A DNA stretch of 64,000 nucleotides from a bacterium EF100-94H03 bin56 (lineage in GTDB: Bacteria; Pseudomonadota; Alphaproteobacteria; SP197): assembly GCA_002238685.1 (NCBI GenBank), contig MPMV01000013.1, forward strand, positions 1-64,000, given 5' to 3'. Positions 1 to 64,000 of the stretch are shown one piece after another (within the stretch, counting starts at the first letter, position 1; each line of letters begins with the position of its first letter). The notes under the pieces were generated by a model. It searched no databases, was not told the origin of the DNA, and saw only the letters and a program-made list of their open reading frames with translations. The position numbers and the translations under genes are program-made.

Positions 1-761
1 CTGTAGCGGCCGACGCTTTGCGGCAGGTCGCGGCCCCAGTAATCCGGATCACGCCGGTAGATGACGCGATGGCCCGGATCGATGGATTCGACCCGATAGG
101 GTCCTGTCCCCACCGGAATCTCGAGGCTGGTTCCGGTGAAGGTCACGGTCTCGAAATACTCCTTCGAAAGGACCGGCATGAGACCCAGGAGAAGGGGAAG
201 TTCCCAGTTGTCTCCCCTGAGGTCGAAGGAGACAGACAGCGGGCCAAGCTCTTGGACGCCTGTGACGCCGGAAAAGTAGGTCTGCGTGTGGGGACGGCCG
301 TCGTTGAGCAGGGCATCGAAGGTGAAGAGCACGTCTTCGGCCGTCACCTCGGTTCCATCATGGAAGCGGGCGCGCGGGTCCAGGTGGAAGACGATTCTCG
401 TCCGGTCATCCGCGATCTCGATGGCCCGCGCCACCTGGGGGTAGAGCGTGAACGGCTCGTCGGGAGAGCGATAGAGCAGCGACTGAAAGACGAGTGCCTT
501 AAGGCCAGCCGCGGGAAGCCCCTGGACGATGTAGGGATTCATGCTGTCGAACGTGCCGACAATGGCAAGGCTCAGGTCTCCGCCCTTGCGCGCCTCCCGG
601 TCAACCCAGGGAAAGTGGTCCCGGGGCCCGTCGGGAAAGGCCTCGTCGCCGTGCATCGAGAGAGCGTAGGTTTCTTCCGCGCCCGCTGGCGGGATGGCGA
701 TACCGGAAAGGAGCACAATCACTGCGGCGACAGACACTCCCGCGAGGAAACGGTGATGCAT
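1..761 (-). CDS. ABC transporter substrate-binding protein, family 5 (oligopeptide type), N-terminal part
   Basis: This gene enters from the right and runs off the left window edge, so only about 253 N-terminal residues are present; the family is usually 500-620 aa. The start ATG at 761 opens MHHRFLAGVSVAAVIVLL, a signal peptide with likely cleavage after PPAGA. The mature part has typical SBP_bac_5 features: GGDLSLAIVGTFDSMNP near residue 60, HDGTEVTAEDVLFTF near 145, and PVGTGPYRVESI followed by the YRRDPDYWG motif near 230-245. The family binds peptides, opines or related solutes in the periplasm and passes them to a Dpp/Opp-type permease. The permease genes would lie outside the window, so the ligand cannot be inferred here. 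Confidence 0.9.
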   Translation of the reverse strand, partial: MHHRFLAGVSVAAVIVLLSGIAIPPAGAEETYALSMHGDEAFPDGPRDHFPWVDREARKGGDLSLAIVGTFDSMNPYIVQGLPAAGLKALVFQSLLYRSPDEPFTLYPQVARAIEIADDRTRIVFHLDPRARFHDGTEVTAEDVLFTFDALLNDGRPHTQTYFSGVTGVQELGPLSVSFDLRGDNWELPLLLGLMPVLSKEYFETVTFTGTSLEIPVGTGPYRVESIDPGHRVIYRRDPDYWGRDLPQSVGRY

Positions 762-1558
762 GGCAGGCTCGGTCTTGCTGTCTCGATCGTCACCAACGGC
801 GCCGCCGACGCAACAGGTTTCTGGGGCGGCGAACGAATGGCGCCGGATCAGGTTGACCGGACCATGGACAGAGGGGAAGACTTGACCTTGTCTCCCGATG
901 GGCACACACAATCACCCAATCACCCCTGCGATTTCGACTGCAGGGCGCGGGGCCGCTTCGGCGGCCCCTGCTTTCTGGGCAGTCTCCGATGTGCACACTC
1001 AATTGAATCGATGGGTTCAACCTCTGCTCCGGGGCGCTCATGGGTACACCTTTACAGTGGCTGGACTTGGTTGCCTGGGCCAAGAGAGTGCTCCAGCCGC
1101 ATCACCAGAACTGAAGGTTCGGTACTTCACCGCGAAGGTCTCGGAGAAAATCCGGGATCCGACGAAACCGCATCGGCAAAACAGCAATTTGCAGAGGACA
1201 CCGTTGCCCGATGTGACTTCGCCGGGCGTTCGGGTTCAAAGGAATGTGGCGACCCCGGTTGCCACCGGCGCCGGGTTTGGGCCACGTCTGCGCCCTGATG
1301 GCGGCCCCGCCATCCCACGGTGGAGAGCACCGGCAGCGCGGACGATGCAAGATCGGTCAGGCAGGCCATCGTCGCGCCATTCCCCGACGGCGTGCCGGTG
1401 AAATGGACGGGCGTGGAGGCCGCGGCGTCAACCGGCCCATCCCGGATTATCGTCCCGTTGAAGCACCGTGCCGCACCCGTTATGTCTGGGTCCGCGGAAC
1501 GAAACCAAAGAAGGAACGGCCGGCGCGCAGAAACCGCCCGGAGTCGGGGACGACATCC
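762..1558. other. intergenic stretch, no gene recognised
   Basis: About 800 bases separate the leftward binding-protein gene from the rightward transhydrogenase gene. All frames that stay open here give low-complexity Arg/Pro/Ser-rich translations with no recognisable domain, typical of antisense frames in GC-rich DNA. The only structure I see is a strong hairpin near 949-968. Promoters for both divergent genes should be in this stretch, but no convincing -35/-10 pair was found. Confidence 0.5.
949..968 (+). terminator. GC hairpin with TTCG tetraloop, possible terminator
   Basis: The 8-bp perfect stem GGGGCCGC/GCGGCCCC encloses a TTCG loop, and the right arm is followed by TGCTTTCTG. A second small stem, CCCTGC/GCAGGG, lies just upstream at 924-945. 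The T-tract is poor, so this is only a candidate terminator on the + strand. No + strand gene is recognised upstream of it, so it might instead end an unrecognised small RNA. Confidence 0.4.
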
Positions 1559-2971
1559 ATGGAAGGCGAGTTTGACTTCGATCTGATCTGCATCGGAAGC
1601 GGGCCCGCGGGTCAGCGCGCCGCCGTGCAGGCCGCGAAGCTGCGCAAGCGGGTGGCGGTCGTGGAGCGCGGCCTCGATGTGGGCGGCGTCTGCGTTCATA
1701 CCGGCACCATACCGTCCAAGACCTTCCGCGAGGCGGTTCTCACCTTCAACGGACAGCACCGTGGCGCGGCCTATCAGCACAACCGCTCGGGAGGAATCGG
1801 CCACGACGAACGGCCGACAGCCGAAACACTGCTGTCGCGCGTGGGCGCGATCGTCAGGACCGAGGCCCGGGTGCAGCAGGACCAGTTGCGGCGCAACGGT
1901 GTCGCCGTCGTGCCCGGCACCGCGACGCTGACCGGCCCCAACGGTGTTCTGGTCCACGGACCGGCGGGCAACCGCGAATTGACGGCCCACAACATGCTGA
2001 TCGCGGTTGGCACAAGGCCCTCGCCCAACATGGACATGCCCACGGGTCTGCCGTGCGTCATCACGAGCGACGACATTCTCAAGCTGGGAGAGCTGCCGCG
2101 CAGCATGATCGTGGTGGGCTGCGGAGTGATCGGCGTGGAGTACGCCTCGATGTTCGCCGCGCTCGGCGTGAAGGTGACGGTGGTCGACGGCCGCGAGCGA
2201 CCACTGGAGTTTCTCGATGGCGAGATCATCGACGAACTGATCCACCAGATGCGCAACAACATGGTGACCTTCCGTCTGGGCGAATCGGTCGAGCACGTCG
2301 ACCAATACGAAGGACCGCCCCTTCAGGCGCTGGTCCACCTGCAGTCGGGAAAGCGTCTGGTGGCCGATCTCGTGCTGGCCTGCACCGGCCGGGTCGGCGC
2401 CTCTGAGGCCCTCGACCTGGAACGCGCCGGCCTGAGCGCCGATACCCGCGGTCGCATCAAGGTGGGCGGAGACTACCGCTCCGCGGTGCCCAACATCTTC
2501 GCGGCCGGCGACGTCATCGGATTTCCGAGCCTCGCGGCGACGTCATCGGAACAGGGCCGGTTGGCCGCGCGCCATGCCTTCGGCCTGTCCGCCGAACCCA
2601 TGCCCGACCACTTTCCGGTCGGCATCTACGCCATCCCCGAGATTTCCATGGTTGGCCAGACGGAGCTGGCGCTGACCCGACAGAAGGTGCCCTACGAGAC
2701 CGGCATCGCCCGCTATCGCGAGATCGCCCGAGGCCAGATCCTGGGTGACGATTCGGGCATGCTGAAGCTGATCTTCCATGCCGAGGACCACACGCTGCTG
2801 GGCGTTCACATCATCGGCTCGGGTGCCACCGAACTGGTCCACATCGGTCAGGCGGTGATCGGACTCGGCGGGGGACTCGATTACTTCATCACCACCGTCT
2901 TCAACTATCCGACGCTCGCCGAGTGCTACAAGGTCGCGGCGCTGGACGCCCACAACAAGATGCTTCTCTAG
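1559..2971 (+). CDS. sthA: soluble pyridine nucleotide transhydrogenase, SthA type
   Basis: The 470-aa flavoprotein of the class I pyridine nucleotide-disulfide oxidoreductase family equilibrates NADPH + NAD+ with NADP+ + NADH in the cytoplasm. The FAD-binding motif GSGPAG is near residue 12 and a second dinucleotide motif, GCGVIGVEYASM, near 185. The redox-site loop reads GGVCVHTGTIPSK, so only one of the two cysteines of dihydrolipoamide dehydrogenases is present, as in E. coli SthA. The FAD motif NIFAAGDVIG is near 310 and the C-terminal dimerisation domain is complete. The ATG at 1559 fits the family length; an upstream open extension has no homology-like content. A hairpin overlaps the stop codon. 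Confidence 0.92.
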   Translation: MEGEFDFDLICIGSGPAGQRAAVQAAKLRKRVAVVERGLDVGGVCVHTGTIPSKTFREAVLTFNGQHRGAAYQHNRSGGIGHDERPTAETLLSRVGAIVRTEARVQQDQLRRNGVAVVPGTATLTGPNGVLVHGPAGNRELTAHNMLIAVGTRPSPNMDMPTGLPCVITSDDILKLGELPRSMIVVGCGVIGVEYASMFAALGVKVTVVDGRERPLEFLDGEIIDELIHQMRNNMVTFRLGESVEHVDQYEGPPLQALVHLQSGKRLVADLVLACTGRVGASEALDLERAGLSADTRGRIKVGGDYRSAVPNIFAAGDVIGFPSLAATSSEQGRLAARHAFGLSAEPMPDHFPVGIYAIPEISMVGQTELALTRQKVPYETGIARYREIARGQILGDDSGMLKLIFHAEDHTLLGVHIIGSGATELVHIGQAVIGLGGGLDYFITTVFNYPTLAECYKVAALDAHNKMLL

Positions 2972-2991
2972 CGGATCTCCGGCGATCCGCT
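2970..2991. terminator. bidirectional hairpin between convergent genes
   Basis: AGCGGATC and GATCCGCT form an 8-bp perfect stem with a 6-base loop, exactly between the convergent ends of sthA (stop at 2971) and the NTF2-like gene (stop from 2992). The flanks are only weakly T-rich on either strand. The position suggests it ends transcription in both directions. Confidence 0.5.
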
Positions 2992-3432
2992 TCAGGCCGG
3001 CCGGTGTGCCGGCGCGCCGACGGCCAGGCCGAGGTCCTGCATGACGCTGGCAGGATTGTAGTAGGCAACGATCCTGGAAATCCGGCCGTCCCGGAAGTCG
3101 GCGATCATCGCGAAATCGAAGGCGATCCGGGCTCCGGCCGCCGCGATTCCGTAAAGTGGCGCACCGTCGTGTGTCATCTCGAGGCGGATCTCCGTCGCGA
3201 CGCGGCAGTCGCCGATTGTCTTGCGCAAGGGCGTGGCGCGGCGGTCGCTCGACGCCTCGAACCAGCCCGAAGCATAACGCCTGAACGCATCGAGGCCGTG
3301 AAGCGGTTCCTGTCCGGCGTTGTCGCTGTAGACGATATCCTCGGCACATCCCGCGACGAAGCCGTCGAGATCGCCGGCCGAAAAAGCCGCCCAGGCCGTG
3401 TCGATCGCTTCACTCATCCGTTCGGGCGTCAT
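2992..3432 (-). CDS. SnoaL/NTF2-like family protein
   Basis: The 146-aa protein has the sequence pattern of the cone-shaped NTF2-like/SnoaL fold. It starts with a helix (AIDTAWAAFSAGDLDGF) and continues with strands and helices such as GLDAFRRYASGW and RIAFDFAMIADFRDGRI, ending near VAYYNPASVM. The fold serves isomerases, hydrolases and non-enzymatic binders, so no reaction is assigned. I chose the ATG at 3432 because AGAGGTGACG lies directly upstream and the family begins here; a longer frame to 3621 adds only low-complexity sequence. The gene is transcribed alone and converges on sthA. Confidence 0.8.
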   Translation of the reverse strand: MTPERMSEAIDTAWAAFSAGDLDGFVAGCAEDIVYSDNAGQEPLHGLDAFRRYASGWFEASSDRRATPLRKTIGDCRVATEIRLEMTHDGAPLYGIAAAGARIAFDFAMIADFRDGRISRIVAYYNPASVMQDLGLAVGAPAHRPA

Positions 3433-3860
3433 CGTCACCTCTCCAGGGTCTCTTCCGACAGGTGGCGATTCTATCCGGCGGACCGGCCGCGCGTCCAAGG
3501 GAACGACCGTTGGACGATCAGGGCCGTTCGATCCCGGCGCCCAGCTTCCAATTCTTTTTTGCGCGACCATGGCGGTGCTTGCTGATGCGCGTGATGACAT
3601 CGGCCGTACGCATCGAGACAAGTACCGTCGGACATGTCGCGGGTGTTGCGCTCGTCATCGATCCGGGCAACGCACACCGCGGCGAGGTAGCGATGGTCCC
3701 GTCGGCATCGTTCGGCATGACACGCAGGGAGTGGCGGGAAGACGCGATCGCCTTGCGGTTTGACAAATCGGCCCCGGACTCGAAGGGTTCGGACACTGTA
3801 CCGCGGACCAGAAAACCGGCCCGGCGTACAAGGAACATGCGGACGAGCCGGGGAAGCGGG
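3433..3860. other. intergenic stretch, no gene recognised
   Basis: About 430 bases lie between the divergent NTF2-like and hydantoinase A genes. The hydantoinase frame stays open upstream to 3462, but the added residues show no family similarity, so I treat them as untranslated. No clear promoter, operator or RNA structure was seen. Confidence 0.45.
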
Positions 3861-5927
3861 ATGTCCTATCGCGTCGGAGTCGATATCGGAGGCACGTTCA
3901 CCGACTTCTTCGTGTTCGACGAATCGACCCTGGAGACACAGGCCCTGAAGGTGCCGTCGCGCCCCGACATGCCGGGTGCCGAGGTTCTGGAGGGAATCCG
4001 CCAGCTCGAGGCGCGCTTCGGCATCGCCCCGGGCGAGATCGCCTACTTCAGTCACGGCACCACCGTGGGCGTGAACACGGTGATCCAGCGCCAGGGTATC
4101 AGGCTCTGCCATTTCACGACCGAGGGGTTCATCGACGTGCTGGAGGTGGCACGGCTGAGAACGCCTGATGTCTACGACCTGCTTTCGAAACGCCCCGCGC
4201 CCCTGATCCCCAGGGAGCGGGTCTTTCCGGTCGCGGGACGTCTGGCAAGCGACGGCAGCGAACTTCAGCCGGTCGACAGGGCCAGCGTCGAGGCCGCCAT
4301 CGGGAAGGCACGCGAGGCGCGCGCCGAGGGAATCGTCGTGGCGCTCCTGAACGCCTACCGCAATCCTGCCCACGAACACGAGGTGGCCGCCCTGGTGCGG
4401 GAGATGGCGCCGGAGCTTCCCGTGTTCTGCTCCACCGACGTCTGGTCGATCATCCGCGAGTACGAACGCACGATCACCGCCGTCATCCACGCCTATGTGC
4501 AGCCACGCGTCAGCCGCTACCTGGCCTCGCTGCAGGACGCGCTGCGCGAGGCGGGCGTGCCGGCCGAGCCGCTTGTCACGAAGTCGAACGGCGGGGTGAT
4601 GAGCGCCGAGATGGGCAAGACCGCCTGCGCCCAGATGATCATGTCGGGCACCGCTTCAGGCGTGATCGGCGCAAGCCATATCGCCGCGCTCTCCGGATAC
4701 CGTGACGCCATCAGCTTCGATGTCGGCGGTACCAGCGCCGATGTCGCATTCATCGCCGAAGGCCGGCCGCAGTACGGTATCGGAGAGATGATTGGCGAGT
4801 TCCCGATCTACATCCCGACGGTGTCGGTCACCTCTATCGGCGCGGGCGGCGGATCGATTGCCCGGATCGATGATGTCGGAGTGCTGAAGGTGGGACCCGA
4901 AAGCGCCGGTGCGGTGCCGGGTCCGGCCTGCTACGGCAAGGGCGGCGAGCGACCCACGTTGACCGACGCCTTCGCCGTCCTGGGTTACGTCGGCCAGAGC
5001 GCCCTCGGCCATGGCGCGGTCCGGGTGGACATCGACGCCGCGCGCCGCGCCGTTGGCGCGCTCGCCGGACGCATGGAGTGCAGTGTCGAGGAAACGGCGG
5101 AGGCGATCGTCCGGGTCTCGGTATCCGGCATGTACCTGGAAGTCTCGAAGCTGGTGTCGTCCTACGGCATCGATCCGCGCGACAACGCCCTGATCGCCTT
5201 CGGCGGCGCGGGACCCATGATCGCCTGCTTCCTGGCTCGCGAACTCAACATGTCGACCGTGGTGATACCGCCCGCACCCGGCGTTCTGAGCGCCATGGGC
5301 GGACTGATCGCTGATCTGAAGAACGATTTCGTCCGGACGATCTACGCCGATGTCAACGCCATGACGGCACCGGCGATCCGGGAAGGCTTCGAATCCCTGC
5401 GGGCCCTGGGCGAACGATGGCTGCACCACGAGCAGCGCTACGATGGGCCCGCCGTCTACATCCACTCGGCGGACATGCGCTACAAGGGTCAGTCCTTCGA
5501 GATCGAGGCGTTCCTCGATGCCGACGCTATCGAAACGGGCGACGTCGCGTCGCTCGAGGAGGCATTTCACGCCGCCCACGAGCAGCTCTACGCCCATGCG
5601 GACCGGGCGGCGCCGGTCCAGATCGTCAACCTGCGTCTGGTTGCGCAGGGCCGGACCCCGAAACCCCGTTTCGAATTCGTCGACGGGACGCCGGCCACCG
5701 TGGAGCCGGAGGGCCGGGTTCCGGTCCACGCGGACGGACGGACCGTCCGGGCTGCGCTGTTTCGACGCGAAACCCTGCGCCCCGGACACACCTTCGACGG
5801 CCCGGCCGTCGTCTCGCAAAGCGACACCACCGTCTGCGTGGCGGAGGACTTCCGTGCCCGTGTCGACGGCTACGGCCACCTGATCCTGACCCAGAGAGGG
5901 GAAACCCGATGCCGATCGACAAGGTGA
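3861..5927 (+). CDS. hydantoinase/oxoprolinase family protein, HyuA-type subunit
   Basis: The 688-aa protein begins MSYRVGVDIGGTFTDF, the actin-like ATPase phosphate-binding opening of the hydantoinase A/oxoprolinase family. SHGTTVGVNTVIQR follows near residue 70 and a second ATPase block, FDVGGTSADVAF, near 290. The C-terminal hydantoinase domain contains AFGGAGPMIACFLARELN. These proteins pair with HyuB subunits in ATP-dependent opening of N-methylhydantoin or 5-oxoproline; related pairs carboxylate ketones. The start at 3861 is preceded by GGGGAAGCGG. The gene overlaps hyuB by 19 bases, which supports a two-subunit complex. The substrate is not readable from sequence. Confidence 0.9.
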   Translation: MSYRVGVDIGGTFTDFFVFDESTLETQALKVPSRPDMPGAEVLEGIRQLEARFGIAPGEIAYFSHGTTVGVNTVIQRQGIRLCHFTTEGFIDVLEVARLRTPDVYDLLSKRPAPLIPRERVFPVAGRLASDGSELQPVDRASVEAAIGKAREARAEGIVVALLNAYRNPAHEHEVAALVREMAPELPVFCSTDVWSIIREYERTITAVIHAYVQPRVSRYLASLQDALREAGVPAEPLVTKSNGGVMSAEMGKTACAQMIMSGTASGVIGASHIAALSGYRDAISFDVGGTSADVAFIAEGRPQYGIGEMIGEFPIYIPTVSVTSIGAGGGSIARIDDVGVLKVGPESAGAVPGPACYGKGGERPTLTDAFAVLGYVGQSALGHGAVRVDIDAARRAVGALAGRMECSVEETAEAIVRVSVSGMYLEVSKLVSSYGIDPRDNALIAFGGAGPMIACFLARELNMSTVVIPPAPGVLSAMGGLIADLKNDFVRTIYADVNAMTAPAIREGFESLRALGERWLHHEQRYDGPAVYIHSADMRYKGQSFEIEAFLDADAIETGDVASLEEAFHAAHEQLYAHADRAAPVQIVNLRLVAQGRTPKPRFEFVDGTPATVEPEGRVPVHADGRTVRAALFRRETLRPGHTFDGPAVVSQSDTTVCVAEDFRARVDGYGHLILTQRGETRCRSTR

Positions 5928-7909
5928 CCCTGCAGATCCTCTCCAATCACTGCCAGGCGGCTGCCGAAGCCATGGCGCGCACACTGCTGCGCACGGCCCA
6001 TTCGACCTTCGTGAAGGAAAGCGAGGACTTCACCTGCGGCCTCGTGACACCCGAGGGCAAGACCTTCGCTTCGCCTTTCGATTTTGGAGCCACATGGTTC
6101 GTCGGCCTCGACTACGCGCGCGGCCTGAGCCTGATCGACCGTTACGACGAGGGCGATGTCGTCATCTGCAACGACCCCTACAGCGGGTTCGTCTGCACCC
6201 ACTCGCCCGACATGCATATCTGGAAGCCCATCTTCCACGACGGCGAGCTGGTTTGCTTCGCCGTCGGTCACGTACACAACACCGACATCGGCGGCGCCGT
6301 GCCTGCGAGCCTCTCGCGCCAGCTTACCGAGGTACACCAGGAGGGCCTGCGCCTGCCGCCGACCAGGCTCTACCGCAAGGGCGAACTGAACCGGGAACTG
6401 GTCAACATCATCATGGCCAACGTGCGCATGCCCGAACAGAACTGGGGCGACATGAAGGCCCAGTACGCCTCGGTCAACATCGGCGAGGCCAGAGTCAGGG
6501 AGATCATCGCCCGTTTTGGCATCGAGACCTTCAGGGAAGGCGTCGCGGACCTGCTGAACCTCGCCGAGGCCCAGGCGCGGCGGGTCATCCGCTCGATTCC
6601 GGACGGTGAGTACTTCTTCGCCGACTTCATGGACGAGGATTCGCCCGGCGGCTATCCGGCCCGCGTCGCCCTCAACCTGATCGTCGACGGCGACGAGATC
6701 GTCTTCGACTACACCGGCTCCGACCCCCAGCTGGCGTCGTCGATCCACGTTCCCACCGGAGGCGACGAACGGCATGTGCTGCTGATGGTGGGAGCGGTCT
6801 ATGTGCTCTACACGCTCGACCCTTCCATCCTCAGGAACTGCGGCCTGCTCCGGCCGCTGCGCTCTATCCTGCCGGAAGGCTCCATCGTAAACCCCCGGTT
6901 CCCGGCCGCGGTCGGCATGAGGAGCCTTGGCGTGGGGCGCCTCATGTCGACTATCTTTGGCGCGTTCGCCCAGGCCCTGCCCGACCGGTTGCAGGGCGGT
7001 CCGGGAAGCGGCGGCCCCCTGCTCAACGTGCGCACCACCGACAATCGCACGGGCAGGAGCGTGATGGCGAACATCAGCCCGATCACCGCCGGCGCCGGCG
7101 CGAGCGCAGCGGGCGACGGCTCGGAAGGCTGCGGCGCCAATCAGGCGTTCTTCAAGAACACTCCTGCCGAGATCAACGAGGCCGAAGTGCCGATCCGCAT
7201 CCTGGAGTACGGCCTCGCTCCCGACTCGGCGGGCGCGGGACGGCATCGCGGCGGCCTTTCGACCACCATGCTGTTCCAGGTGTTCGCACCGCACACCGTG
7301 CTCACGGCGCGTAACCGCGACCGCATGGTCTTCACGCCGTGGGGGATCGCGGGTGGTGCGGCGGGCAAATCCTCCCGGTTCATCCGCAATCCTGGAACGA
7401 CCTGCGAGGTCGACCTCGGCAACACCGACGTCGTGACGGTCGAACCCGGCGACATCATCCGCATCACGGCGGCCGGCGGCGGCGGATGGGGCCCGGCCCA
7501 CGAGCGCGATCCCCGGGCCGTTCTGGCCGATGTCAGGGGCGGTTTCGTAACCGTCGAGGGCGCTGCGCGTGACTACGGCGTGGTGATCCGCAACGGTGCT
7601 ATCGACGAGGGCGCGACCGCCGCGCGCCGCCGCGCCATGGCGGCCGGCGCCGGCAACGAGTTCTTCGGCCACAGTCCGGGCCGCGTTGCCTTCGAGAAGG
7701 TCTGGACCCCCCAGCTCTACGACCGCCTGATGGACCTCCTGTGGCGCGTGCCGGTCAACTGGCGGTTTCTCGTCAAGCATCGCCTGTTCGCCGCCGTCGC
7801 GGCGCTCGACACCGACAATGTCGATCCCGATGCGCTCGACGGCGCGCTGGCCGCCCTCATCGACGAGCACCCTCAATTGCGCGAGTGGGTGGCGGCCGAC
7901 CGGACATGA
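5909..7909 (+). CDS. hydantoinase B family protein, HyuB-type subunit
   Basis: The 666-aa protein opens MPIDKVTLQILSNHCQAAAE, standard for the hydantoinase B/oxoprolinase family. Other family features are FVKESEDFTCGLVTPEG near residue 35, NDPYSGFVCTHSPDM near 90, and the Gly-rich stretches GGPGSGGPLLN and ITAAGGGGWGPAHERDP near the C-terminus. It is the partner of the HyuA-type subunit, whose 3' end it overlaps, and the two are surely co-transcribed. The C-terminus carries an extra segment of about 100 residues after the usual GGGG-W-G end, which may be lineage specific. A 64-codon frame starts inside its stop codon. Confidence 0.9.
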   Translation: MPIDKVTLQILSNHCQAAAEAMARTLLRTAHSTFVKESEDFTCGLVTPEGKTFASPFDFGATWFVGLDYARGLSLIDRYDEGDVVICNDPYSGFVCTHSPDMHIWKPIFHDGELVCFAVGHVHNTDIGGAVPASLSRQLTEVHQEGLRLPPTRLYRKGELNRELVNIIMANVRMPEQNWGDMKAQYASVNIGEARVREIIARFGIETFREGVADLLNLAEAQARRVIRSIPDGEYFFADFMDEDSPGGYPARVALNLIVDGDEIVFDYTGSDPQLASSIHVPTGGDERHVLLMVGAVYVLYTLDPSILRNCGLLRPLRSILPEGSIVNPRFPAAVGMRSLGVGRLMSTIFGAFAQALPDRLQGGPGSGGPLLNVRTTDNRTGRSVMANISPITAGAGASAAGDGSEGCGANQAFFKNTPAEINEAEVPIRILEYGLAPDSAGAGRHRGGLSTTMLFQVFAPHTVLTARNRDRMVFTPWGIAGGAAGKSSRFIRNPGTTCEVDLGNTDVVTVEPGDIIRITAAGGGGWGPAHERDPRAVLADVRGGFVTVEGAARDYGVVIRNGAIDEGATAARRRAMAAGAGNEFFGHSPGRVAFEKVWTPQLYDRLMDLLWRVPVNWRFLVKHRLFAAVAALDTDNVDPDALDGALAALIDEHPQLREWVAADRT

Positions 7910-8100
7910 GCGGCGCAAACAAGGCCGAAGTCCTTCGCGGCGCCTTCGACCAGGGCGGGCGACCCGACGCCAGGAGCGGCCAGGGCGGATTCGCCTGGAA
8001 ACGGGCGGGGGGGGCGACCCGACGCCAGGAGCGGCCAGGCGATATTCGCCTGGAACGTGCGGGGCGGACTTCCGGCGACGAGGGCGGCGCTGGGTCATGA
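7906..8100 (+). CDS. small hypothetical ORF overlapping hyuB (doubtful)
   Basis: An ATGA overlap joins the hyuB stop to a 64-codon frame beginning MSGANKAEVLRGAFDQGG. Most of it is encoded by the 55-bp tandem repeat, which explains the repeated Arg/Gly-rich translation. I do not recognise a family. The start arrangement looks like translational coupling, but the repetitive content suggests the frame may be a by-product of the repeat, or the stub of a lost third gene. Confidence 0.25.
   Translation: MSGANKAEVLRGAFDQGGRPDARSGQGGFAWKRAGGATRRQERPGDIRLERAGRTSGDEGGAGS
7957..8065. repeat. two-copy 55-bp tandem repeat containing palindromes
   Basis: Two direct copies begin at 7957 and 8012. The first 28 bases are identical, and the copies differ at only a few positions over the first 40. 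Each copy ends in an inverted repeat; in copy 2 it is perfect, CCAGGCGA-TAT-TCGCCTGG at 8035-8053, and in copy 1 (7980-7998) it is imperfect. The pattern resembles a REP-type palindromic element. It lies immediately after the hydantoinase pair, where it could stabilise or terminate the transcript. Confidence 0.6.
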
Positions 8101-8304
8101 CCGCGCGGTGGCAGCCTGAGGCTGCCGGAAGCAGGCATTCAACCCCAAGGCAACCGGACCCGGCTGCCGCACGGAGACGTTCCGGCCCTTCTCGGTTCGC
8201 GGCGGTCTGCAGCCCGACTCTTCATCCGGTTGGTTGACCGACCTGTGCGCCTTGCCTACCGTCCCTGCGGAAGGCATGCCAATGCCGAGGGGGATGGCAG
8301 ACCG

Positions 8305-9489
8305 GTGCGGTTCGACGGCAACGTCTATTATCACGAGCTCGAGGTGTACCCCGAGGACAAGCTGTTCGACGAGTGGCGCGAAACCGCCATCACGCTCGAC
8401 CAGGGCGGATTCACGACCTGCTGGTTGGGCGAACATCACTTCTGGCACCGGGGCTATCCGGTTGCCTGCCCCAATCCCGTCCTCGTGGGCCTTCATCTGG
8501 CAAGCGTGACGAAGAACCTGCGCATGGGCCAGAGCGCGAACATTCTGCCCGACCATCATCCGCTGCGCCTGGCCGAAGACATCGCGACCGCCGATCATCT
8601 CGTGAAGGGGCGGCTGGACGTCGGCATCGCCCGTGGCACCAACAGCACGGCGGGGATCCAGTTCAAGCGCGAGGCCGACCGGCGAGATCCCAAGACGAAC
8701 TACCGCCTGTTCGCGGAGGTCCTCGACATCATGATCAAGTGCTGGACCGAGGACGCCATGAGCCACGAGGGCGAATTCTACACCTTCCCCGTGCCCGGCT
8801 GGTCCGAGCAGGACGAGCGTTTCTACAAGGACGATCCCGAGCACTACCACCCGGACGGCAGCCTGAAGGCGCTGGGCGTGATGCCCAAGCCCTACCAGAA
8901 GCCCTACCCGCCGATCTGGCAGTCGGCGGACAACACCATGTCATACGCCTTCGCGGCCGGGCGGGGCCATTCGGTGATCGGCATCAACCGGTCGCTCGAG
9001 GGCACGCGCGAAGCGTGGACGAAGTACCAGGAGGTCGCGTCGGAGCAGTGCGGCTGCCAGCTTCCGATGGGCGTGTGCGCCAACGGCCAGACCCTGAACG
9101 CCATGCGTACCTTCCACATCGCCGAGACCCAGGAAGAGGCCGAACGGGAGGCGCGCCCCGGCATCAACGCCTTCTACGACGCGGCCACCGGTCTCAACCC
9201 CAACTGGGCACGCAAGGGTCTCCTGGCGGCCCATGAATCAATCTCGGATGAGGACGAGAACCTCGACTGGTTCGACTTTCTGCAGAAGTACGAAGTGCTG
9301 GCGGTGGGCTCGCCGGATTTCGTCGCCGAGCGCATCCACAAGTTTCGCGAGGAGCTCAACTGCCAGCACTTCACCCTTTGGCCGAACCCCGGATTCGTGC
9401 CCTTCAGGAAGGTGCTGCGTGGCATCGAGCTGTTTGCCGAACGGGTCATTCCACAGTTCGAGCGAACGGAGGCACGGGCCGCCGAATAG
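8305..9489 (+). CDS. LLM-class flavin-dependent oxidoreductase (luciferase-like)
   Basis: This is a bacterial luciferase-like (TIM-barrel, FMN/F420-dependent) protein of about 394 aa. Family signs are WLGEHHFWHRGYPVACPNP near residue 40, RMGQSANILPDHHPLRLAED near 75, GRLDVGIARGTN near 108, PKPYQKPYPPIWQSA near 200 and a late VGSPDFVAERI block. Such enzymes are usually monooxygenases working with a separate flavin reductase; no reductase gene is adjacent. I prefer the GTG at 8305, which has GAGGGGG upstream and begins the conserved FDGNVYYHE region. The frame stays open to a GTG-like start at 8230, but that part lacks family-like sequence. Confidence 0.85.
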   Translation: MRFDGNVYYHELEVYPEDKLFDEWRETAITLDQGGFTTCWLGEHHFWHRGYPVACPNPVLVGLHLASVTKNLRMGQSANILPDHHPLRLAEDIATADHLVKGRLDVGIARGTNSTAGIQFKREADRRDPKTNYRLFAEVLDIMIKCWTEDAMSHEGEFYTFPVPGWSEQDERFYKDDPEHYHPDGSLKALGVMPKPYQKPYPPIWQSADNTMSYAFAAGRGHSVIGINRSLEGTREAWTKYQEVASEQCGCQLPMGVCANGQTLNAMRTFHIAETQEEAEREARPGINAFYDAATGLNPNWARKGLLAAHESISDEDENLDWFDFLQKYEVLAVGSPDFVAERIHKFREELNCQHFTLWPNPGFVPFRKVLRGIELFAERVIPQFERTEARAAE

Positions 9490-9639
9490 GGGCCAGCCGC
9501 CGTGTCGAGACCGTTCCGGACTGATCGATGCTGCGGCCGTCCTGGACGATGAGGTCGCCAGGGCGGCTGACGGAAACCGGTTCAGGCTGTTCCGCGCATC
9601 GTTCGGACCTCAGTCCTGACCTTGCGGGGGGAGAATGCG

Positions 9640-10404
9640 ATGGACACCAAGACGATGCCCGGTTCCACGACCTGCGGCGAAGAGGAACAGAAGCTGCGCC
9701 AGGACACGGCCGCGGCCTTCCGCCTGCTCGACAGGTACGGCATGTCGGACCTGACCAACGGCTCGGTAGTGTCGCGTCCACCGGGCGAGGAGGGCTGGTT
9801 CCTGACCCATCCCCACGGCCTCTTCTTCGACGAGATCCGGGCCTCGGACCTGATCCGCGTCGACATGGACGGCAACGCGATCGACGAGCAGGGAACGCCC
9901 ACCAACTTTGCGGTATGCCGGCCGGCGGCCTCGATCTTCCGGGCACGGCCCGACGTCAATGCCGTCATCCATGCCCACGGCATGGGCGTGATGGCGGTCG
10001 CCGCCCAGGAACACGGCCTGCTGCCCTGCCTGACCGAGGCGGCGATCCCGTTCTACGAGCGGCTCGGCTACATCGAGGGAGATTTCTTCTTCGAGCCCGA
10101 GTACTGTGCGCAGATCGCCCAGCACCTGGGCCGCAACAGGGCGCTCATCTACCGGCACCATGCCTTCGCAAGTGTCGGCGCCAGCGTGTCCGAAGCCTTC
10201 TTCTACGCCTTCTCGCTCAACACCGCCTGCGATCTGCAGATGAGGATCACCTCGTCGGCCGAACCTTATGTCGTTCCGTCCAGGGAGACCTGCGAGCGGC
10301 ACTATCGCGCCGCCTATGGTGGCGACTGGAAGGCCGACGGATCGGTCGAGTGGCCCGGTCTGCGTCGCATGCTCGATCGCGACGATCCCTCCTACGCCCG
10401 GTAG
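9640..10404 (+). CDS. class II aldolase/adducin family protein
   Basis: The 254-aa protein has the class II aldolase/adducin fold. The zinc-binding HAHG motif is near residue 110 and a later RHHAFASVG supplies the third histidine; GMSDLTNGSVVSR and LTHPHGLFFDEI are the usual N-terminal blocks. Family members split sugar phosphates, decarboxylate, or have lost activity, so the reaction is open. The ATG at 9640 is preceded by GGGGGGAG at good spacing; an in-frame start at 9622 is less well placed. It follows the luciferase-like gene after about 150 bases and may share its transcript. Confidence 0.82.
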   Translation: MDTKTMPGSTTCGEEEQKLRQDTAAAFRLLDRYGMSDLTNGSVVSRPPGEEGWFLTHPHGLFFDEIRASDLIRVDMDGNAIDEQGTPTNFAVCRPAASIFRARPDVNAVIHAHGMGVMAVAAQEHGLLPCLTEAAIPFYERLGYIEGDFFFEPEYCAQIAQHLGRNRALIYRHHAFASVGASVSEAFFYAFSLNTACDLQMRITSSAEPYVVPSRETCERHYRAAYGGDWKADGSVEWPGLRRMLDRDDPSYAR

Positions 10405-10423
10405 GGCAAGTCGCGGCTTCGCG

Positions 10424-11470
10424 TCACGCGACCGCCCAACGCTGCAGCATCGTATCGAACCGACCGCTCGCCTCCGGTGGAGCCTCTCCCTTGGAGAGTC
10501 TTTCGAGCTGGCCGGAAAGCCACGTTCGTGCCTTCCTTTCCGTCTCGAGGGACCGCGAAAGGATGTCGACCGTCTTGGGTTCCGCCGTCGTTTTCGCACC
10601 CTCGAGGGTGGCGATGAGGTTTTCCGTGAGTTCGAGATCGTGGCGGATTGCCGCCAGCGGATCGGAGCCGACCTTCACGCGATGGGGCAACCGGATGTCC
10701 GGCATGAAGACCGGCCGCGGCTCGGCCCCCAGAAGGATGATGTGCTGCGCGACCCGGAACGCGCAAGTCATCTCGTCGACGGAGTGTCCGATCCTGACTT
10801 CGCCGAGCGCCTTCTCGTTGCAGTGCTCCAGCAGAAATCCCTGCAGGAAGAACTGCTCGATGGCCAGGAAGTGGTTACACAGGACCGTGTTCAGCACGGC
10901 AATCAGGGCCTCGTCCCCAGGCCGTTCCGTATCGGCCTCGCCGGCCAGGAATCTCTCGTCGGTGTCCTCCAGATACTCGAGAAAGTCCTCCAGCGACCTG
11001 CCCTCGGCATCCGAAGCCGGCTCGCCGGGATCGGCCGGCGCGAGGTTTCCGGCCGCTTCGGCCCGATCGTGCAACTCGGCGACGAAGGCGGCACCTTCCT
11101 CGATCAGACGGTCGAGCCCCGGCGAAGTCTCGAGTGCGCTCCGCGCCCGCCGGAGCGCCGCCAGATTCCGCACCGCCAGACTCAAGTCCGCCTGCCATAC
11201 CGCCTTCTCCTTCACCTGAAAGTCGGGCTCGCCGCGGTCGGGACCCGTGGCGGTGCCGTCCGGGTCGAGCGGCACGCCCTGGCGCTGCATCTCGCGGATG
11301 AGCTGCATGAGCCGCCGGGTCTCAGCGAGATTGTCGGCGTAGGCAAGCTCCGCGGCCGGCCTCTCTGCATGAAACCTCAGACAAAGCGATTGCACGAAAC
11401 CCCTGTTGACCAGGGTGAGCTTGTCGCCAAGGGCCAGGTTGAGCTCGGCGTCGAGTCGTTCACCATGCAT
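10424..11470 (-). CDS. tandem bacterioferritin-like protein with degenerate metal sites
   Basis: The 348-aa protein has no named family that I can be sure of. Residues 188-325 follow the four-helix pattern of bacterioferritin: LNTVLCNHFLAIEQFF, then HSVDEMTCAFRVAQHIILLG, then HDLELTENLIATLEGA, then a helix ending ERKARTWLSGQLERL. In my alignment the ferroxidase ligands are mostly lost (Glu18 becomes His200, His54 becomes Cys236, His130 becomes Ala314), while Glu233 and the haem-position Met234 remain. Residues 8-138 repeat the same helix pattern even more degenerately, without ligands. An acidic linker (about 142-187) joins the halves. The role is unknown. The start ATG lies at 11470. Confidence 0.6.
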   Translation of the reverse strand: MHGERLDAELNLALGDKLTLVNRGFVQSLCLRFHAERPAAELAYADNLAETRRLMQLIREMQRQGVPLDPDGTATGPDRGEPDFQVKEKAVWQADLSLAVRNLAALRRARSALETSPGLDRLIEEGAAFVAELHDRAEAAGNLAPADPGEPASDAEGRSLEDFLEYLEDTDERFLAGEADTERPGDEALIAVLNTVLCNHFLAIEQFFLQGFLLEHCNEKALGEVRIGHSVDEMTCAFRVAQHIILLGAEPRPVFMPDIRLPHRVKVGSDPLAAIRHDLELTENLIATLEGAKTTAEPKTVDILSRSLETERKARTWLSGQLERLSKGEAPPEASGRFDTMLQRWAVA

Positions 11471-11763
11471 GATTCTTGTGCCTCACAGGTGTGGTCGGGC
11501 ATTGGATACCGGCAACCAATTGCTTCGAGTCGTTGAAGCGCCGCCGTGCTGAAATCCTCCATCGGGAGGCGTTGGAGAAGGGTAATGCGTCGCCGGCGGC
11601 CGGTCATGCCAGCGATCCACAAGAAGCCCGTAGCCCGGCAGACGCTGTCGATTCGTTGTGAACGATCGCTATGATCTCCGGCTGACTGCATGCCAATGTT
11701 GTCCGATTGGCAGCGAAACCGTCCCTGCAACTCAAACCGGACGATCTGCTCCAGGAGCACACC

Positions 11764-12756
11764 ATGACCTTGACGAAAACCATGGACATTCACACCGTCG
11801 GTATTGTCGGCGCAGGCGTGATCGGCAGCGGCTGGGCGGCGCGCTGTCTGGGCGCCGGCCTCGACGTGATCGCAACCGACCCTTCGCCCGCGGCCGAGAC
11901 GCTGATGCGCGAGAACATCGACAACGCCTGGCCCGCCGTCGAGCGGCTGGGCCTTGCGGTCGGCGCGAGCAGGGAGAGGCTGGCCTTCACGCCCGACCTC
12001 GCCGAGGCGGTGGCGGGCGCCGATTTCGTGCAGGAGAGCGTGCCCGAGCGCGAGGACGTCAAGATCGCCGTCTTCCGGGACATCGGCCGGCACTGCCGGA
12101 GGGACGTGGTGATCGCATCGAGTTCATCGGGTCTGTTGCCGAGCCGCATCCAGTCACAGACCGACAATCCGTCGCGTGTCGTGATCGGCCACCCATTCTC
12201 TCCCGTCTATGCCCTGCCGCTGGTCGAGATCACCGGTGGCGAGCGGACCTCGCACGACGCCGTGGTCGCGGCGGGTGGCTTCTACAAGAGGATCGGCATG
12301 CGGCCGCTTCACGTCCGCAAGGAAATCGACGCCTATCTCTCCGACCGGCTGCAGTGCGCCATGTGGCACGAGGCGCTGCACCTGATCGACGAGGGCGTCG
12401 CCACGGTGCCGGAAATCGACGCCGCGATCACGGGCGGACCCGGCCTGCGCTGGGCCGTGATGGGTATGTGTTTGGCCTGGCACGCTGCGGGAGGACCGGG
12501 CGGCATGCGCCACACCATGGAGCAGTTCGGCCCCACCCTGGAACTTCCCTGGACCAAGCTGAAGCCGCCGAAGCTCACCGACGGGCTGCGCGAGGCGATC
12601 ATCGCGGGCAGTGAGGACGAGGCGGGCAACCGGGACTTCCGTGAGATCGAGCGCCGCCGAGATGCCTGCATCGTGGGCTTCCTCGAAGTGCTGAAGGAGC
12701 ACTGGTATCCGCCCGAAGACGATGGCTGGCCCGAACTCGATACTGAGAATGCCTGA
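11764..12756 (+). CDS. L-carnitine dehydrogenase-like / 3-hydroxyacyl-CoA dehydrogenase family
   Basis: The 330-aa NAD-dependent dehydrogenase has the Rossmann motif GVIGSGWAARCLG near residue 19 (in the context VGIVGAG). The blocks ADFVQESVPEREDVK, SSSSGLLPSRIQS and GHPFSPVYALPLVEI carry the catalytic His of the HAD family. The pattern VQESVPER...SGLLPS...HP(Y/F)xPVY matches L-carnitine 3-dehydrogenases, which make 3-dehydrocarnitine, more closely than fatty-acid HADs. CAGGAG precedes the ATG at 11764. Lambda-crystallin-type dehydrogenases are an alternative. The carnitine-oxygenase-like Rieske gene about 13 kb away fits a betaine-type substrate, which is an inference only. Confidence 0.82.
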   Translation: MTLTKTMDIHTVGIVGAGVIGSGWAARCLGAGLDVIATDPSPAAETLMRENIDNAWPAVERLGLAVGASRERLAFTPDLAEAVAGADFVQESVPEREDVKIAVFRDIGRHCRRDVVIASSSSGLLPSRIQSQTDNPSRVVIGHPFSPVYALPLVEITGGERTSHDAVVAAGGFYKRIGMRPLHVRKEIDAYLSDRLQCAMWHEALHLIDEGVATVPEIDAAITGGPGLRWAVMGMCLAWHAAGGPGGMRHTMEQFGPTLELPWTKLKPPKLTDGLREAIIAGSEDEAGNRDFREIERRRDACIVGFLEVLKEHWYPPEDDGWPELDTENA

Positions 12757-13154
12757 ATCGCGGGCGCACCGGACACGGGACCGGCTGCATCTTCCTTGAG
12801 GGCCTCGAGGCCATCGTCACCGGTTCGTCCCGCGGCCCGGCGTTGGTGCCCGCACTGCATCCGGCAACGGGAAGGGTCGGGGTGTCAGGCTCCTGGAACG
12901 CGAATCCTTGATGAAGCAGGCGTCGATCTCGTCATGCGAGACCGGACTCGGCAACCCGTCGTTCAAAGGGTGCCCCTCCTTCCCTTGCCGTACCATGATC
13001 GCAAATGAGGCGGCTGCAGCGAAGAGACGCCGAGGCGGTGCCGGACCAGGGCGTGCGTCACTCGACGATGGCGCATCGCCGCGTTCCCGAACGCGGGATC
13101 ATTGATGATGTTCCCGGGAACCTCACGACCGACTCCGTTCAGCCTTCGGGAGAC
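12757..13154. other. intergenic stretch, no gene recognised
   Basis: About 400 bases lie between the carnitine-dehydrogenase-like gene and the convergent methyltransferase gene. The reading frames here are Arg/Ser-rich and unlike any family. Only short GC palindromes, such as GGCCTCGAGGCC near 12802, were noticed. Confidence 0.45.
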
Positions 13155-13922
13155 CTAGCGTGACGTCCGACGATCCAACAGACGCGCCGCGAAGCGCAGG
13201 CGGACGTAGTCGGCCGTCCAATTGCCCTCTCCGTCGCACAGACTGTGGCGAAGAAGGTCGATGGTCTCGTCGCGAAGACGGCGATCGTCTTCCGGCAGGA
13301 CCGCATAAAACGGGCCGGCAAAGGTCTCGAGCCACCCTTTCATGCCTGTCGGAAGCGGAGTCGGGCGCGGGATCAGTTCGATACTGTCGACCGCAAATCC
13401 GGCCGTCTCAAGTCGCCCGCGGTAGTCGTCCGGCGTGGGATAGAACCACGGATTGACGGCCGCGATGTCGACGCCACGCCTGGCCAGCACGGCGGCGAGC
13501 GCCGTGACGACCGCGGCCATGTTTCCATGTCCGCCGAACTCTCCCACGAAGCGCCCGCCCTGCTTCAGCGCACGGACCACGCCGGCGATGGCGGCGTCGG
13601 CGTCCTTGACCCAGTGCAGGACGGCGTTCGAGAACACCGCGTCGAACTCGGTCTCGAAGGCGATCGCAGCGGCGTCCATCAGGCGGGCGTCGATCCCGCT
13701 GTCGCGGGCCGCCGCGACCATCGCCGGCGAATGGTCGACGCCAACCACCTCGCAGCCGGCCTCAACGATTTCCCGGGTCAGTGCGCCATGGCCGCAACCG
13801 AGGTCCAGAACGCGCTCACCGGGCCTCGGCGCGAGAAGCGCGAGCACGGGACGTCCCAGAACCGGCACGAAGCCCGCGTTGGCCTGATAATCCTGGGCGT
13901 TCCAGGATTGCCTCGATGACAT
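13155..13922 (-). CDS. class I SAM-dependent methyltransferase
   Basis: The 255-aa protein has the class I methyltransferase motif VLDLGCGHGALTREI near residue 38, an acidic strand VVGVDHSP near 60, the FDAVFSNAVLHWVKD block near 95, and ALKQGGRFVGEFGG near 120. The layout resembles trans-aconitate methyltransferase and UbiE-like small-molecule methyltransferases. The ATG at 13922 has GGAGCG upstream; a longer frame from 13949 is possible. The methyl acceptor is not evident. The neighbouring homocysteine methyltransferase gene on the same strand suggests a shared link to methyl-group metabolism. Confidence 0.82.
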   Translation of the reverse strand: MSSRQSWNAQDYQANAGFVPVLGRPVLALLAPRPGERVLDLGCGHGALTREIVEAGCEVVGVDHSPAMVAAARDSGIDARLMDAAAIAFETEFDAVFSNAVLHWVKDADAAIAGVVRALKQGGRFVGEFGGHGNMAAVVTALAAVLARRGVDIAAVNPWFYPTPDDYRGRLETAGFAVDSIELIPRPTPLPTGMKGWLETFAGPFYAVLPEDDRRLRDETIDLLRHSLCDGEGNWTADYVRLRFAARLLDRRTSR

Positions 13923-14138
13923 GGCGGTCGCTCCAAGGATCGGGCGCACCTATCATTACGATTGGAATGCGGCAAGGGAAACGCCACACCCGAGGCCATG
14001 TTCACAAGCCCGCAGGCCGACGCCGACATCCGCCATGGAGACGGCATGGTGCCCACGGTCAGATGGAGCGTTGCGTCACGAAGGTCACGCGCGTGAACGC
14101 CGCGATGTGTCCCCGGTCGAACCAGTCCGGCAGCGACT

Positions 14139-15083
14139 TCAGGCTGGCGCGGGCTCGCGCTCCAGATGGCGGCTCAGCGCCGCGATGTGCGACACCGTAA
14201 GCCCGCAGCAGCCGCCCAGGACCTGCACGCCCTCGTCCCGCCATGCCCGGCAGTGCGTGACAAAGGGCGCATCCGCAATGACGTTCTCGAGAGACAGCGT
14301 CTCCTGGCCGGCCTCGTCGCGGTCGAGCGAATCGGGGTAGGCCAGCAGCGGCCCGGACCAGTGCCGCCTCAGCATCGCCAGGGCGTCCGGGATCACCTCT
14401 GGCAGGCTGTGCATGATGCCCATGACGTCGGCGCCTTCCGCCACGATCGGCGCCAGTACATCGGCCAGCGGGACCCTGTCTTTCGTGTAGGTGCGCAGCA
14501 CGCCGTCTTCCGCCCTGACGGCCGAAATGCCGACCCACACGGGCAGGTCGTTGGCCCTGGCGGCGCGCATCACCGCCGGAGTGTACGCGGCATCGCCCAT
14601 CATCTCCGCCATGATGAAGTCGCATCCCGCAGCCTTGTGGATCGCCGCCATGTCGGTGCAGTCGGCCTCGAACTTCTCCACGTTGCTGAGTTGCGGCCAC
14701 GCGGAGTCAGACGTCGGGCGCGTATGGGAAATCGAGCCCGCCACCAAGACCGGACCGTCGGGATGCGGCGTGGCGTCGCGCGCCTCGACCGCGAGCTCGA
14801 CCGCGAGACGGTTGAGAGGTTCGAACCTGTCGCCGAACCCCAGGGGATCCAGCACCTCGCGGGTTGTCGCGAAGGTGTTGGCGGTGACCACGCGCGCGCC
14901 TGCACGAATGTAGTCGGCGTGGATCTGGCGAAGCATGTCGGGATGCGACGCGGTGGCGAGCGCGCACCAAGCCCCGCCCTCGTGCATCGGCGCGCCTCGG
15001 CGCTGCAGTTCGGTGCCTGTGGCGCCGTCGATCACGATCACCGCGCCGTCGCATATTTCCTGGATCACGGCAGCGTACGTCAT
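14139..15083 (-). CDS. homocysteine S-methyltransferase family protein
   Basis: The 314-aa (beta/alpha)8 protein begins with the family pattern IVIDGATGTELQRRG and has ANTFATTREVL near residue 69 and VAGSISHTRPT near 114. The paired zinc cysteines GGCCG are at 292-293. The first zinc cysteine, which normally follows a Gly-x-Asn, seems replaced by His225 in GIMHSLPEV. Family enzymes move a methyl from S-methylmethionine, betaine or a related donor to homocysteine. The donor here is unknown, and the His-for-Cys change may mark a functional subfamily. The ATG at 15083 gives the usual family length. Confidence 0.82.
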   Translation of the reverse strand: MTYAAVIQEICDGAVIVIDGATGTELQRRGAPMHEGGAWCALATASHPDMLRQIHADYIRAGARVVTANTFATTREVLDPLGFGDRFEPLNRLAVELAVEARDATPHPDGPVLVAGSISHTRPTSDSAWPQLSNVEKFEADCTDMAAIHKAAGCDFIMAEMMGDAAYTPAVMRAARANDLPVWVGISAVRAEDGVLRTYTKDRVPLADVLAPIVAEGADVMGIMHSLPEVIPDALAMLRRHWSGPLLAYPDSLDRDEAGQETLSLENVIADAPFVTHCRAWRDEGVQVLGGCCGLTVSHIAALSRHLEREPAPA

Positions 15084-15248
15084 GCGCTTTCCTCTCTTGA
15101 CGCTGCGAGTATGACGGCAGCCGGACCTCCGCGGCAAACCCGCATGCCTGTCGGTGGAAACGCCGGATCAGGAACCATGCCGCTCCGGATTTCCCATCCA
15201 CCGGGATCCAGGACGAAGCCGGGCACCACGATCGCCGGCGCGACGATT

Positions 15249-15560
15249 TCAGATGTCGCGTTCAACCGAGCGACCCGCCACGTTGCGCCCCGCAATATCG
15301 AGGACGGGCGGCAGGCAAAGCAGCAGCCCGTACCAGCAGAGCAGGGGAATTCTCAGACAGAGTTCCCGAATCGCGAAGACGCCCGTGAAGGCCCGGCCGC
15401 GCCTGTCGTCGACCACGACGATTTCCCCGGGCGGGACTTCACCCAACGGAGACGCGTCTGTCCGCGTCTCGATCCGATTCAACCAGTCCAGCCGCTCCGT
15501 GCTGGCCGCTCGCCGGGCGCAGGCAGGGCAATTCGGGTTGATGTGCAGGCGAAGCCTCAA
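15249..15560 (-). CDS. DCC-family thiol-disulfide oxidoreductase-like protein (DUF393)
   Basis: The small protein of about 103 aa starts MRLRLHINPNCPACARR; its CxxC motif sits in the position typical of the DCC/DUF393 family. LDWLNRIETRTDASPLGE and GEIVVVDDRRGRAFTG follow, then a hydrophobic end, RIPLLCWYGLLLCLPPVL. I prefer the TTG at 15560 because GGGGAGGG lies six bases upstream and the family begins at this point; a GTG at 15584 is the alternative. Members are thought to be thioredoxin-like redox proteins, but their function is poorly known. Confidence 0.65.
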   Translation of the reverse strand: MRLRLHINPNCPACARRAASTERLDWLNRIETRTDASPLGEVPPGEIVVVDDRRGRAFTGVFAIRELCLRIPLLCWYGLLLCLPPVLDIAGRNVAGRSVERDI

Positions 15561-15633
15561 GACGTCGCCCTCCCCACGTTTCACGAGCCGTCAAGTATAG
15601 GGCATCGTCACATCGCATGTCGCGTTGACATGT

Positions 15634-15825
15634 CTACTGACCCCGAACTCGAACCGACGACTGGAAGCGCCGGGAAGGCCACATCCACAGCCGGATCATG
15701 ACTGAGAAACCTGACACATGAACGCGCAGACGCGTGAGGTCCGCGAAGCCGCCAGACGCGGATGCATAGAGCGCGTCCGGAGGAGATCCTGGATCAACCC
15801 GAAGCTTGCGCCGTCCGTGCGCCAT
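15634..15825 (-). CDS. small hypothetical protein
   Basis: A 63-codon frame starts at an ATG with AAAGGAG five bases upstream, a very good ribosome site, and begins MAHGRRKLRVDPGSPPD. The rest is Arg/Ser-rich with no recognised family, so it may be a real orphan peptide or chance. It lies in the gap of about 410 bases between the DCC protein gene and the divergent urocanase gene; nothing else is recognised in that gap. Confidence 0.3.
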   Translation of the reverse strand: MAHGRRKLRVDPGSPPDALYASASGGFADLTRLRVHVSGFSVMIRLWMWPSRRFQSSVRVRGQ

Positions 15826-15973
15826 CAGCACTCCTTTCGGACCGGGCTGGCTGTCCACCCCTCACGGAGCCGGCCGACCGCGGTGCAGGTACGGTGCCGG
15901 AATGTTCTTGAATTGTGGAGAAACCGGTGGTGATGATGGCCCTGGTTTCAGATCGGATGGAGAGGATCGACCC

Positions 15974-17632
15974 ATGCGACACGCGCCCAATGCGCCTGTT
16001 CTGGCTCCACGGGGGCTGGAACTCAACACGAAGGGTTGGCCCCAGGAGACCGCCTACCGGTTGCTGATGAACAACCTGGAGGTGGCCGAGGACTGGAAAC
16101 GGCTCATCGTCTACGGCGGGCGTGGCAAGGCGGCGCGCAACTGGGACTCCTATTTTCGCATCGTCGACATGCTCGAGACCCTCGAGGGCGACGAGACCCT
16201 TGTCGTGCAGTCGGGCAAGCCGGTCGCCATCTGGCCGACCCACGAGTGGGCGCCCCGAGTGCTGATATCGAATTCGATGCTGGTGCCGCACTGGAGCACG
16301 CTCGAGCACTTCAACGAGCTCGAGGCCAGGGGCCTCATGATGTACGGGCAGATGACGGCGGGTTCATGGTGCAACATCGGATCCCAGGGCATCGTCCAGG
16401 GGACCTACGAGACCTTCGCCACGCTCGCCAAGATGAAGTTCGGCGGCACGCTCAAGGGACGAGTCACGATTACCGGCGGGCTCGGCATGTTCAGCGGCAT
16501 CATGCCGCATTGCATCACGCTCAATGGCGGCGTGAGCATCGGTGTCGAGATCGATCCGGATAGAATAGCCCGCCGCCTCGACCTGGGCTTTGTCCACGAG
16601 GTCCTGGACGATCCGGACATTGCCTGGCAGAGGGCAAGGGACTGTGCCGAGCGGGGTGAAGCCCGCGCCTTCGCCCTCCATGGCAACATGTCCGATGTCC
16701 TGAATGGTTACCTCGAGAACGAGATCCCCTTCGACATCGTGACGGACCAGACGTCGGCCCACGACATGCTGGAAGGTTACGTTCCCGGTGGCATGACCCT
16801 GGCCGAGGCGCTGGATCTGCGCCAGAAGGACCCCGCCACCTACATCGAACGGGCACGCGAAACGGCGGTCCGCCAGGTCCGCGCCATGGTCGAGTACCAG
16901 AGACGCGGCGCCATGGTGTTCGACTACGGCAACAATATCCGCCAGGAAGCCTACAATCATGGCTACAAGGACGCCTTTGCCTTTCCCGGGTTCGTGGAAG
17001 CGTTCATCCGTCCGCTGTTTTGCGTCGGGCGCGGGCCATTCCGCTGGATTTGCCTGTCGGGAGAGGAAAGCGACCTGCGCAAGACCGAAGAGGTCGCCCT
17101 CGATGAATTCGGCGATGACGAAGTGTTCGCCAACTGGGTGCGTCTTGCTTCCGAACACCAACCCATCGAAGGCCTGCCGGCGCGCCTTGGATATCTGGGA
17201 TATGGCCAGCGTGCCCAATTCGGCAAGCTGCTCAACGACCTGGTGCGCTCCGGCGACCTTGCCGGGCCTGTTGCGATGAGCCGCGACCATCTCGATACCG
17301 GTTCCGTCGCGTCACCGAACAGGGAAACGGAAGGCATGCTGGACGGCAGCGATGCGGTGGCGGACTGGCCCATCCTCAATGCCCTGCTCAATACCGCCTG
17401 CGGGGCAACCTACGTGGCGGTCCACAATGGCGGTGGCGTGGGCATCGGCTATGCGACCCACGCCGGACTGGTGGTTCTGGCCGACGGCACGGACCTCGCC
17501 GAACGCAAGATCGAACGCTGCCTCGCCGTGGATCCGGGCATGGGAATCGTCCGCCACGCGGATGCCGGCTACGAATTGGCGAAGGACGCCGCGCGCCGGC
17601 ATGGCCTTCGCATGCCGATGCTCGACGCCTGA
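15974..17632 (+). CDS. divergent urocanate hydratase paralogue 1
   Basis: The 552-aa protein is urocanase family throughout. Classical urocanase is an NAD+-dependent cytoplasmic enzyme that hydrates urocanate to imidazolonepropionate. The blocks VYGGRGKAARNWDSY, QMTAGSWCNIGSQGI, VTDQTSAHD, FDYGNNIRQ, RPLFCVGRGPFRW and HNGGGVGIGYATHAG are close to consensus. Two places differ: the usual GLGGMGGAQPLA loop reads GGLGMFSGIMPHC, and the cysteine of the LPARICW block is Gly (LPARLGY). These changes near the NAD and substrate site suggest altered substrate or rate. A second, differently altered paralogue lies at 46.2 kb. Nearby genes concern methylated amines, so a modified urocanate is an untested idea. 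Confidence 0.85.
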   Translation: MRHAPNAPVLAPRGLELNTKGWPQETAYRLLMNNLEVAEDWKRLIVYGGRGKAARNWDSYFRIVDMLETLEGDETLVVQSGKPVAIWPTHEWAPRVLISNSMLVPHWSTLEHFNELEARGLMMYGQMTAGSWCNIGSQGIVQGTYETFATLAKMKFGGTLKGRVTITGGLGMFSGIMPHCITLNGGVSIGVEIDPDRIARRLDLGFVHEVLDDPDIAWQRARDCAERGEARAFALHGNMSDVLNGYLENEIPFDIVTDQTSAHDMLEGYVPGGMTLAEALDLRQKDPATYIERARETAVRQVRAMVEYQRRGAMVFDYGNNIRQEAYNHGYKDAFAFPGFVEAFIRPLFCVGRGPFRWICLSGEESDLRKTEEVALDEFGDDEVFANWVRLASEHQPIEGLPARLGYLGYGQRAQFGKLLNDLVRSGDLAGPVAMSRDHLDTGSVASPNRETEGMLDGSDAVADWPILNALLNTACGATYVAVHNGGGVGIGYATHAGLVVLADGTDLAERKIERCLAVDPGMGIVRHADAGYELAKDAARRHGLRMPMLDA

Positions 17633-17695
17633 GGCCCCTGGCGGGGAGCGATGGTCGAGAGGTGCCTTGCCGTCGTGCCCCTCTGAGGTGGATGT

Positions 17696-18160
17696 GTGAC
17701 CGGTTTCACCAGAGTTCCCGAGACCCGGTCATTCGCTCTGGCCAACGTCAGCGTTCCCGCCAGTCTTGTCGACGACCTGCCGCCAGAGGCTCTCGCTGAT
17801 ACCGAAGAGCTGGTCCGGCTCGCGAAGCGGGAAGCGTCGCCTTCCATCGGGGTGGCGCCCCGGCGGGCGGAGAGGTCGATCATGACGTGGCCGGATCTCG
17901 TCGACGTTCACACGCACCTTGACAAGGCCTTCACATGGCCGCGCTGTCCCAATCCGGACGGCTGCGCAGACATGGACAAGCGGACCTCGTTCTCGTTCGT
18001 GCGCGCTCATTCATTGAATTGCTCGGCAGGTCCTGGCACGACCGGGTGGTGCTTCGTGCCGGATGTCCGATCTCGACGACGCTGCTCGACCACCACGTCG
18101 GGTGCCACTGATGGTCGCTGTCGGCGCAACCGCTGGCATGTCCTCGCGGCATCCCGGTGA
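17696..18160 (+). pseudogene. remnant of a cytosine-deaminase-like amidohydrolase
   Basis: The first 90 or so codons resemble the start of the cytosine deaminase-like amidohydrolase family. A short N-terminal beta part (FTRVPETRSFALANVSVP) leads to WPDLVDVHTHLDKAFTWPR, the metal-binding HTHLDK motif. After about position 17990 the frame becomes Arg/Ser/Cys-rich and unlike the family, and it ends at 18160, whereas intact members are about 400 aa. No other frame clearly continues it. I read it as a truncated gene stub between the urocanase and the converging M24 gene. Confidence 0.6.
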
Positions 18161-18164
18161 AGAC

Positions 18165-19409
18165 CTACAGCAGTGCCGTCTCGAAGGGCAGGTCGGAGAG
18201 GAGTTCGATGCCATCCTCCGTTACGAGAATCTGCTGTTCCAACTTGACACCTTCAGTGCCACCGGGCCTGCCGGCGTAGCTTTCGATGCAGAAGACCATG
18301 CCGGCCTCGACCATGCCGTTGTGTCCCGCCTCCCGGTGGCGGGAGGCGTGGAGGACGATCGGATACTCGTTGACGAGTCCGACACCGTGGGCGACCGCCG
18401 GAATCTGGTACTCCGAGAAACTCCCCGGCAGGGCGTAGGCCTTGCCGGCGATCTCGTCGAATGTCGTTCCTGGACGGAAGAGTTCCTGATTTCGCATCAC
18501 CTGTTCGAAGGCAAGGCCGTAGAGTGTCTTTTGTTCTCCGGACGGTGGCTTGCCGTCGACGATCCAGCTGCGCGAGATGTCCGCCGAATAGCCCATCGGG
18601 CCGACGAGATCGGAATCCAGGCTCACCATGTCGCCGGCCTCGACACGGCGGTTCGATGCCTCCTGATACCAGGGGTTGGTGCGCGGGCCGGAACTGAAGA
18701 GCCTTGTCTCGATCCATTCCCCGCCCATCCGGATGTTCGTTTCGTGAAGGATCGACCAGATTGCGTTCTCGGTCATGCCTGGCTGGGTCGCTTCCATCAT
18801 GCGTGCAATGCCGGTCTGGCAGACGGCAACCGCATCGCGCAGGGCATCAACCTCTTCAGGCGTCTTGATGCGGCGCGCGCGTTCCGCCACCTCCCGGCCG
18901 TCAACAACCGTGCATTCCGCTTCCCTCAGGAGATCAAGTCCGTGAGGATCGACACGGTCGATGGCAATGCGCCGATTGCCACCACCATGAGCCGTCACAA
19001 GATCGAGAATCTCCGCTGCCCAGAGTCGGGCGTTGTCGCCGGTTCTCGGGCCTGAGACGCTGAAGTACCACGAGACGGCGTCACGGACCTCGTTCACGGC
19101 AACGCAGTTCCCGGAGAGATGCCCGCACCCCTTGAATTCGAAGAGCACGACGGGACCTTCCACCGGCACGAAGACATATCGGCAGGGATTGTGAAGGGCG
19201 TAGACCTGCATGTTCGAGGTGCCGGTGGCGTAGCGGATGTTGACCGGGTCGTAGAAGAGACCCGCCCCGCAGTCGGCCCTTGTCAGTTCGCTTCTCAAGC
19301 GGGCGAGCCTGCCGAGATCCAGACGCTCGCGCCACTCCCTTGGCCGCTCCGCCAACAGGAGTGAGCCGGTGGTCCGTTCTGTTGTCCTGGAGTCGCGCAT
19401 GGCAGCCAT
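18165..19409 (-). CDS. M24 (pita-bread) family protein, DddP-like
   Basis: The 414-aa protein matches the DMSP lyase DddP branch of the M24 metallopeptidase family in several blocks: FYDPVNIRYATGTSNMQ, GGEWIETRLFSSGPRTNPW, SLDSDLVGPMGYSADISRSW. The six metal ligands are present (Asp266, Asp268, Asp278, His342, Glu377, Glu392, counted from a TTG at 19412). In DddP the catalytic Asp lies six residues after the ligand His; here that site is Asn348 (HGVGLVNEYP). True DMSP cleavage is therefore doubtful, and I do not name it dddP. Xaa-Pro peptidase or another C-N/C-S lytic role is possible. The start could be the TTG at 19412 or the ATG at 19409 or 19400. Confidence 0.8.
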   Translation of the reverse strand: MAAMRDSRTTERTTGSLLLAERPREWRERLDLGRLARLRSELTRADCGAGLFYDPVNIRYATGTSNMQVYALHNPCRYVFVPVEGPVVLFEFKGCGHLSGNCVAVNEVRDAVSWYFSVSGPRTGDNARLWAAEILDLVTAHGGGNRRIAIDRVDPHGLDLLREAECTVVDGREVAERARRIKTPEEVDALRDAVAVCQTGIARMMEATQPGMTENAIWSILHETNIRMGGEWIETRLFSSGPRTNPWYQEASNRRVEAGDMVSLDSDLVGPMGYSADISRSWIVDGKPPSGEQKTLYGLAFEQVMRNQELFRPGTTFDEIAGKAYALPGSFSEYQIPAVAHGVGLVNEYPIVLHASRHREAGHNGMVEAGMVFCIESYAGRPGGTEGVKLEQQILVTEDGIELLSDLPFETALL

Positions 19410-19555
19410 CAAGCATGTCCCGGGAGGCCGCGCAACCCTCCTGCTTGCCCTGCTGAGCCGACGCCAGGTCCGGGGTGGCGGGAGACCGTCAACCGGTGGT
19501 ATGGAGACCGGTGGTGCCCGGAGGGCGACCGGAAGAACAAGGGAGGCTCAAAGCC

Positions 19556-20860
19556 ATGGCTGAGACAAGGGACGCCGTCGTGATCGGAGCGGGGATCATC
19601 GGCGCCAGCACGGCACGTGAACTTGCCGCGCGGGGCATGAATGTTCTGGCCATAGACCGGCTGCCGGCGGCCAGCTATGGCTCGACCGCCAACTCCTGCG
19701 CGATCGTCCGCCCCTACTATTCCACGGTGCACGGTTCGGCCATCGCCTACGCCAGCCACTTCTATTGGTCCGACTGGGAGGACTACTGCGGGGTGGCCGA
19801 TGAACGCGGCATGGCGCGATACCACAATGTCGGCTGCATGATCATGAAGACACGGCAGAACAGTTTCCTCGAGAACATCCTCAAGGTCATGGACGAGATC
19901 GGTTGCCCCTACCAGGAACTCACGCCCGAAGAGGTCTGCCAGCGCATGCCGTCCGTCTCGACGGCGTGTTTCGGTGAACCGCGCCGCACCGATGACCCGG
20001 ATTTCGGCGAGTCTGATGGCCGTGAGGTCGTCGGCGCTGCCTTTTTCCCGCGCGGCGGTTACATCTCGGATCCGCAGCTTGCCGGTCACAACGTCCAGAG
20101 GGCGGCGGAAAAACGCGGCGCATCGTTCCGCTTCAACACCACCGTCGTCGCCATCCGCCGCGACAACGGGCGTGTGACGGGCGTCACCCTCGACAATGGC
20201 GAGGAAATCGACGCGCCCGTGGTGGTCAACGTCGCGGGACCGCATTCGTCGAAGATCAACGAAATGGCGGGTCTCGCCGGTACCATGCGCATCACGACAC
20301 GCGCCCTGCGCCACGAAGTCGCCCATGTCCCGGCGCCGGACAACTACGATTCCAGCGTCAGCCATGTCTTTTCGGACAGCGAGATCGGTACCTATTGCCG
20401 CCCCGAGACGGGCAACCACATCCTCATCGGCAGCGAGGATCCGGCCTGCGACGACAGGGAATGGGTTGATCCCGACGACTATCTCCAGGAATTCACGGGC
20501 ATGTGGACAACCCTTGTCATGCGCCAGGCACAGCGTTTCCCGGGACTGAAGATCCCGGGTTCCGCGGCACGGGGCGCGGTTGACCTCTATGATGTCACCG
20601 AGGACTGGGGTCCTATCTACGACAAGTCGGACCTTGGCGGCTTCTACCTGGCGATCGGCACCAGCGGCAACCAGTTCAAGAACGCGCCCATCGCCGGCGA
20701 GATGATGGCAACCCTGATCACGGCCTGCGAGAACGGCCGGGACCATGATGTCGATCCGGTGAGCTTCCATCTCCCCTACATTGATCGGGAGGTCGACATG
20801 TCCTTCTTCTCGCGCAACCGGGAAATCAACCAGAACAGCACCTTTTCCGTTCTGGGGTAA
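19556..20860 (+). CDS. FAD-dependent amino-acid/amine oxidoreductase (DAO family)
   Basis: The 434-aa protein has an N-terminal FAD motif, VVIGAGIIGASTARELA, and the GSTANSCAIVRPYYS segment typical of D-amino-acid/sarcosine oxidase-like enzymes. VVVNVAGPHSS is mid-protein and FYLAIGTSGNQFKNAP closes the FAD site near the C-terminus. Members oxidise secondary or tertiary amines or D-amino acids. GGGAGG lies upstream of the ATG at 19556. Only 6 bases separate it from the downstream FAD/GcvT fusion, so they form an operon, consistent with stepwise removal of N-methyl groups. The substrate is unknown. Confidence 0.85.
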   Translation: MAETRDAVVIGAGIIGASTARELAARGMNVLAIDRLPAASYGSTANSCAIVRPYYSTVHGSAIAYASHFYWSDWEDYCGVADERGMARYHNVGCMIMKTRQNSFLENILKVMDEIGCPYQELTPEEVCQRMPSVSTACFGEPRRTDDPDFGESDGREVVGAAFFPRGGYISDPQLAGHNVQRAAEKRGASFRFNTTVVAIRRDNGRVTGVTLDNGEEIDAPVVVNVAGPHSSKINEMAGLAGTMRITTRALRHEVAHVPAPDNYDSSVSHVFSDSEIGTYCRPETGNHILIGSEDPACDDREWVDPDDYLQEFTGMWTTLVMRQAQRFPGLKIPGSAARGAVDLYDVTEDWGPIYDKSDLGGFYLAIGTSGNQFKNAPIAGEMMATLITACENGRDHDVDPVSFHLPYIDREVDMSFFSRNREINQNSTFSVLG

Positions 20861-20866
20861 CAGCCG

Positions 20867-23281
20867 GTGAGGTCCCATGTGCGTGTCGCCGTCATCGGTG
20901 GCGGTGTCGTCGGGTGCAGCGTCCTCTATCACCTGACGAAGTTCGGATGGACCGATGTCGTGCTCATCGAACGCTCGGAGCTGACATCGGGCTCGACGTG
21001 GCACGCGGCGGGCGGATTCCACACGTTGAACGCGGACCCCAACATTGCGGCCCTGCAGGGCTACACCATCCGCCTCTATCGCGAGCTCGAGGAGATCACG
21101 GGCCTTTCCTGCGGCCTCCACCATGTCGGTGGCCTGACCATTGCCGAAACACCCGACAGGATGGACTTCCTCAAGGCCGAACGTGCCCGGCACCGCCACA
21201 TGGGACTCGAAACCGAGATCGTCGGCCCTGACGAGATCGCGGAGTACACCCCGATCATCAATACCGACGGTCTCCTCGGGGCGCTCTGGGATCCCCTCGA
21301 CGGACACCTCGACCCTTCCGGAACGACCCATGCCTATGCCCGTGCGGCGAGGATGGCCGGGGCCGAAATCTCACTCCACAACCGTGTGCTCGAACTTCAC
21401 CGGAAAGGCGACGGCCAATGGGAGGTCGTCACCGAGAAGGGAACTGTCGTTGCCGAACATGTCGTCAACGCTGCCGGACTGTGGGCCCGTGAAGTAGGCT
21501 TGATGGCGGGTGTCCGCCTGCCTCTCCACCCACTCGAGCACCAGTACCTCGTCACCGGCGACATTGCGGAGGTCTACGGACACGGCAAGGAACTTCCCCA
21601 TGTCATGGATCCCGCAGGGGAAAGCTACCTCAGACAGGAAGGCCGGGGCCTCGTCATCGGCATCTACGAACAGGCGTGCCGGCACTGGGCCGTCGACGGC
21701 ACGTCCTGGGACTTCGGGCACGAACTTCTTGCCGATGACGTCGACCGCATCGCCGGACCGCTGGAAACAGCCTACCGGCGCTATCCCGTGCTGCAGTCCG
21801 CCGGAATCAAGCGCATCATCAACGGCCCCTTCACCTTCGCCCCGGATGGCAATCCTCTGGTCGGACGGGTTCCGGGCGTACCCGGTTACTGGGCCTGCTG
21901 TGCCGTCATGGCCGGGTTCAGCCAGGCCGGAGGAGTCGGACTGGCCCTGGCGGAGTGGATGATCGAAGGTGAGCCGTCGCGGGACATCTTCGCCATGGAT
22001 GTGGCGCGTTTCGGAGACTGGACGACGCCTGCCTGGACCCGTGCGAAGACCCGCGAGAACTACCAGAGGCGCTTTGCAATCGCCTATCCCAATGAAGAGC
22101 TTCCCGCCGGCCGTCCCTTCCATACCACGCCGGCCCATGCAGCCTGGAAGGAGCGGCGGGCCGTCTTTGGCAGCGCTTTCGGCATGGAACATGTCAACTA
22201 CTTCGCGCCACCAGGCGAACCGCTCTATGAGACTCCGAGTTTCCGCCGCTCCAATGCCTTTGCCGCGACGGCCCGTGAATGCCGAGGCGTTCGTGAGGGT
22301 GTGGGCATCAACGAGATTCACAACTTTTCGAAGTTTCGCATCGAGGGAGAGGGTGCTGCAGCCTGGCTCGATCGCATCATGGCCGGGCGCCTGCCGAAGG
22401 AAGGAAGGCTCACGCTGTCGCCGCTTCTCAACCACCGTGGCCGTCTGGCGGGAGATTTCACAATTGCCAGGGATGGGCCGGAGAGTTTCAGGGTGCAGGC
22501 AAGCTATGTCGCGCAGGATGCCCACATGCGCCTCTTTCTCGATCTCCTGCCCGCGCACGGGGTGACGGTCGCCAACATCTCGCGCGATCTCGTCGGATTC
22601 CAGATTGCCGGGCCGCGCGCCCGTGACCTTCTGAAGCGCACCACGGATGCCGATGTCTCGGGTAACGCCATGCCGTTCCGCGCTGTCCGCAGGATTACCA
22701 TCGGCAACATCGAGGCCACCGTGCAGCGGGTGAGCTACACCGGGGATCTCGGCTACGAGATCTACGTGCCGCCCGCCTTCCAGCGTGCCCTCTTCGAGAC
22801 GCTCCAGGGCGAAGGCGCCGGTCTCGGCCTGGTGCCGTTCGGCATGCGCGCCATGATGAGTCTCCGCCTGGAGAAATCCTTCGGTTCGTGGTTGCGGGAG
22901 TACCGGCCCGACTACACCGCCGCCGAAACGGGTCTCGATCGCTTCATTGCCTTTGACAAACTGGCCTTTCCCGGTCGTGACGCGGCCCTGAAGGAAGCCG
23001 CGGAAGGACCCGGCAGACGGCTGGTGACGTTCGTGGTCGATGCCGCCGATGCCGACTGCGTTGCCGATGAACCGGTGTGGTGGGATGGGAGAGTCGTCGG
23101 TTTCGTCACCTCTGGAGGATACGCCCACCACGTGGAGAAGTCCGTGGCGCTGGGCTTCGTGCCGGCCGACATGGCCGAGGCCGGAGGCGAGTTCCTGATC
23201 GAGATCCTGGGTGACATGCGCCGTGCCACCATTGTCGATGCACCGCTCTTCGATCCATCCGGATCGCGCTTGCGCATGTAG
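20867..23281 (+). CDS. dimethylglycine/sarcosine dehydrogenase-like FAD-GcvT fusion protein
   Basis: The 804-aa protein joins an FAD-dependent DAO domain (VAVIGGGVVGCSVLYHL at the start) to a C-terminal aminomethyltransferase (GcvT-like) domain. In GSTWHAAGGFHTLN the His aligns with the flavin-linked His of dimethylglycine dehydrogenase. The GcvT part begins near residue 430 and includes NFSKFRIEGEGAAAWLDRI, VSYTGDLGYEIYVP, PFGMRAMMSLRLEKSFG and the terminal GYAHHVEKSVALGFV block. Such fusions oxidise N-methyl groups and hand the one-carbon unit to tetrahydrofolate. The start is a GTG at 20867, six bases after the preceding stop. It is probably co-transcribed with the upstream oxidase. Confidence 0.88.
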   Translation: MRSHVRVAVIGGGVVGCSVLYHLTKFGWTDVVLIERSELTSGSTWHAAGGFHTLNADPNIAALQGYTIRLYRELEEITGLSCGLHHVGGLTIAETPDRMDFLKAERARHRHMGLETEIVGPDEIAEYTPIINTDGLLGALWDPLDGHLDPSGTTHAYARAARMAGAEISLHNRVLELHRKGDGQWEVVTEKGTVVAEHVVNAAGLWAREVGLMAGVRLPLHPLEHQYLVTGDIAEVYGHGKELPHVMDPAGESYLRQEGRGLVIGIYEQACRHWAVDGTSWDFGHELLADDVDRIAGPLETAYRRYPVLQSAGIKRIINGPFTFAPDGNPLVGRVPGVPGYWACCAVMAGFSQAGGVGLALAEWMIEGEPSRDIFAMDVARFGDWTTPAWTRAKTRENYQRRFAIAYPNEELPAGRPFHTTPAHAAWKERRAVFGSAFGMEHVNYFAPPGEPLYETPSFRRSNAFAATARECRGVREGVGINEIHNFSKFRIEGEGAAAWLDRIMAGRLPKEGRLTLSPLLNHRGRLAGDFTIARDGPESFRVQASYVAQDAHMRLFLDLLPAHGVTVANISRDLVGFQIAGPRARDLLKRTTDADVSGNAMPFRAVRRITIGNIEATVQRVSYTGDLGYEIYVPPAFQRALFETLQGEGAGLGLVPFGMRAMMSLRLEKSFGSWLREYRPDYTAAETGLDRFIAFDKLAFPGRDAALKEAAEGPGRRLVTFVVDAADADCVADEPVWWDGRVVGFVTSGGYAHHVEKSVALGFVPADMAEAGGEFLIEILGDMRRATIVDAPLFDPSGSRLRM

Positions 23282-23378
23282 GCCCTGGGCGTCCGGCAAC
23301 ACTACTTTACACAAGCGCAACATTCGCGACATCGGCGGCGCCCATGATGTGTTTCATCACTCAAGAAGGGTCCGACCC

Positions 23379-23837
23379 ATGACCGACACGACTCACAAAC
23401 CCCGTCACCGCCGCTGGTGGATTGCCGGAGCCGTCGCTCTGGCTGTCATCGTGGCCGTGGGCGCCGCCGCCTTCTCGTTCCATGGCCACGGCCACGGGAT
23501 TGAACGATTTGCCGAGAAACGCATCGATCGCATGCTGAACAAGGTCGATGCCAGTGAAGAACAGCGTGCCGAGATTGCCGGAATCGTCGGGGAGGCGGTT
23601 GCCGACATGAAGGAACTGCGAGGCGTCTTCGGGGAGACCCGGCAGACCCTGTTCACCACCCTTGGGGCCGAAACCGTCGACCGCCAGGCGCTGGAGGAAC
23701 TGCGCCTGGAGAAACTGGAGACCATGGACCAGGTCAGCAGGCGTCTCGTCACCGCCCTTGCCGATGTGGCGGATGTCCTCACGCCCGAACAGCGCAGCGA
23801 ACTCGTCGAGCACATGCAACGTCACGAGCGCCCATGA
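23379..23837 (+). CDS. CpxP/Spy-like periplasmic sensor protein
   Basis: The 152-aa protein has an N-terminal membrane segment (RRWWIAGAVALAVIVAVGAAA) followed by a His-rich stretch, FHGHGHG. The helical domain carries two LTxxQ-like motifs, DASEEQRAEI and LTPEQRSEL, as in CpxP, Spy and related metal-resistance regulators. It probably sits in the periplasm, anchored or released, and modulates the kinase encoded two genes downstream. The ATG at 23379 follows AAGAAGG. Its stop overlaps the response-regulator start by 4 bases. A GTAAA-like half site lies just upstream on the opposite strand, but a full Cpx-type operator was not seen. Confidence 0.75.
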   Translation: MTDTTHKPRHRRWWIAGAVALAVIVAVGAAAFSFHGHGHGIERFAEKRIDRMLNKVDASEEQRAEIAGIVGEAVADMKELRGVFGETRQTLFTTLGAETVDRQALEELRLEKLETMDQVSRRLVTALADVADVLTPEQRSELVEHMQRHERP

Positions 23838-24520
23838 CGCACTTGCTGATGATCGAGGATGACCGTGATCTCGCCGGGATGGTGAAGGTCTATCTTGCCC
23901 GGGCGGGCATGACTCTGGACCATCACGCCACCGCCGCCAGGGGCCTTGCCGCCGCAGCAAGAGGCGGGTTCGATGCGGTCATCCTCGACCTCATGCTTCC
24001 CGATGCCGATGGACTCGATGTTTGCCGGGCCATCCGGGCACGCTCGGACGTTCCCGTCCTGATGCTGACAGCCCGTGGCGCCGAAGAGGACCGAATCGTC
24101 GGCCTCGAGATCGGCGCCGATGACTACCTCGCCAAGCCGTTCAATCCGCGCGAGCTTCTGGCGCGCTTGCGCGCCATCCTTCGCCGGCGCACGTCGACTC
24201 CCGACATCATGCGGTTTGGCCGCCTGGTGATCGACCGGTCGACACGCACGGTGACCCTCGACGGCGAGGAGCGCGCCCTGACGGGCCATCAGTTCGACCT
24301 GCTCCTCGCCCTGGCAGGGAATGCGGGTCGCGTACTCAGCCGTGATCAGCTCATGGAAAGGGTGCGGGGCACATCGCTCGAGGCCTTCGACCGGAGCATC
24401 GATGTGCATGTCTCGAGAATCAGGGCGGCAATCGAGGATGATCCGGGCAATCCACGACGAATCGTCACGCTGCGCGGCGCCGGGTATCTGTTCACCGGGC
24501 TCCGGGACCAAGAAGGGTGA
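23834..24520 (+). CDS. OmpR/CpxR-family response regulator
   Basis: The 228-aa regulator has a receiver domain with the acidic pair IEDD at residues 7-10, the phosphoacceptor Asp52 in VILDLMLPDADG, MLTARG and the switch Lys in YLAKPFNPRELLAR. A winged-helix OmpR domain follows from about 125, with RSIDVHVSRIRAAI and the final RGAGYLF. It should be phosphorylated by the adjacent kinase and bind DNA. It overlaps the upstream CpxP-like gene and the downstream kinase gene by 4 bases each, so the set is translated as one unit. Confidence 0.93.
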   Translation: MTHLLMIEDDRDLAGMVKVYLARAGMTLDHHATAARGLAAAARGGFDAVILDLMLPDADGLDVCRAIRARSDVPVLMLTARGAEEDRIVGLEIGADDYLAKPFNPRELLARLRAILRRRTSTPDIMRFGRLVIDRSTRTVTLDGEERALTGHQFDLLLALAGNAGRVLSRDQLMERVRGTSLEAFDRSIDVHVSRIRAAIEDDPGNPRRIVTLRGAGYLFTGLRDQEG

Positions 24521-25755
24521 GGCGGCGCCTCTTCTTCCAGGTCTATCTCACGTTCCTTTCCATCATCGTCCTGTTTGGCGTGCTGACGGCGCTTGCATGG
24601 TGGTTCATCCCCGATGATTACCGGTCAGGCGGTCTCACCCGGGGCATGGGGCCCTACCTCGAAGAGGTCCTGCCACCGGTCGGGGCGCCGCGGGACCGGA
24701 TCGATGAGCACCTCTCCAGACTGGCGGCACACTTCGACGTTCGACTCACCCTGCTGGCGTCTGACGGCCGTGTCCTTGGCCGCTCCGGCCCGGACCATCA
24801 GGAGGGGACGAAGCGGCACCACATGCACGCCATCATGCTTCCCGACGGCCGGACCATGCAGGTCGGCTGGGTGAGGGAAGGCATCAGCGGAGCCGGGTTC
24901 ATCATTGTTCCAGGGCTTCTCGCCCTTGCCGCCGCCGTCGGCGCCTGGCCCCTGGCGCGCCGTCTCGCCGGCCGTCTCGAGCGGCTGAAATCCAGGGTCG
25001 AGGCTCTGGGTTCAGGGGACCTCCAGGCGCGCGTCAAGGTCGAGGGCAGGGACGAGATCGCCGCCCTCGCAACGAGCTTCAACCGGGCGGCCGGGCGTAT
25101 CGAGGACCTGGTCGAAGCCCAGCGCAACACCCTGGCGGCAGCGTCCCATGAACTGCGGTCCCCGCTGGCAAGGATCGCCATGGCCACCGGACTTCTTGCC
25201 GACCATGCGGATCCACACCTTGTGGCCAGGATCGAGCGCGACATTGCGGAACTCGATCAGCTGATCGACGAGATCCTGCTCGGCAGCCGCCTCGAGATCG
25301 AGGAGGAACCGGCCCGTCTGGACGAGGTCGATCTTGGCGCACTCGCCGCCGAGGAGGCGGCCCGCTTCGAGGTCGCGTTCACCGGCGGTACGGCCGTCAT
25401 TGCGGCTGAAGAGCACATGGTCCGTCACCTCGTGCGCATTCTCATCGGTAATGCGCGGCGTCATGCCACGGGAAGCCCGGTGAGCGTCGATGTGACGCTT
25501 GACGGACCACAGGCACGTCTTCGCGTCGCCGACAGGGGGCCGGGGGTACGCGAATCCATGAGGGAGAGCATTTTCGAACTATTCCGCTCCTTCGCCGCTG
25601 ATGGCAAGGGCGCCGGTCTCGGTCTCTATCTGGTGCGGCGTATTGCGAGACGCTACGGTGGTGACGCAGTCTGCCTCGAGCGGCCAGGCGGTGGCGCGCT
25701 CTTCGAGGTGAGCATGCCCCGGTCGCCCGCCAGGGAAGAGGAGCAGGGCCGATGA
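24517..25755 (+). CDS. sensor histidine kinase (CpxA/EnvZ-like architecture)
   Basis: The 412-aa kinase starts with GTG inside the regulator's stop. Transmembrane helix 1 spans about residues 7-30, and a sensor loop (about 31-122) contains His-rich KRHHMHAIM. Helix 2 is at about 126-146, followed by a HAMP region. The phosphoacceptor is His211 in AAASHELRSPLARI. The catalytic domain has an N box (RILIGNARRHA), a G1 box (DRGPGV) and a G2 box (GAGLGLYLV). It probably senses an envelope or metal stress together with the CpxP-like protein. Its stop overlaps the Rieske gene start by 4 bases, which ties the sensory system to that oxygenase. Confidence 0.92.
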   Translation: MRRRLFFQVYLTFLSIIVLFGVLTALAWWFIPDDYRSGGLTRGMGPYLEEVLPPVGAPRDRIDEHLSRLAAHFDVRLTLLASDGRVLGRSGPDHQEGTKRHHMHAIMLPDGRTMQVGWVREGISGAGFIIVPGLLALAAAVGAWPLARRLAGRLERLKSRVEALGSGDLQARVKVEGRDEIAALATSFNRAAGRIEDLVEAQRNTLAAASHELRSPLARIAMATGLLADHADPHLVARIERDIAELDQLIDEILLGSRLEIEEEPARLDEVDLGALAAEEAARFEVAFTGGTAVIAAEEHMVRHLVRILIGNARRHATGSPVSVDVTLDGPQARLRVADRGPGVRESMRESIFELFRSFAADGKGAGLGLYLVRRIARRYGGDAVCLERPGGGALFEVSMPRSPAREEEQGR

Positions 25756-26879
25756 CAAGCGCGCTCGATGCCGGTGATTTTGGTGCCTTTGCCGAACACT
25801 CCTCGACGCTGCCCTCGAGCTGGTACCGGGATCCGGCCGTCTGGCGCCTCGAGCACGAGGCGATCTTCTACCGCACCTGGTGGTACCTCGGGCATGTCAG
25901 CGACGTGCCGCGGGGTGGCGACTACCTCACCGGCAGAATTGTCGATCAGAATGTCCTCGTCATCAGGGGCCACGACGGGGTGCTGCGCGCCTTTCACAAC
26001 GTATGCAGCCACCGCGCCCATCCGCTGCTCGAGGGCTGCGGCAACACGGCCTTCATCACCTGCCCCTATCATCAGTGGACCTACGGCACGAACGGCCGAT
26101 TTCGCAACGGCCGGGGATGTGAACCCCTGAAGGACTGGACGGCAGGGAACGCCGACCTCAAGCCTGTGCGCCTCGAGGACTACGGCGGCTTTCTCTTTGT
26201 CAATCTCGATGCCGGTGCGATCCCCCTCATCGACCAGGCGGGGCGCTTTCTCGAGGACATGCGACGTGCCTGTCCGCGGCTGCCGGACCTGGTGCGCGCC
26301 TGTCGCTGGGAAGTTGACGTGGCGGCGAACTGGAAGACGGTGATCGACAACAATCACGAGTGCTATCACTGCGACGCCAATCACCGGTCGCTGATGGAGC
26401 TCGTCGACTATGACGGCAAGGCCGCCTGGTCCGATGACGGCATCACCTTCAGCCACAGGATCGCTGCCAGGGATCTCGACAACAGTGCCTATCGCCTCGA
26501 TGCGGCGGATGTCGAGCAGCGCGAAGCCCTCTTCGGCTACATCTGGCCGACGGCAATCCCCCTCATGTACCCCGGCAGCCCCCATCTGGCGATGTTCCAG
26601 GTTCTGCCCACCGGCCCAGAAACCACCCGCGAACGATGGGACTTCTACTTTGCCTCCCGGGAGCCCTCCGACCTCGAGAGGCGGTTCATGGACTATGTCC
26701 GCACCGTGCTTGTGGCTGAGGATGTCCGACTCTGCGAGAACGTCCAGCAGGGTCTGCACTCGCTCGGTTATCGCCAGGGACGCTTTGTCGTTGACAGGGA
26801 TCATCCCGAATACAGCGAACACCACGTGCACTTCTTCCAGTCCATGGTGCTTGACTCCCTCAAGTCCGTCACGGCGTGA
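25752..26879 (+). CDS. Rieske non-haem iron oxygenase alpha subunit, carnitine/betaine-oxygenase-like
   Basis: The 375-aa protein has the Rieske [2Fe-2S] ligands Cys85, His87, Cys104 and His107 (CSHRAH...CPYHQW). The mononuclear iron ligands are His206 and His211, plus a late Asp in LVAEDVRLCENVQ. The residue bridging the two centres, usually Asp in ring-hydroxylating dioxygenases, is Glu203 (NNHECYHC), as in carnitine oxygenase CntA and glycine-betaine monooxygenase-type enzymes. That favours a quaternary amine over an aromatic ring. No reductase gene is adjacent. The 4-base overlap with the kinase gene is unusual. It overlaps ubiA tail to tail by 11 bases. Confidence 0.88.
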   Translation: MTSALDAGDFGAFAEHSSTLPSSWYRDPAVWRLEHEAIFYRTWWYLGHVSDVPRGGDYLTGRIVDQNVLVIRGHDGVLRAFHNVCSHRAHPLLEGCGNTAFITCPYHQWTYGTNGRFRNGRGCEPLKDWTAGNADLKPVRLEDYGGFLFVNLDAGAIPLIDQAGRFLEDMRRACPRLPDLVRACRWEVDVAANWKTVIDNNHECYHCDANHRSLMELVDYDGKAAWSDDGITFSHRIAARDLDNSAYRLDAADVEQREALFGYIWPTAIPLMYPGSPHLAMFQVLPTGPETTRERWDFYFASREPSDLERRFMDYVRTVLVAEDVRLCENVQQGLHSLGYRQGRFVVDRDHPEYSEHHVHFFQSMVLDSLKSVTA

Positions 26880-27777
26880 CCGGGACGAGGCGGCCCAGGA
26901 CAATGCCGGCAAAGACCAGGAGGCCAATCCGGTTGTTGGCGGAAAAGGCCTTGTGGCACGAACCCGGGTCATCGAGATCGACGGTGGCGAGTTGTCGCGC
27001 CAGATCGACAGCGGCGACACCGAGGACCACCAGGAAGGGCCACCCGATCCCCGTCAGGTGACCGGCCAGGGCCGCCCCGGCGACAAAGATGCCATAGAAG
27101 AGACCGGTGAGGGGTTTTGTGTTCTCGCCGAAGGCAAGTGCCGTCGACTTCACGCCGACCCGCACATCATCCGTCTTGTCCTGGTGGGCATAGATCGTGT
27201 CGTAACCGATCGTCCATGCGATGGCGGCCAGGTAGAGCACCAGGGGCTCGGGCGAGAGCGCGCCCCTGACCGCGACCCAGCCCACCAGGGCCCCCCAGCT
27301 GAAGGCGAGGCCGAGAAAGAGCTGCGGCCAGTAGGTGACTCGTTTCATGAACGGATAGATGACCACAAGGCCAAGGGAGGCGATGCCCGTGATGATCGCA
27401 GCCTTGTTGAACTGAAGAAGGACGATGAAACCCGCAGCAAGCAGCAGGCCAAGGAAGACCAGGGCGCCCGGCAGCGTGATGGCGCCGCTGGCGAGGGGGC
27501 GATCGCGGGTCCGTTCAACACTGGCGTCGATCCGCCGGTCGACGATGTCGTTGACGATGCATCCGGCGGACCGCATCACCACGGCACCGGCGGCGAAGAG
27601 GCCAAGGAGCGTCCAGTCCGGCCACCCCGGCGACGCCATGGCAACCGCCCACCAGCAGGGCCACATCAGGAGCCAGAAACCCGCAGGCCTGTCGACGCGC
27701 GCCAGGCGCAACCACGGTTGCCACGATTCGGGCGCCACCGTGTTGACCCACTCCCTGGAGAACGGACGCCGGCGCAT
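26869..27777 (-). CDS. ubiA: 4-hydroxybenzoate polyprenyltransferase
   Basis: The 302-aa integral membrane prenyltransferase acts early in ubiquinone synthesis, joining the polyprenyl tail to 4-hydroxybenzoate. The two Asp-rich substrate/Mg motifs are present: NDIVDRRID near residue 76 and DTIYAHQDKTDD near 195. PYRLARVDRPAG-like N-terminal sequence (LRLARVDRPAGFWLL) and about eight hydrophobic helices fit UbiA rather than haem O synthase. GGGAG lies upstream of the ATG at 27777. It is transcribed alone on the minus strand between unrelated genes. Confidence 0.93.
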   Translation of the reverse strand: MRRRPFSREWVNTVAPESWQPWLRLARVDRPAGFWLLMWPCWWAVAMASPGWPDWTLLGLFAAGAVVMRSAGCIVNDIVDRRIDASVERTRDRPLASGAITLPGALVFLGLLLAAGFIVLLQFNKAAIITGIASLGLVVIYPFMKRVTYWPQLFLGLAFSWGALVGWVAVRGALSPEPLVLYLAAIAWTIGYDTIYAHQDKTDDVRVGVKSTALAFGENTKPLTGLFYGIFVAGAALAGHLTGIGWPFLVVLGVAAVDLARQLATVDLDDPGSCHKAFSANNRIGLLVFAGIVLGRLVPVTP

Positions 27778-28024
27778 TCAGGTGACTCCCGGGATGGCGC
27801 GCAACAATGCCCTGCCTTCGACATTGTCCGCCCGCCGCCCTTCTTTGCAAGGGAACTCTCGAGTTGGTCGACTGCGGCATGTTCTGCTTCCAGAGTCCCA
27901 AACGGCAAGAAAAGTCGAGCAATCGCACGACAGCCAACATGTTTTGCGCTAGACCAAGCAGCGAACCGGCCCTCAGAGCTTGTCTGCTGGTGCGGTTCCG
28001 GTGCGCCAATTCAGGAGAAACAAC

Positions 28025-29083
28025 ATGAACAAGACGTCCAAACCCTTCATCGAGGGGGCTCGCGGTTCCATTTTCCGCGTCGTGGCAACGGGGTTGACTG
28101 TGTCTTCGATCGCCCTGGCCGGCCTGGTCGGGTCGGTTCAACCTTCGGTGGCCGACAACGTGGTGCGCTGCGCCTATCCGTTCTGGTTCGGCTTCGCGCC
28201 GGCTCCCGTCGCTGACGCGATGGGCTACTACGAAGAGGAAGGCATCGAGTTCGAGGCTGTCTTCGACAATGACCGCGCCAATGTCCTTCCGGGACTCGAG
28301 TCGGGCGAAATCAATTGCACCATGCGCACGATCGGCGAGCATATCTCCCGCCCCATGAGCGCTGATTCCAACCTGGTTGTCATCGGCCTGATCGATATCT
28401 CGGTCGGCGCCGACGGGGTCGTCGGCGCCCCCGGGATCGACTCGGTCACGGACCTCGTGGGCAAGACCTTCGCCGGTGAGATCAACCACCCCGGAACCGT
28501 GATGACGGCGTTCGCGCTGAAGCAGGCCGGGTACAGCCTTGACGACATCGACATGCGGATGATCGCGACCGATGACAGTCCGGCGATCTTCGAGGACCCC
28601 GATGTCGCTGCCGTCGCGACATGGGAACCGATGTTGAGCGAAATCGTGGCGAACACGTCGCGCACGGGATCGAAGATCCTGCTGTCCTCCAAGGATTTCA
28701 ACGGCTTGATCACGGACGTTGTCATCGTCAACCGAAACGACTACGAGGCCAACAGGGAGAAGTATGACGCGTTCATGCGCGGCATCTACAGGGCCGTCGA
28801 TCTCTTCAATTCGGATCCGGACAAGTTCCTCGAACTGGCGGCACCCGGGTATGACGTGACGCCGGAGCAGATGGCTGTCGACCTTGCGGGTGTCTACTAC
28901 ACGTCCTACGAGGATGCCGTCGAGTACTTCGGAACGGACGGTTCGGAACCGAGGCTCAAGCAGATCGTCGAGGATCTGACGGTGATCAATCTCGATCTGG
29001 ATCTCATGGACGAAGCCATCCCGTATGAGTTCCTGGTCGACGCGTCGACGACGGAAAACCTTTTCGAAGGCAAGACTCGCTGA
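28025..29083 (+). CDS. ABC transporter substrate-binding protein (SsuA/THI5-like)
   Basis: The 352-aa exported protein has a signal peptide at about residues 1-43, with cleavage near SVADN. The NMT1/THI5-like fold follows, with AYPFWFGFAPAPVADAMGYYEEEG and a later INHPGTVMTAFALKQAGYS. SsuA, TauA and NrtA relatives bind sulfonates, taurine, nitrate, pyrimidine precursors or similar small molecules; the ligand is not predictable here. AGGAG precedes the ATG at 28025. A strong hairpin follows the stop before the permease gene, as often seen where the binding protein must be made in excess. Confidence 0.88.
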   Translation: MNKTSKPFIEGARGSIFRVVATGLTVSSIALAGLVGSVQPSVADNVVRCAYPFWFGFAPAPVADAMGYYEEEGIEFEAVFDNDRANVLPGLESGEINCTMRTIGEHISRPMSADSNLVVIGLIDISVGADGVVGAPGIDSVTDLVGKTFAGEINHPGTVMTAFALKQAGYSLDDIDMRMIATDDSPAIFEDPDVAAVATWEPMLSEIVANTSRTGSKILLSSKDFNGLITDVVIVNRNDYEANREKYDAFMRGIYRAVDLFNSDPDKFLELAAPGYDVTPEQMAVDLAGVYYTSYEDAVEYFGTDGSEPRLKQIVEDLTVINLDLDLMDEAIPYEFLVDASTTENLFEGKTR

Positions 29084-29099
29084 TCGAACCGATAGACTG

Positions 29100-29124
29100 C
29101 GCCCGGGTCTTCCCGGCCCGGGCG
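29100..29124 (+). terminator. partial terminator/attenuator after the binding-protein gene
   Basis: CGCCCGGG and CCCGGGCG form an 8-bp stem with a 9-base loop, followed by TTGTGTCTT. It lies 17 bases after the binding-protein stop and before the permease gene, so it probably reduces read-through and sets the transporter stoichiometry. Confidence 0.65.
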
Positions 29125-29198
29125 TTGTGTCTTCCTTCGAGCAGGTGGCAATGATCCAGCCAACGGAGCCCTCCACGCCATAAGCTGTTGCCGTACAT

Positions 29199-30122
29199 GT
29201 GCGGTGGACCGAAGGGGAAGACGAAGATGTCGGACATGGCAGGCCACGGACGCCGGAGCGGCTCCGGGGCCGGGCTCGCCGCACCCTTCCCCTATCTCCG
29301 CCCGCCGGGCGGGCGGCCGGACCCGGCGGCGGGGGGCCGCCGCTCGCAGCACTTGTCCCCTATCGCGGCGCGTCGGGCGGCCGCGCGAACCTGACGCTGG
29401 GGATCGTCGCGTTCATCCTGTTCATCGCCATTTGGTACCTCATCGTCTTCACCGGGATCGTCTCGGAGAGATTCCTCCCCTACCCGGGGGTGGTCATCTG
29501 GACCATGGCGGAGCTGTTGACCAAGGAGAGCTTCCAGACCGACGTCCAGATCTCCGTCGCCCGTGTCTGGGGCGCCTTCCTTCTCTCGGTCGCCGCCGCC
29601 GTGCCGATCGGAATCTGGATGAGCAGTTACAGGATTGTCGGCGCACTGCTGGAGCCGATCGTCGATTTCATCCGGTACCTGCCGGTTCCCGCCCTGGTCC
29701 CCCTCCTCATCATCTGGTTCGGTATCGGGGAAGCATCCAAGGTTGCTGTCCTGTGGATGGGTACGTTCTTCCAGTTGGTCCTGCTGATAGCCGACGACGC
29801 AAAGCGCATTCCCCGCGAGTTCGTCGAAACGGGGTATACGCTGGGTGCCAAGCCCCGCCAGATTACGCGCAGCATCGTTCTTCCGGCGATGCTGCCCACC
29901 ATGGTGGACAATCTCAGGATTACGCTCGGCTGGTGCTGGACGTGGATCATCGTTGCCGAGATCGTCGCCGCCAACAGCGGCATAGGCCACTATATCTGGT
30001 CGATGAGGCGTTTCCTAAAGACGCCGGAAGTGATGGCCGGAATTCTGGTGGTCGGGATCATCGGACTGCTCACCGACCAGGCCGTCCGAATTCTCCATCG
30101 CCGGTTGTTCAGGTATCTCTAG
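29199..30122 (+). CDS. ABC transporter permease (SsuC/TauC-like), N-terminus frameshift-suspect
   Basis: From about codon 65 the frame encodes a normal SsuC-type permease: six or so membrane helices beginning LGIVAFILFIAIWYLIVF, with the EAA loop EFVETGYTLGAKPRQITRSIV. The first 60 codons from the GTG at 29199 look unnatural. The ATG at 29227, in another frame, gives MSDMAGHGRRSGSGAGLAAP, a more natural start, but that frame stops at 29394. A 1-base deletion in the GC-rich run around 29305-29340 would join the two. I read this as a real gene with an N-terminal indel or assembly error. Confidence 0.8.
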   Translation: MRWTEGEDEDVGHGRPRTPERLRGRARRTLPLSPPAGRAAGPGGGGPPLAALVPYRGASGGRANLTLGIVAFILFIAIWYLIVFTGIVSERFLPYPGVVIWTMAELLTKESFQTDVQISVARVWGAFLLSVAAAVPIGIWMSSYRIVGALLEPIVDFIRYLPVPALVPLLIIWFGIGEASKVAVLWMGTFFQLVLLIADDAKRIPREFVETGYTLGAKPRQITRSIVLPAMLPTMVDNLRITLGWCWTWIIVAEIVAANSGIGHYIWSMRRFLKTPEVMAGILVVGIIGLLTDQAVRILHRRLFRYL

Positions 30123-30131
30123 GGGCCGGAC

Positions 30132-30938
30132 ATGACCGCGAACCAACCCCAGGCATTCGTCCAGATTCGCAACGTCTTCAAGGAATTCGAGACCGCGGGC
30201 AAGGGTGCTGCTCCGATCCCGGTGATCGATGGCGTGTCGATGGATATCCAGGAGGGAGAATTCGTTGTCTTCCTCGGACCATCAGGGTGCGGAAAGACCA
30301 CCCTCATGCGCATCGTTGGCGGCCTTGAAACTGCGACATCCGGCGAGGTGCTCCTGGATGGCGAGCAGGTCGCTGGACCGGACCGCCGCAAGGGAATGGT
30401 CTTTCAGGCCTATACATCCTTCCCCTGGCTCACGGTTTTCGAGAACATCAAGTTCGGCACCAAGTATCGTGAAGATATCGGCGAAGCAGAACGCACCCGG
30501 GTCGCCAGGCACTACCTGAAGCTCGTTGATCTCGAGGATTTCACTGATTTCTTTGTCAACCGGATCTCCGGTGGCATGCGGCAACGGGTCGCAATTGCAC
30601 GAACGCTTGCAGCGGCCCCGGACATACTGCTGATGGACGAACCGTTCGGTGCTCTCGACGCGCTGACGCGGGACTTCCTTCAGGAACAGCTCCTGGAGAT
30701 ATGCCGCGCGGAACGAAAGGCGGTGATCTTCGTGACGCACGATGTCGAGGAGGCTGTCTTCCTCGCGGATCGCGTTTTCATGTTTTCCGCGCGGCCGGCC
30801 CGCGTGATCGAGGAGATCGACGTCAACGGGGCGATCGGTTCCGACCGCACGTCGGATACGAAGGAGACCGACGCGTTCTTCCACTTGAGGAATCACGTCC
30901 GCGACCTGATGCGCGACGAGGCAAAGGCCGTACGATGA
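30132..30938 (+). CDS. ABC transporter ATP-binding protein (SsuB/TauB-like)
   Basis: The 268-aa ATPase has Walker A GPSGCGKTT near residue 56, the Q-loop VFQAYTSFPW, signature ISGGMRQRVAIAR near 150, Walker B ILLMDEPFGALD and the switch His in FVTHDVEEAV. Like others of the nitrate/sulfonate/taurine group it should energise the permease encoded 10 bases upstream. Its stop overlaps the start of the first SDR gene by 4 bases, which extends the operon into catabolic enzymes. Confidence 0.94.
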   Translation: MTANQPQAFVQIRNVFKEFETAGKGAAPIPVIDGVSMDIQEGEFVVFLGPSGCGKTTLMRIVGGLETATSGEVLLDGEQVAGPDRRKGMVFQAYTSFPWLTVFENIKFGTKYREDIGEAERTRVARHYLKLVDLEDFTDFFVNRISGGMRQRVAIARTLAAAPDILLMDEPFGALDALTRDFLQEQLLEICRAERKAVIFVTHDVEEAVFLADRVFMFSARPARVIEEIDVNGAIGSDRTSDTKETDAFFHLRNHVRDLMRDEAKAVR

Positions 30939-31735
30939 CGAGGCCTGTCGGTCCCGGTACCGTGAGCTTTGATTTTGCCGGCCGCCGGGTTCTCGTGACA
31001 GGGGCGAGCCGCGGCATCGGACTGGGCGTGGCGGAAGGTTTCGTTGCCGCCGGAGCGGACGTCACGATTCTGGCCAGCGGCAATGAGGTCGAAGAGACGG
31101 CGCGGATGCTCGCCGGCCGTCATGGCCGCGAGGTCGGCGCGATCGTATGCGATATCACGAACCAGGATGGCGTCGATGCCGCACTTGCTCCGTTCGAACG
31201 CATCGATGTCCTCGTCAACAATGCAGGCCTGGAGCTTGTCACACCGCTGACCGACCGGTCGGAGGAGACGATCTCGGTCTTCGAGAGGATCGTCGAGATC
31301 AACGTTCTTGGCACCTACCATGTCACGAGAACGGCACTCACCCGGATGGGGCCGGGGGGACGGATCATCATCACGTCATCCATGTGGGGAAAGACGGCGG
31401 TTGCCGAATTCAGCGCCTACTGTTCGTCCAAACATGCGAACATCGGGTTCATGCGCAGTCTCGCCATGGAACTAGGACCCCGTGGGATCAGCGTCAATGC
31501 CGTGTGTCCCGGCTGGGTTCGTACTGCTGCGTCGATGCGTTCCCTGGCGATCATGGCAAGCCGCAGCGGCGGGAAGGAGAGCGAACTCCTGGATGAGATC
31601 GTCGATGCGCAAGCCATCGGGGGATTGATGGAGCCCGAAGACATGGCCATGACCTACCTGTTCCTTGCGTCCGATGCGGCCTCGAACATCACGGGTCAGG
31701 CCATCTCCGTGGACCGTGGAGACTTCATCGGATGA
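30935..31735 (+). CDS. SDR family NAD(P)-dependent oxidoreductase 1
   Basis: The 266-aa short-chain dehydrogenase has the cofactor motif VTGASRGIGLGVAEGF near residue 20 and NNAG near 90. Its catalytic Ser-Tyr-Lys lies in ITSSMWGK and SAYCSSKHANIGF, and the C-terminal Asp of SVDRGDF is typical. It starts in a 4-base overlap with the transporter ATPase gene and ends in a 4-base overlap with a second SDR, so transporter and enzymes are translated together. The imported compound is probably oxidised or reduced by this pair; the identity is unknown. Confidence 0.87.
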   Translation: MTRPVGPGTVSFDFAGRRVLVTGASRGIGLGVAEGFVAAGADVTILASGNEVEETARMLAGRHGREVGAIVCDITNQDGVDAALAPFERIDVLVNNAGLELVTPLTDRSEETISVFERIVEINVLGTYHVTRTALTRMGPGGRIIITSSMWGKTAVAEFSAYCSSKHANIGFMRSLAMELGPRGISVNAVCPGWVRTAASMRSLAIMASRSGGKESELLDEIVDAQAIGGLMEPEDMAMTYLFLASDAASNITGQAISVDRGDFIG

Positions 31736-32478
31736 ACACCGATCTCGACGGGAAGGTGGCGATTGTCACCGGGGCGGCGAGCGGTATCGGGGCTGCCGCT
31801 GCCTGCGCTCTGGCCGCTGCCGGAGCCCGCGTCCTTGGCTGCGATCTCGAGTCAATGAAGAAGACACGCGATGCGGTGACCTCCCGCGGTGGAGAAATGG
31901 TGGGGCAACGGACCGACGTCAGTTCGCAAGACGATGTGGTCAGGGCAATGGGGGTGTGTTTCGAAACATTTGGCGTGCCGGATGTTGCGGTCAACTGCGC
32001 CGGCACGGCGAACGAATGTCCTGCGCTTGAAGAAACCGTGGAAGACTTCGACCGCGTCATTGCGGTGAACCTGCGGGGGACATTTCTGGTCGGACGGGAA
32101 GCGATCCGGCAGATGCTGTTGCACGGCAGGAGCGGCCGGATCGTGAACATCGCCTCCGATCTCGGGTACCTGGGCCGTGCCAGGTACGCGAGCTACTGTG
32201 CTTCCAAGGGCGCGGTTCTGAGTCTTACCCGTTCATGGGCGAGGGAGTTCGCGCCGCACATCCTGGTCAATTGCGTGGCGCCCGGCCCGATCGACACGCC
32301 GATGCTCGGACCCGAGTTCATGTCGCCGGAGGTCCGGGCAAGCGAAACCGCCATCCCCCTTGCCCGGATCGGCTCGGTCGACGAGGTGGCTGCCGCGATC
32401 GTGTTTCTGAGCGGTCCCGGCGCCACATTCATGACCGGCCAGACGATCGGTCCGAACGGTGGTTCGGTCATGCCCTAG
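31732..32478 (+). CDS. SDR family NAD(P)-dependent oxidoreductase 2
   Basis: The 248-aa short-chain dehydrogenase has VTGAASGIGAAAACALA near residue 12, NCAG near 88, catalytic Ser in NIASDLGYLG and Tyr/Lys in SYCASKGAVLSL. The family end TGQTIGPNGG is present. It overlaps the first SDR by 4 bases. Two consecutive SDRs suggest sequential or stereo-complementary steps on the transported substrate. Its 3' end overlaps the convergent ureohydrolase gene by 4 bases. Confidence 0.87.
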   Translation: MNTDLDGKVAIVTGAASGIGAAAACALAAAGARVLGCDLESMKKTRDAVTSRGGEMVGQRTDVSSQDDVVRAMGVCFETFGVPDVAVNCAGTANECPALEETVEDFDRVIAVNLRGTFLVGREAIRQMLLHGRSGRIVNIASDLGYLGRARYASYCASKGAVLSLTRSWAREFAPHILVNCVAPGPIDTPMLGPEFMSPEVRASETAIPLARIGSVDEVAAAIVFLSGPGATFMTGQTIGPNGGSVMP

Positions 32479-33437
32479 AGTCTCGGCAGGCGATGTCGCG
32501 ATTCCGCAAGCAGGCAGAGGATCTCGTACATCATCGTGGCGCCGACCAGGGCGGTGTTCCCGGTCGGATCGAATGGCGGCGCCACCTCCACGACATCACC
32601 TCCGCGAAGATCGAGGCCTCTCAAGCCCCTGAGAAGCTTCTGCGCGTCGATCGTCGTGATGCCGCCGACCTCCGGAGTTCCGGTGCCGGGCGCATAGACC
32701 GGGTCGAGTCCATCCACATCAAACGAGATGTACGTCGGGCCCTCGCCGACCACGCGGCGAGCCACGTCGATAATCGCATCGACACCCAGTTCGTCGAACT
32801 CTTCCATGAACACGACGCGCATGCCGCTCTCCAGGGAGAAGTCCCAGCCTTCCGGCGTGTTCTGCGCACCGCGGATACCGATCTGAACCGTTCTCTTCGG
32901 ATCCAGGAGGCCATCCTCGACGGCCCGCCGGAAGGGCGCGCCATGGGTGAACTTCGACCCCTGGAACTCGTCCCACGTGTCTGTGTGGGCATCGACGTGG
33001 ACCATGCCCAGCCTTTCGTCGGCCGCAATCGCCTTGAAGATGGGATAGGTGATCGAATGATCGCCGCCGGCGGTCAGCGGATACGCTCCGTGTTGATGAA
33101 TGTCGCGGTAGAACGCCGCGATTTCCTCGACAACCGCCTCATCCTCGAAAATCCGGGTGAAACGAACGTCGCCGAGGTCCGCGACCCTGCAGAGTTCATA
33201 CGGGTTGCACCGGGTCACGTGATGGATGGAGCGCATGAGGCTCGACATGTTGCGAATTTCACGGGGACCGTGCCGGGCGCCCGGCCTGTTCGTCGTGCCG
33301 CCGTCGTAGGGCACGCCGATCAGTGCAATCTCAACACCGTCGGCGCTGGTGACATACGGTGTGCGCATGAATGTCGCGATTTCGCTGTAACGTGGCGCAA
33401 CCATCGGATCGAATCCTGTCGATTTCTTGTCGTCCAC
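32475..33437 (-). CDS. ureohydrolase: agmatinase / guanidino-acid hydrolase family
   Basis: The 320-aa protein belongs to the Mn-dependent arginase/agmatinase family. Metal-ligand motifs are GGDHSITYP near residue 123, HVDAHTDTW near 147 and SFDVDGLDPVYAPGTGTPE near 230. The N-terminal IGVPYDGGTTNRPGARHGPREIR and the C-terminal VEVAPPFDPTGNTALVGA resemble guanidinobutyrase and guanidinopropionase as much as agmatinase. The reaction would release urea from a guanidino compound. It is convergent with the ABC transporter/SDR operon, not co-transcribed. Calling it speB would overstate the evidence. Confidence 0.88.
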   Translation of the reverse strand: MDDKKSTGFDPMVAPRYSEIATFMRTPYVTSADGVEIALIGVPYDGGTTNRPGARHGPREIRNMSSLMRSIHHVTRCNPYELCRVADLGDVRFTRIFEDEAVVEEIAAFYRDIHQHGAYPLTAGGDHSITYPIFKAIAADERLGMVHVDAHTDTWDEFQGSKFTHGAPFRRAVEDGLLDPKRTVQIGIRGAQNTPEGWDFSLESGMRVVFMEEFDELGVDAIIDVARRVVGEGPTYISFDVDGLDPVYAPGTGTPEVGGITTIDAQKLLRGLRGLDLRGGDVVEVAPPFDPTGNTALVGATMMYEILCLLAESRHRLPRL

Positions 33438-34242
33438 TGACTGGTACTCCCCTGGCCTGAGTGGCTTCGATCACACGTCCTGATCATCGAGCCATTCACC
33501 ATCATGCACCATCTCTGCGGCAATTGCCGGACCGACTCTTCATGACCGGGTATCTTCCCGACCGACGAACGCGATTGTCATCGGCTTGTTTCGGCGCGTG
33601 ATGGCTGGATCAAGACCAGCACGGACACCTCGCGGCGAGCCGGTCCCTCACACGAACGCGACGCCGGCTCATGCGCTGCACCGGATGATGGGAGTCGACA
33701 GGATCGTCGAGGGCACGACTATCCCGGGGATCGGCCCCGACTTCACGGCCTTTTCGAGTGCGCAGCACTTCAGTTCCTGGCCCAGTCTTGCACCTGGCGC
33801 CAAGTTCAGCGGTGGCAAGAGACTGTCGGGACGAGACCCCTCGGTCGTCAACAGGATCGCCCGGTCCTCGCCTGTTGCCGCCGTGACGGTCCGGAGAAGC
33901 CAGCCTTCATCAGCGCCAGACATCGCGCGCCTCGGCAAGGCGGTCGCCGTCGACGAGAAGGCCCGTGCCTGATCTGCATGATGGTCACCCGGGTCACGGA
34001 ATTCGTGGAACGAGGCATGGAGGCCGACGTACGCAACCACACCCCACATGCCATGACGTCACTCACCGGACGCGCCAGGCAACTGGGCTCACCCTGGTTG
34101 TCATCGACGAAATCCAACCAGCAAATGCCGCAGCCACAACCGCATGAAGGGTGTCGTGCCCAAGGGCGTCCCTTTGCAAGCGCCCTGAACGCGGGATATC
34201 GTGCGCGGCGCCAATCGCGGCGCTCGGGGAGCCTTGTCGATC
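33438..34242. other. long intergenic stretch, no gene recognised
   Basis: About 800 bases separate the ureohydrolase start from gshA. Frames up to 129 codons are open on both strands (for example 33586-33972 + and 33669-34049 -), but none matches a family I know and none has a convincing ribosome site. The composition is similar to coding DNA, so a decayed gene is possible. No tRNA or repeat was seen. Confidence 0.4.
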
Positions 34243-35604
34243 GTGTCCATACCTTCCGCACAGAACACCACGCCGGTCACATCCCGCAACCAGCTCATCG
34301 AGCTTCTGGAGTCGGGATGCAAGCCACCCGAGGAGTGGCTGGTCGGCACGGAGCACGAGAAATTCGCCTACGACGCCATCACCCGCGAGCCGCTTTCCTA
34401 CGATGCTCCCAACGGCATCCGCGTCATCCTCGAGGAGTTGCAGCGATTCGGCTGGCAGCCGCTCATGGAGGGAGACCATATCATCGGGCTGAAGAAGGAC
34501 AGGCAGCACGTGTCCCTGGAGCCGGGCGGGCAGGTGGAACTCTCGGGCGCCCCCCTGAAGACACTCCATGAAGCCTGTCGCGAGGTGAATGCCCACCTGG
34601 ACCAGTGCCAGGAGGTCGCCGAGGAACTCGGCATCATCTTCCTCGGCCTGGGGCTCAGGCCTCTCGACCGTCGGCAGGACGTGCCATGGATGCCCAAGGG
34701 ACGCTACAGGATCATGCGGGAATACATGCAGAAGGTCGGGACCATGGGTCTCGACATGATGGTCGGTACCTGCACGATCCAGGCCAATCTGGATTTCGGG
34801 TCCGAGGCGGACATGGTGCAGAAGTTCAGGGTCGCCCAGGCGCTGCAGGCGGTGACGACCGCGCTTTTCGCGAACTCGCCATTCAGCGAGGGAAAGCCGA
34901 ACGGCTTCCTGTCGATGCGCGCCCACATCTGGACGGATACCGACAATGATCGCAGCGGATTGCTGAAGTTCGTCACCGAGGACGGGTTCGGATTTGAGCG
35001 CTACGTCGACTACGCTCTCGATGTGCCGATGTACTTCGTGTTGCGTGACGGACGCTATATCGACGCCTCGGGCCAGTCGTTCCGCGATTTCATGGAGGGG
35101 CGCCTGCCTGCCCTGCCAGGCGAGATCCCGACGCTCTCCGACTGGGAAGACCACCTGACCACACTGTTTCCGGACGTCCGGATCAAGCGATACATGGAAG
35201 TGCGTGGCGCCGACGGCGCCAGCTGGCGGCGCATCTGTGCCCTGCCCGCCCTGTGGACCGGGTTGTTCTACGTGCAATCGCAGCTCGACGCAGCCTGGGA
35301 AATGGTGCGGGACTGGACCTGGGAGGAGCAGGTGCAGATGAAGGCCGACGTGCCGCGGCTCGGGCTGAGGGCGCCGTTCAGGTCGGGAACCGTCCAGGAT
35401 GTCGCCCGCGACATGCTGGAGATCTCCTGCGAGGGTCTCTACCGGCGGCGCTACTACGACGGCAGCCTCGACGAGGTGCATTTTCTCGATTCTCTGATGG
35501 AGATCGCGATGTCGGGGAGGACTCCGGCGGACATCCTTCTGGATCGATGGGAAAACGCGTGGGGCGGCAGTATCGATCCGGTGTTCAGCGAGTTCTCGTT
35601 CTGA
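34243..35604 (+). CDS. gshA: glutamate-cysteine ligase, plant/alphaproteobacterial type
   Basis: The 453-aa enzyme makes gamma-glutamylcysteine, the first step of glutathione synthesis. It matches the GshA class shared by alphaproteobacteria and plants: WLVGTEHEKFAYD near residue 35, QVELSGAPLKTLHE, RYRIMREYMQKVG near 150, and SEADMVQKFRVAQAL. The frame remains open further upstream. I chose the GTG at 34243 because GGGAG lies upstream and the length then equals the family's usual 450-460 aa. RidA-like and tldD genes follow; only the first is on the same strand. Confidence 0.93.
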   Translation: MSIPSAQNTTPVTSRNQLIELLESGCKPPEEWLVGTEHEKFAYDAITREPLSYDAPNGIRVILEELQRFGWQPLMEGDHIIGLKKDRQHVSLEPGGQVELSGAPLKTLHEACREVNAHLDQCQEVAEELGIIFLGLGLRPLDRRQDVPWMPKGRYRIMREYMQKVGTMGLDMMVGTCTIQANLDFGSEADMVQKFRVAQALQAVTTALFANSPFSEGKPNGFLSMRAHIWTDTDNDRSGLLKFVTEDGFGFERYVDYALDVPMYFVLRDGRYIDASGQSFRDFMEGRLPALPGEIPTLSDWEDHLTTLFPDVRIKRYMEVRGADGASWRRICALPALWTGLFYVQSQLDAAWEMVRDWTWEEQVQMKADVPRLGLRAPFRSGTVQDVARDMLEISCEGLYRRRYYDGSLDEVHFLDSLMEIAMSGRTPADILLDRWENAWGGSIDPVFSEFSF

Positions 35605-35632
35605 AACTACGCAAGAAGGGATTGCCGAAGCC

Positions 35633-36022
35633 ATGCTGAGGCGATTCAATCCTGATGGTGTCGCGCCACCCCTGTCGAACTACAGCCACGCGGTCGTGGT
35701 TCCGGGTGACATGAAGCAGCTGCATGTCTCGGGGCAGATCGGAATCATGCCCGACGGCACCATTCCCGAAGATGTCGGCGAACAGGCACGCTGGTGCTTT
35801 GCGAATGTCCTGGCGATCCTCCGGGCGGAAGGCATGGCGGCGGACAATCTCGTGTCACTGACGACCTATGTTGTCGGCGAGGATAATCTCGCGGCCGTGC
35901 GCCAGGCACGCCAGCAGGCTCTCGGAGAGGCCGCTCCGGCCTCGACACTGGTTTTCGTCACAGCCCTTGCCACCCCGGTGCTCAAGGTGGAGGTTCAGGC
36001 GGTCGCCGCCTCGGTGGTCTGA
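35633..36022 (+). CDS. RidA/YjgF/UK114 family protein lacking the catalytic Arg
   Basis: The 129-aa protein has the RidA fold: SNYSHAVVVPGDMKQLHVSGQIG at the start, VGEQARWCFANVLAILRAEG in the middle, and VKVEVQAVA-like VLKVEVQAVA at the end. Canonical RidA deaminases carry Arg in an ARSCVEV-like motif. The equivalent here is ASTLVFV, so enamine/imine deaminase activity is unlikely and a binding or other hydrolytic role is more probable. It lies 28 bases after gshA on the same strand. Confidence 0.85.
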   Translation: MLRRFNPDGVAPPLSNYSHAVVVPGDMKQLHVSGQIGIMPDGTIPEDVGEQARWCFANVLAILRAEGMAADNLVSLTTYVVGEDNLAAVRQARQQALGEAAPASTLVFVTALATPVLKVEVQAVAASVV

Positions 36023-36036
36023 CGGCAGGAAGCGGT

Positions 36037-37464
36037 CTATCCGGCCTGCGTGCCGCCAACGGTCAGGCCTTCGATCAGCATGGTCGGCTGACCGACACCG
36101 ACCGGCACGATCTGGCCGTTCTTGCCGCATGTCCCCACACCCGGGTCGAGCCGCATGTCATTGCCGACCGCCTTGACGTGCTTCAGGGCGGACGGTCCAT
36201 CGCCGATCAGTGTCGCGCCCTTGACCGAAGGGCCCACCTTTCCGTTCTCGATGAGATAGGCCTCCGACGCGGTGAAGACAAAGGTGCCGTTGACGATATC
36301 GACCTGCCCGCCGGCAAAATTGACCGCATAGAGACCGTTGGGAACCGATGCGATGATTTCGTCCGGGTCGCTGGCGCCTGACAGCATGCAGGTGTTGGTC
36401 ATCCTCGGCATGGGCTGGTGGGCATGGCTTTCGCGCCGTCCGTTGCCGGTTTTCGCCGTACCCATCAGGTGCGCATTCATGCGATCCGTCATGTAGTTCT
36501 TCAGGATTCCGTCCTCGATCAGCACCGTCCGTTCGGTTGGCGTGCCCTCGTCATCGATGGTGAGCGAGCCTCGCCTGCCGGCGATCGTCCCGTCGTCGAT
36601 CACCGTGACTCCCGGGGCAGCCACCCGCTCACCCATGAGACCGGAGAATGCCGACGTCTTCTTGCGGTTGAAGTCGCCCTCGAGACCGTGTCCGACAGCC
36701 TCGTGCAGCATGACAGCCGGCCAGCCCGGACCGAGGACGACGGGCATCTCGCCGGCCGGGGCATCGACAGATTCGAGGTTGACAAGGGCGTTGCGCAAGG
36801 CCTCGTCGGCATGATCCTTCCACTGCTCCTGGCCGATGAATTCGGCATAGGGCAGGCGGCCACCCGTGCCATGAGAGCCGGCTTCCATGCGGTCACCCGA
36901 TTGCACGACGCAACTGATCCTGACCGAAACGAGAGGGCGGACGTCCGTCACCATGCTGCCGTCGGCGCGCAGGATGGAGACCACCTGCCAGCTTGCCAGC
37001 AGGGCTGCTGTCACCTGGTGGACCCTCTCGTCCCTTGAGCGAAGCCAGGCGTCGATGTTCTCAAGCAGCGTCACCTTGTCGCCGAAGGACATCTCTGAGA
37101 CGGGATTGTCCTCTCCATAGAAATGACGGTTGGTGCGCGCCGGCGCGACGGCGATGTCTGCCTCCCGTCCATCGATCTCGCGCACGGTCCTGGCGGCGCG
37201 TTGGAGGGCGGCTTCGGAGAGCTCCGAAGTGTGGGCATAGGCGGTCACATCGTCGACGATGCGTCTCAGACCCATGCCCTGGACAACGTCGTAGCCGGCC
37301 TGCCTGAGGCGCCCGTCATCGAACACAAGGGTTTCGGACTGACCGAACTCCATGAAGAGTTCGCCATCATCGGCGCCCCTCAGGGCATCGCCCACGATAC
37401 CGGTGACCCGGTTTCTTTCCATGTCGCTTCGCTGGAAGAAGAGGTCATCGGCTGACACATTCAT
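36037..37464 (-). CDS. tldD: metalloprotease TldD
   Basis: The 475-aa protein is the TldD subunit of the TldD/TldE zinc protease, which in E. coli trims microcin B17 and degrades unfolded peptides. The zinc site is HEAVGHGLEGD near residue 250, an HExxxH. Other family blocks are GRRGSLTIDDEGTPTERTVLIEDG near 295, HAHQPMPRMTNT near 350 and GTCGKNGQIVPVGVGQP near the end. No TldE partner gene is in the window. It is divergent from the cytochrome oxidase operon and converges on the RidA-like gene. Confidence 0.93.
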   Translation of the reverse strand: MNVSADDLFFQRSDMERNRVTGIVGDALRGADDGELFMEFGQSETLVFDDGRLRQAGYDVVQGMGLRRIVDDVTAYAHTSELSEAALQRAARTVREIDGREADIAVAPARTNRHFYGEDNPVSEMSFGDKVTLLENIDAWLRSRDERVHQVTAALLASWQVVSILRADGSMVTDVRPLVSVRISCVVQSGDRMEAGSHGTGGRLPYAEFIGQEQWKDHADEALRNALVNLESVDAPAGEMPVVLGPGWPAVMLHEAVGHGLEGDFNRKKTSAFSGLMGERVAAPGVTVIDDGTIAGRRGSLTIDDEGTPTERTVLIEDGILKNYMTDRMNAHLMGTAKTGNGRRESHAHQPMPRMTNTCMLSGASDPDEIIASVPNGLYAVNFAGGQVDIVNGTFVFTASEAYLIENGKVGPSVKGATLIGDGPSALKHVKAVGNDMRLDPGVGTCGKNGQIVPVGVGQPTMLIEGLTVGGTQAG

Positions 37465-37982
37465 CTCCTGGGGGCCTCCACCGGTAACCCTTCCTTATAG
37501 CGACTGCACCCCGACTCCGCCAACGACCTTTGCGGGGAGCGTCCCCGCACGGAGGGATTGCTTCGTTCGCAATCCGCAGTTCGTGTTGTTCCCGTCGGCA
37601 GCGCCTGCAGATGAACTCCGGTCAGCCACCAGGGACAGTCACAACACATTCTTGCCGGTTCTGCGGTTCTGCCTGAGCCGTCATCCGGATCGGGCGGCCA
37701 CCGCCTTTTCGTGGAAGAGATGCGGTCTGCGGTCCGCTGACTGCCATGGACAGTTCCCTTCACGACGGGGCTGCCGCCTTGTGTCATGGAACGGGTGGGA
37801 GAGTGCCGAAGTCTGCAGCAATCGGGACGGATTGCCTGCGTTCGGGCATCCGGTGCCGGAGAGGGGGGAATCGGGGCCTGCAGGCTTGTGAAGCGGATTG
37901 CGGGTCGTGTATGGTCCGCCTCGCCCGAACCGGTGGACCGGACCGGTCTGCTTGCGGATTGAATGTCTGGAGGAGAGTCACA
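37465..37982. other. intergenic region between tldD and the cytochrome oxidase operon
   Basis: About 520 bases separate divergent tldD and ctaC. The ctaC frame stays open upstream, but the added residues are not family-like. A palindrome, TGCGGGGA-GCG-TCCCCGCA, lies at 37531-37549 and could be a regulator site for either gene; it lacks a T-tract. A weak promoter-like pair (TTGTGA near 37886, TATGGT near 37910) lies before ctaC, with poor spacing. Confidence 0.4.
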
Positions 37983-38816
37983 TTGACACCGTTCCTCATG
38001 GTGGCGGTCCTGGTGGTCGCCGTGCATGCAGCTCCAGCCCTGGCCCAGGAGACAGTGGGTCTCTCGGAGGACTGGCAGTGGGGTTTCCAGCCGGCGGCGT
38101 CGCCGAGCATGGTCGACATCCACTGGTTCTACGACGTCTTCCTGTTTCCGGTGATGATGGTCATCTCGGTCTTCGTGCTGCTGCTCATGGCCTACATCCT
38201 CATCCGTTTCCGCCGTGCCGCCAATCCGCAACCTTCCGGCACCACCCACAACAGTCTTCTCGAGGTGATCTGGACCGGAATTCCGGCACTCATCCTGATC
38301 GTGATCGCCATTCCCTCCCTGCGCCTTCTCTATGATCAGGAAACCCTGCCGGTGGCGGAGCCTGACCTCACCATCAAGATCACGGGTCACCAGTGGTACT
38401 GGTCCTACGAGTACCCGGATTACGATGGTCTGGAGTTCGATGCCTACATCCTGGGCGATGACGAACTCGCGGAAGGCCAGCCACGGCTGCTGACCACCGA
38501 TTCGACGGTGGTGGTGCCGGTCGACAAATACATCAGGCTGCAGATCACGTCCGAGGACGTCATCCATGCCTGGGCCCTGCCGGCGGCCGGGGTCAAGATG
38601 GACGCCGTTCCGGGACGCCTCAATGAGATCTGGATGAAGATCGAGCAGCCGGGCATGTATTACGGACAGTGTTCGGAACTGTGCGGTCTCAATCACGGCT
38701 ACATGCCTATCATGGTCGAGGCCGTGTCCGACGCCGCGTTCGGAACATGGGCGAACGAGCAGCTGGCGAGTCGCGGGACGACTGATGACGCGGTCGTGAC
38801 TGTCGCGCAGAACTGA
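37983..38816 (+). CDS. ctaC: cytochrome c oxidase subunit II
   Basis: The 277-aa subunit II carries the CuA centre that accepts electrons from cytochrome c. A signal peptide (about residues 1-22, ending ALAQ) precedes two membrane helices near 50-72 and 95-115. The CuA ligands are His in SEDVIHAWALP and the block CSELCGLNHGYMP. The start must be non-ATG: a TTG at 37983 has GGAGGAGA at ideal spacing and opens the signal peptide directly. It heads the operon ctaC-ctaD-ctaB-small membrane gene-ctaG-ctaE. Confidence 0.93.
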   Translation: MTPFLMVAVLVVAVHAAPALAQETVGLSEDWQWGFQPAASPSMVDIHWFYDVFLFPVMMVISVFVLLLMAYILIRFRRAANPQPSGTTHNSLLEVIWTGIPALILIVIAIPSLRLLYDQETLPVAEPDLTIKITGHQWYWSYEYPDYDGLEFDAYILGDDELAEGQPRLLTTDSTVVVPVDKYIRLQITSEDVIHAWALPAAGVKMDAVPGRLNEIWMKIEQPGMYYGQCSELCGLNHGYMPIMVEAVSDAAFGTWANEQLASRGTTDDAVVTVAQN

Positions 38817-38858
38817 ACATTCCGATGAGGCGAAGCCCAAGCCGAGGACACCGATGAG

Positions 38859-40475
38859 ATGAGTCAAGCCCACGCGATCGAAGACGACCACGCGCACCAG
38901 CCCACGGGGTTCCTGCGCTACCTCTATTCCACGAACCACAAGGACATCGGGACGATGTACATCGTCTACGGGTTCGTGTTCGGCCTGGTCGGCTTCCTGA
39001 TGTCGATGCTCATCCGCATCGAACTGGCCTATCCCGGCGACGGCATCCTGGGTGGTGACTATCACCTCTACAACGTGCTGATCACGAGTCACGGACTGAT
39101 CATGATCTTCTTCATGATCATGCCGGTGTTCATCGGCGGGTTCGGCAACTGGATGGTGCCGATGATGATCGGTGCACCCGACATGGCGTTCCCGCGCATG
39201 AACAACATCAGTTTCTGGCTGCTCATCCCGTCAGGTGTGCTGCTCGTGGGGTCGGTGTTCATCGGTGGGGGCACCGGTGTCGGCTGGACGATCTATGCGC
39301 CGCTGTCGACCTATGGCAACCAGGGCAACCTGGCGATCGACTGCCTGATCCTGGCGATCCACCTTGCCGGTGCATCGTCGATTCTGGGTGCGATCAACTT
39401 CATCACCACCATTTTCAACATGCGCGCGCCGGGCATGACGCTTCACCGCATGCCGCTCTTCGTATGGGCGGTTCTTGTGACCGCATTCCTGCTCGTGCTG
39501 TCACTGCCGGTGCTGGCCGGCGCCATCACCATGCTGCTGACGGACCGCAATTTCGGCACCGGTTTCTTTGACCCTGCCCTGGGCGGTGATCCCGTCCTCT
39601 ACCAGCACCTGTTCTGGTTTTTCGGCCATCCGGAGGTCTACATCCTCATCCTGCCGGGCTTCGGAATCGTCAGCCACATCATCTCGACCTTCTCGCGCAA
39701 GCCCATCTTCGGCTACCTCGGCATGGCCTACGCCATGGTCGCCATCGGATTCGTCGGATTCATCGTCTGGGCCCATCACATGTACACGGTGGGCATGGGG
39801 CTGGACACAAAGGCCTATTTCATCATTGCGACGATGATCATCGCCGTGCCCACGGGCATCAAGATCTTCAGCTGGCTCGCCACCATGTGGGGTGGTTCCA
39901 TCGAGTTCAAGACACCGATGCTGTGGGCGCTGGGCTTCATCTTCCTCTTTACGTTGGGCGGTGTAACAGGCGTCCTTCTGGCCAATGCCGGTATCGATAC
40001 GGCCATGCACGACACCTACTTCGTGGTGGCGCACTTCCACTACGTGCTGTCGCTGGGCGCCGTATTCGCCCTGTTTGGCGGCTTCTACTACTGGATCGGC
40101 AAGATGACCGGGTACCAGTATCCCGAATGGGCCGGCAAGCTGCACTTCTGGATCACCCTGATCGGCGTCAACGTCACCTTCTTCCCGCAGCACTTCCTCG
40201 GAATGGCGGGCATGCCGCGGAGAATTCCGGACTATCCGGACGTTTATGCCGGATGGAATCTCGTGTCCTCCATCGGGTCCTATGTCACGGCTGCCGGCAT
40301 GGTGGTGTTCCTCTACGTGCTCTATTGCGTCTTCGTGGCCAACCGTGTGCGCTGTCCGGCCAACCCCTGGGGCGAAGGGGCCACGACACTGGAGTGGACG
40401 GTGTCCTCGCCGCCACCTTTCCACACATTCGAGGATCCTCCCTACATGGGTGCCCCGGCCAGGGCGGGCCACTGA
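38859..40475 (+). CDS. ctaD: cytochrome c oxidase subunit I (aa3 type)
   Basis: The 538-aa catalytic subunit has twelve membrane helices. The CuB ligands and cross-linked pair are in [16 protein letters not shown] and [10 protein letters not shown]. The haem ligands are in HFHYVLSLG and the early [19 protein letters not shown] region has the consensus form. The opening [17 protein letters not shown] is standard for the A1 family. The Glu of GHPEVYI marks an A-type D-channel oxidase. It lies 42 bases after ctaC in the same operon. Confidence 0.97.
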
Positions 40476-40490
40476 CGAAGGGGGCAGGCC

Positions 40491-41396
40491 CTGACCACGG
40501 AAATCCAGGCAGCACACCCGGCTGACACACTCGCCGCGTCCCCGGGCGATTATCTTGCGCTCCTCAAACCGCGGGTGATGTCGCTGGTGGTGTTTACCGG
40601 CGCCATCGGTCTCGTCGTTGCCGAGGGAAATCTCCACCCGTTCCTTGCCGCGGTGGCGCTCCTGTGCATCGCGCTGGGTGCCGGCGCCGCCGGGTGCATC
40701 AACATGTGGTATGAGCGAGACCTCGACGCCCTCATGCACAGAACATGGCATCGGCCCATTCCATCAGGCCGGATTGCCGGAACGAGTGCCCTGGAGTTCG
40801 GGGCGACACTGGCGATTGCCTCGGTCATGATGATGGGCGTGGCGGTCAACTGGATGGCCGCCGGACTGCTGAGCCTCGCCATCGCCTTCTATGTCTTTGT
40901 CTACACGGTGTGGCTCAAACGCCGGACACCCTGGAACATCGTCATCGGAGGCGCCGCCGGCGCCTTTCCTCCGGTGATCGGCGAAGCCGCCGTGACCGGC
41001 AGCGTGTCGGCCGCATCAATCGCGCTCTTTGCCATCATCTTCATGTGGACTCCGCCGCATTTCTGGTCGCTGGCCCTTTATCGATCGGATGACTATCGCC
41101 GCGCCGGCATTCCGATGCTGCCGGTCACGGCCGGCGCCAGGGCGACGCGCTGGCAGATCCTGGCCTACAGCGTTCTCATGATTCCGGTGTCGATGACTCC
41201 CTGGTTCATTGGCAGTGCCGGCGCCCTCTACGGCGCGGGAGCGGCCGGCCTCTCGGTCATCTTCACGTGTGGCGCCCTTGCCATCCTGATACGCCGCGAC
41301 GAGGCATCGGCGCGCTGGATGTTCAGGTACTCCATTTTCTATCTTGCGGTGCTCTTCGCTCTCCTTGGCATCGATCACGGGTTCCACTGGTCATGA
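40491..41396 (+). CDS. ctaB: haem O synthase (protohaem IX farnesyltransferase), probable CTG start
   Basis: The enzyme attaches farnesyl to haem B for haem A synthesis. Motifs are NMWYERDLDALMHRT near residue 70 (NxxxDxxxD) and the later YRSDDYRRAGIPMLP. The conserved N-terminal block DYLALLKPRVMSLVVFT lies before the first ATG/GTG (GTG 40572, ATG 40575). Between it and the ctaD stop no ATG, GTG or TTG exists in frame. A CTG at 40491, six bases after AAGGGGG, gives the normal length of 301 aa. I therefore propose CTG initiation; sequencing error is the alternative. Confidence 0.9.
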   Translation: MTTEIQAAHPADTLAASPGDYLALLKPRVMSLVVFTGAIGLVVAEGNLHPFLAAVALLCIALGAGAAGCINMWYERDLDALMHRTWHRPIPSGRIAGTSALEFGATLAIASVMMMGVAVNWMAAGLLSLAIAFYVFVYTVWLKRRTPWNIVIGGAAGAFPPVIGEAAVTGSVSAASIALFAIIFMWTPPHFWSLALYRSDDYRRAGIPMLPVTAGARATRWQILAYSVLMIPVSMTPWFIGSAGALYGAGAAGLSVIFTCGALAILIRRDEASARWMFRYSIFYLAVLFALLGIDHGFHWS

Positions 41397-41512
41397 CCGA
41401 AGCCGAACGCATCAAGACGCAGCGCCGACGCCGGAGTATCATGATCGCCCTCGTGCTCGCAGCGTTCATCCTCGTCATCTATGGCGTCTCGATCGTCAGG
41501 ATGGGTGGCTGA
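41393..41512 (+). CDS. small single-pass membrane protein of the oxidase operon (CoxF-like)
   Basis: A 39-codon gene begins in a 4-base overlap with the ctaB stop: MTEAERIKTQRRRRSIMIAL, followed by a hydrophobic helix and the end VSIVRMGG. A tiny Arg-rich-then-membrane protein in exactly this place, between ctaB and ctaG, is typical of alphaproteobacterial aa3 oxidase operons (CoxF-like). It probably aids assembly. It is easily missed because of its size. Confidence 0.8.
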   Translation: MTEAERIKTQRRRRSIMIALVLAAFILVIYGVSIVRMGG

Positions 41513-41515
41513 GTG

Positions 41516-42124
41516 ATGAGCAAGCGGACCACCGTCGCAGGGATTGTCGCCGGCATCGCCCTGATGACGGCACTGACCGCGGCAGCGGTGCCGCTCTACC
41601 GCCTGTTCTGTCAGGTGACCGGATTCGGCGGCACGCCCACCACGGCGAATGCCGCCCCCGGGTTCAGCGGAGATCCGACACTCGTCACGGTACGGTTCAA
41701 TGCCGATACGGCGCGCGGACTCTTCTGGGAGTTCCGCCCGCTGCTGAAGGAAGTCCGGACACCAACGGGTGAACAGGTCACGGTCTTCTACGAGGCGTTC
41801 AATCCCACGGCGAGGGAGATTACCGGGGTCTCGACCTTCAATGTCACGCCTTTGAAGATCGGCGAGTACTTCGCCAAGATCGATTGCTTCTGCTTCGTCG
41901 AGCAGACACTCAAACCCGGTGAACGTGTGGCCATGCCAGTCACGTTCTTCGTCGATCCGGGAATGCTGAAGGACCCGCTGACCGCGGAGGTCCGCAGCAT
42001 CACACTGTCCTACACGTTCTTTGACAGCGACAGGACGGCCGAGGCCCGGGTTCCGGGTCCGCTGGCCATGCACACCATGAGGGACGGCCGGATTCCGGCC
42101 GCATTGTTACAAGGAGAGACCTGA
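41516..42124 (+). CDS. ctaG: cytochrome c oxidase assembly protein, Cox11/CtaG
   Basis: The 202-aa protein inserts copper into the CuB site of subunit I. It has one N-terminal membrane anchor (about residues 8-28), the family block PLYRLFCQVTGFGGT directly after it, and the copper-binding IDCFCFVEQTL near 123. A GTG three bases upstream (41513) is an alternative start. It overlaps ctaE by one base, TGATG, so translation is coupled. Confidence 0.94.
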   Translation: MSKRTTVAGIVAGIALMTALTAAAVPLYRLFCQVTGFGGTPTTANAAPGFSGDPTLVTVRFNADTARGLFWEFRPLLKEVRTPTGEQVTVFYEAFNPTAREITGVSTFNVTPLKIGEYFAKIDCFCFVEQTLKPGERVAMPVTFFVDPGMLKDPLTAEVRSITLSYTFFDSDRTAEARVPGPLAMHTMRDGRIPAALLQGET

Positions 42125-42936
42125 TGGCCGATCATTCACCTACTCATCCCTACCATATGGTCAATCCCAGTCCATGGCCCGTGCTCGGTGCCTTCTCCGC
42201 CTTCGTGCTGGCCGCCGGGATGATCGGCATGTTCGACGACCCGGGACGATGGTGGATGATCTTTCCGGGACTGGCCCTTGCCTTGTCGACCATGTTCTTC
42301 TGGTGGCGCGACGTGGTGAGCGAGGCCCAGGTCGAGAAGGCACACACGCCGGTGGTGCAGATCGGACTGCGCTACGGAATGGCGCTGTTCATCGCTTCGG
42401 AAGTGATGTTCTTCCTTGTCTGGTTCTGGGCCTATTTCAACGCCGCCCTCTTTCCGACCATCCAGATGGGCGGCATATGGCCGCCGGAGAATGTCCTCAC
42501 GTTTGATCCCTGGGATCTTCCCTTCATCAACACGCTGGTGCTGCTGACCTCGGGCACCACCGTCACATGGGCTCACCATGCCCTGAGGGAAGGCAAGCGT
42601 GACCAGTTGATCGCCGGACTGTGGGTCACGGTGGTGCTTGGCATCACCTTCACGGCCTTCCAGATCGTCGAGTATGTCGAGGCGCCGTTCACCTTCAGTG
42701 GCGGGATCTACGGTTCCACTTTCTTCATGGCCACCGGCTTCCATGGCTTCCACGTCATTGTCGGCACCATCTTCCTCAGTGTCTGCCTGGTCAGGGCCTG
42801 CAAGGGCCACTTCACCCCGCAGCAGCACTTCGGGTTCGAGGCGGCCGCCTGGTACTGGCACTTCGTCGATGTCGTCTGGCTGTTCCTGTTCTGCTGCATC
42901 TACTGGTGGGGTGCGGGCGAAATCGCCCCGCACTGA
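42124..42936 (+). CDS. ctaE: cytochrome c oxidase subunit III
   Basis: The 270-aa subunit III has seven predicted membrane helices. It begins with the HPYHMVNPSPWPVLGA signature of the family and has RYGMALFIASEVMFFLVWFWAYF near 80 and the FHGFHVIVGTIFL and WYWHFVDVVWLFLF blocks toward the C-terminus. It is the last gene of the oxidase operon. phaB is convergent downstream, 42 bases away. Confidence 0.96.
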   Translation: MADHSPTHPYHMVNPSPWPVLGAFSAFVLAAGMIGMFDDPGRWWMIFPGLALALSTMFFWWRDVVSEAQVEKAHTPVVQIGLRYGMALFIASEVMFFLVWFWAYFNAALFPTIQMGGIWPPENVLTFDPWDLPFINTLVLLTSGTTVTWAHHALREGKRDQLIAGLWVTVVLGITFTAFQIVEYVEAPFTFSGGIYGSTFFMATGFHGFHVIVGTIFLSVCLVRACKGHFTPQQHFGFEAAAWYWHFVDVVWLFLFCCIYWWGAGEIAPH

Positions 42937-42978
42937 GACCGCGCCGGGGACCTGTGGTCCTGAACCGGGTGGCGCCGG

Positions 42979-43701
42979 TCAGGCCATGTGGGCGCCACCG
43001 TTGATGGAGAGGGTCGAGCCGGTGATGAAACCGGAGTCGTCATCGGCGAGAAACAGGACACAGCGGGCCACTTCTTCCGGTTGCGCCACCCGCCCCACGG
43101 GGATGCCGGAGACGATGCGCTGCATCATTGCTTCGCTGACATGGGCAATGAGATCGGTGTCGACATAGCCCGGCGCGATGGCATTGACGGTGATCCCCTT
43201 CGAAGCATTCTCGAGGGCCAGCGCCTTGGTCAGGCCAATCATGCCCGCCTTGGCGGCCGAATAGTTCGACAGTCCCAGCATGCCGGCCTGGCCATTGACG
43301 GAACTGATGTTGATGATCCGTCCGAACCCGCGGCTGCGCATGCCGCCGATGACCGCGCGGCACATGTGAAAGCATGAACTCAGGTTGACATCCACGACTC
43401 TCGACCAGTCCTCGGCCGCCATCTTGTGAAGGAATCCGTCTCGCGACGTGCCGGCGTTGTTGATCAACACATCGATGCCGCCGATCTGTTCCTCGACGAG
43501 TGCCACGCCCTGCTGGCAGCCATCGTGGTCCGAGACATCCCAGCGGAATGATGGAATGTTGGTCCGTGAGGAGAAGTCCCGGGCGCGCTCGACGTTGCCC
43601 GAATAACTCACGGCGACCGTGTAACCGGCACCAGCGAGGGCTTCGGCGATGGCGGCCCCGATACCGCGTGTGCCGCCGGTGACGAGGGCATTTCGATTCA
43701 T
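42979..43701 (-). CDS. phaB: acetoacetyl-CoA reductase
   Basis: The 240-aa SDR reduces acetoacetyl-CoA to (R)-3-hydroxybutyryl-CoA for polyhydroxyalkanoate synthesis. The cofactor motif is VTGGTRGIGAAIAEAL, followed by NNAGTSRDGFLHKM near 87, which is characteristic of PhaB. The catalytic Ser is in ISSVNGQAG and Tyr/Lys in SNYSAAKAGMIGLTKALA. The ATG at 43701 gives the family length. It lies 32 bases downstream of phaA on the same strand. Confidence 0.92.
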   Translation of the reverse strand: MNRNALVTGGTRGIGAAIAEALAGAGYTVAVSYSGNVERARDFSSRTNIPSFRWDVSDHDGCQQGVALVEEQIGGIDVLINNAGTSRDGFLHKMAAEDWSRVVDVNLSSCFHMCRAVIGGMRSRGFGRIINISSVNGQAGMLGLSNYSAAKAGMIGLTKALALENASKGITVNAIAPGYVDTDLIAHVSEAMMQRIVSGIPVGRVAQPEEVARCVLFLADDDSGFITGSTLSINGGAHMA

Positions 43702-43733
43702 GTCGACACCGTCTCCCTGTCCGTTGCCGCGCT

Positions 43734-44906
43734 TCAGCGCTCGACACACATGGCGATTCCCATGCCGCCGCCTATGCACAGTGTCGCGAGGCCCTTCCTG
43801 GCATCGCGCCGTTGCATTTCGTGCAGCAGGGTGGTGAGCACACGCCCTCCCGATGCCCCGATGGGATGGCCGATGGCGATGGCGCCGCCATTGACGTTGA
43901 CCTTCTCCGGGGCGAGTCCCAGGTCCTTGTTGACGGCACAGGCCTGGGCCGCAAAGGCCTCGTTGGCCTCCACGAGATCGAGATCGGCGGCCTCCCATCC
44001 GGCCTTGCCAAGCGCCTTGCGGCTGGCCGGTATGGGGCCGCTGCCCATGATGGCAGGATCGACACCGGCGTGGGCCCAGGAGCGGATGGTTGCCATGGGA
44101 CGCAGTCCGCGCCGTTCAGCCTCATCGGCACTCATCAGGACAATGGCGGCAGCCCCATCGTTGATGCCGCTCGCATTGCCGGCCGTTACCGTGCCTTCCT
44201 TCTCGAAGGCGGGGCGCAGCTTGGCGAGGTGGCTGATCTCGACGCCGTGACGGATGTATTCGTCTTCGCTGACGACGGTCTCCCCTCTTCGCGTGGTGAT
44301 GGTGACCGGAACGATTTCGTCGGCGAACCTGCCTGCCTTCTGGGCGGCCTCGGCGCGATTCTGGCTCGTGACAGCGAACTCGTCCTGGTCTTCCCGGGTG
44401 ATCTGCCAGCGTCGGGCCACGTTTTCCGCGGTGACGCCCATGTGGTAGCCGTTGAAGGCGTCCCACAACCCGTCCCTGATCATGGTGTCGATCATCCCGG
44501 CATCGCCCATCTTGGTGCCATTGCGCAGATGGATGCAGTGGGGAGCACGGCTCATGCTTTCCTGGCCGCCGGCAACGACGACACACGCATCGCCCCCGGC
44601 AATCTGCTGGGCGCCGACGGCCACCGCTCGCAGGCCCGAGCCACACAGCTGGTTGAGACTCCAGGCGGGACTCTCGACCGGGATGCCGGCGCCGATCGAT
44701 GCCTGTCTGGCAGGATTCTGGCCCTCGCCGGCCTGCAGGATCTGGCCCATGATGACCTCGTCGACGTCGCCCGGTTCCACTCCGGATCGCTCCAGAGCGC
44801 CCGCGATGGCGACTTGGCCCAGCTCGTGGGCATCCTGGCTGGCAAGGGCGCCGTTGAAGGAGCCGACGGGTGTTCTCGCTGCGGCAACAATCACGACATC
44901 GGTCAT
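43734..44906 (-). CDS. phaA: acetyl-CoA C-acetyltransferase (beta-ketothiolase)
   Basis: The 390-aa thiolase condenses two acetyl-CoA to acetoacetyl-CoA. It has the acyl-accepting Cys in [11 protein letters not shown] near residue 89, the [18 protein letters not shown] block with the active His near 348, and the second Cys in [10 protein letters not shown]. The ATG at 44906 starts the standard [17 protein letters not shown]. The phaA-phaB pair forms a minimal operon; the synthase genes are about 6 kb away. Confidence 0.93.
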
Positions 44907-45000
44907 GGTGGGGACCTCTCCTGATGGTTGGCAGGCCCTTGTGCCACAGGTCAGGCAATCGAGTCGAGACACCAGGGAGAACCAGTCGGGCGCCGGTCCA

Positions 45001-45404
45001 TCACGTGGAGCGGGAACCCTGTGTTTCGCGGGTGAGATAGTAGGCTGCGAGGATAGCCAGGAACGTCACCACCACCATGGCCACCACGTTGGTCACCGGG
45101 CGCTGACGGGGTCGCACGAGTTCCTCGAGCATCCATATGGGCAGGGTCTGCTGCTGTCCGGCCGTGAACGTGGTGACGATCACCTCGTCGAACGAGAGAG
45201 CAAAGGCGATCATCCCTCCTGCGAGGAGAGCTGTCGACAGGTTCGGAAGAACCACGTAGCGAAAGGTCTGGAAACCCGTGGCTCCGAGATCGAAAGACGC
45301 CTCGATCAGCGAGCCGGAGAGCCGGCGGAAGCGGGCGATTGCATTGTTGTAGACGACGACAACACAAGATGTCGCGTGGCCAAGGATGATCGTGAAGGTC
45401 GAGA
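45001..45404 (-). pseudogene. C-terminal fragment of a PotC-type ABC permease
   Basis: The frame encodes only the last part of a spermidine/putrescine-type permease: [20 protein letters not shown], the EAA-loop-like [19 protein letters not shown], then [21 protein letters not shown]. The first helices of the roughly 260-aa family are missing. Upstream the sequence passes directly, in a different frame, into the middle of a binding-protein gene. A deletion therefore removed the end of one gene and the start of the other. Confidence 0.75.
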
Positions 45405-46101
45405 ATGTTGAAGGCGGAATGCCAGTAGCGGTCGACAATCTTGCGTTGCTCGCGCAGAAGATCGAGCGCTGCGGCGTACTGGTCCTGGTTAAGTTCATAA
45501 GGGTTCTCGATCCCCAGGTCAGGCTCGTGATGCATGAGGAAGAGAGCCGCATCGGCGACGTGGATGGGGCCGTCATAGGCCTGCACCCGCCCCTTGTTCG
45601 ACTGCCCGTCGGGCAGCGTCATTTCGCGGAACACCACTTCCCAGCTCTCCGGCGGCTCGGGAAAAACGTCGGTGTTGTACATCAGTACATTCGGGCCCCA
45701 CATGTACGGCGTGCCGTAGTGCTTGCCGTCGACGGTGTGCCACGGGGCCTGCATGAGCCTGTCGTCGATGGTATGCCAGCTCGGAACGAGATCGATGTTG
45801 ACCTCCTGAACGCGCTTTCCGGCGATCAGGCGGAGCGACGCATCACCCGAAGCGGTAACGACATCGAAGCCGCCCTCGTTCATGAGGGCGACCATTTCAT
45901 CGGACGTGTTGGCCGTCTTGACCCGGACCATGCATCCTGTTGCCTCGTGACGCAGTCAAACTCCTTCACGGTTTCGCCACGCTCGATGTAACCAGGCCAG
46001 GCGACGATATCGGTCATCATTTCGGGCGAGGCGGTCACCCCGGTGGCGCCAAGCATGGCGGCAGCGACTATGGTTATGGATGACGTCTTCTTGTACTGCT
46101 C
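45405..46101 (-). pseudogene. truncated, frameshifted polyamine-type ABC binding protein
   Basis: The longest frame (from 45931) gives RVKTANTSDEMVALMNEGG and YGTPYMWGPNVLMYNTDVF, typical of PotD/PotF-like periplasmic proteins, and stops resembling the family at [13 protein letters not shown]. The signal peptide and first strand (TDIVAWPGYIERG) are in another frame at about 45950-46090, so a frameshift or small deletion lies near 45935-45950. No normal start codon was found. The gene is broken at both ends and fused to the permease fragment. Confidence 0.75.
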
Positions 46102-46220
46102 CCTCTCAAACGTTGTGTGACGGGCTCTTTATCCGTCCCGGCACAGTGATCAGTAGAGTGGCGATGGTGCGGTTTTCTTCGACAAAGGCAACCATCACCA
46201 CATCGTGCCTCCCCGTGTCG

Positions 46221-47918
46221 TCAGCCCTCGGGACCGAATGTCGCATTTTCCGACCACCACAGGGGGACCTTGATGGTGTCGGATGACAGTGGTCCTTTCC
46301 CTTCAACGACCTGGCGTGCGGTGTCGTATCCGGACTGGGCATAGCGGACGATGCCGATGCCGCTGTCGGTGGTCATGGCCGCCTCGATGCGCACGGCACT
46401 CTCCGCGGTACCGTCGGCAACGATGGTGACACCTGTGTGATGGGACACTCCCATCGTGCCATTGGCCTGTATGGAGACGAGATCGGCCATGGCCGCGGTG
46501 TTCAGCAAGGCGTTGAGAAACGGCCAGTCCGAAATGGCGTCGGAACCGTCCTTCATGGTCTCGGTCTCCATGGCCGGATTGGCGATGGATCCCGCATCGA
46601 GATTGTCCCTGGAGAAGGCGATCGGCCCCTCGACGTCTCCGCAGCCAACCAGCCGGTTGACGGCCAGGGCGAAGTCCTTCCTCTGCCCGAAACCCATGAA
46701 ACAGACTCGTGCAGGAAGTCCCTCGACGGGGAGATGTCTGCGTGCAAGCGGTATCCACCGTTGCGTGACAGGACACTCGGGAAACATTTCCAGGGCCAGA
46801 TCGTCCAGCCGGTCACGATCTGCCGTCGATCCCGATATGCAGGTCCAGCGAAAGGGACCCCTGCCGAGTTCGAAGAACCGGGAGCGCCAGTACGCGGAGA
46901 CAAATCCCGGATAACCGAAGGCTTCGTCATGATCCATGCCGGCATCGAATGCTTCCTTTCGGGCAAAGGTGCCAAATTCGAAGACTTCGCAGCCCTGATC
47001 ACGAAAGCGGTTCATTGCTCCCACGATGCGCTTGATCGAGTCCCGGGCGTACTCCAGGTAGATCGTGCGGGATTGTGCGCGAATGCCTGCGGCACGTTCC
47101 GGCGAGAGACCGGATGGAATGACGGCGAAGGGATCGTGAAACGGGCACATCTCCGTAACGATATCGGGAAACCAGCCCTTCGAGATGGCCTCTTCACAGG
47201 CGTCAACCATGTTGCCGCAGACGACGATCGAAAGGGGTTCCCTTGCCCCGGCCGCCTTGCGGGCAAGTTCGATTGCCGATTCAAGGCTGTGCGCTTCGAT
47301 ATCGACCCAGCCGTCCCGCAGCCGCTGCTTCACGATGTCCTTCCTGACCTCGACGATGACCGAAACGCCGCCATGCATTGTCATGGCCCTGGGTTGGGAA
47401 CGCCCCATGCCGCCGAGCCCAGCGGTGAAGAAGATGCGGCCGCCAAGATCGCCGTTCCACCGGTTGTCTGCAATGCAGGCAAGGGTCTCGAAGGTCCCTT
47501 CCACCACACCCTGGCTTCCGATGTATTCCCAGGGGCCAGCGGTGTAGGACGAGAAGGTCGTCAGGTTGCGGTCGATGAGGTCGTAGAAACTCTCCCAGTC
47601 GGCCTGGATGACATTGGAGAGTGCCATGACGACACGCGGTGCCAACCTGTGTGTCCGGAAAACCGCGACCGGCATGCCCGCCTGGATGGCGAGAGTCTCG
47701 TTGTCCTCGAGGTTCATCAAGGCGTCGACGATCGCATGATAGCTTTCCCAGTTCCTCGCCGCCTTTGCGATTCCGCCATAGACGATCAGGCGTGATGGGT
47801 CTTCCGCGTTCTCGAGGTTGTTTTCCAGCATGCGCAGCAGCGATTCCTGCTTCCACCCCTTGCAACGCAGCCGGTGTCCGCGCGCTGCCTTGACTTGCGT
47901 GAAGACATCTGCCGGCAT
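46221..47918 (-). CDS. divergent urocanate hydratase paralogue 2
   Basis: The 565-aa protein is urocanase family over its full length, with the NAD-region block AGLGGMGRSQPRAMTMHGG near consensus and the LPARVCF cysteine kept. Many other active-site blocks differ: VTEMCPFHD for VTDQTSAHD, FEFGTFARKEA for FDYGNNIRQ, RSRFFELGRGPFRW for RPLFCRGVGPFRW, NPAMETE for SPNRETE, and QANGTMGVSHHTG for HHGGGVGMGFSQHSG. A substrate other than plain urocanate is likely. It is divergent from hutH, 119 bases apart, so they may share regulation. GGAGTG precedes the ATG at 47918. Confidence 0.85.
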   Translation of the reverse strand: MPADVFTQVKAARGHRLRCKGWKQESLLRMLENNLENAEDPSRLIVYGGIAKAARNWESYHAIVDALMNLEDNETLAIQAGMPVAVFRTHRLAPRVVMALSNVIQADWESFYDLIDRNLTTFSSYTAGPWEYIGSQGVVEGTFETLACIADNRWNGDLGGRIFFTAGLGGMGRSQPRAMTMHGGVSVIVEVRKDIVKQRLRDGWVDIEAHSLESAIELARKAAGAREPLSIVVCGNMVDACEEAISKGWFPDIVTEMCPFHDPFAVIPSGLSPERAAGIRAQSRTIYLEYARDSIKRIVGAMNRFRDQGCEVFEFGTFARKEAFDAGMDHDEAFGYPGFVSAYWRSRFFELGRGPFRWTCISGSTADRDRLDDLALEMFPECPVTQRWIPLARRHLPVEGLPARVCFMGFGQRKDFALAVNRLVGCGDVEGPIAFSRDNLDAGSIANPAMETETMKDGSDAISDWPFLNALLNTAAMADLVSIQANGTMGVSHHTGVTIVADGTAESAVRIEAAMTTDSGIGIVRYAQSGYDTARQVVEGKGPLSSDTIKVPLWWSENATFGPEG

Positions 47919-48037
47919 GATCGCACTCCATTCTGCTCGTGCGAGTTTGCCATCGATGTGCAACTCGTGCGATTGCCGGAACGACAACCGGAGCGCTCTT
48001 GTTCTGCGTTGCACCATGTGCGGGGAGAACCGACTCG

Positions 48038-49546
48038 ATGACCATTGCGATCGGCTGCGCCACCAATACGCTCGACGACTGGCGAGAGATCCTGAACGGA
48101 AGCGGGTTCACGCTCGCTGACGAGGCTGCGCGGAACATCGACAGGGGAGAGGCCGTTCTCCGGGAGATCATGGCCGAAGATCAGCCGGTCTATGGTCTCA
48201 ATACGGGCTTTGGCAAGCTTGCCAGCGAGCGCATTGCCCGGAGCGACCTCGGGACCCTGCAGAGGAATCTCATCCTCTCCCACTCCGCCGGAGTGGGTCC
48301 GTGGATCGAGCCGGATGTCGTCAGACTGATCATTGCCCTGAAACTCGCCAGCCTCGCCCACGGGTGTTCCGGCATGCGCCGCTCCACGGCCGAACTCATG
48401 GTGCGGGTTGTGGACGAGGGGCTTCTTCCCGCCATTCCGGCCCAGGGATCGGTCGGCGCCTCGGGCGATCTCGCGCCGCTGGCCCACCTTGGCGCGGCCC
48501 TGATCGGCGAGGGAGAATTTCTCGTCGACGGCAAGGCGCAACCGGCAGCCCCGCTGCTTCGGGCGAGGGGAATTGAGCCCCTTGTTCTCTCCGCCAAGGA
48601 GGGCCTCGCCCTCGTCAACGGCACCCAGGTCTCGACAGCCCTGGCCATCAAGGGCCTCTTTGGCATCGAGACAGCTCTCCTGACATCCCTGGTGGCCGGG
48701 GCCATGTCCCTGGAAGGGGTCAGGGGCACAACCGTTCCCTTCGATGCACGGATCCATGCCCTGCGCCCGCATCAGGGGCAACGCGACGTCGCCCGGGCAC
48801 TTCAGCGGCTTCTGGAGGGTTCCGGAATCCGCCACAGGGCGGGCCGTACCCAGGATCCCTACAGTTTCCGCTGCATGCCGCAGGTCCAAGGGGCCTGTCT
48901 TGACGCCCTGCGCCACGCAGCCTCCATCCTCGAGGTCGAGGCCCGCAGCGTCACGGACAATCCGCTCATCTTCGACGGCGGCGACGTGCTTTCCGGCGGC
49001 AACTTCCACGCGGAACCGGTCGCCTTTGCGGCGGATCATCTCGCTCTGGCAGCCGTCGAAACCGGCTCGATTTCCGAGCGGCGGACCACGCTGCTTCTGG
49101 ATGCGGAATTCTCGGGGCTGCCTCCCTTTCTCGCTGAAGACGCCGGTCTCAACTCCGGGTTCATGATCACGCAGGTCACGGCTGCCGCACTTGTCGCCGA
49201 ATCGCGTCAGATGGCCCACCCGGCGGTGGTCGATTCCATTCCCACGTCGGCCAACCAGGAGGACCATGTCTCCATGGCAACCCACGGGGCACGGCGCCTT
49301 CTGCCTCTTTCCGGCAACATCCACGCCGTCATTGCCATCGAGCTGCTGGCCGCGGCCCAGGCCCTCGATCTTCTCGCTCTTCCCTCGTCACCGGCCCTCG
49401 AACGTGCCAGAGCGGTCATCCGCGAGAGGATTCCGCGCCTTGACCAGGATCGCTGGCTCAAGCCCGATCTCGAGGCAGCCACAGCCCTGGTGGCGACCCG
49501 CGCTGTCATCGATTGTCTCGACCGCGACATCCTTCCCGATCTGTGA
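48038..49546 (+). CDS. hutH: histidine ammonia-lyase
   Basis: The 502-aa enzyme converts histidine to trans-urocanate and ammonia. Its MIO cofactor forms from Ala-Ser-Gly in GSVGASGDLAPLAHL near residue 143. Other conserved blocks are YGLNTGFGKLA near 52, QDPYSFRCMPQVQGA near 275, LSGGNFHAEPVAFAADHL and SIPTSANQEDHVSM near 400. Unlike the urocanase beside it, HutH looks classical throughout. The ATG at 48038 follows CGGGGAG. No hutI, hutG or hutC gene was found in the window. Confidence 0.93.
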   Translation: MTIAIGCATNTLDDWREILNGSGFTLADEAARNIDRGEAVLREIMAEDQPVYGLNTGFGKLASERIARSDLGTLQRNLILSHSAGVGPWIEPDVVRLIIALKLASLAHGCSGMRRSTAELMVRVVDEGLLPAIPAQGSVGASGDLAPLAHLGAALIGEGEFLVDGKAQPAAPLLRARGIEPLVLSAKEGLALVNGTQVSTALAIKGLFGIETALLTSLVAGAMSLEGVRGTTVPFDARIHALRPHQGQRDVARALQRLLEGSGIRHRAGRTQDPYSFRCMPQVQGACLDALRHAASILEVEARSVTDNPLIFDGGDVLSGGNFHAEPVAFAADHLALAAVETGSISERRTTLLLDAEFSGLPPFLAEDAGLNSGFMITQVTAAALVAESRQMAHPAVVDSIPTSANQEDHVSMATHGARRLLPLSGNIHAVIAIELLAAAQALDLLALPSSPALERARAVIRERIPRLDQDRWLKPDLEAATALVATRAVIDCLDRDILPDL

Positions 49547-49627
49547 GCCGGCTCCTGTCAGGCCTTCTTCTCTCGGGGTACGAACTGACACGTGGCGGAA
49601 TGAGCTCCGACGAGCCAGCCAATTCGG

Positions 49628-49889
49628 TCAGTCCTTGTTGGCATCCTCCGGCGTCGGCGGCACATCCGGCGCACGGTCAAGAAGCCTTGTCAGATCGCCG
49701 CGCTTTGCCATGCCGGCACGCGCTCTCAGGAAATCGTCAGTTGTCTCCACGGCCCCGACCTTCTGCGCGACCGCCGAAACGATCCACTGGCTGAGCGACA
49801 CACCGTCCTCCATGGCAAGACCTGACGCCGTCTCCTTTGAGCGACTGCGGCAGTTGGAGCGGGTACCTGTAGCGTCGGATCCGCGTCAT
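49628..49889 (-). pseudogene. HicB-like (ribbon-helix-helix type) antitoxin gene with a frameshift
   Basis: The ATG at 49889, with AGGAG upstream, begins MTRIRRYRYPLQLPQSLK. One base later than expected the frame switches: the rest (MEDGVSLSQWIVSAVAQKVG and on) is in the next frame to the stop at 49628. Removing one A from the AAAGG near 49835-49839 would restore a continuous protein of about 86 aa. The start overlaps the upstream PIN gene stop as ATGA. This is either a decayed antitoxin or a one-base sequence error. Confidence 0.65.
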
Positions 49890-50282
49890 GTGTTCAATCT
49901 CCTGACGATCTCTCCTGGTGTTGCACTGCTGGCGCCCGGCCTGAGCGCCAATCGGAAATCCCTGACGTCATGTGTCATGATGGCCTCGGCTTCTCCGTTC
50001 AGGGCGGCTTCAAGCACCATCTCATCGGCGACATCAGCCGGCATGGGCCGCGTCCGAAACGGGATGTCGATACCCTCGGACACGGCCGCGAGTGCGCTCA
50101 TGACCGCCGCGACATTCTCCAGGCTGTGGCCCGTCGTCCTCCGGGTTCTCAGCACCGCCTCATACTCCAGAAACAGCGCCGTGGAACAAAGCGGGGTCAA
50201 GGAAATGCAACAGCAGGTTGCGCGCCCCATTGCGGCTGCGGAACGCTGCCACGATCACATTGGCGTCCAGCATCAGCCGCAC
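49886..50282 (-). pseudogene. PIN-domain toxin gene with a frameshift
   Basis: A GTG at 50282 starts MRLMLDANVIVAAFRSRNGA, the normal opening of PIN-family ribonuclease toxins with the first catalytic Asp. That frame stops after about 40 codons. The rest of the domain is in another frame: ALFLEYEAVLRTRR with the conserved Glu, DVADEMVLEAALNGEA, and THDVRDF with the last Asp. The switch lies around 50200-50230, and a few residues may also be missing. With the adjoining antitoxin it formed a type II toxin-antitoxin pair. Confidence 0.7.
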
Positions 50283-50583
50283 GGGAGATAACCGATAAAC
50301 GCCGACAAGATATCAACATTGTGCGAATCACATCCGCCCATGCGAAGTATCCCGCAGCAACACGGATCACGGTGTCATCTGCCATCGTCGACTGGCTACG
50401 CTCCGGTGCAACCGCTTCGCCATGGTGGATCGGAGATCTTCAACACCAGGAAACCGTTCACACGTTTCACCGTCACTGGAAAGACCCGGGCGCAAGGCTG
50501 TCCGAAGGAGCAAAGGCTATCTCATGGACCAGGGATGGCGCCATGACTGAAGCACGCCGGCGAACCTGTGTGGTCGGGGCGGT
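50283..50583. other. intergenic stretch, no gene recognised
   Basis: About 300 bases lie between the PIN toxin start and the end of the PhaC-like gene. The toxin-antitoxin promoter should be here. No convincing operator or coding signal was seen. Confidence 0.4.
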
Positions 50584-51678
50584 TCACTCGAGGGTGGTGA
50601 GCCAGGAGAGCACCGGCTGCCACAGTGCGGCGAGGGATCGGCGGCCGGCGACCATGCCGACGTGGCCGGCCGCGGGTTCGATCATGGTGGCCTGCGGGAT
50701 GAGATCTGCCAGGGCGCTCGCGGATTCCGGAGGAACAATGCGGTCGCGTGCCGGAAGGGCGACGAGCACGGGACAGTCGAGCGTGCCCGGATCGATGGTC
50801 CGGCCCAGCGAGACCCAGGTTCTCCTGGCCGGCAGGTTGTCCCGGTACCAGCCGTGGAGGCAGTCGACGGCAACACCTGCGGCAAGCGGGACACCGTCGT
50901 TGAGCCAGTCCTCAAGGGCCACGAAGGTGCGTGCCCGATCGCTGTCGGGATCGAGGCGGGCGAAGGCGCGGAACTTGGTTTCCACGTTGCCGGGCTGGAT
51001 GGAGGCAAACAGCGTTTGGACGACGTCCACCGGGACCGGTGGCGCCGAGGGGCGCGACGCGAGTGCGGCCACGGCAGCCAGTGCGGCATTCCAGGATAGG
51101 ACGCCGGCATGGAAATCCCAGGGAGTGGCGAGGAGGGCAAGACCCCTGACGCGATCCGGACGGGCGAGAGCGCCTGAAAGGGCGATGAGGCCACCCATGC
51201 AGTAGCCGAGAAGTGGCACCGCGGCGCCGGTGATGGCCGTGGCGGCCTCGAGTGCCGGAAGGAGCCGGTGGGCGATGTATGCGTCGAGGTCGAAGCGGGC
51301 TTCCGTGACGCCGGGCTCACCCCAGTCGAGCAGAAGCGGTCGTGCACCGTTCCTCCGCAGCCATGAACACAAACCTTCTCCCGGACCAAGGTCGAGGATG
51401 TAGGACCGGTTGATGAGGGAGGGAACCATGAGCAGGGGCAGGCCGGGTCCGCCGTAGTCGAGAAGCGACGTCGACCCGCTACGCCACAGGACGTCGAGAG
51501 CCTGATCGGAACGTCTCCAGGGATGCTCGTGGTAGGCACGCACACCGGCGATGAAGGATCCGAGCCGCCGGCCGGCTTCGGCGCCGACGATTGCGGCAAA
51601 GGCGTCGGCGTCAACGTCGTGAAGGGCGCGACTCAGTCGTTCCGCCTGCGGGGCAACACTGCTGTTCCAGGAGATCAA
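50584..51678 (-). CDS. PHA synthase-like alpha/beta hydrolase, compact PhaC
   Basis: The 364-aa protein resembles class III-size PHA synthases. The lipase-like box is GYCMGG with Cys as nucleophile, and the triad is completed by Asp in PARDRIV and His in AAGHVGMV. LLMVPSLINRSYILDL and WLRRNGARPLLLDWG are family blocks. The frame is open up to 51885, but the upstream part lies inside the partner gene. A TTG at 51678 with GAGGAA at good spacing gives the class III length. It overlaps the short partner gene by 68 bases. Activity as a true polymerase is likely but not certain. Confidence 0.8.
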   Translation of the reverse strand: MISWNSSVAPQAERLSRALHDVDADAFAAIVGAEAGRRLGSFIAGVRAYHEHPWRRSDQALDVLWRSGSTSLLDYGGPGLPLLMVPSLINRSYILDLGPGEGLCSWLRRNGARPLLLDWGEPGVTEARFDLDAYIAHRLLPALEAATAITGAAVPLLGYCMGGLIALSGALARPDRVRGLALLATPWDFHAGVLSWNAALAAVAALASRPSAPPVPVDVVQTLFASIQPGNVETKFRAFARLDPDSDRARTFVALEDWLNDGVPLAAGVAVDCLHGWYRDNLPARRTWVSLGRTIDPGTLDCPVLVALPARDRIVPPESASALADLIPQATMIEPAAGHVGMVAGRRSLAALWQPVLSWLTTLE

Positions 51679-51913
51679 GCCGTTCCTCGCAGCGAGCGAT
51701 GCGGCTGGCGAGGTCGTCAAGACGCTCGCCGAGAGCGTCAGGTGCATCGGCAGTGGCCGCGGTCCCCGTCGCCGTGGCGTCATGGGGCATCCCCGCAAGC
51801 CACATGGTGGCCCACTGTGCCAGCGCCGGGTCGGACAACGTCGTGGCGAGGTGTTCCTGCCAGAGCTCGACGAAATCCCTGGCAAGGTCCTCGAGATCCT
51901 GCCTGTCCTTCAT
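51611..51913 (-). CDS. short PHA synthase partner (PhaE-like, uncertain)
   Basis: The 100-aa protein begins MKDRQDLEDLARDFVELWQE and has ALAQWATMWLAG, then an Ala/Thr-rich linker and a C-terminal coiled-coil-like stretch, LDDLASRIARCEERLDLLEQ. Its position directly upstream of, and overlapping, a compact PhaC, together with the W-x-x-M-W helix and coiled coil, suggests a reduced PhaE or PhaR-like synthase subunit. Known PhaE proteins are much longer. The call rests on context as much as on sequence. Confidence 0.6.
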   Translation of the reverse strand: MKDRQDLEDLARDFVELWQEHLATTLSDPALAQWATMWLAGMPHDATATGTAATADAPDALGERLDDLASRIARCEERLDLLEQQCCPAGGTTESRPSRR

Positions 51914-52028
51914 GGTGGCGATGATGGCACCTTTCGCGCCATGCGGCCATGCCGCAGTGCAACAAAGACTGGCCGGGGACCGCACTCGGGGTCATACTGA
52001 CATCCTCCAGGAGGAAGGCCCGAAGACG

Positions 52029-52610
52029 ATGGCGAAAGCCAGAAACCGGCAGGCAGAGGATACGATCGTCATCAAGAAGTATGCCAACAGGCGACTCTAC
52101 AACACCGCGACCAGCAGCTACATCACCCTCGATCAGCTCGCCAGTATCGTGAAGGACGGTGCCGACTTTGTCGTTCAGGATGCGAAGAGTGGCGATGACA
52201 TTACCCGTGCGGTGCTCACGCAGATCATCGTCGAGGAAGAGTCCAAGGGAGCCAACCTGCTGCCGATCAGCTTCCTCAAGCAGCTGATCGGGTTCTATGG
52301 CGACAGCATGCAGACCTTCGTGCCACGCTATCTCGAACTCAGCATGGAGAGCCTGGCGAAAAACCAGGAACAGGTGCGCGACATGGTCTCGCGCACCTTC
52401 GATCAGATGTTTCCCGCGCCGACAGATGCCGTTGACGGCATGGTCAGGAACAACATGGCCATGATGCGCCGCACCATGGAGATGTTCTATCCCGAAGCAG
52501 ACCAGGCAACCGGCAAGACGCCGGACCGCAACGAGGACATCCGCGCCCTCCAGGAGCGTATCGACAGCCTGCAGAACCAGCTTGACCGGATCTCCCGGAG
52601 CAAGTCCTGA
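52029..52610 (+). CDS. phaR: polyhydroxyalkanoate synthesis repressor PhaR
   Basis: The 193-aa regulator has the PHB accumulation DNA-binding domain (IVIKKYANRRLYNTATSSYI, TLDQLASIVKDG near the N-terminus), then the PHB_acc domain LLPISFLKQLIGFYGDSMQ, and a C-terminal coiled coil, LQERIDSLQNQLDRI. In other bacteria PhaR senses PHA granules and represses phasin and its own genes. It is divergent from the PhaE/PhaC-like pair across 115 bases, a natural place for its operator. GGAGGAAGG precedes the ATG at longer than usual spacing. Confidence 0.93.
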   Translation: MAKARNRQAEDTIVIKKYANRRLYNTATSSYITLDQLASIVKDGADFVVQDAKSGDDITRAVLTQIIVEEESKGANLLPISFLKQLIGFYGDSMQTFVPRYLELSMESLAKNQEQVRDMVSRTFDQMFPAPTDAVDGMVRNNMAMMRRTMEMFYPEADQATGKTPDRNEDIRALQERIDSLQNQLDRISRSKS

Positions 52611-52641
52611 CGCAACACGTGGCCGGCGCCCGGACGATGAT

Positions 52642-53976
52642 TCAGGCGACGGTCTTGAGGGTTGAACCGATTGTCTCGAAGATCTGGTCCACGTGGCTGC
52701 GTTCCGCGATCAGTGGTGGCGAGAGTGCGATGGTGTCGCCGGTCACACGGATGAGCACGCCGTCATCAAAACACTTATGGAACGTCTCCGTGGCGCGTGC
52801 GGTTGGCTGACCGGGTCTCGGTTCAAGTTCGATCCCTGCCATGATGCCGATGTTCCTCAGATCGATCACGTGGTGACCGCCCTCGAGGGACCACAGGGCG
52901 TCCTGCCAATAGCCGGCAAGATCCCGGGCCCTCTCGAAGAGCCCTTCCTCACGGTAGAGATCGAGGGTCGCGATACCCGCTGCAGCGGCCAGCGGGTGCC
53001 CCGAATAGGTGTAACCGTGGAACAACTCGATACCGGCCGATGATCCCGCCATGAAGGCATCGTGCACCTTCCTGGAACACAGGACGGCGCCCATGGGAAC
53101 GGTGGCGTTGGTGAGCCCCTTGGCCGTCGTCACCATGTCGGGAATGACGTCGAAGTACTCGCTGGCAAAGCTGGCGCCCAGGCGTCCGAAGCCGGTAATG
53201 ACTTCGTCGAAGATGAGCAGGATGTCGTGCCGGTCGCAAATCTCCCGCAGGCGCTTCAGGTAACCCTTCGGCGGGACCAGGACACCGGTGGACCCGGCCA
53301 CCGGTTCGACGATGACCGCGGCAATCGTCGATGAATCGTGGAGTGCCACGAGGCGCTCGAGATCGTCAGCCAGGTGTGCGCCCCATTCGGGCTGCCCCTT
53401 GGTCCAGGCCTGGTGTTCGCGATCGTGGGTATGGCGTATGTGGTCGACGCCAGAGATCAGGCCGCCGTAGAACTGCCTGTTCTTGACTATACCGCCGACG
53501 GATGTGCCCCCGAAATTGACCCCGTGATAACCGCGCTCGCGGCCGATCAGGCGGACCTTTGATCCCTTGCCCCGGACGTTGTGGTAGGCCAATGCGATCT
53601 TCAGGGCGGTGTCTGCGGATTCCGACCCTGAATTGGTGAAGAACACGTGATTGAGGTCGCCAGGCGCCAGATCGGCGAGACGATTGGCGAGTTCGAAGGC
53701 GGCAGGGTGTCCGAGCTGGAAGGTCGGCGCGAAGTCCATCCTGTCCGCCTGAGCCTTGATCGCCTCGATGATGCGGGTGCGTCCATGACCGGCATTGCAG
53801 CACCACAGCCCCGCGGTGCCGTCGAGGATCTTCCTGCCCCCGGGCGTCATGTAGTGCATGTCCCGAGCGCGTGCCAGGAGGCGGGGAGAAGACTTGTATT
53901 CCTTGTTCGAGGTGAACGGCATCCAGAACGACTCGAGATCGTTGGGCAGCTCGGGATAGTTCAGTTCATCCATCAT
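52642..53976 (-). CDS. class III aminotransferase, beta-alanine/omega-amino acid--pyruvate type
   Basis: The 444-aa PLP enzyme matches omega-amino-acid:pyruvate transaminases. Evidence includes FWMPFTSNKEYKSSPRLL at the start, LWCCNAGHGRTRI, the phosphate-binding TNSGSESADTALKIA near 118, LLIFDEVITGFGRLG near 257 and the PLP Lys in TTAKGLTNATVPMGA near 287. Substrates in the family include beta-alanine, taurine-like amines and 3-aminoisobutyrate. GAGGAA lies upstream of the tandem ATGs at 53976 and 53973. It is divergent from the methylmalonyl-CoA mutase gene, and malonate semialdehyde or propionyl-CoA flow could link them. Confidence 0.9.
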   Translation of the reverse strand: MMDELNYPELPNDLESFWMPFTSNKEYKSSPRLLARARDMHYMTPGGRKILDGTAGLWCCNAGHGRTRIIEAIKAQADRMDFAPTFQLGHPAAFELANRLADLAPGDLNHVFFTNSGSESADTALKIALAYHNVRGKGSKVRLIGRERGYHGVNFGGTSVGGIVKNRQFYGGLISGVDHIRHTHDREHQAWTKGQPEWGAHLADDLERLVALHDSSTIAAVIVEPVAGSTGVLVPPKGYLKRLREICDRHDILLIFDEVITGFGRLGASFASEYFDVIPDMVTTAKGLTNATVPMGAVLCSRKVHDAFMAGSSAGIELFHGYTYSGHPLAAAAGIATLDLYREEGLFERARDLAGYWQDALWSLEGGHHVIDLRNIGIMAGIELEPRPGQPTARATETFHKCFDDGVLIRVTGDTIALSPPLIAERSHVDQIFETIGSTLKTVA

Positions 53977-54097
53977 GAATTCCTCAAGGGCAGGGCAGCG
54001 ACTATAGACCACGGCTAGGCGGGCGCAACCGGGGACGCGTTGACGTGTCCGGCCGGCGGACCAATACTTTGTGCAGGTGCGAAGGAAGCGGTTTGCC

Positions 54098-56233
54098 ATG
54101 ACGGAGTTTCCAGAAGCCTGGCGCTCCCGGGCCGGGAAGGAACTCAAGGGCGGTTCTGCCGAGGATCTCGTCCGGGAGACGGCCGAGGGCATTGCCGTCA
54201 AGCCGCTCTACACCGAGGCGGATCTCGAGACGCTTGGCCATTCCGCCACCCTGCCGGGGCTCTTTCCCTATGTGCGTGGTGTGCGCGCGACGATGTATGC
54301 GAACAGGCCATGGACCATCCGTCAGTACGCGGGGTTCTCTACCGCCGGAGAATCCAACGCCTTCTACCGACAGGCTCTGGCGGGTGGGCAGAAAGGTCTT
54401 TCGGTGGCCTTCGATCTTGCTACCCACCGCGGCTATGACAGCGACCATCCCAGGGTGGCCGGTGATGTCGGCAAGGCGGGTGTGGCCATCGACACCGTCG
54501 AGGACATGAAGATCCTGTTCGACGGCATCCCCCTTGACGATATGTCCGTCTCCATGACCATGAACGGGGCTGTCCTGCCGGTGCTCGCCATGTTCATCGT
54601 GGCGGCAGAGGAGCAGGGCGTTGCCCCCGACAGCCTGACCGGGACCATCCAGAACGACATCCTCAAGGAGTTCATGGTCCGCAACACCTATATCTATCCG
54701 CCGGCACCCAGCATGCGCATCGTCGCCGACATCATTGCCTGGTGCGCGACGTCGATGCCCCGCTTCAACTCGATTTCCATCAGCGGCTATCACATGCAGG
54801 AAGCGGGAGCGACGGCGGTCCAGGAGCTTGCCTACACACTTGCCGACGGTGTCGAGTACGTGCGTGCCGCCTGTGACCGCGGTCTCGACATCGACACCTT
54901 CGCGCCCCGGCTTTCCTTCTTCTTCGGCATCGGCATGAACTTCTTCATGGAGATTGCCAAGCTTCGTGCGGCGAGGTTGTTGTGGGCCCGGCTCATGGAA
55001 CCTTTCAACCCCCGGAACCCGCGGTCGCTGATGCTGCGCACCCACTGCCAGACCAGCGGCGTTTCGCTGACCGAACAGGATCCCTTCAACAACATCGTGC
55101 GCACCACCGTCGAGGCCATGGCGGCAGTGCTCGGAGGCACCCAGAGCCTCCACACCAACAGCTACGACGAGGCCCTTGCCCTGCCTGGTGACGAGGCGGC
55201 CCGCATTGCCCGCAACACGCAGCTGATTCTCGCTGGCGAAACCGGCATTCCCCATGTCGTCGATCCTCTCGGTGGCAGCTATTTCGTCGAATCGCTCACC
55301 GCCTCTCTCGTCGAGGCCGCTAGTGTCCTGATCGACGAGGTCGAGGAATTGGGTGGCATGACGCGCGCAATCGAGGCGGGCCTGCCGAAGCTACGCATCG
55401 AGGAAAGTGCGGCACGCCGCCAGGCACGAATCGAACGCGGCGACGACACGGTGGTGGGAGTCAACCGCTACCGGAGCGAGACGGAGTCGGAGGTCGAGAT
55501 TCGTGAGATTGACAACACCGCGGTACGCGTTGCCCAGATCCGGCGCCTCGAAGAGGTGCGCCGGAGTCGTGATGACGGGGTGGTGAGAACGGCTCTCGAT
55601 GCCCTTGCCGCCGGTGCTGCCGGCGACGGGAATCTCCTTGAACTTTCCATCGCCGCAGCAAGGGTCCGCGCCACGCTCGGCGAAATCTCGGATTCCCTGG
55701 AAGGCATCTTCACCCGGCACAGCGCGGTGCTCCGGCCGGTCTCCGGCGTCTATGGCGCTGCCTGGCAGGGGGCGGCGGAGTTTTGCGAGGTGAGGGCGCT
55801 TGTCGACGCCTTCTCCACCGAGGAGGGACGGCAGCCGCGCATGCTCGTCGCCAAACTCGGCCAGGACGGCCACGACCGGGGTGCCCGGATCATAGCCAGC
55901 GCCTTTGCGGATCTCGGGTTCGACGTCGACATCGGTCCTCTCTTCCAGACTCCCGGAGAGGCGGCGCACCAGGCTGTGGAAAGCGATGTCCATGTCATCG
56001 GCGTCTCCACCCAGGCGGCAGGTCACCGGACCCTGGTGCCGCAGCTTGTCGCTGCCCTGGCGAAGCTCTCTGCAACGGATATCCAGGTCGTGGTGGGCGG
56101 TGTGGTGCCGCCACAGGACCATGCCATGCTCCGCGAAGCCGGAGTGTCGGCCATCTTCGGTCCCGGAACACATATTCCAGGTGCCGCGGCAGACGTTCTC
56201 GAACTGATCCGTCGCCGGCGCCAAGCCACCTGA
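54098..56233 (+). CDS. scpA: methylmalonyl-CoA mutase
   Basis: The 711-aa protein fuses the TIM-barrel acyl-CoA domain ([51 protein letters not shown]-like [14 protein letters not shown]) and the C-terminal cobalamin domain. The B12-ligating DxHxxG is present in [12 protein letters not shown] near residue 600. It interconverts methylmalonyl-CoA and succinyl-CoA and needs adenosylcobalamin, whose synthesis is represented here by cobS and cobT. It is followed 14 bases later by meaB, its GTPase chaperone. AAGGAAG precedes the ATG at 54098. Confidence 0.95.
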
Positions 56234-56247
56234 GCGGGACGTTCCTC

Positions 56248-57195
56248 TTGATCGCCGATGCCCTGAGATCCGGCGACCGCCGAGCCCTCGGACGTGCCAT
56301 CACGCTCGTCGAGTCGACGCGCGCCGAGGATGAGGAAGCGGCCGCGCGCCTGCTTGAAAGCCTCGCGCACGTGACGCCGGCGCGCCGGCGCATCGGCATT
56401 TCCGGTGCCCCTGGTGTCGGCAAGTCCACCTTCATCGAAGCCTTCGGCCTCAGGGCTCTCGAGTCGGGCAGACGGGTTGCCGTCATTACCATTGATCCGT
56501 CGTCCGTGAAGAGCGGTGGCTCCATCCTCGGTGACAGGACCAGGATGGAGCGCCTGTCGCGCCACGCTGGAGCCTTCATCCGCTCTTCGCCCACCCGCGG
56601 TACTCTTGGCGGCGTGGCGCGGCGCACACGGGACGTCATCCGGCTCGTGGAGGCGGCCGGACACGATGTCGTGATCGTGGAGACCGTCGGCGTCGGTCAG
56701 TCGGAGGTGGCTGCGGCGGCCATGACCGACATGTTCGTCGTTCTCATGGCGCCCGGCGCCGGTGACGGACTTCAGGGAGTCAAGCGCGGCATCATGGAGC
56801 TGGCCGACCTCGTGGTCGTCAACAAGGCGGATGGCGACCTTGCCGGCCTGGCGCGTCACATGGTGGCGGATTTCCGTCAGGCTCTCTCGCTCCTGCGCCC
56901 GGGCCGCTCCTTCTGGACCACCAGGGTGGTGTCGTGCTCGGCACTCACCGGCGACGGCCTCGACGAGGTGGACGACGCCGTCGATGGCTGGTTCGATGCC
57001 GCCCGAAATCACCTGGATGCCGAGCGCCGCACACAGGCCGCGCAAGCCATCAGGAATGAAGTCGCCGATCTCATCCTGGCGCGAATGATGTCCAGGAACT
57101 CCACCAACGACCCGTCACTGACGCTCGCCGCCGACGTGGCGTGCGGCCGCCTGCCGTTGCGGACTGCCGCCCGGCGGCTCCTCGACGAACCGTGA
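56248..57195 (+). CDS. meaB: methylmalonyl-CoA mutase-associated GTPase MeaB
   Basis: The 315-aa G3E GTPase protects and reloads the mutase. It has a P-loop GAPGVGKST near residue 49, the VAVITIDPSSVKSGGSILGDRTRM switch region, IVETVGVGQSE near 145 and the guanine-specificity motif VVNKADGD near 190. No ATG lies at the right place. A TTG at 56248 gives the family length; the upstream open frame overlaps the mutase gene and is not family-like. Position and function make an operon with the mutase. Confidence 0.93.
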   Translation: MIADALRSGDRRALGRAITLVESTRAEDEEAAARLLESLAHVTPARRRIGISGAPGVGKSTFIEAFGLRALESGRRVAVITIDPSSVKSGGSILGDRTRMERLSRHAGAFIRSSPTRGTLGGVARRTRDVIRLVEAAGHDVVIVETVGVGQSEVAAAAMTDMFVVLMAPGAGDGLQGVKRGIMELADLVVVNKADGDLAGLARHMVADFRQALSLLRPGRSFWTTRVVSCSALTGDGLDEVDDAVDGWFDAARNHLDAERRTQAAQAIRNEVADLILARMMSRNSTNDPSLTLAADVACGRLPLRTAARRLLDEP

Positions 57196-57407
57196 TCCGG
57201 GCTGCACCGACCGTTTCGTCCGGCTGCCGGCGGTGATGTGGATTTGTCTGCCCGTCGACCCTGACGCGCCCGGTACCGCCGATGGCGTCTGCTTCGTGCA
57301 GGATTGCCGGAGCGCGCCGCTCGAGTCCTTCGGTTCCTCGATCGATGCTGCCGATCACGTCGAGCTGATGCGTTGATCGGGGTGTTCTGATTGCGGGGGT
57401 ACGCGAC

Positions 57408-57764
57408 ATGGACCAACTGATCGTCTTTGGTGCCGCTCACAGCGTCCATGTCCGAGCGGTGCGCCTGGCCCTGAAATGGAAGACCGTTCCCTGCCGTCTC
57501 GGCGCGATCGATGTGTTCGGCGACGGGGGGACATCCGCCGGACCACGTCATGTGCCATCCGTTCAGGCGCATTCCCGCGTTCGGGAAGGAAGACCGGGCA
57601 CACCTCTCGGTGAACCTCACGGTATCCAGGGGATCCGGCGGATCGTATCAACCGGCACGACCGGGATTGCGTCGCGGGTTTGGGAAATCGCCGACACTGC
57701 GTCCCGGTTCGTGAGTGATTTTCTTGATCTTCTGAAGCGGAATCCAGGCGGCACGGACACATGA
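57408..57764 (+). pseudogene. glutathione S-transferase fragment with frameshifts
   Basis: The ATG at 57408 opens MDQLIVFGAAHSVHVRAVRL, the beta-alpha start of a GST thioredoxin-like domain, ending near DVFGDGG. At a G6 run (57525-57530) the family-like sequence jumps to another frame, PPDHVMCHPFRRIPAFGKED, which contains the cis-Pro region of GSTs. It degrades soon after, and the C-terminal helical domain is absent. The gene is broken by indels and truncation; a homopolymer sequencing error could explain the first shift only. Confidence 0.65.
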
Positions 57765-57794
57765 ATGGCGGAACGCTCCCGCGTGGCGTTTCCT

Positions 57795-59033
57795 TCAACG
57801 TGCTTGCGGTGGATGCGAAAATTTCCTTCGCCACCTGATGCAACGTTGCGCATCACGTTCTTCATAGACACTCAAGGCACGCCGAGGTTCCATCGCGAAA
57901 GTGTTCTCCTCGTCCTGGCCCAGCGCCGTCAATCGCATGGTGTACCAAGCCGTTACCCCACCCCGAGGCGGGGATTCGAATATGGGAAAATCGGGATCAC
58001 CACCTTCCTCGGTCAACCAGACTTGTGGAAGCCGCGTATCGAGAACCATGGCACGCGCCAAACTCACCATGTCGGCATCACCGCTCGCCACCGCGTCCAC
58101 GGCCTGCTCGCGCCGTCGAAAGCCCCCCGTCAACATGAGCGGCACATCGGTTACCCCTCTTGCGCGTCTGGCAAATTCGAGGAAGTAAGGCCCGCCATCC
58201 GATGATCCTTCGGAGCTTGCCTTTGCTCCGGGGAAATAGGTCCCGCCACTAACGTCGATCAGATCGAGTGGCGTGTGATCGAGAAGGCGAACCACCTCCA
58301 GGGCATCATCCTCTGTCAATCCACCTTCCAGTCTGTCCGTCGAGTTGATCTTGATCCCGACGGGAAAGGAGGGACCGACGGCATGCCGCACTTTGCCGAT
58401 CACTTCGAGCACTATCCGGCTTCGTGCTTCGATCGAACCGCCGTAGCCATCGTTCCGGCGATTGAACAATGGAGACAGGAATTGACTGAGCAGAAATCCA
58501 TGTCCGGCGTGAACATGAATGCCGCTGAATCCCGCGTCCTTTGCATATGCCGCGGCCCTTGCGTACATGTCAGGCAGTTCCTGAATGTCCTGAGCTGACA
58601 TGCCTGAACATTGAAGACCCTGGATATCGAGCGCAGATGGTCCCTTCGGCTGACTGATCGGCAGATGCGAAAGAGCGCCTGCATGACCGAGTTGCGGCCA
58701 GATATGAGCGCCCTCAATCGTGGCACGGTTGATCAGGGACCTTGTCGCCCGCCCGTCGGTATGCGCTCCGAACACCAGATTCCCGGGTTTTTCCGGATAG
58801 CGAGGATCGACTTGAACCTCACCAATGACCGACAATGCTGCTCCGCCTTCGGCCCACCTTTCGTAGAGTCGAATCTGGGCCTCGGTGGGATCGCCTTCGC
58901 CGTTTCCAAGCGAATCCGACATGGCTGACTTCGCCAGTCTGTTCTTCAGGATCGCGCCACAAGGAAGATGCAAGGAGCCTCGAAGTGCATTGTCGGGATG
59001 TGAGGTTTCACGCTCCAGGGCTCGTTCACTCAT
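57795..59033 (-). CDS. NADH:flavin oxidoreductase, old yellow enzyme family
   Basis: The 412-aa FMN-dependent TIM-barrel protein resembles 2,4-dienoyl-CoA reductase/trimethylamine-dehydrogenase-type barrels without the extra C-terminal domains. Motifs are LKNRLAKSAMSDSLGNGEG at the start, WPQLGHAGALSH near 130, GFSGIHVHAGHGFLLSQFLS near 185, NRRNDGYGGSIEARSR and VPLMLTGGFRRREQA near 320. Such enzymes reduce activated C=C bonds with NAD(P)H. The ATG at 59033 has only a weak ribosome site. It stands alone, between the GST remnant and a regulatory-looking gap. Confidence 0.85.
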   Translation of the reverse strand: MSERALERETSHPDNALRGSLHLPCGAILKNRLAKSAMSDSLGNGEGDPTEAQIRLYERWAEGGAALSVIGEVQVDPRYPEKPGNLVFGAHTDGRATRSLINRATIEGAHIWPQLGHAGALSHLPISQPKGPSALDIQGLQCSGMSAQDIQELPDMYARAAAYAKDAGFSGIHVHAGHGFLLSQFLSPLFNRRNDGYGGSIEARSRIVLEVIGKVRHAVGPSFPVGIKINSTDRLEGGLTEDDALEVVRLLDHTPLDLIDVSGGTYFPGAKASSEGSSDGGPYFLEFARRARGVTDVPLMLTGGFRRREQAVDAVASGDADMVSLARAMVLDTRLPQVWLTEEGGDPDFPIFESPPRGGVTAWYTMRLTALGQDEENTFAMEPRRALSVYEERDAQRCIRWRRKFSHPPQAR

Positions 59034-59501
59034 CTCGATTTCTGTTCCGGGTATTCCTGATTTTGTGACTAGTACATGTGAGGGACTTGCAAAACCCGCC
59101 TGACGGTGTGTTTTTCTCCCGAAGGCGGCGGGTTTGTCCGAAGATCGTCTGCGGATCGGGAGCGCCCCACGAGCTGTCGTGGTGCCGTGGTGAGAAATCG
59201 AACCAGTCTGACAGGCAGGGTGGCCGATCGTCTTTCCCGGGAGGACTAGCTGCGTTTCCACTGTCTGGAGGCAGTGGATGAACGGGCTTTGTGTGCTGTC
59301 GGGACGATGGAGGAGAGGTCCCGGCGACGTCAGGCCCGAGCGAAACGGCTATTGAAGAGAGCGGTGCGACAATGAGCGCGCTGGCCTGAGCGTGATCAAT
59401 CATTGGCCTTCCCATGGTTCCGGGTGGTCTCGATCTCGGTGGCGTTGCTGATACGATGGGCGTCGTCTTCGAAGACGACCGGTCCGCCGGGAGGAAATGG
59501 G
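59034..59501. other. intergenic region with several inverted repeats
   Basis: About 470 bases lie between two divergent genes. No gene is recognised. Inverted repeats are AAACCCGCC/GGCGGGTTT at 59092-59135 with a 26-base loop, CCACTG/CAGTGG at 59258-59277, and a perfect 18-bp palindrome at 59462-59479. The region probably holds the promoters and operators of the flavin oxidoreductase and dipeptidase genes. Confidence 0.5.
59462..59479. promoter_or_regulatory. 18-bp perfect palindrome upstream of the dipeptidase gene
   Basis: GTCGTCTTCGAAGACGAC reads the same on both strands and ends 22 bases before the dipeptidase ATG, next to its ribosome site. Its length and symmetry fit an operator for a dimeric repressor acting on this gene. 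As RNA it would form a hairpin near the ribosome site, so translational control is an alternative. Confidence 0.55.
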
Positions 59502-60656
59502 ATGGAAGTCAGTCGCGAAGCACGTCGCATCCATGCATCGTCGATCGTGATCGACACGCACGTCGACACCGTGGTGCGGTGGATCGACCTCGACGAAGAC
59601 CTCGGCGTCGAGACCGGGAACGGCTACATGGACTTGCCGCTGATGAAGCGGGGCAATCTCACGGCATCCTTCTTTGCCTGCTGCGTCGGCTTCCACCACG
59701 TCGCCGAAGGCACGGCGATCCGTCGCGCTCTCGACATGATCGACGGGGTGAAGGAGATCTGCCGGTTCTATCCGGATGATGTCGAGGTGGCCCTTGGCGC
59801 TTCGGACGTGCGGAGGATTGCCGCAGCGGGCAAGCTTGCGGTGATCATCGCGATCGAAGGCGGGCACGCGATCGACGACGATCTGAGGGTTCTGCGCCAG
59901 TACTTCGATCTTGGCGTGCGCTACCTGTCGCTGACCCACTTCAACACGCATGGCTGGGCCGATTCGGCGACCGATGTGGTGCGCCATGACGGATTGAGCC
60001 CGTTCGGCCGCGACGTTGTCGCGGAGATGAACCGGATGGGCATGATGGTCGATGTCTCGCATGCCTCCGACAAGGTGTTCCAGGACGTGATCGAGATGAC
60101 AAGTGCGCCGGTCATGGCCTCGCACTCTTCGATGCGGGCCTTGGTCGATCATCCCCGCAACATGTCCGACGACATGCTCCGGGCCGTTGCGGACAACGGC
60201 GGCATCGTCTGTGTGACTGCATGGCCCGAATACATCTCACGGAACTACTGGCAGCGGCTCGAGGATGTTGCCGACCGTCGTGCGGGACGTGGCGCCGGCG
60301 CCAATCGACGACAGAGCGCATCGGGTTCGACATCCGCTATTTCGGACCTGATGGCGATGGCGGGCGGCGACAGGACCGGAGGCTACAACGTGCTGGTGGA
60401 TGCGGAGATCCCGTTTCCATCACTCGACGACCTGCTCGCCCATATCGATCACGCGATCGGGGTTGCCGGCGTCGATCATGTCGGTATCGGCACCGACCAT
60501 GGCGCCGTCCGCTTCGACCTGGTGGATCTCGAGGACTGCTCCAGGCTTCCCGTCCTGACCGAGGCCCTGGTGCGTCGCGGCTATTGCGAGGATGACATCC
60601 GCAAGATTCTCGGTGAAAACGTGTTGCGCGTCATGGAAGACGTGATCGGTTGCTGA
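59502..60656 (+). CDS. membrane dipeptidase (renal dipeptidase, M19 family)
   Basis: The 384-aa zinc peptidase has the binuclear site elements DTHVDT near residue 17, IIAIEGGHAIDDD with the bridging Glu near 106, and HFNTHGWADS. VDVSHASDKVF and SHSSMRALVDHPRNMSDD supply His ligands, and VGIGTDHGAV carries the final Asp. M19 enzymes cleave dipeptides, often with a D-residue or dehydro-residue. GGGAGGAAAT lies upstream of the ATG at 59502. An insert rich in Arg/Gly/Ser near residues 262-288 is unusual. The gene is monocistronic here. Confidence 0.9.
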   Translation: MEVSREARRIHASSIVIDTHVDTVVRWIDLDEDLGVETGNGYMDLPLMKRGNLTASFFACCVGFHHVAEGTAIRRALDMIDGVKEICRFYPDDVEVALGASDVRRIAAAGKLAVIIAIEGGHAIDDDLRVLRQYFDLGVRYLSLTHFNTHGWADSATDVVRHDGLSPFGRDVVAEMNRMGMMVDVSHASDKVFQDVIEMTSAPVMASHSSMRALVDHPRNMSDDMLRAVADNGGIVCVTAWPEYISRNYWQRLEDVADRRAGRGAGANRRQSASGSTSAISDLMAMAGGDRTGGYNVLVDAEIPFPSLDDLLAHIDHAIGVAGVDHVGIGTDHGAVRFDLVDLEDCSRLPVLTEALVRRGYCEDDIRKILGENVLRVMEDVIGC

Positions 60657-60683
60657 CTGTTGAGTCGCTGTCTGACCGGTTCC

Positions 60684-60721
60684 CGCCATGGGCTGCAGGA
60701 GTTGACCTCGGGCCCATGGCG
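60684..60721 (+). promoter_or_regulatory. 10-bp inverted repeat in the rpmB leader, weak promoter overlapped
   Basis: CGCCATGGGC and GCCCATGGCG pair perfectly around an 18-base loop, between the dipeptidase and rpmB genes. A TTGACC-N15-TATAGG promoter-like pair (60702-60728) overlaps the right arm. There is no T-tract, so it is a poor terminator. It may be a regulatory site or leader structure of rpmB. Confidence 0.4.
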
Positions 60722-60763
60722 CTATAGGTACGGCGTCGTTGTTGGAGTTCCGGAGCCGAAGAG

Positions 60764-61063
60764 ATGTCGCGCACATGTTCCCTGACCGGCAAGTCCGTCA
60801 TGACGGGAAACAATCGCAGCCATGCCGAGAACAAGTCCAGGCGGGTGTTCCGGCCGAACCTCGTGAGGGCCAGCCTGTGGTCCGAGACGCTCGGTGAACG
60901 GGTGCGCCTGCGCATCTCCGCAAACGCTTTGCGTACCGTCGAGAAACACGGTGGCATCGATGCCTTCCTGATGCACGAGCGTGACAGCCGTCTGGCCGGT
61001 CCGGCACTGAAGCTCAAGCGCCGCGTCGCGAAGGCGGCAGCGCGCCGGAACGCCACCGCCTGA
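60764..61063 (+). CDS. rpmB: 50S ribosomal protein L28
   Basis: The 99-aa protein has the usual L28 start [20 protein letters not shown], the basic core [20 protein letters not shown], and the helical end [22 protein letters not shown]-like region typical of alphaproteobacterial L28. It lacks the zinc-type cysteine pairs found in some bacteria. A GGAG precedes the ATG at 60764. A YhhQ-like gene follows 10 bases downstream. Confidence 0.95.
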
Positions 61064-61073
61064 CGTTCCCGTC

Positions 61074-61646
61074 ATGACACGCCCGGCTGTCGCCATCGGA
61101 GCGATGTCGGCGGTTGTCGTCGTCTCGAACCTGCTGGTTCACGCTCAGATCAACGACTGGCTGACCTGGGCCGCCTTCACCTACCCTGTCTCCTTTCTCG
61201 TGACGGATCTTTCCAACCGCGCGTTCGGGCCGGCGCGCGCGGCCCGCGTGGTGCTGTGGGGGTTTGCTGTCGGCGTCGTCATGTCCGCCGTCCTTTCGGA
61301 CTGGACACCCTTTGCCATGCCGCAGGCGTTCTCGGAGCAGGCCCTCCTGACCGCGGTGGCGTCCGGTTCCGCCTTCCTCACGGCACAGCTCCTCGACATC
61401 CTCATCTTCCGCCTGCTGCGGCGGTCGGCCTGGTGGCGGGCGCCTCTCATCTCCTCGACGGTGGCCTCCGCCGTGGACACCCTCATCTTCTTCTGGCTGC
61501 TGTTCGGCGTCTTCTTTGCCGAATGGGGGCTCGACTGGGTGAGCTACGGTGTCGGTGACTACGCCGTCAAGGCGTCGATGGCCCTGGCGCTCCTGGTGCC
61601 CTACCGCGTGCTCATGGGCCGGTACGTGGCGCCAACCGCCGCCTGA
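61074..61646 (+). CDS. YhhQ-type queuosine precursor transporter (VUT family)
   Basis: The 190-aa membrane protein has about five or six hydrophobic helices. The family block [20 protein letters not shown] is near residue 33 and [20 protein letters not shown] is in the second half, matching YhhQ/VUT proteins that import 7-cyano-7-deazaguanine for queuosine synthesis. It lies 10 bases after rpmB, probably in one transcript. Its 3' end overlaps the convergent cobT gene by 46 bases. Confidence 0.85.
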
Positions 61647-63484
61647 GACCGCGCCGTTCCGGGTGGCCGGGAACGGGTGGCCGGTGTCTCCTCGTCGAAG
61701 AGGGAGGCGAGTTCGCCGAGCACGGTGCCGCCAAGCTGTTCGACATCGGTGAGCGTGACGGCGCGGCGATAGTAGCGCGTCACATCGTGACCGATGCCGA
61801 TGGCGATCAGTTCCACCGGCGAGAGGCCCTCGATCTTGTCGATGACCTCGCGCAGGTGACGTTCGAGATAGTTGCCCGAATTGACCGAGAGCGTGGAGTC
61901 ATCCACCGGAGCGCCATCGGAAATCACCATGAGGATGCGCCGCTGTTCGGGTCGCCCGATCAGCCGTTCGTGAGCCCACAGCAGTGCCTCTCCATCAATG
62001 TTCTCCTTGAGCAGCCCCTCGCGCAGCATCAGGCCCAGACTCCGCCGGGCTCGCCGCCAGGGCATGTCCGCAGACTTGTAGATAATGTGGCGAAGGTCGT
62101 TGAGACGGCCAGGCGTGGCGGGCTTGCCGGATGCCAGCCACTTCTCGCGGCTGCGTCCACCCTTCCAGGTGCGCGTGGTGAATCCGAGGATCTCGACCTT
62201 GACTCCGCAGCGCTCCAGGGTCTGCGCCAGGATGTCCGCGCTCATCGCGGCGATGCCGATCGGCCGGCCGCGCATGGAGCCTGAATTGTCGATGAGGAGG
62301 GAGACCACCGTGTCGCGGAATTCGGTCTCGTGTTCGATCTTGAAGGAGAGTGGCATCAGAGGATCGACAACCACCCGCGACAGTCTCGCCGAGTCGAGAA
62401 GACCCTCCTCGAGATCGAACTCCCAGGCCCTGTTCTGCTGCGACATGAGCTTGCGCTGGAGGCGGTTGGCGAGACGTGACGTGACACCACGCAGATGGGC
62501 GATCTGCTGGTCGAGCTGCGACCTCAACCGGGCCAGCTCTTCGGCATCACACAGATCCGTGGCGTCGATGATCTCGTCGAACTCCTGGGTGAAGGTACGG
62601 TAGAGGAAGCGGTTGCTGGCCACGTTCAGGGGATCGTCGGCCCGTTGCATCTCCCCGGCGGGATCGGTGTCGTCGGTACTGGCTGACACCATCTCGTCAT
62701 CCTCCGACTCCCGGGAATCGGCTTCCATGGAGTCCTCGGACATCTCTTCCTCGGCGCTGGCCTCGGAACTGGAATCGCTCTCCCCCTCGGCCTCCGCCTG
62801 TTCGGGATCGGCCTCGTCGCTGTCGTCCTGGTCCTCCGGCGCTGCATCCGCATCTTCATCGGGCAGATCGAGATGGCGAATGAGTGTGCGCAGCGCCTCG
62901 GCAAAGGCAGCCTGGTCACCGACGACCTCGTGAAGCGAATCCAGTTCACTGCCGATCCTGTCGTTGAGCCAGCTGCGCATGAGCCGGGTGGCCCGCGTTG
63001 CCGAGGGTGGCGGCGCCACGCCGGTCAGTCTCTCGCGGACGAGAAGGCCGATCACGTCAGCCAGTGGCGCGTCCTCGCGCTGCTCGATGCGGTGCAGCCC
63101 TCTGGTCCGGCAACGCTCCTCGAGCACCGTCTGGATGTTGTCGGCCACACCCTTCATGCGCATCGCTCCGATGGATTCGCAGCGCGCCTCCTCGACCACA
63201 TCGAAAATGGAGCGGCCCAGTTCACTCGCCGGTCGGCGACGGGCATGGGTCCGCGTGTCGTGATGGCGCAGCTTGAGCGCCAGGGCATCGGCTTCGCCGC
63301 GCGCCATGGCGACGGCATGCTGGTCGAGTTCCCGCGGCACCTGCGTCAGCCGCGCCGTCTTGCCGCTGGCGCCAGACTCCCTGACGCCGAAACTCACCTC
63401 GAGTTCCGGTTCACGGGCCATGGCACGCATGGTGCCCGCAACGACCCTTCTGAAGGGTTCAGCCGGGTTGCTGTCCTGTGTCAG
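61601..63484 (-). CDS. cobT: aerobic cobaltochelatase subunit CobT, probable CTG start
   Basis: CobT works with CobN and CobS to insert cobalt into hydrogenobyrinic acid a,c-diamide. The protein has an N-terminal helical part, a long acidic Asp/Glu/Ser stretch (about residues 215-290), and a von Willebrand A domain with the MIDAS motif DNSGSMRG near 400. The first ATG (63430) would cut the conserved NPAEPF opening. No ATG, GTG or TTG lies between it and the in-frame cobS stop. A CTG at 63484, seven bases after GGAGG, restores it and gives 627 aa, the normal CobT length. Confidence 0.92.
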
Positions 63485-63511
63485 GGGACTTCCTCCGGAG
63501 GTTCTGCAGGT

Positions 63512-64000
63512 CTATTGCGCTGCGGTTCCGGCGACGACGGCCTCGCTGATCTCGGAGCCGAAACAGCGCTGGTAGAACTCCGCAACCTGCGAACGCTCGG
63601 TTTCGTCGCACTTGTTGAGGAAGGTCAGCCGGAAGGCGAAACCGATGTCATCGAAGATATCCGCATTCTCCGCCCAGGTGATCACCGTCCTGGGCGACAT
63701 GACAGTCGAGATGTCGCCGGCAACGAAGGCGCCGCGCGTCAATTCGGCGACGGCCACCATCTGTCCGATGGTCTCCCTGCCCCGCGTTGTGGCGTAGTGC
63801 GGCACCTTGGAGAGGACAATCTTCTCTTCTTCCTCGTGCTCGAGGTAGTTCAGCGTCGAGACGATGGACCATCGGTCCATCTGTCCCTGGTTGATCTGCT
63901 GGGTGCCGTGATAGAGCCCCGTGGTGTCGCCGAGACCGACGGTATTGGCCGTGGAAAACAGGCGGAAGGAGCGATGGGGGACGATCACCCTGTTCTGGTC
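63512..64000 (-). CDS. cobS: cobaltochelatase subunit CobS, C-terminal part
   Basis: The gene enters from beyond the right edge; about 162 C-terminal residues are present. They match the AAA+ ATPase subunit Cob[22 protein letters not shown], the [15 protein letters not shown] segment and the C-terminal helix [19 protein letters not shown]. CobS and CobT form the MoxR-like chaperone of the cobaltochelatase. The stop at 63512 lies 27 bases before the proposed cobT start, so they form an operon. Confidence 0.93.

What the first reader, a model, noticed from the sequence alone, without database searches (positions are those of the whole stretch)
10424..11470. Two fused bacterioferritin-like domains without ferroxidase ligands
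The C-terminal half follows the bacterioferritin helix pattern, but E18, H54 and H130 align with His, Cys and Ala. The N-terminal half seems to be an older copy with no ligands, joined by an acidic linker. A duplicated, metal-free ferritin fold would be unusual and possibly undescribed.
Basis: inference. Interest (0 to 1): 0.55.

Follow-up and report, generated by a model that had tools for sequence, protein, structure and literature searches.

The report
Fused bacterioferritin pair without iron-oxidising sites
A bacterial gene encodes two bacterioferritin-like domains in one chain that have lost the iron-oxidising site; close relatives also carry a second, separate double-bacterioferritin gene, so this bacterial family seems to have turned an iron-storage protein to another use.

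Summary
The minus-strand ORF 10424-11470 (348 aa) is a real, conserved gene. Residues 185-327 are bacterioferritin-like (PF00210 E 6e-8; PDB bacterioferritins E 2e-7). Residues 1-145 have no ordinary sequence hit. Profile-profile alignment places them on bacterioferritin in register, above 321 control segments and 400 shuffles; the N-half model is low-confidence, although Foldseek's best matches are bacterioferritins. Full-length relatives were found only in the window's own GTDB family (4 intact of 16 genomes).

New here: 13 of those 16 genomes also hold a second, distinct double bacterioferritin ("tandem-B"). It keeps Met52 in both halves (12/12, 10/10) and has lost E18 in all 22. In 4 of the 13 no canonical bacterioferritin was found.

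Best reading: a derived, ferroxidase-less covalent bacterioferritin "dimer", working like the haem-binding Bfr2 subunit of hetero-bacterioferritins, possibly on its own. Haem binding, assembly and "metal-free" status are untested. New variant of a known kind.

The parts
10424..11470 (-). Whole ORF, 348 aa: two bacterioferritin-like domains in one chain
   Evidence: relatives; dN/dS
11036..11470 (-). N half (residues 1-145), bacterioferritin-like, four predicted helices at 5-33, 37-63, 83-112, 117-139
   Evidence: hhalign to bacterioferritin in register, P 4.8e-5, above 321 controls and 400 shuffles; AF2 model mean pLDDT 57.6; Foldseek best matches bacterioferritins, E 2.6e-3, TM about 0.4, rmsd 19-20 A
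10922..11035 (-). Acidic linker, residues 146-183, with a predicted helix at 160-174
   Evidence: sequence; model (low confidence)
10487..10921 (-). C half (residues 184-328), bacterioferritin-like
   Evidence: PF00210 E 5.7e-8; PDB bacterioferritins E 1.8e-7; hhalign P 9.6e-20
10427..10486 (-). C-terminal tail (residues 329-348) with a short predicted helix in the place of bacterioferritin helix E, without the NYLQ motif
10769..10771 (-). M234, the position of the haem ligand Met52; kept in 4 of 4
10871..10873 (-). H200 at the position of ferroxidase ligand E18
10772..10774 (-). E233, ferroxidase ligand E51 kept (3 of 4; Q in G008)
10763..10765 (-). C236 at the position of ferroxidase ligand H54
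10538..10540 (-). E311, ferroxidase ligand E127 kept (4 of 4)
10529..10531 (-). A314 at the position of ferroxidase ligand H130
11318..11323 (-). E50 (E51 position, kept 4 of 4) and T51 (Met52 position) in helix B of the N half

Best explanation
It is a single-chain, two-domain bacterioferritin-type protein with the ferroxidase centre lost in both halves, the C half keeping the axial haem ligand Met52. Shown by sequence: the architecture (less surely for the N half), the ligand losses, the kept Met52, conservation under purifying selection, and restriction to one bacterial family in the genomes searched. Inferred: the two bundles pack against each other as the two subunits of a bacterioferritin dimer do (or two chains pair through their C halves), and the protein binds haem or a partner without oxidising iron. 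It would then work like the haem-binding, ferroxidase-less Bfr2 subunit of hetero-bacterioferritins. Because double bacterioferritins persist in genomes in which no canonical bacterioferritin was found, it probably does not need one to act.
For: C half. N half: in-register profile match, better than 321 controls and 400 shuffles, and bacterioferritins as the 36 best Foldseek matches of its model. Met52 kept in 4 of 4 C halves. A second double bacterioferritin in 13 of 16 genomes of the family keeps Met52 in 12 of 12 N and 10 of 10 C halves and has E18 in 0 of 22, so loss of the ferroxidase centre with Met52 kept has recurred or been inherited in fused proteins. Precedent: in Magnetospirillum, Bfr2 lacks ferroxidase residues, contributes to haem binding and forms nanocages alone (PMC6529640, passages). 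Independence of canonical bacterioferritin: none over the cut-off in G001, G008, G009, G013, all with tandem-B, and G008 with the window type too. dN/dS below 1.
Against: The N half has Thr at the Met52 position in 4 of 4, so a bis-Met haem within one chain is not expected in this protein. The N half is not found by hmmscan or by hmmsearch of its profile against PDB. Both AF2 models are low-confidence; the N-half model superposes on bacterioferritins with TM about 0.4 and rmsd 19-20 A, and VIA-align gives a good fit only for the first helical hairpin (residues 3-72, Z 9.2), with non-ferritin helical proteins ranked as high. None of the neighbours examined is a haem or iron-storage gene. The gene is absent or only a remnant in 12 of 16 genomes of the family.
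Confidence: 0.5

Rival explanations
1. A structural or partner-binding scaffold that binds neither haem nor metal; the ferritin fold is reused, perhaps beside the homocysteine S-methyltransferase that precedes it in two relatives.
For: In helix B of the N half residues 42-55 are all invariant in the four proteins, as expected of a binding surface. In G011 and G010 the gene follows a homocysteine S-methyltransferase on the same strand, 8 bp overlapping and about 30 bp apart. Core positions of the N half carry K17, E50, R53, which could form salt bridges in place of the metal site (inference).
Against: Met52 position kept in 4 of 4 C halves. In G008 the neighbours differ (desaturase, halogenase-like, NAD(P)-binding and FAD proteins), and the methyltransferase is missing beside the window gene.
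Confidence: 0.25
2. The C half holds a new metal site made of H200, E233, C236 and E311 in place of the di-iron centre.
For: These four residues take positions E18, E51, H54 and E127 in the window, G010 and G011 proteins.
Against: In G008 the same positions are S, Q, A, E, so it is not a feature of the family.
Confidence: 0.1
3. A dispensable gene on its way out: relaxed remnant of a bacterioferritin duplicate.
For: Only a remnant is left in G009 (last 39 residues), and a second place of the own genome holds the first 132 residues with a stop; dN/dS as high as 0.46 in the N half.
Against: Intact in 4 genomes down to 44% identity; dN/dS below 1 in all pairs; a block of invariant residues in the N half.
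Confidence: 0.1
4. The N half is an unrelated helical domain that happens to align with bacterioferritin.
For: No ferritin hit by hmmscan or hmmsearch; low-confidence model with rmsd 19-20 A to its Foldseek matches; middling Z is common for helical bundles.
Against: All four N halves score above 321 controls, in the same register, and their alignment above 400 shuffles; predicted helix boundaries fit bacterioferritin's as I recall them.
Confidence: 0.12

Closest known systems
Bacterioferritin (TIGR00754)
   Same: C half aligns over nearly the whole subunit; Met52, E51 and E127 kept; N half aligns in register over helices A-C
   Different: Two domains in one chain; ferroxidase centre lost; far below the family's cut-off; no NYLQ tail
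Haem-binding, ferroxidase-less subunit Bfr2 of hetero-bacterioferritins (Magnetospirillum PMC6529640; Shewanella PMC12120770; passages read)
   Same: Met52 kept while ferroxidase residues are changed
   Different: Bfr2 is a separate single-domain chain, encoded beside Bfr1 in those species; here two domains are fused, neither has a ferroxidase centre, and no bfr1-type gene is adjacent
Tandem-B proteins found here (L020, L056, L057 and others)
   Same: Single chain of two ferroxidase-less bacterioferritin-like halves, same bacterial family
   Different: Met52 in both halves, both halves recognised by bacterioferritin models, no C-terminal extension; a shared fusion with the window gene is neither shown nor rejected
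Human ferritin L chain (recalled, apart from a reference title seen)
   Same: A ferritin subunit whose ferroxidase site is replaced, by a salt bridge
   Different: Single-domain, eukaryotic ferritin, co-assembles with H chains

Membership tests
Pfam Ferritin PF00210 | Score over gathering cut-off (24.5 bits) | tested here: met
   Whole protein 33.2 bits and C half alone 34.6 bits; the N half alone has no match
Bacterioferritin TIGR00754 | Score over curated cut-off (125.55 bits) | tested here: not met
   36.4 bits
Bacterioferritin | Six ferroxidase ligands E18, E51, H54, E94, E127, H130 | tested here: not met
   In the window protein the C half keeps 2 of 6, the N half 1 of 6
Bacterioferritin | Axial haem ligand Met52 | tested here: met
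   C half 4 of 4; but N half 0 of 4, Thr
Bacterioferritin | Conserved NYLQ pore residues (in helix E, as I recall) | tested here: not met
   Tail reads SGRFDTMLQRWAVA; NYLQ named in a passage of PMC12120770
Bacterioferritin | 24-subunit cage, haem b, iron core | not testable with these tools
   needs purified protein
Hetero-bacterioferritin Bfr2 subunit | Met52 kept with ferroxidase residues changed | tested here: met
   C half, 4 of 4
Hetero-bacterioferritin Bfr2 subunit | A ferroxidase-active partner encoded beside it | tested here: not met
   Neighbours are aldolase, luciferase-like monooxygenase, 3-hydroxyacyl-CoA dehydrogenase, and in relatives a methyltransferase; the own canonical bfr is on contig C102. 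Scattered gene pairs also exist (PMC12120770), so this does not exclude partnership
Four-helix ferritin fold, N half | Ferritin topology over the whole domain | tested here: inconclusive
   Foldseek best matches are bacterioferritins, but TM about 0.4 and rmsd 19-20 A; VIA-align only for residues 3-72; mean pLDDT 57.6

The most novel reading that the evidence does not exclude
This bacterial family has made two kinds of single-chain double bacterioferritin, both stripped of the iron-oxidising centre and both keeping haem-ligand methionines. They serve as covalent bacterioferritin dimers for haem (storage, buffering or electron transfer) rather than for iron storage, and in some members they are the only bacterioferritin-type proteins.
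Probability: 0.3. Interest if true: 0.62.

Novelty: new variant of a known kind. Interest (0 to 1): 0.43.

Why it matters
Ferritins are known as iron-oxidising cages. A natural single-chain double bacterioferritin without ferroxidase sites would separate the haem function of bacterioferritin, whose role I recall as still debated, from iron storage. It gives a ready-made covalent dimer in which haem binding can be tested by simple expression. Two such families in one lineage, and their presence where no canonical bacterioferritin was found, make the question testable by comparison.

Tried and rejected
Structure of the whole protein from 3 sequences: mean pLDDT 42.9, pTM 0.35; none of its Foldseek matches is below E 0.001, though bacterioferritins lead the list. 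Not used as evidence of packing.

VIA-align on the N half: designed helical proteins, STAT and MukF rank level with the bacterioferritin hairpin, so the full bundle is not confirmed.

hmmsearch of the N-half profile against PDB: 5 weak hits, best E 0.29, none a ferritin. PHROGs: nothing at E below 0.1. Viral contigs: none. Plasmid records: 15, matching only the C half, named bacterioferritin where a gene is listed.

N-half profile in 398 phylum genomes: only the own genome matches well; two short weak matches (G428, G650; E 0.006 and 0.008) were not followed.

A common origin of this fusion and tandem-B: winC+tbC held together p-AU 0.27, winN+tbN p-AU 0.41, winN+winC together with support 75/14. 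Neither shown nor rejected; long branches.

Tandem-B neighbourhood as a clue: a glutamyl/glutaminyl-tRNA synthetase directly upstream was found in 3 of the 9 loci compared (own genome, G009, G011) and not in the other 6, so it is no functional clue.

One weak match of tandem-B outside the family in an open frame over parts of both halves (G197, query residues 58-214, E 3.8e-4) was not read.

One search looked for files that were not there.

Full report
Observation. The ORF is 10424-11470 on the minus strand, 348 aa. Pfam Ferritin covers residues 190-326 (E 5.7e-8, over its cut-off), and PDB bacterioferritins match residues 184-327 (best E 1.8e-7). Residues 1-180 have no ferritin hit. NCBIfam bacterioferritin scores 36.4 bits against a cut-off of 125.55.

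It is a real gene. Intact relatives are in G010 (83%), G011 (82%) and G008 (44%). Third codon positions vary most in this frame. dN/dS is 0.21 to 0.46 between the three close genes and below 1 against G008, in both halves (the synonymous distances to G008 are near saturation). Against G008 the N half is 51% and the C half 35% identical. In all, 4 of 16 genomes of the GTDB family have a full-length gene; the order search returned the same 16. G009 keeps only the last 39 residues, at the same place beside the aldolase. With the four-row profile, 87 of 385 class genomes matched at 1e-10, but outside the own genome none further towards the N terminus than profile position 155. The 29 of these read as loci (L023-L051) are bacterioferritins. 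The N-half profile found no convincing relative in 398 phylum genomes beyond the own.

The N half. Profile-profile comparison with 37 bacterioferritin rows aligns residues 8-115 to bacterioferritin 9-110, P 4.8e-5. As single sequences the four N halves scored 24.8 to 32.2. Of 325 ORF segments used as controls, 4 are pieces of the proteins studied here, found afterwards by BLAST, and are left out; the best of the other 321 scored 20.6. Of 400 column shuffles of the alignment, 200 of them keeping blocks of seven, none exceeded 22.8, against 35.5 observed. Reversed profiles gave nothing. The N and C halves of this protein also align with each other, P 1.8e-4. The AF2 model of the N half has four helices at 5-33, 37-63, 83-112 and 117-139, close to bacterioferritin's as I recall them, with mean pLDDT 57.6. 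Its 36 best Foldseek matches are all bacterioferritins, E 2.6e-3 and up, but TM is about 0.4 and rmsd 19-20 A. VIA-align supports only the first hairpin. Ordinary profile searches do not find the relation. I take the N half as bacterioferritin-derived with about 85% confidence.

Ligands (four proteins: window, G010, G011, G008). C half: E18 is H, H, H, S; E51 is E, E, E, Q; H54 is C, C, C, A; E94 is T, T, T, L; E127 kept 4 of 4; H130 is A, A, Q, T; Met52 kept 4 of 4. N half: E18 is K, K, K, N; E51 kept 4 of 4; H54 is R; E94 is A or M; Met52 is T; E127 and H130 are lost, with the alignment there uncertain. Of 36 bacterioferritins in the same alignment, E18, E51 and E94 are kept in 36, H54 in 35, E127 in 32, H130 in 35 and Met52 in 35. 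So the ferroxidase centre is gone from both halves while the haem-ligand position of the C half is held. Whether haem is bound was not testable.

A second double bacterioferritin. While collecting bacterioferritins I found L020, a 303-aa protein of G009 with two bacterioferritin-like halves. This "tandem-B" type is in 13 of 16 genomes of the family: 11 full-span, one seen only to the contig end in its N half (G010) and one split over two frames (G002). The match rows of G004, G006, G007 and G014 count one stop each; the frames of G004, G006 and G014 are open over both halves, that of G007 is broken by a TAG. In the own genome it is at C30:2563-3453. Met52 is kept in 12 of 12 N and 10 of 10 C halves aligned; E18, E51 and E94 are kept in 0 of 22 and H54 in 1 of 22 (the broken G007 copy and incomplete C halves were left out). 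In 372 class and 378 phylum genomes (at most 6 candidates scored in each, E cut-offs 1e-3 and 1e-8) no match outside the family covered most of both halves in one open frame; one weaker partial match was not read (G197). The 7 places outside the family that span both halves with stops and that I read are adjacent single-domain bfr genes, as are 3 further neighbouring pairs. In 9 of these 10 pairs one gene keeps all six ferroxidase ligands but not Met52 and the other keeps Met52 with changed ferroxidase residues; in the tenth (L106) the Met52 gene keeps all six ligands. These resemble the bfr1-bfr2 pairs of hetero-bacterioferritins (PMC6529640 and PMC12120770, passages).

Co-occurrence. Canonical bacterioferritin over the NCBIfam cut-off is in 9 of 16 genomes. 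Of the 13 with tandem-B, 4 have none: G001, G008, G009 and G013, with stated completeness of 99, 90, 97 and 91%. In G008, G009 and G013 the only PF00210 matches are the double bacterioferritins. These are drafts, so single absences are weak, but together they speak against a need for canonical bacterioferritin. The three genomes without tandem-B also lack canonical bacterioferritin, so the two do not exclude each other.

Origins. In a tree of 69 domains (half of the ordinary bacterioferritins used) each of the four half-types is one well-supported group, and all sit on long branches; their relation to each other is open.

Surroundings. In G011 the order is 3-hydroxyacyl-CoA dehydrogenase, homocysteine S-methyltransferase, this gene (8 bp overlap), class II aldolase, luciferase-like monooxygenase. 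The window keeps that order without the methyltransferase. Contig C42 of the own genome holds the methyltransferase with the first 132 codons of this gene and scraps of the aldolase. In G008 the neighbours are different. No function follows from this.

Mechanism. Shown: the fold family of the C half, the likely relation of the N half, the loss of the ferroxidase centre, the kept Met52 position, and purifying selection. Inferred: the protein does not oxidise iron; it acts as a covalent bacterioferritin-type dimer that binds haem through M234, perhaps between two chains because the N half has Thr there; and it can act without canonical bacterioferritin. The nearest worked example is Magnetospirillum Bfr2, which lacks ferroxidase residues, contributes to haem binding and forms cages (PMC6529640, passages). 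The main rival is a scaffold that binds neither haem nor metal.

Novelty. Literature searches listed no description of a natural fused bacterioferritin; I judged by the titles and abstract starts shown, in an open-access library, and the subscription literature was not searched. I call it a new variant of a known kind.

Noticed in passing
G000:C30:2563-3453 (L056, L078), and L020, L057, L058, L082-L091: A second, distinct double bacterioferritin without ferroxidase ligands, Met52 kept in both halves, in 13 of 16 genomes of the family.
   Followed up: yes
L004 4149-4514 (G000:C42): A remnant of the first 132 codons of the window gene, with a stop, after a homocysteine S-methyltransferase and joined to scraps of the aldolase that lies beside the intact gene in the window: a rearranged partial copy.
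   Followed up: partly
window 14139-15137: A second homocysteine S-methyltransferase-like ORF (36% identical to the one beside this gene in G011) about 2.7 kb from the ferritin-like gene.
   Followed up: no
L019 (G004:C4): A bacterioferritin that clusters in the tree with the Met52-less subunits of gene pairs, within the same bacterial family; it is probably the one of 36 rows with Leu at position 52.
   Followed up: no
L090/L108 (G002) and L059 (G007): Tandem-B copies broken by a frame change (G002) and a TAG stop (G007); assembly error or decay not decided.
   Followed up: no
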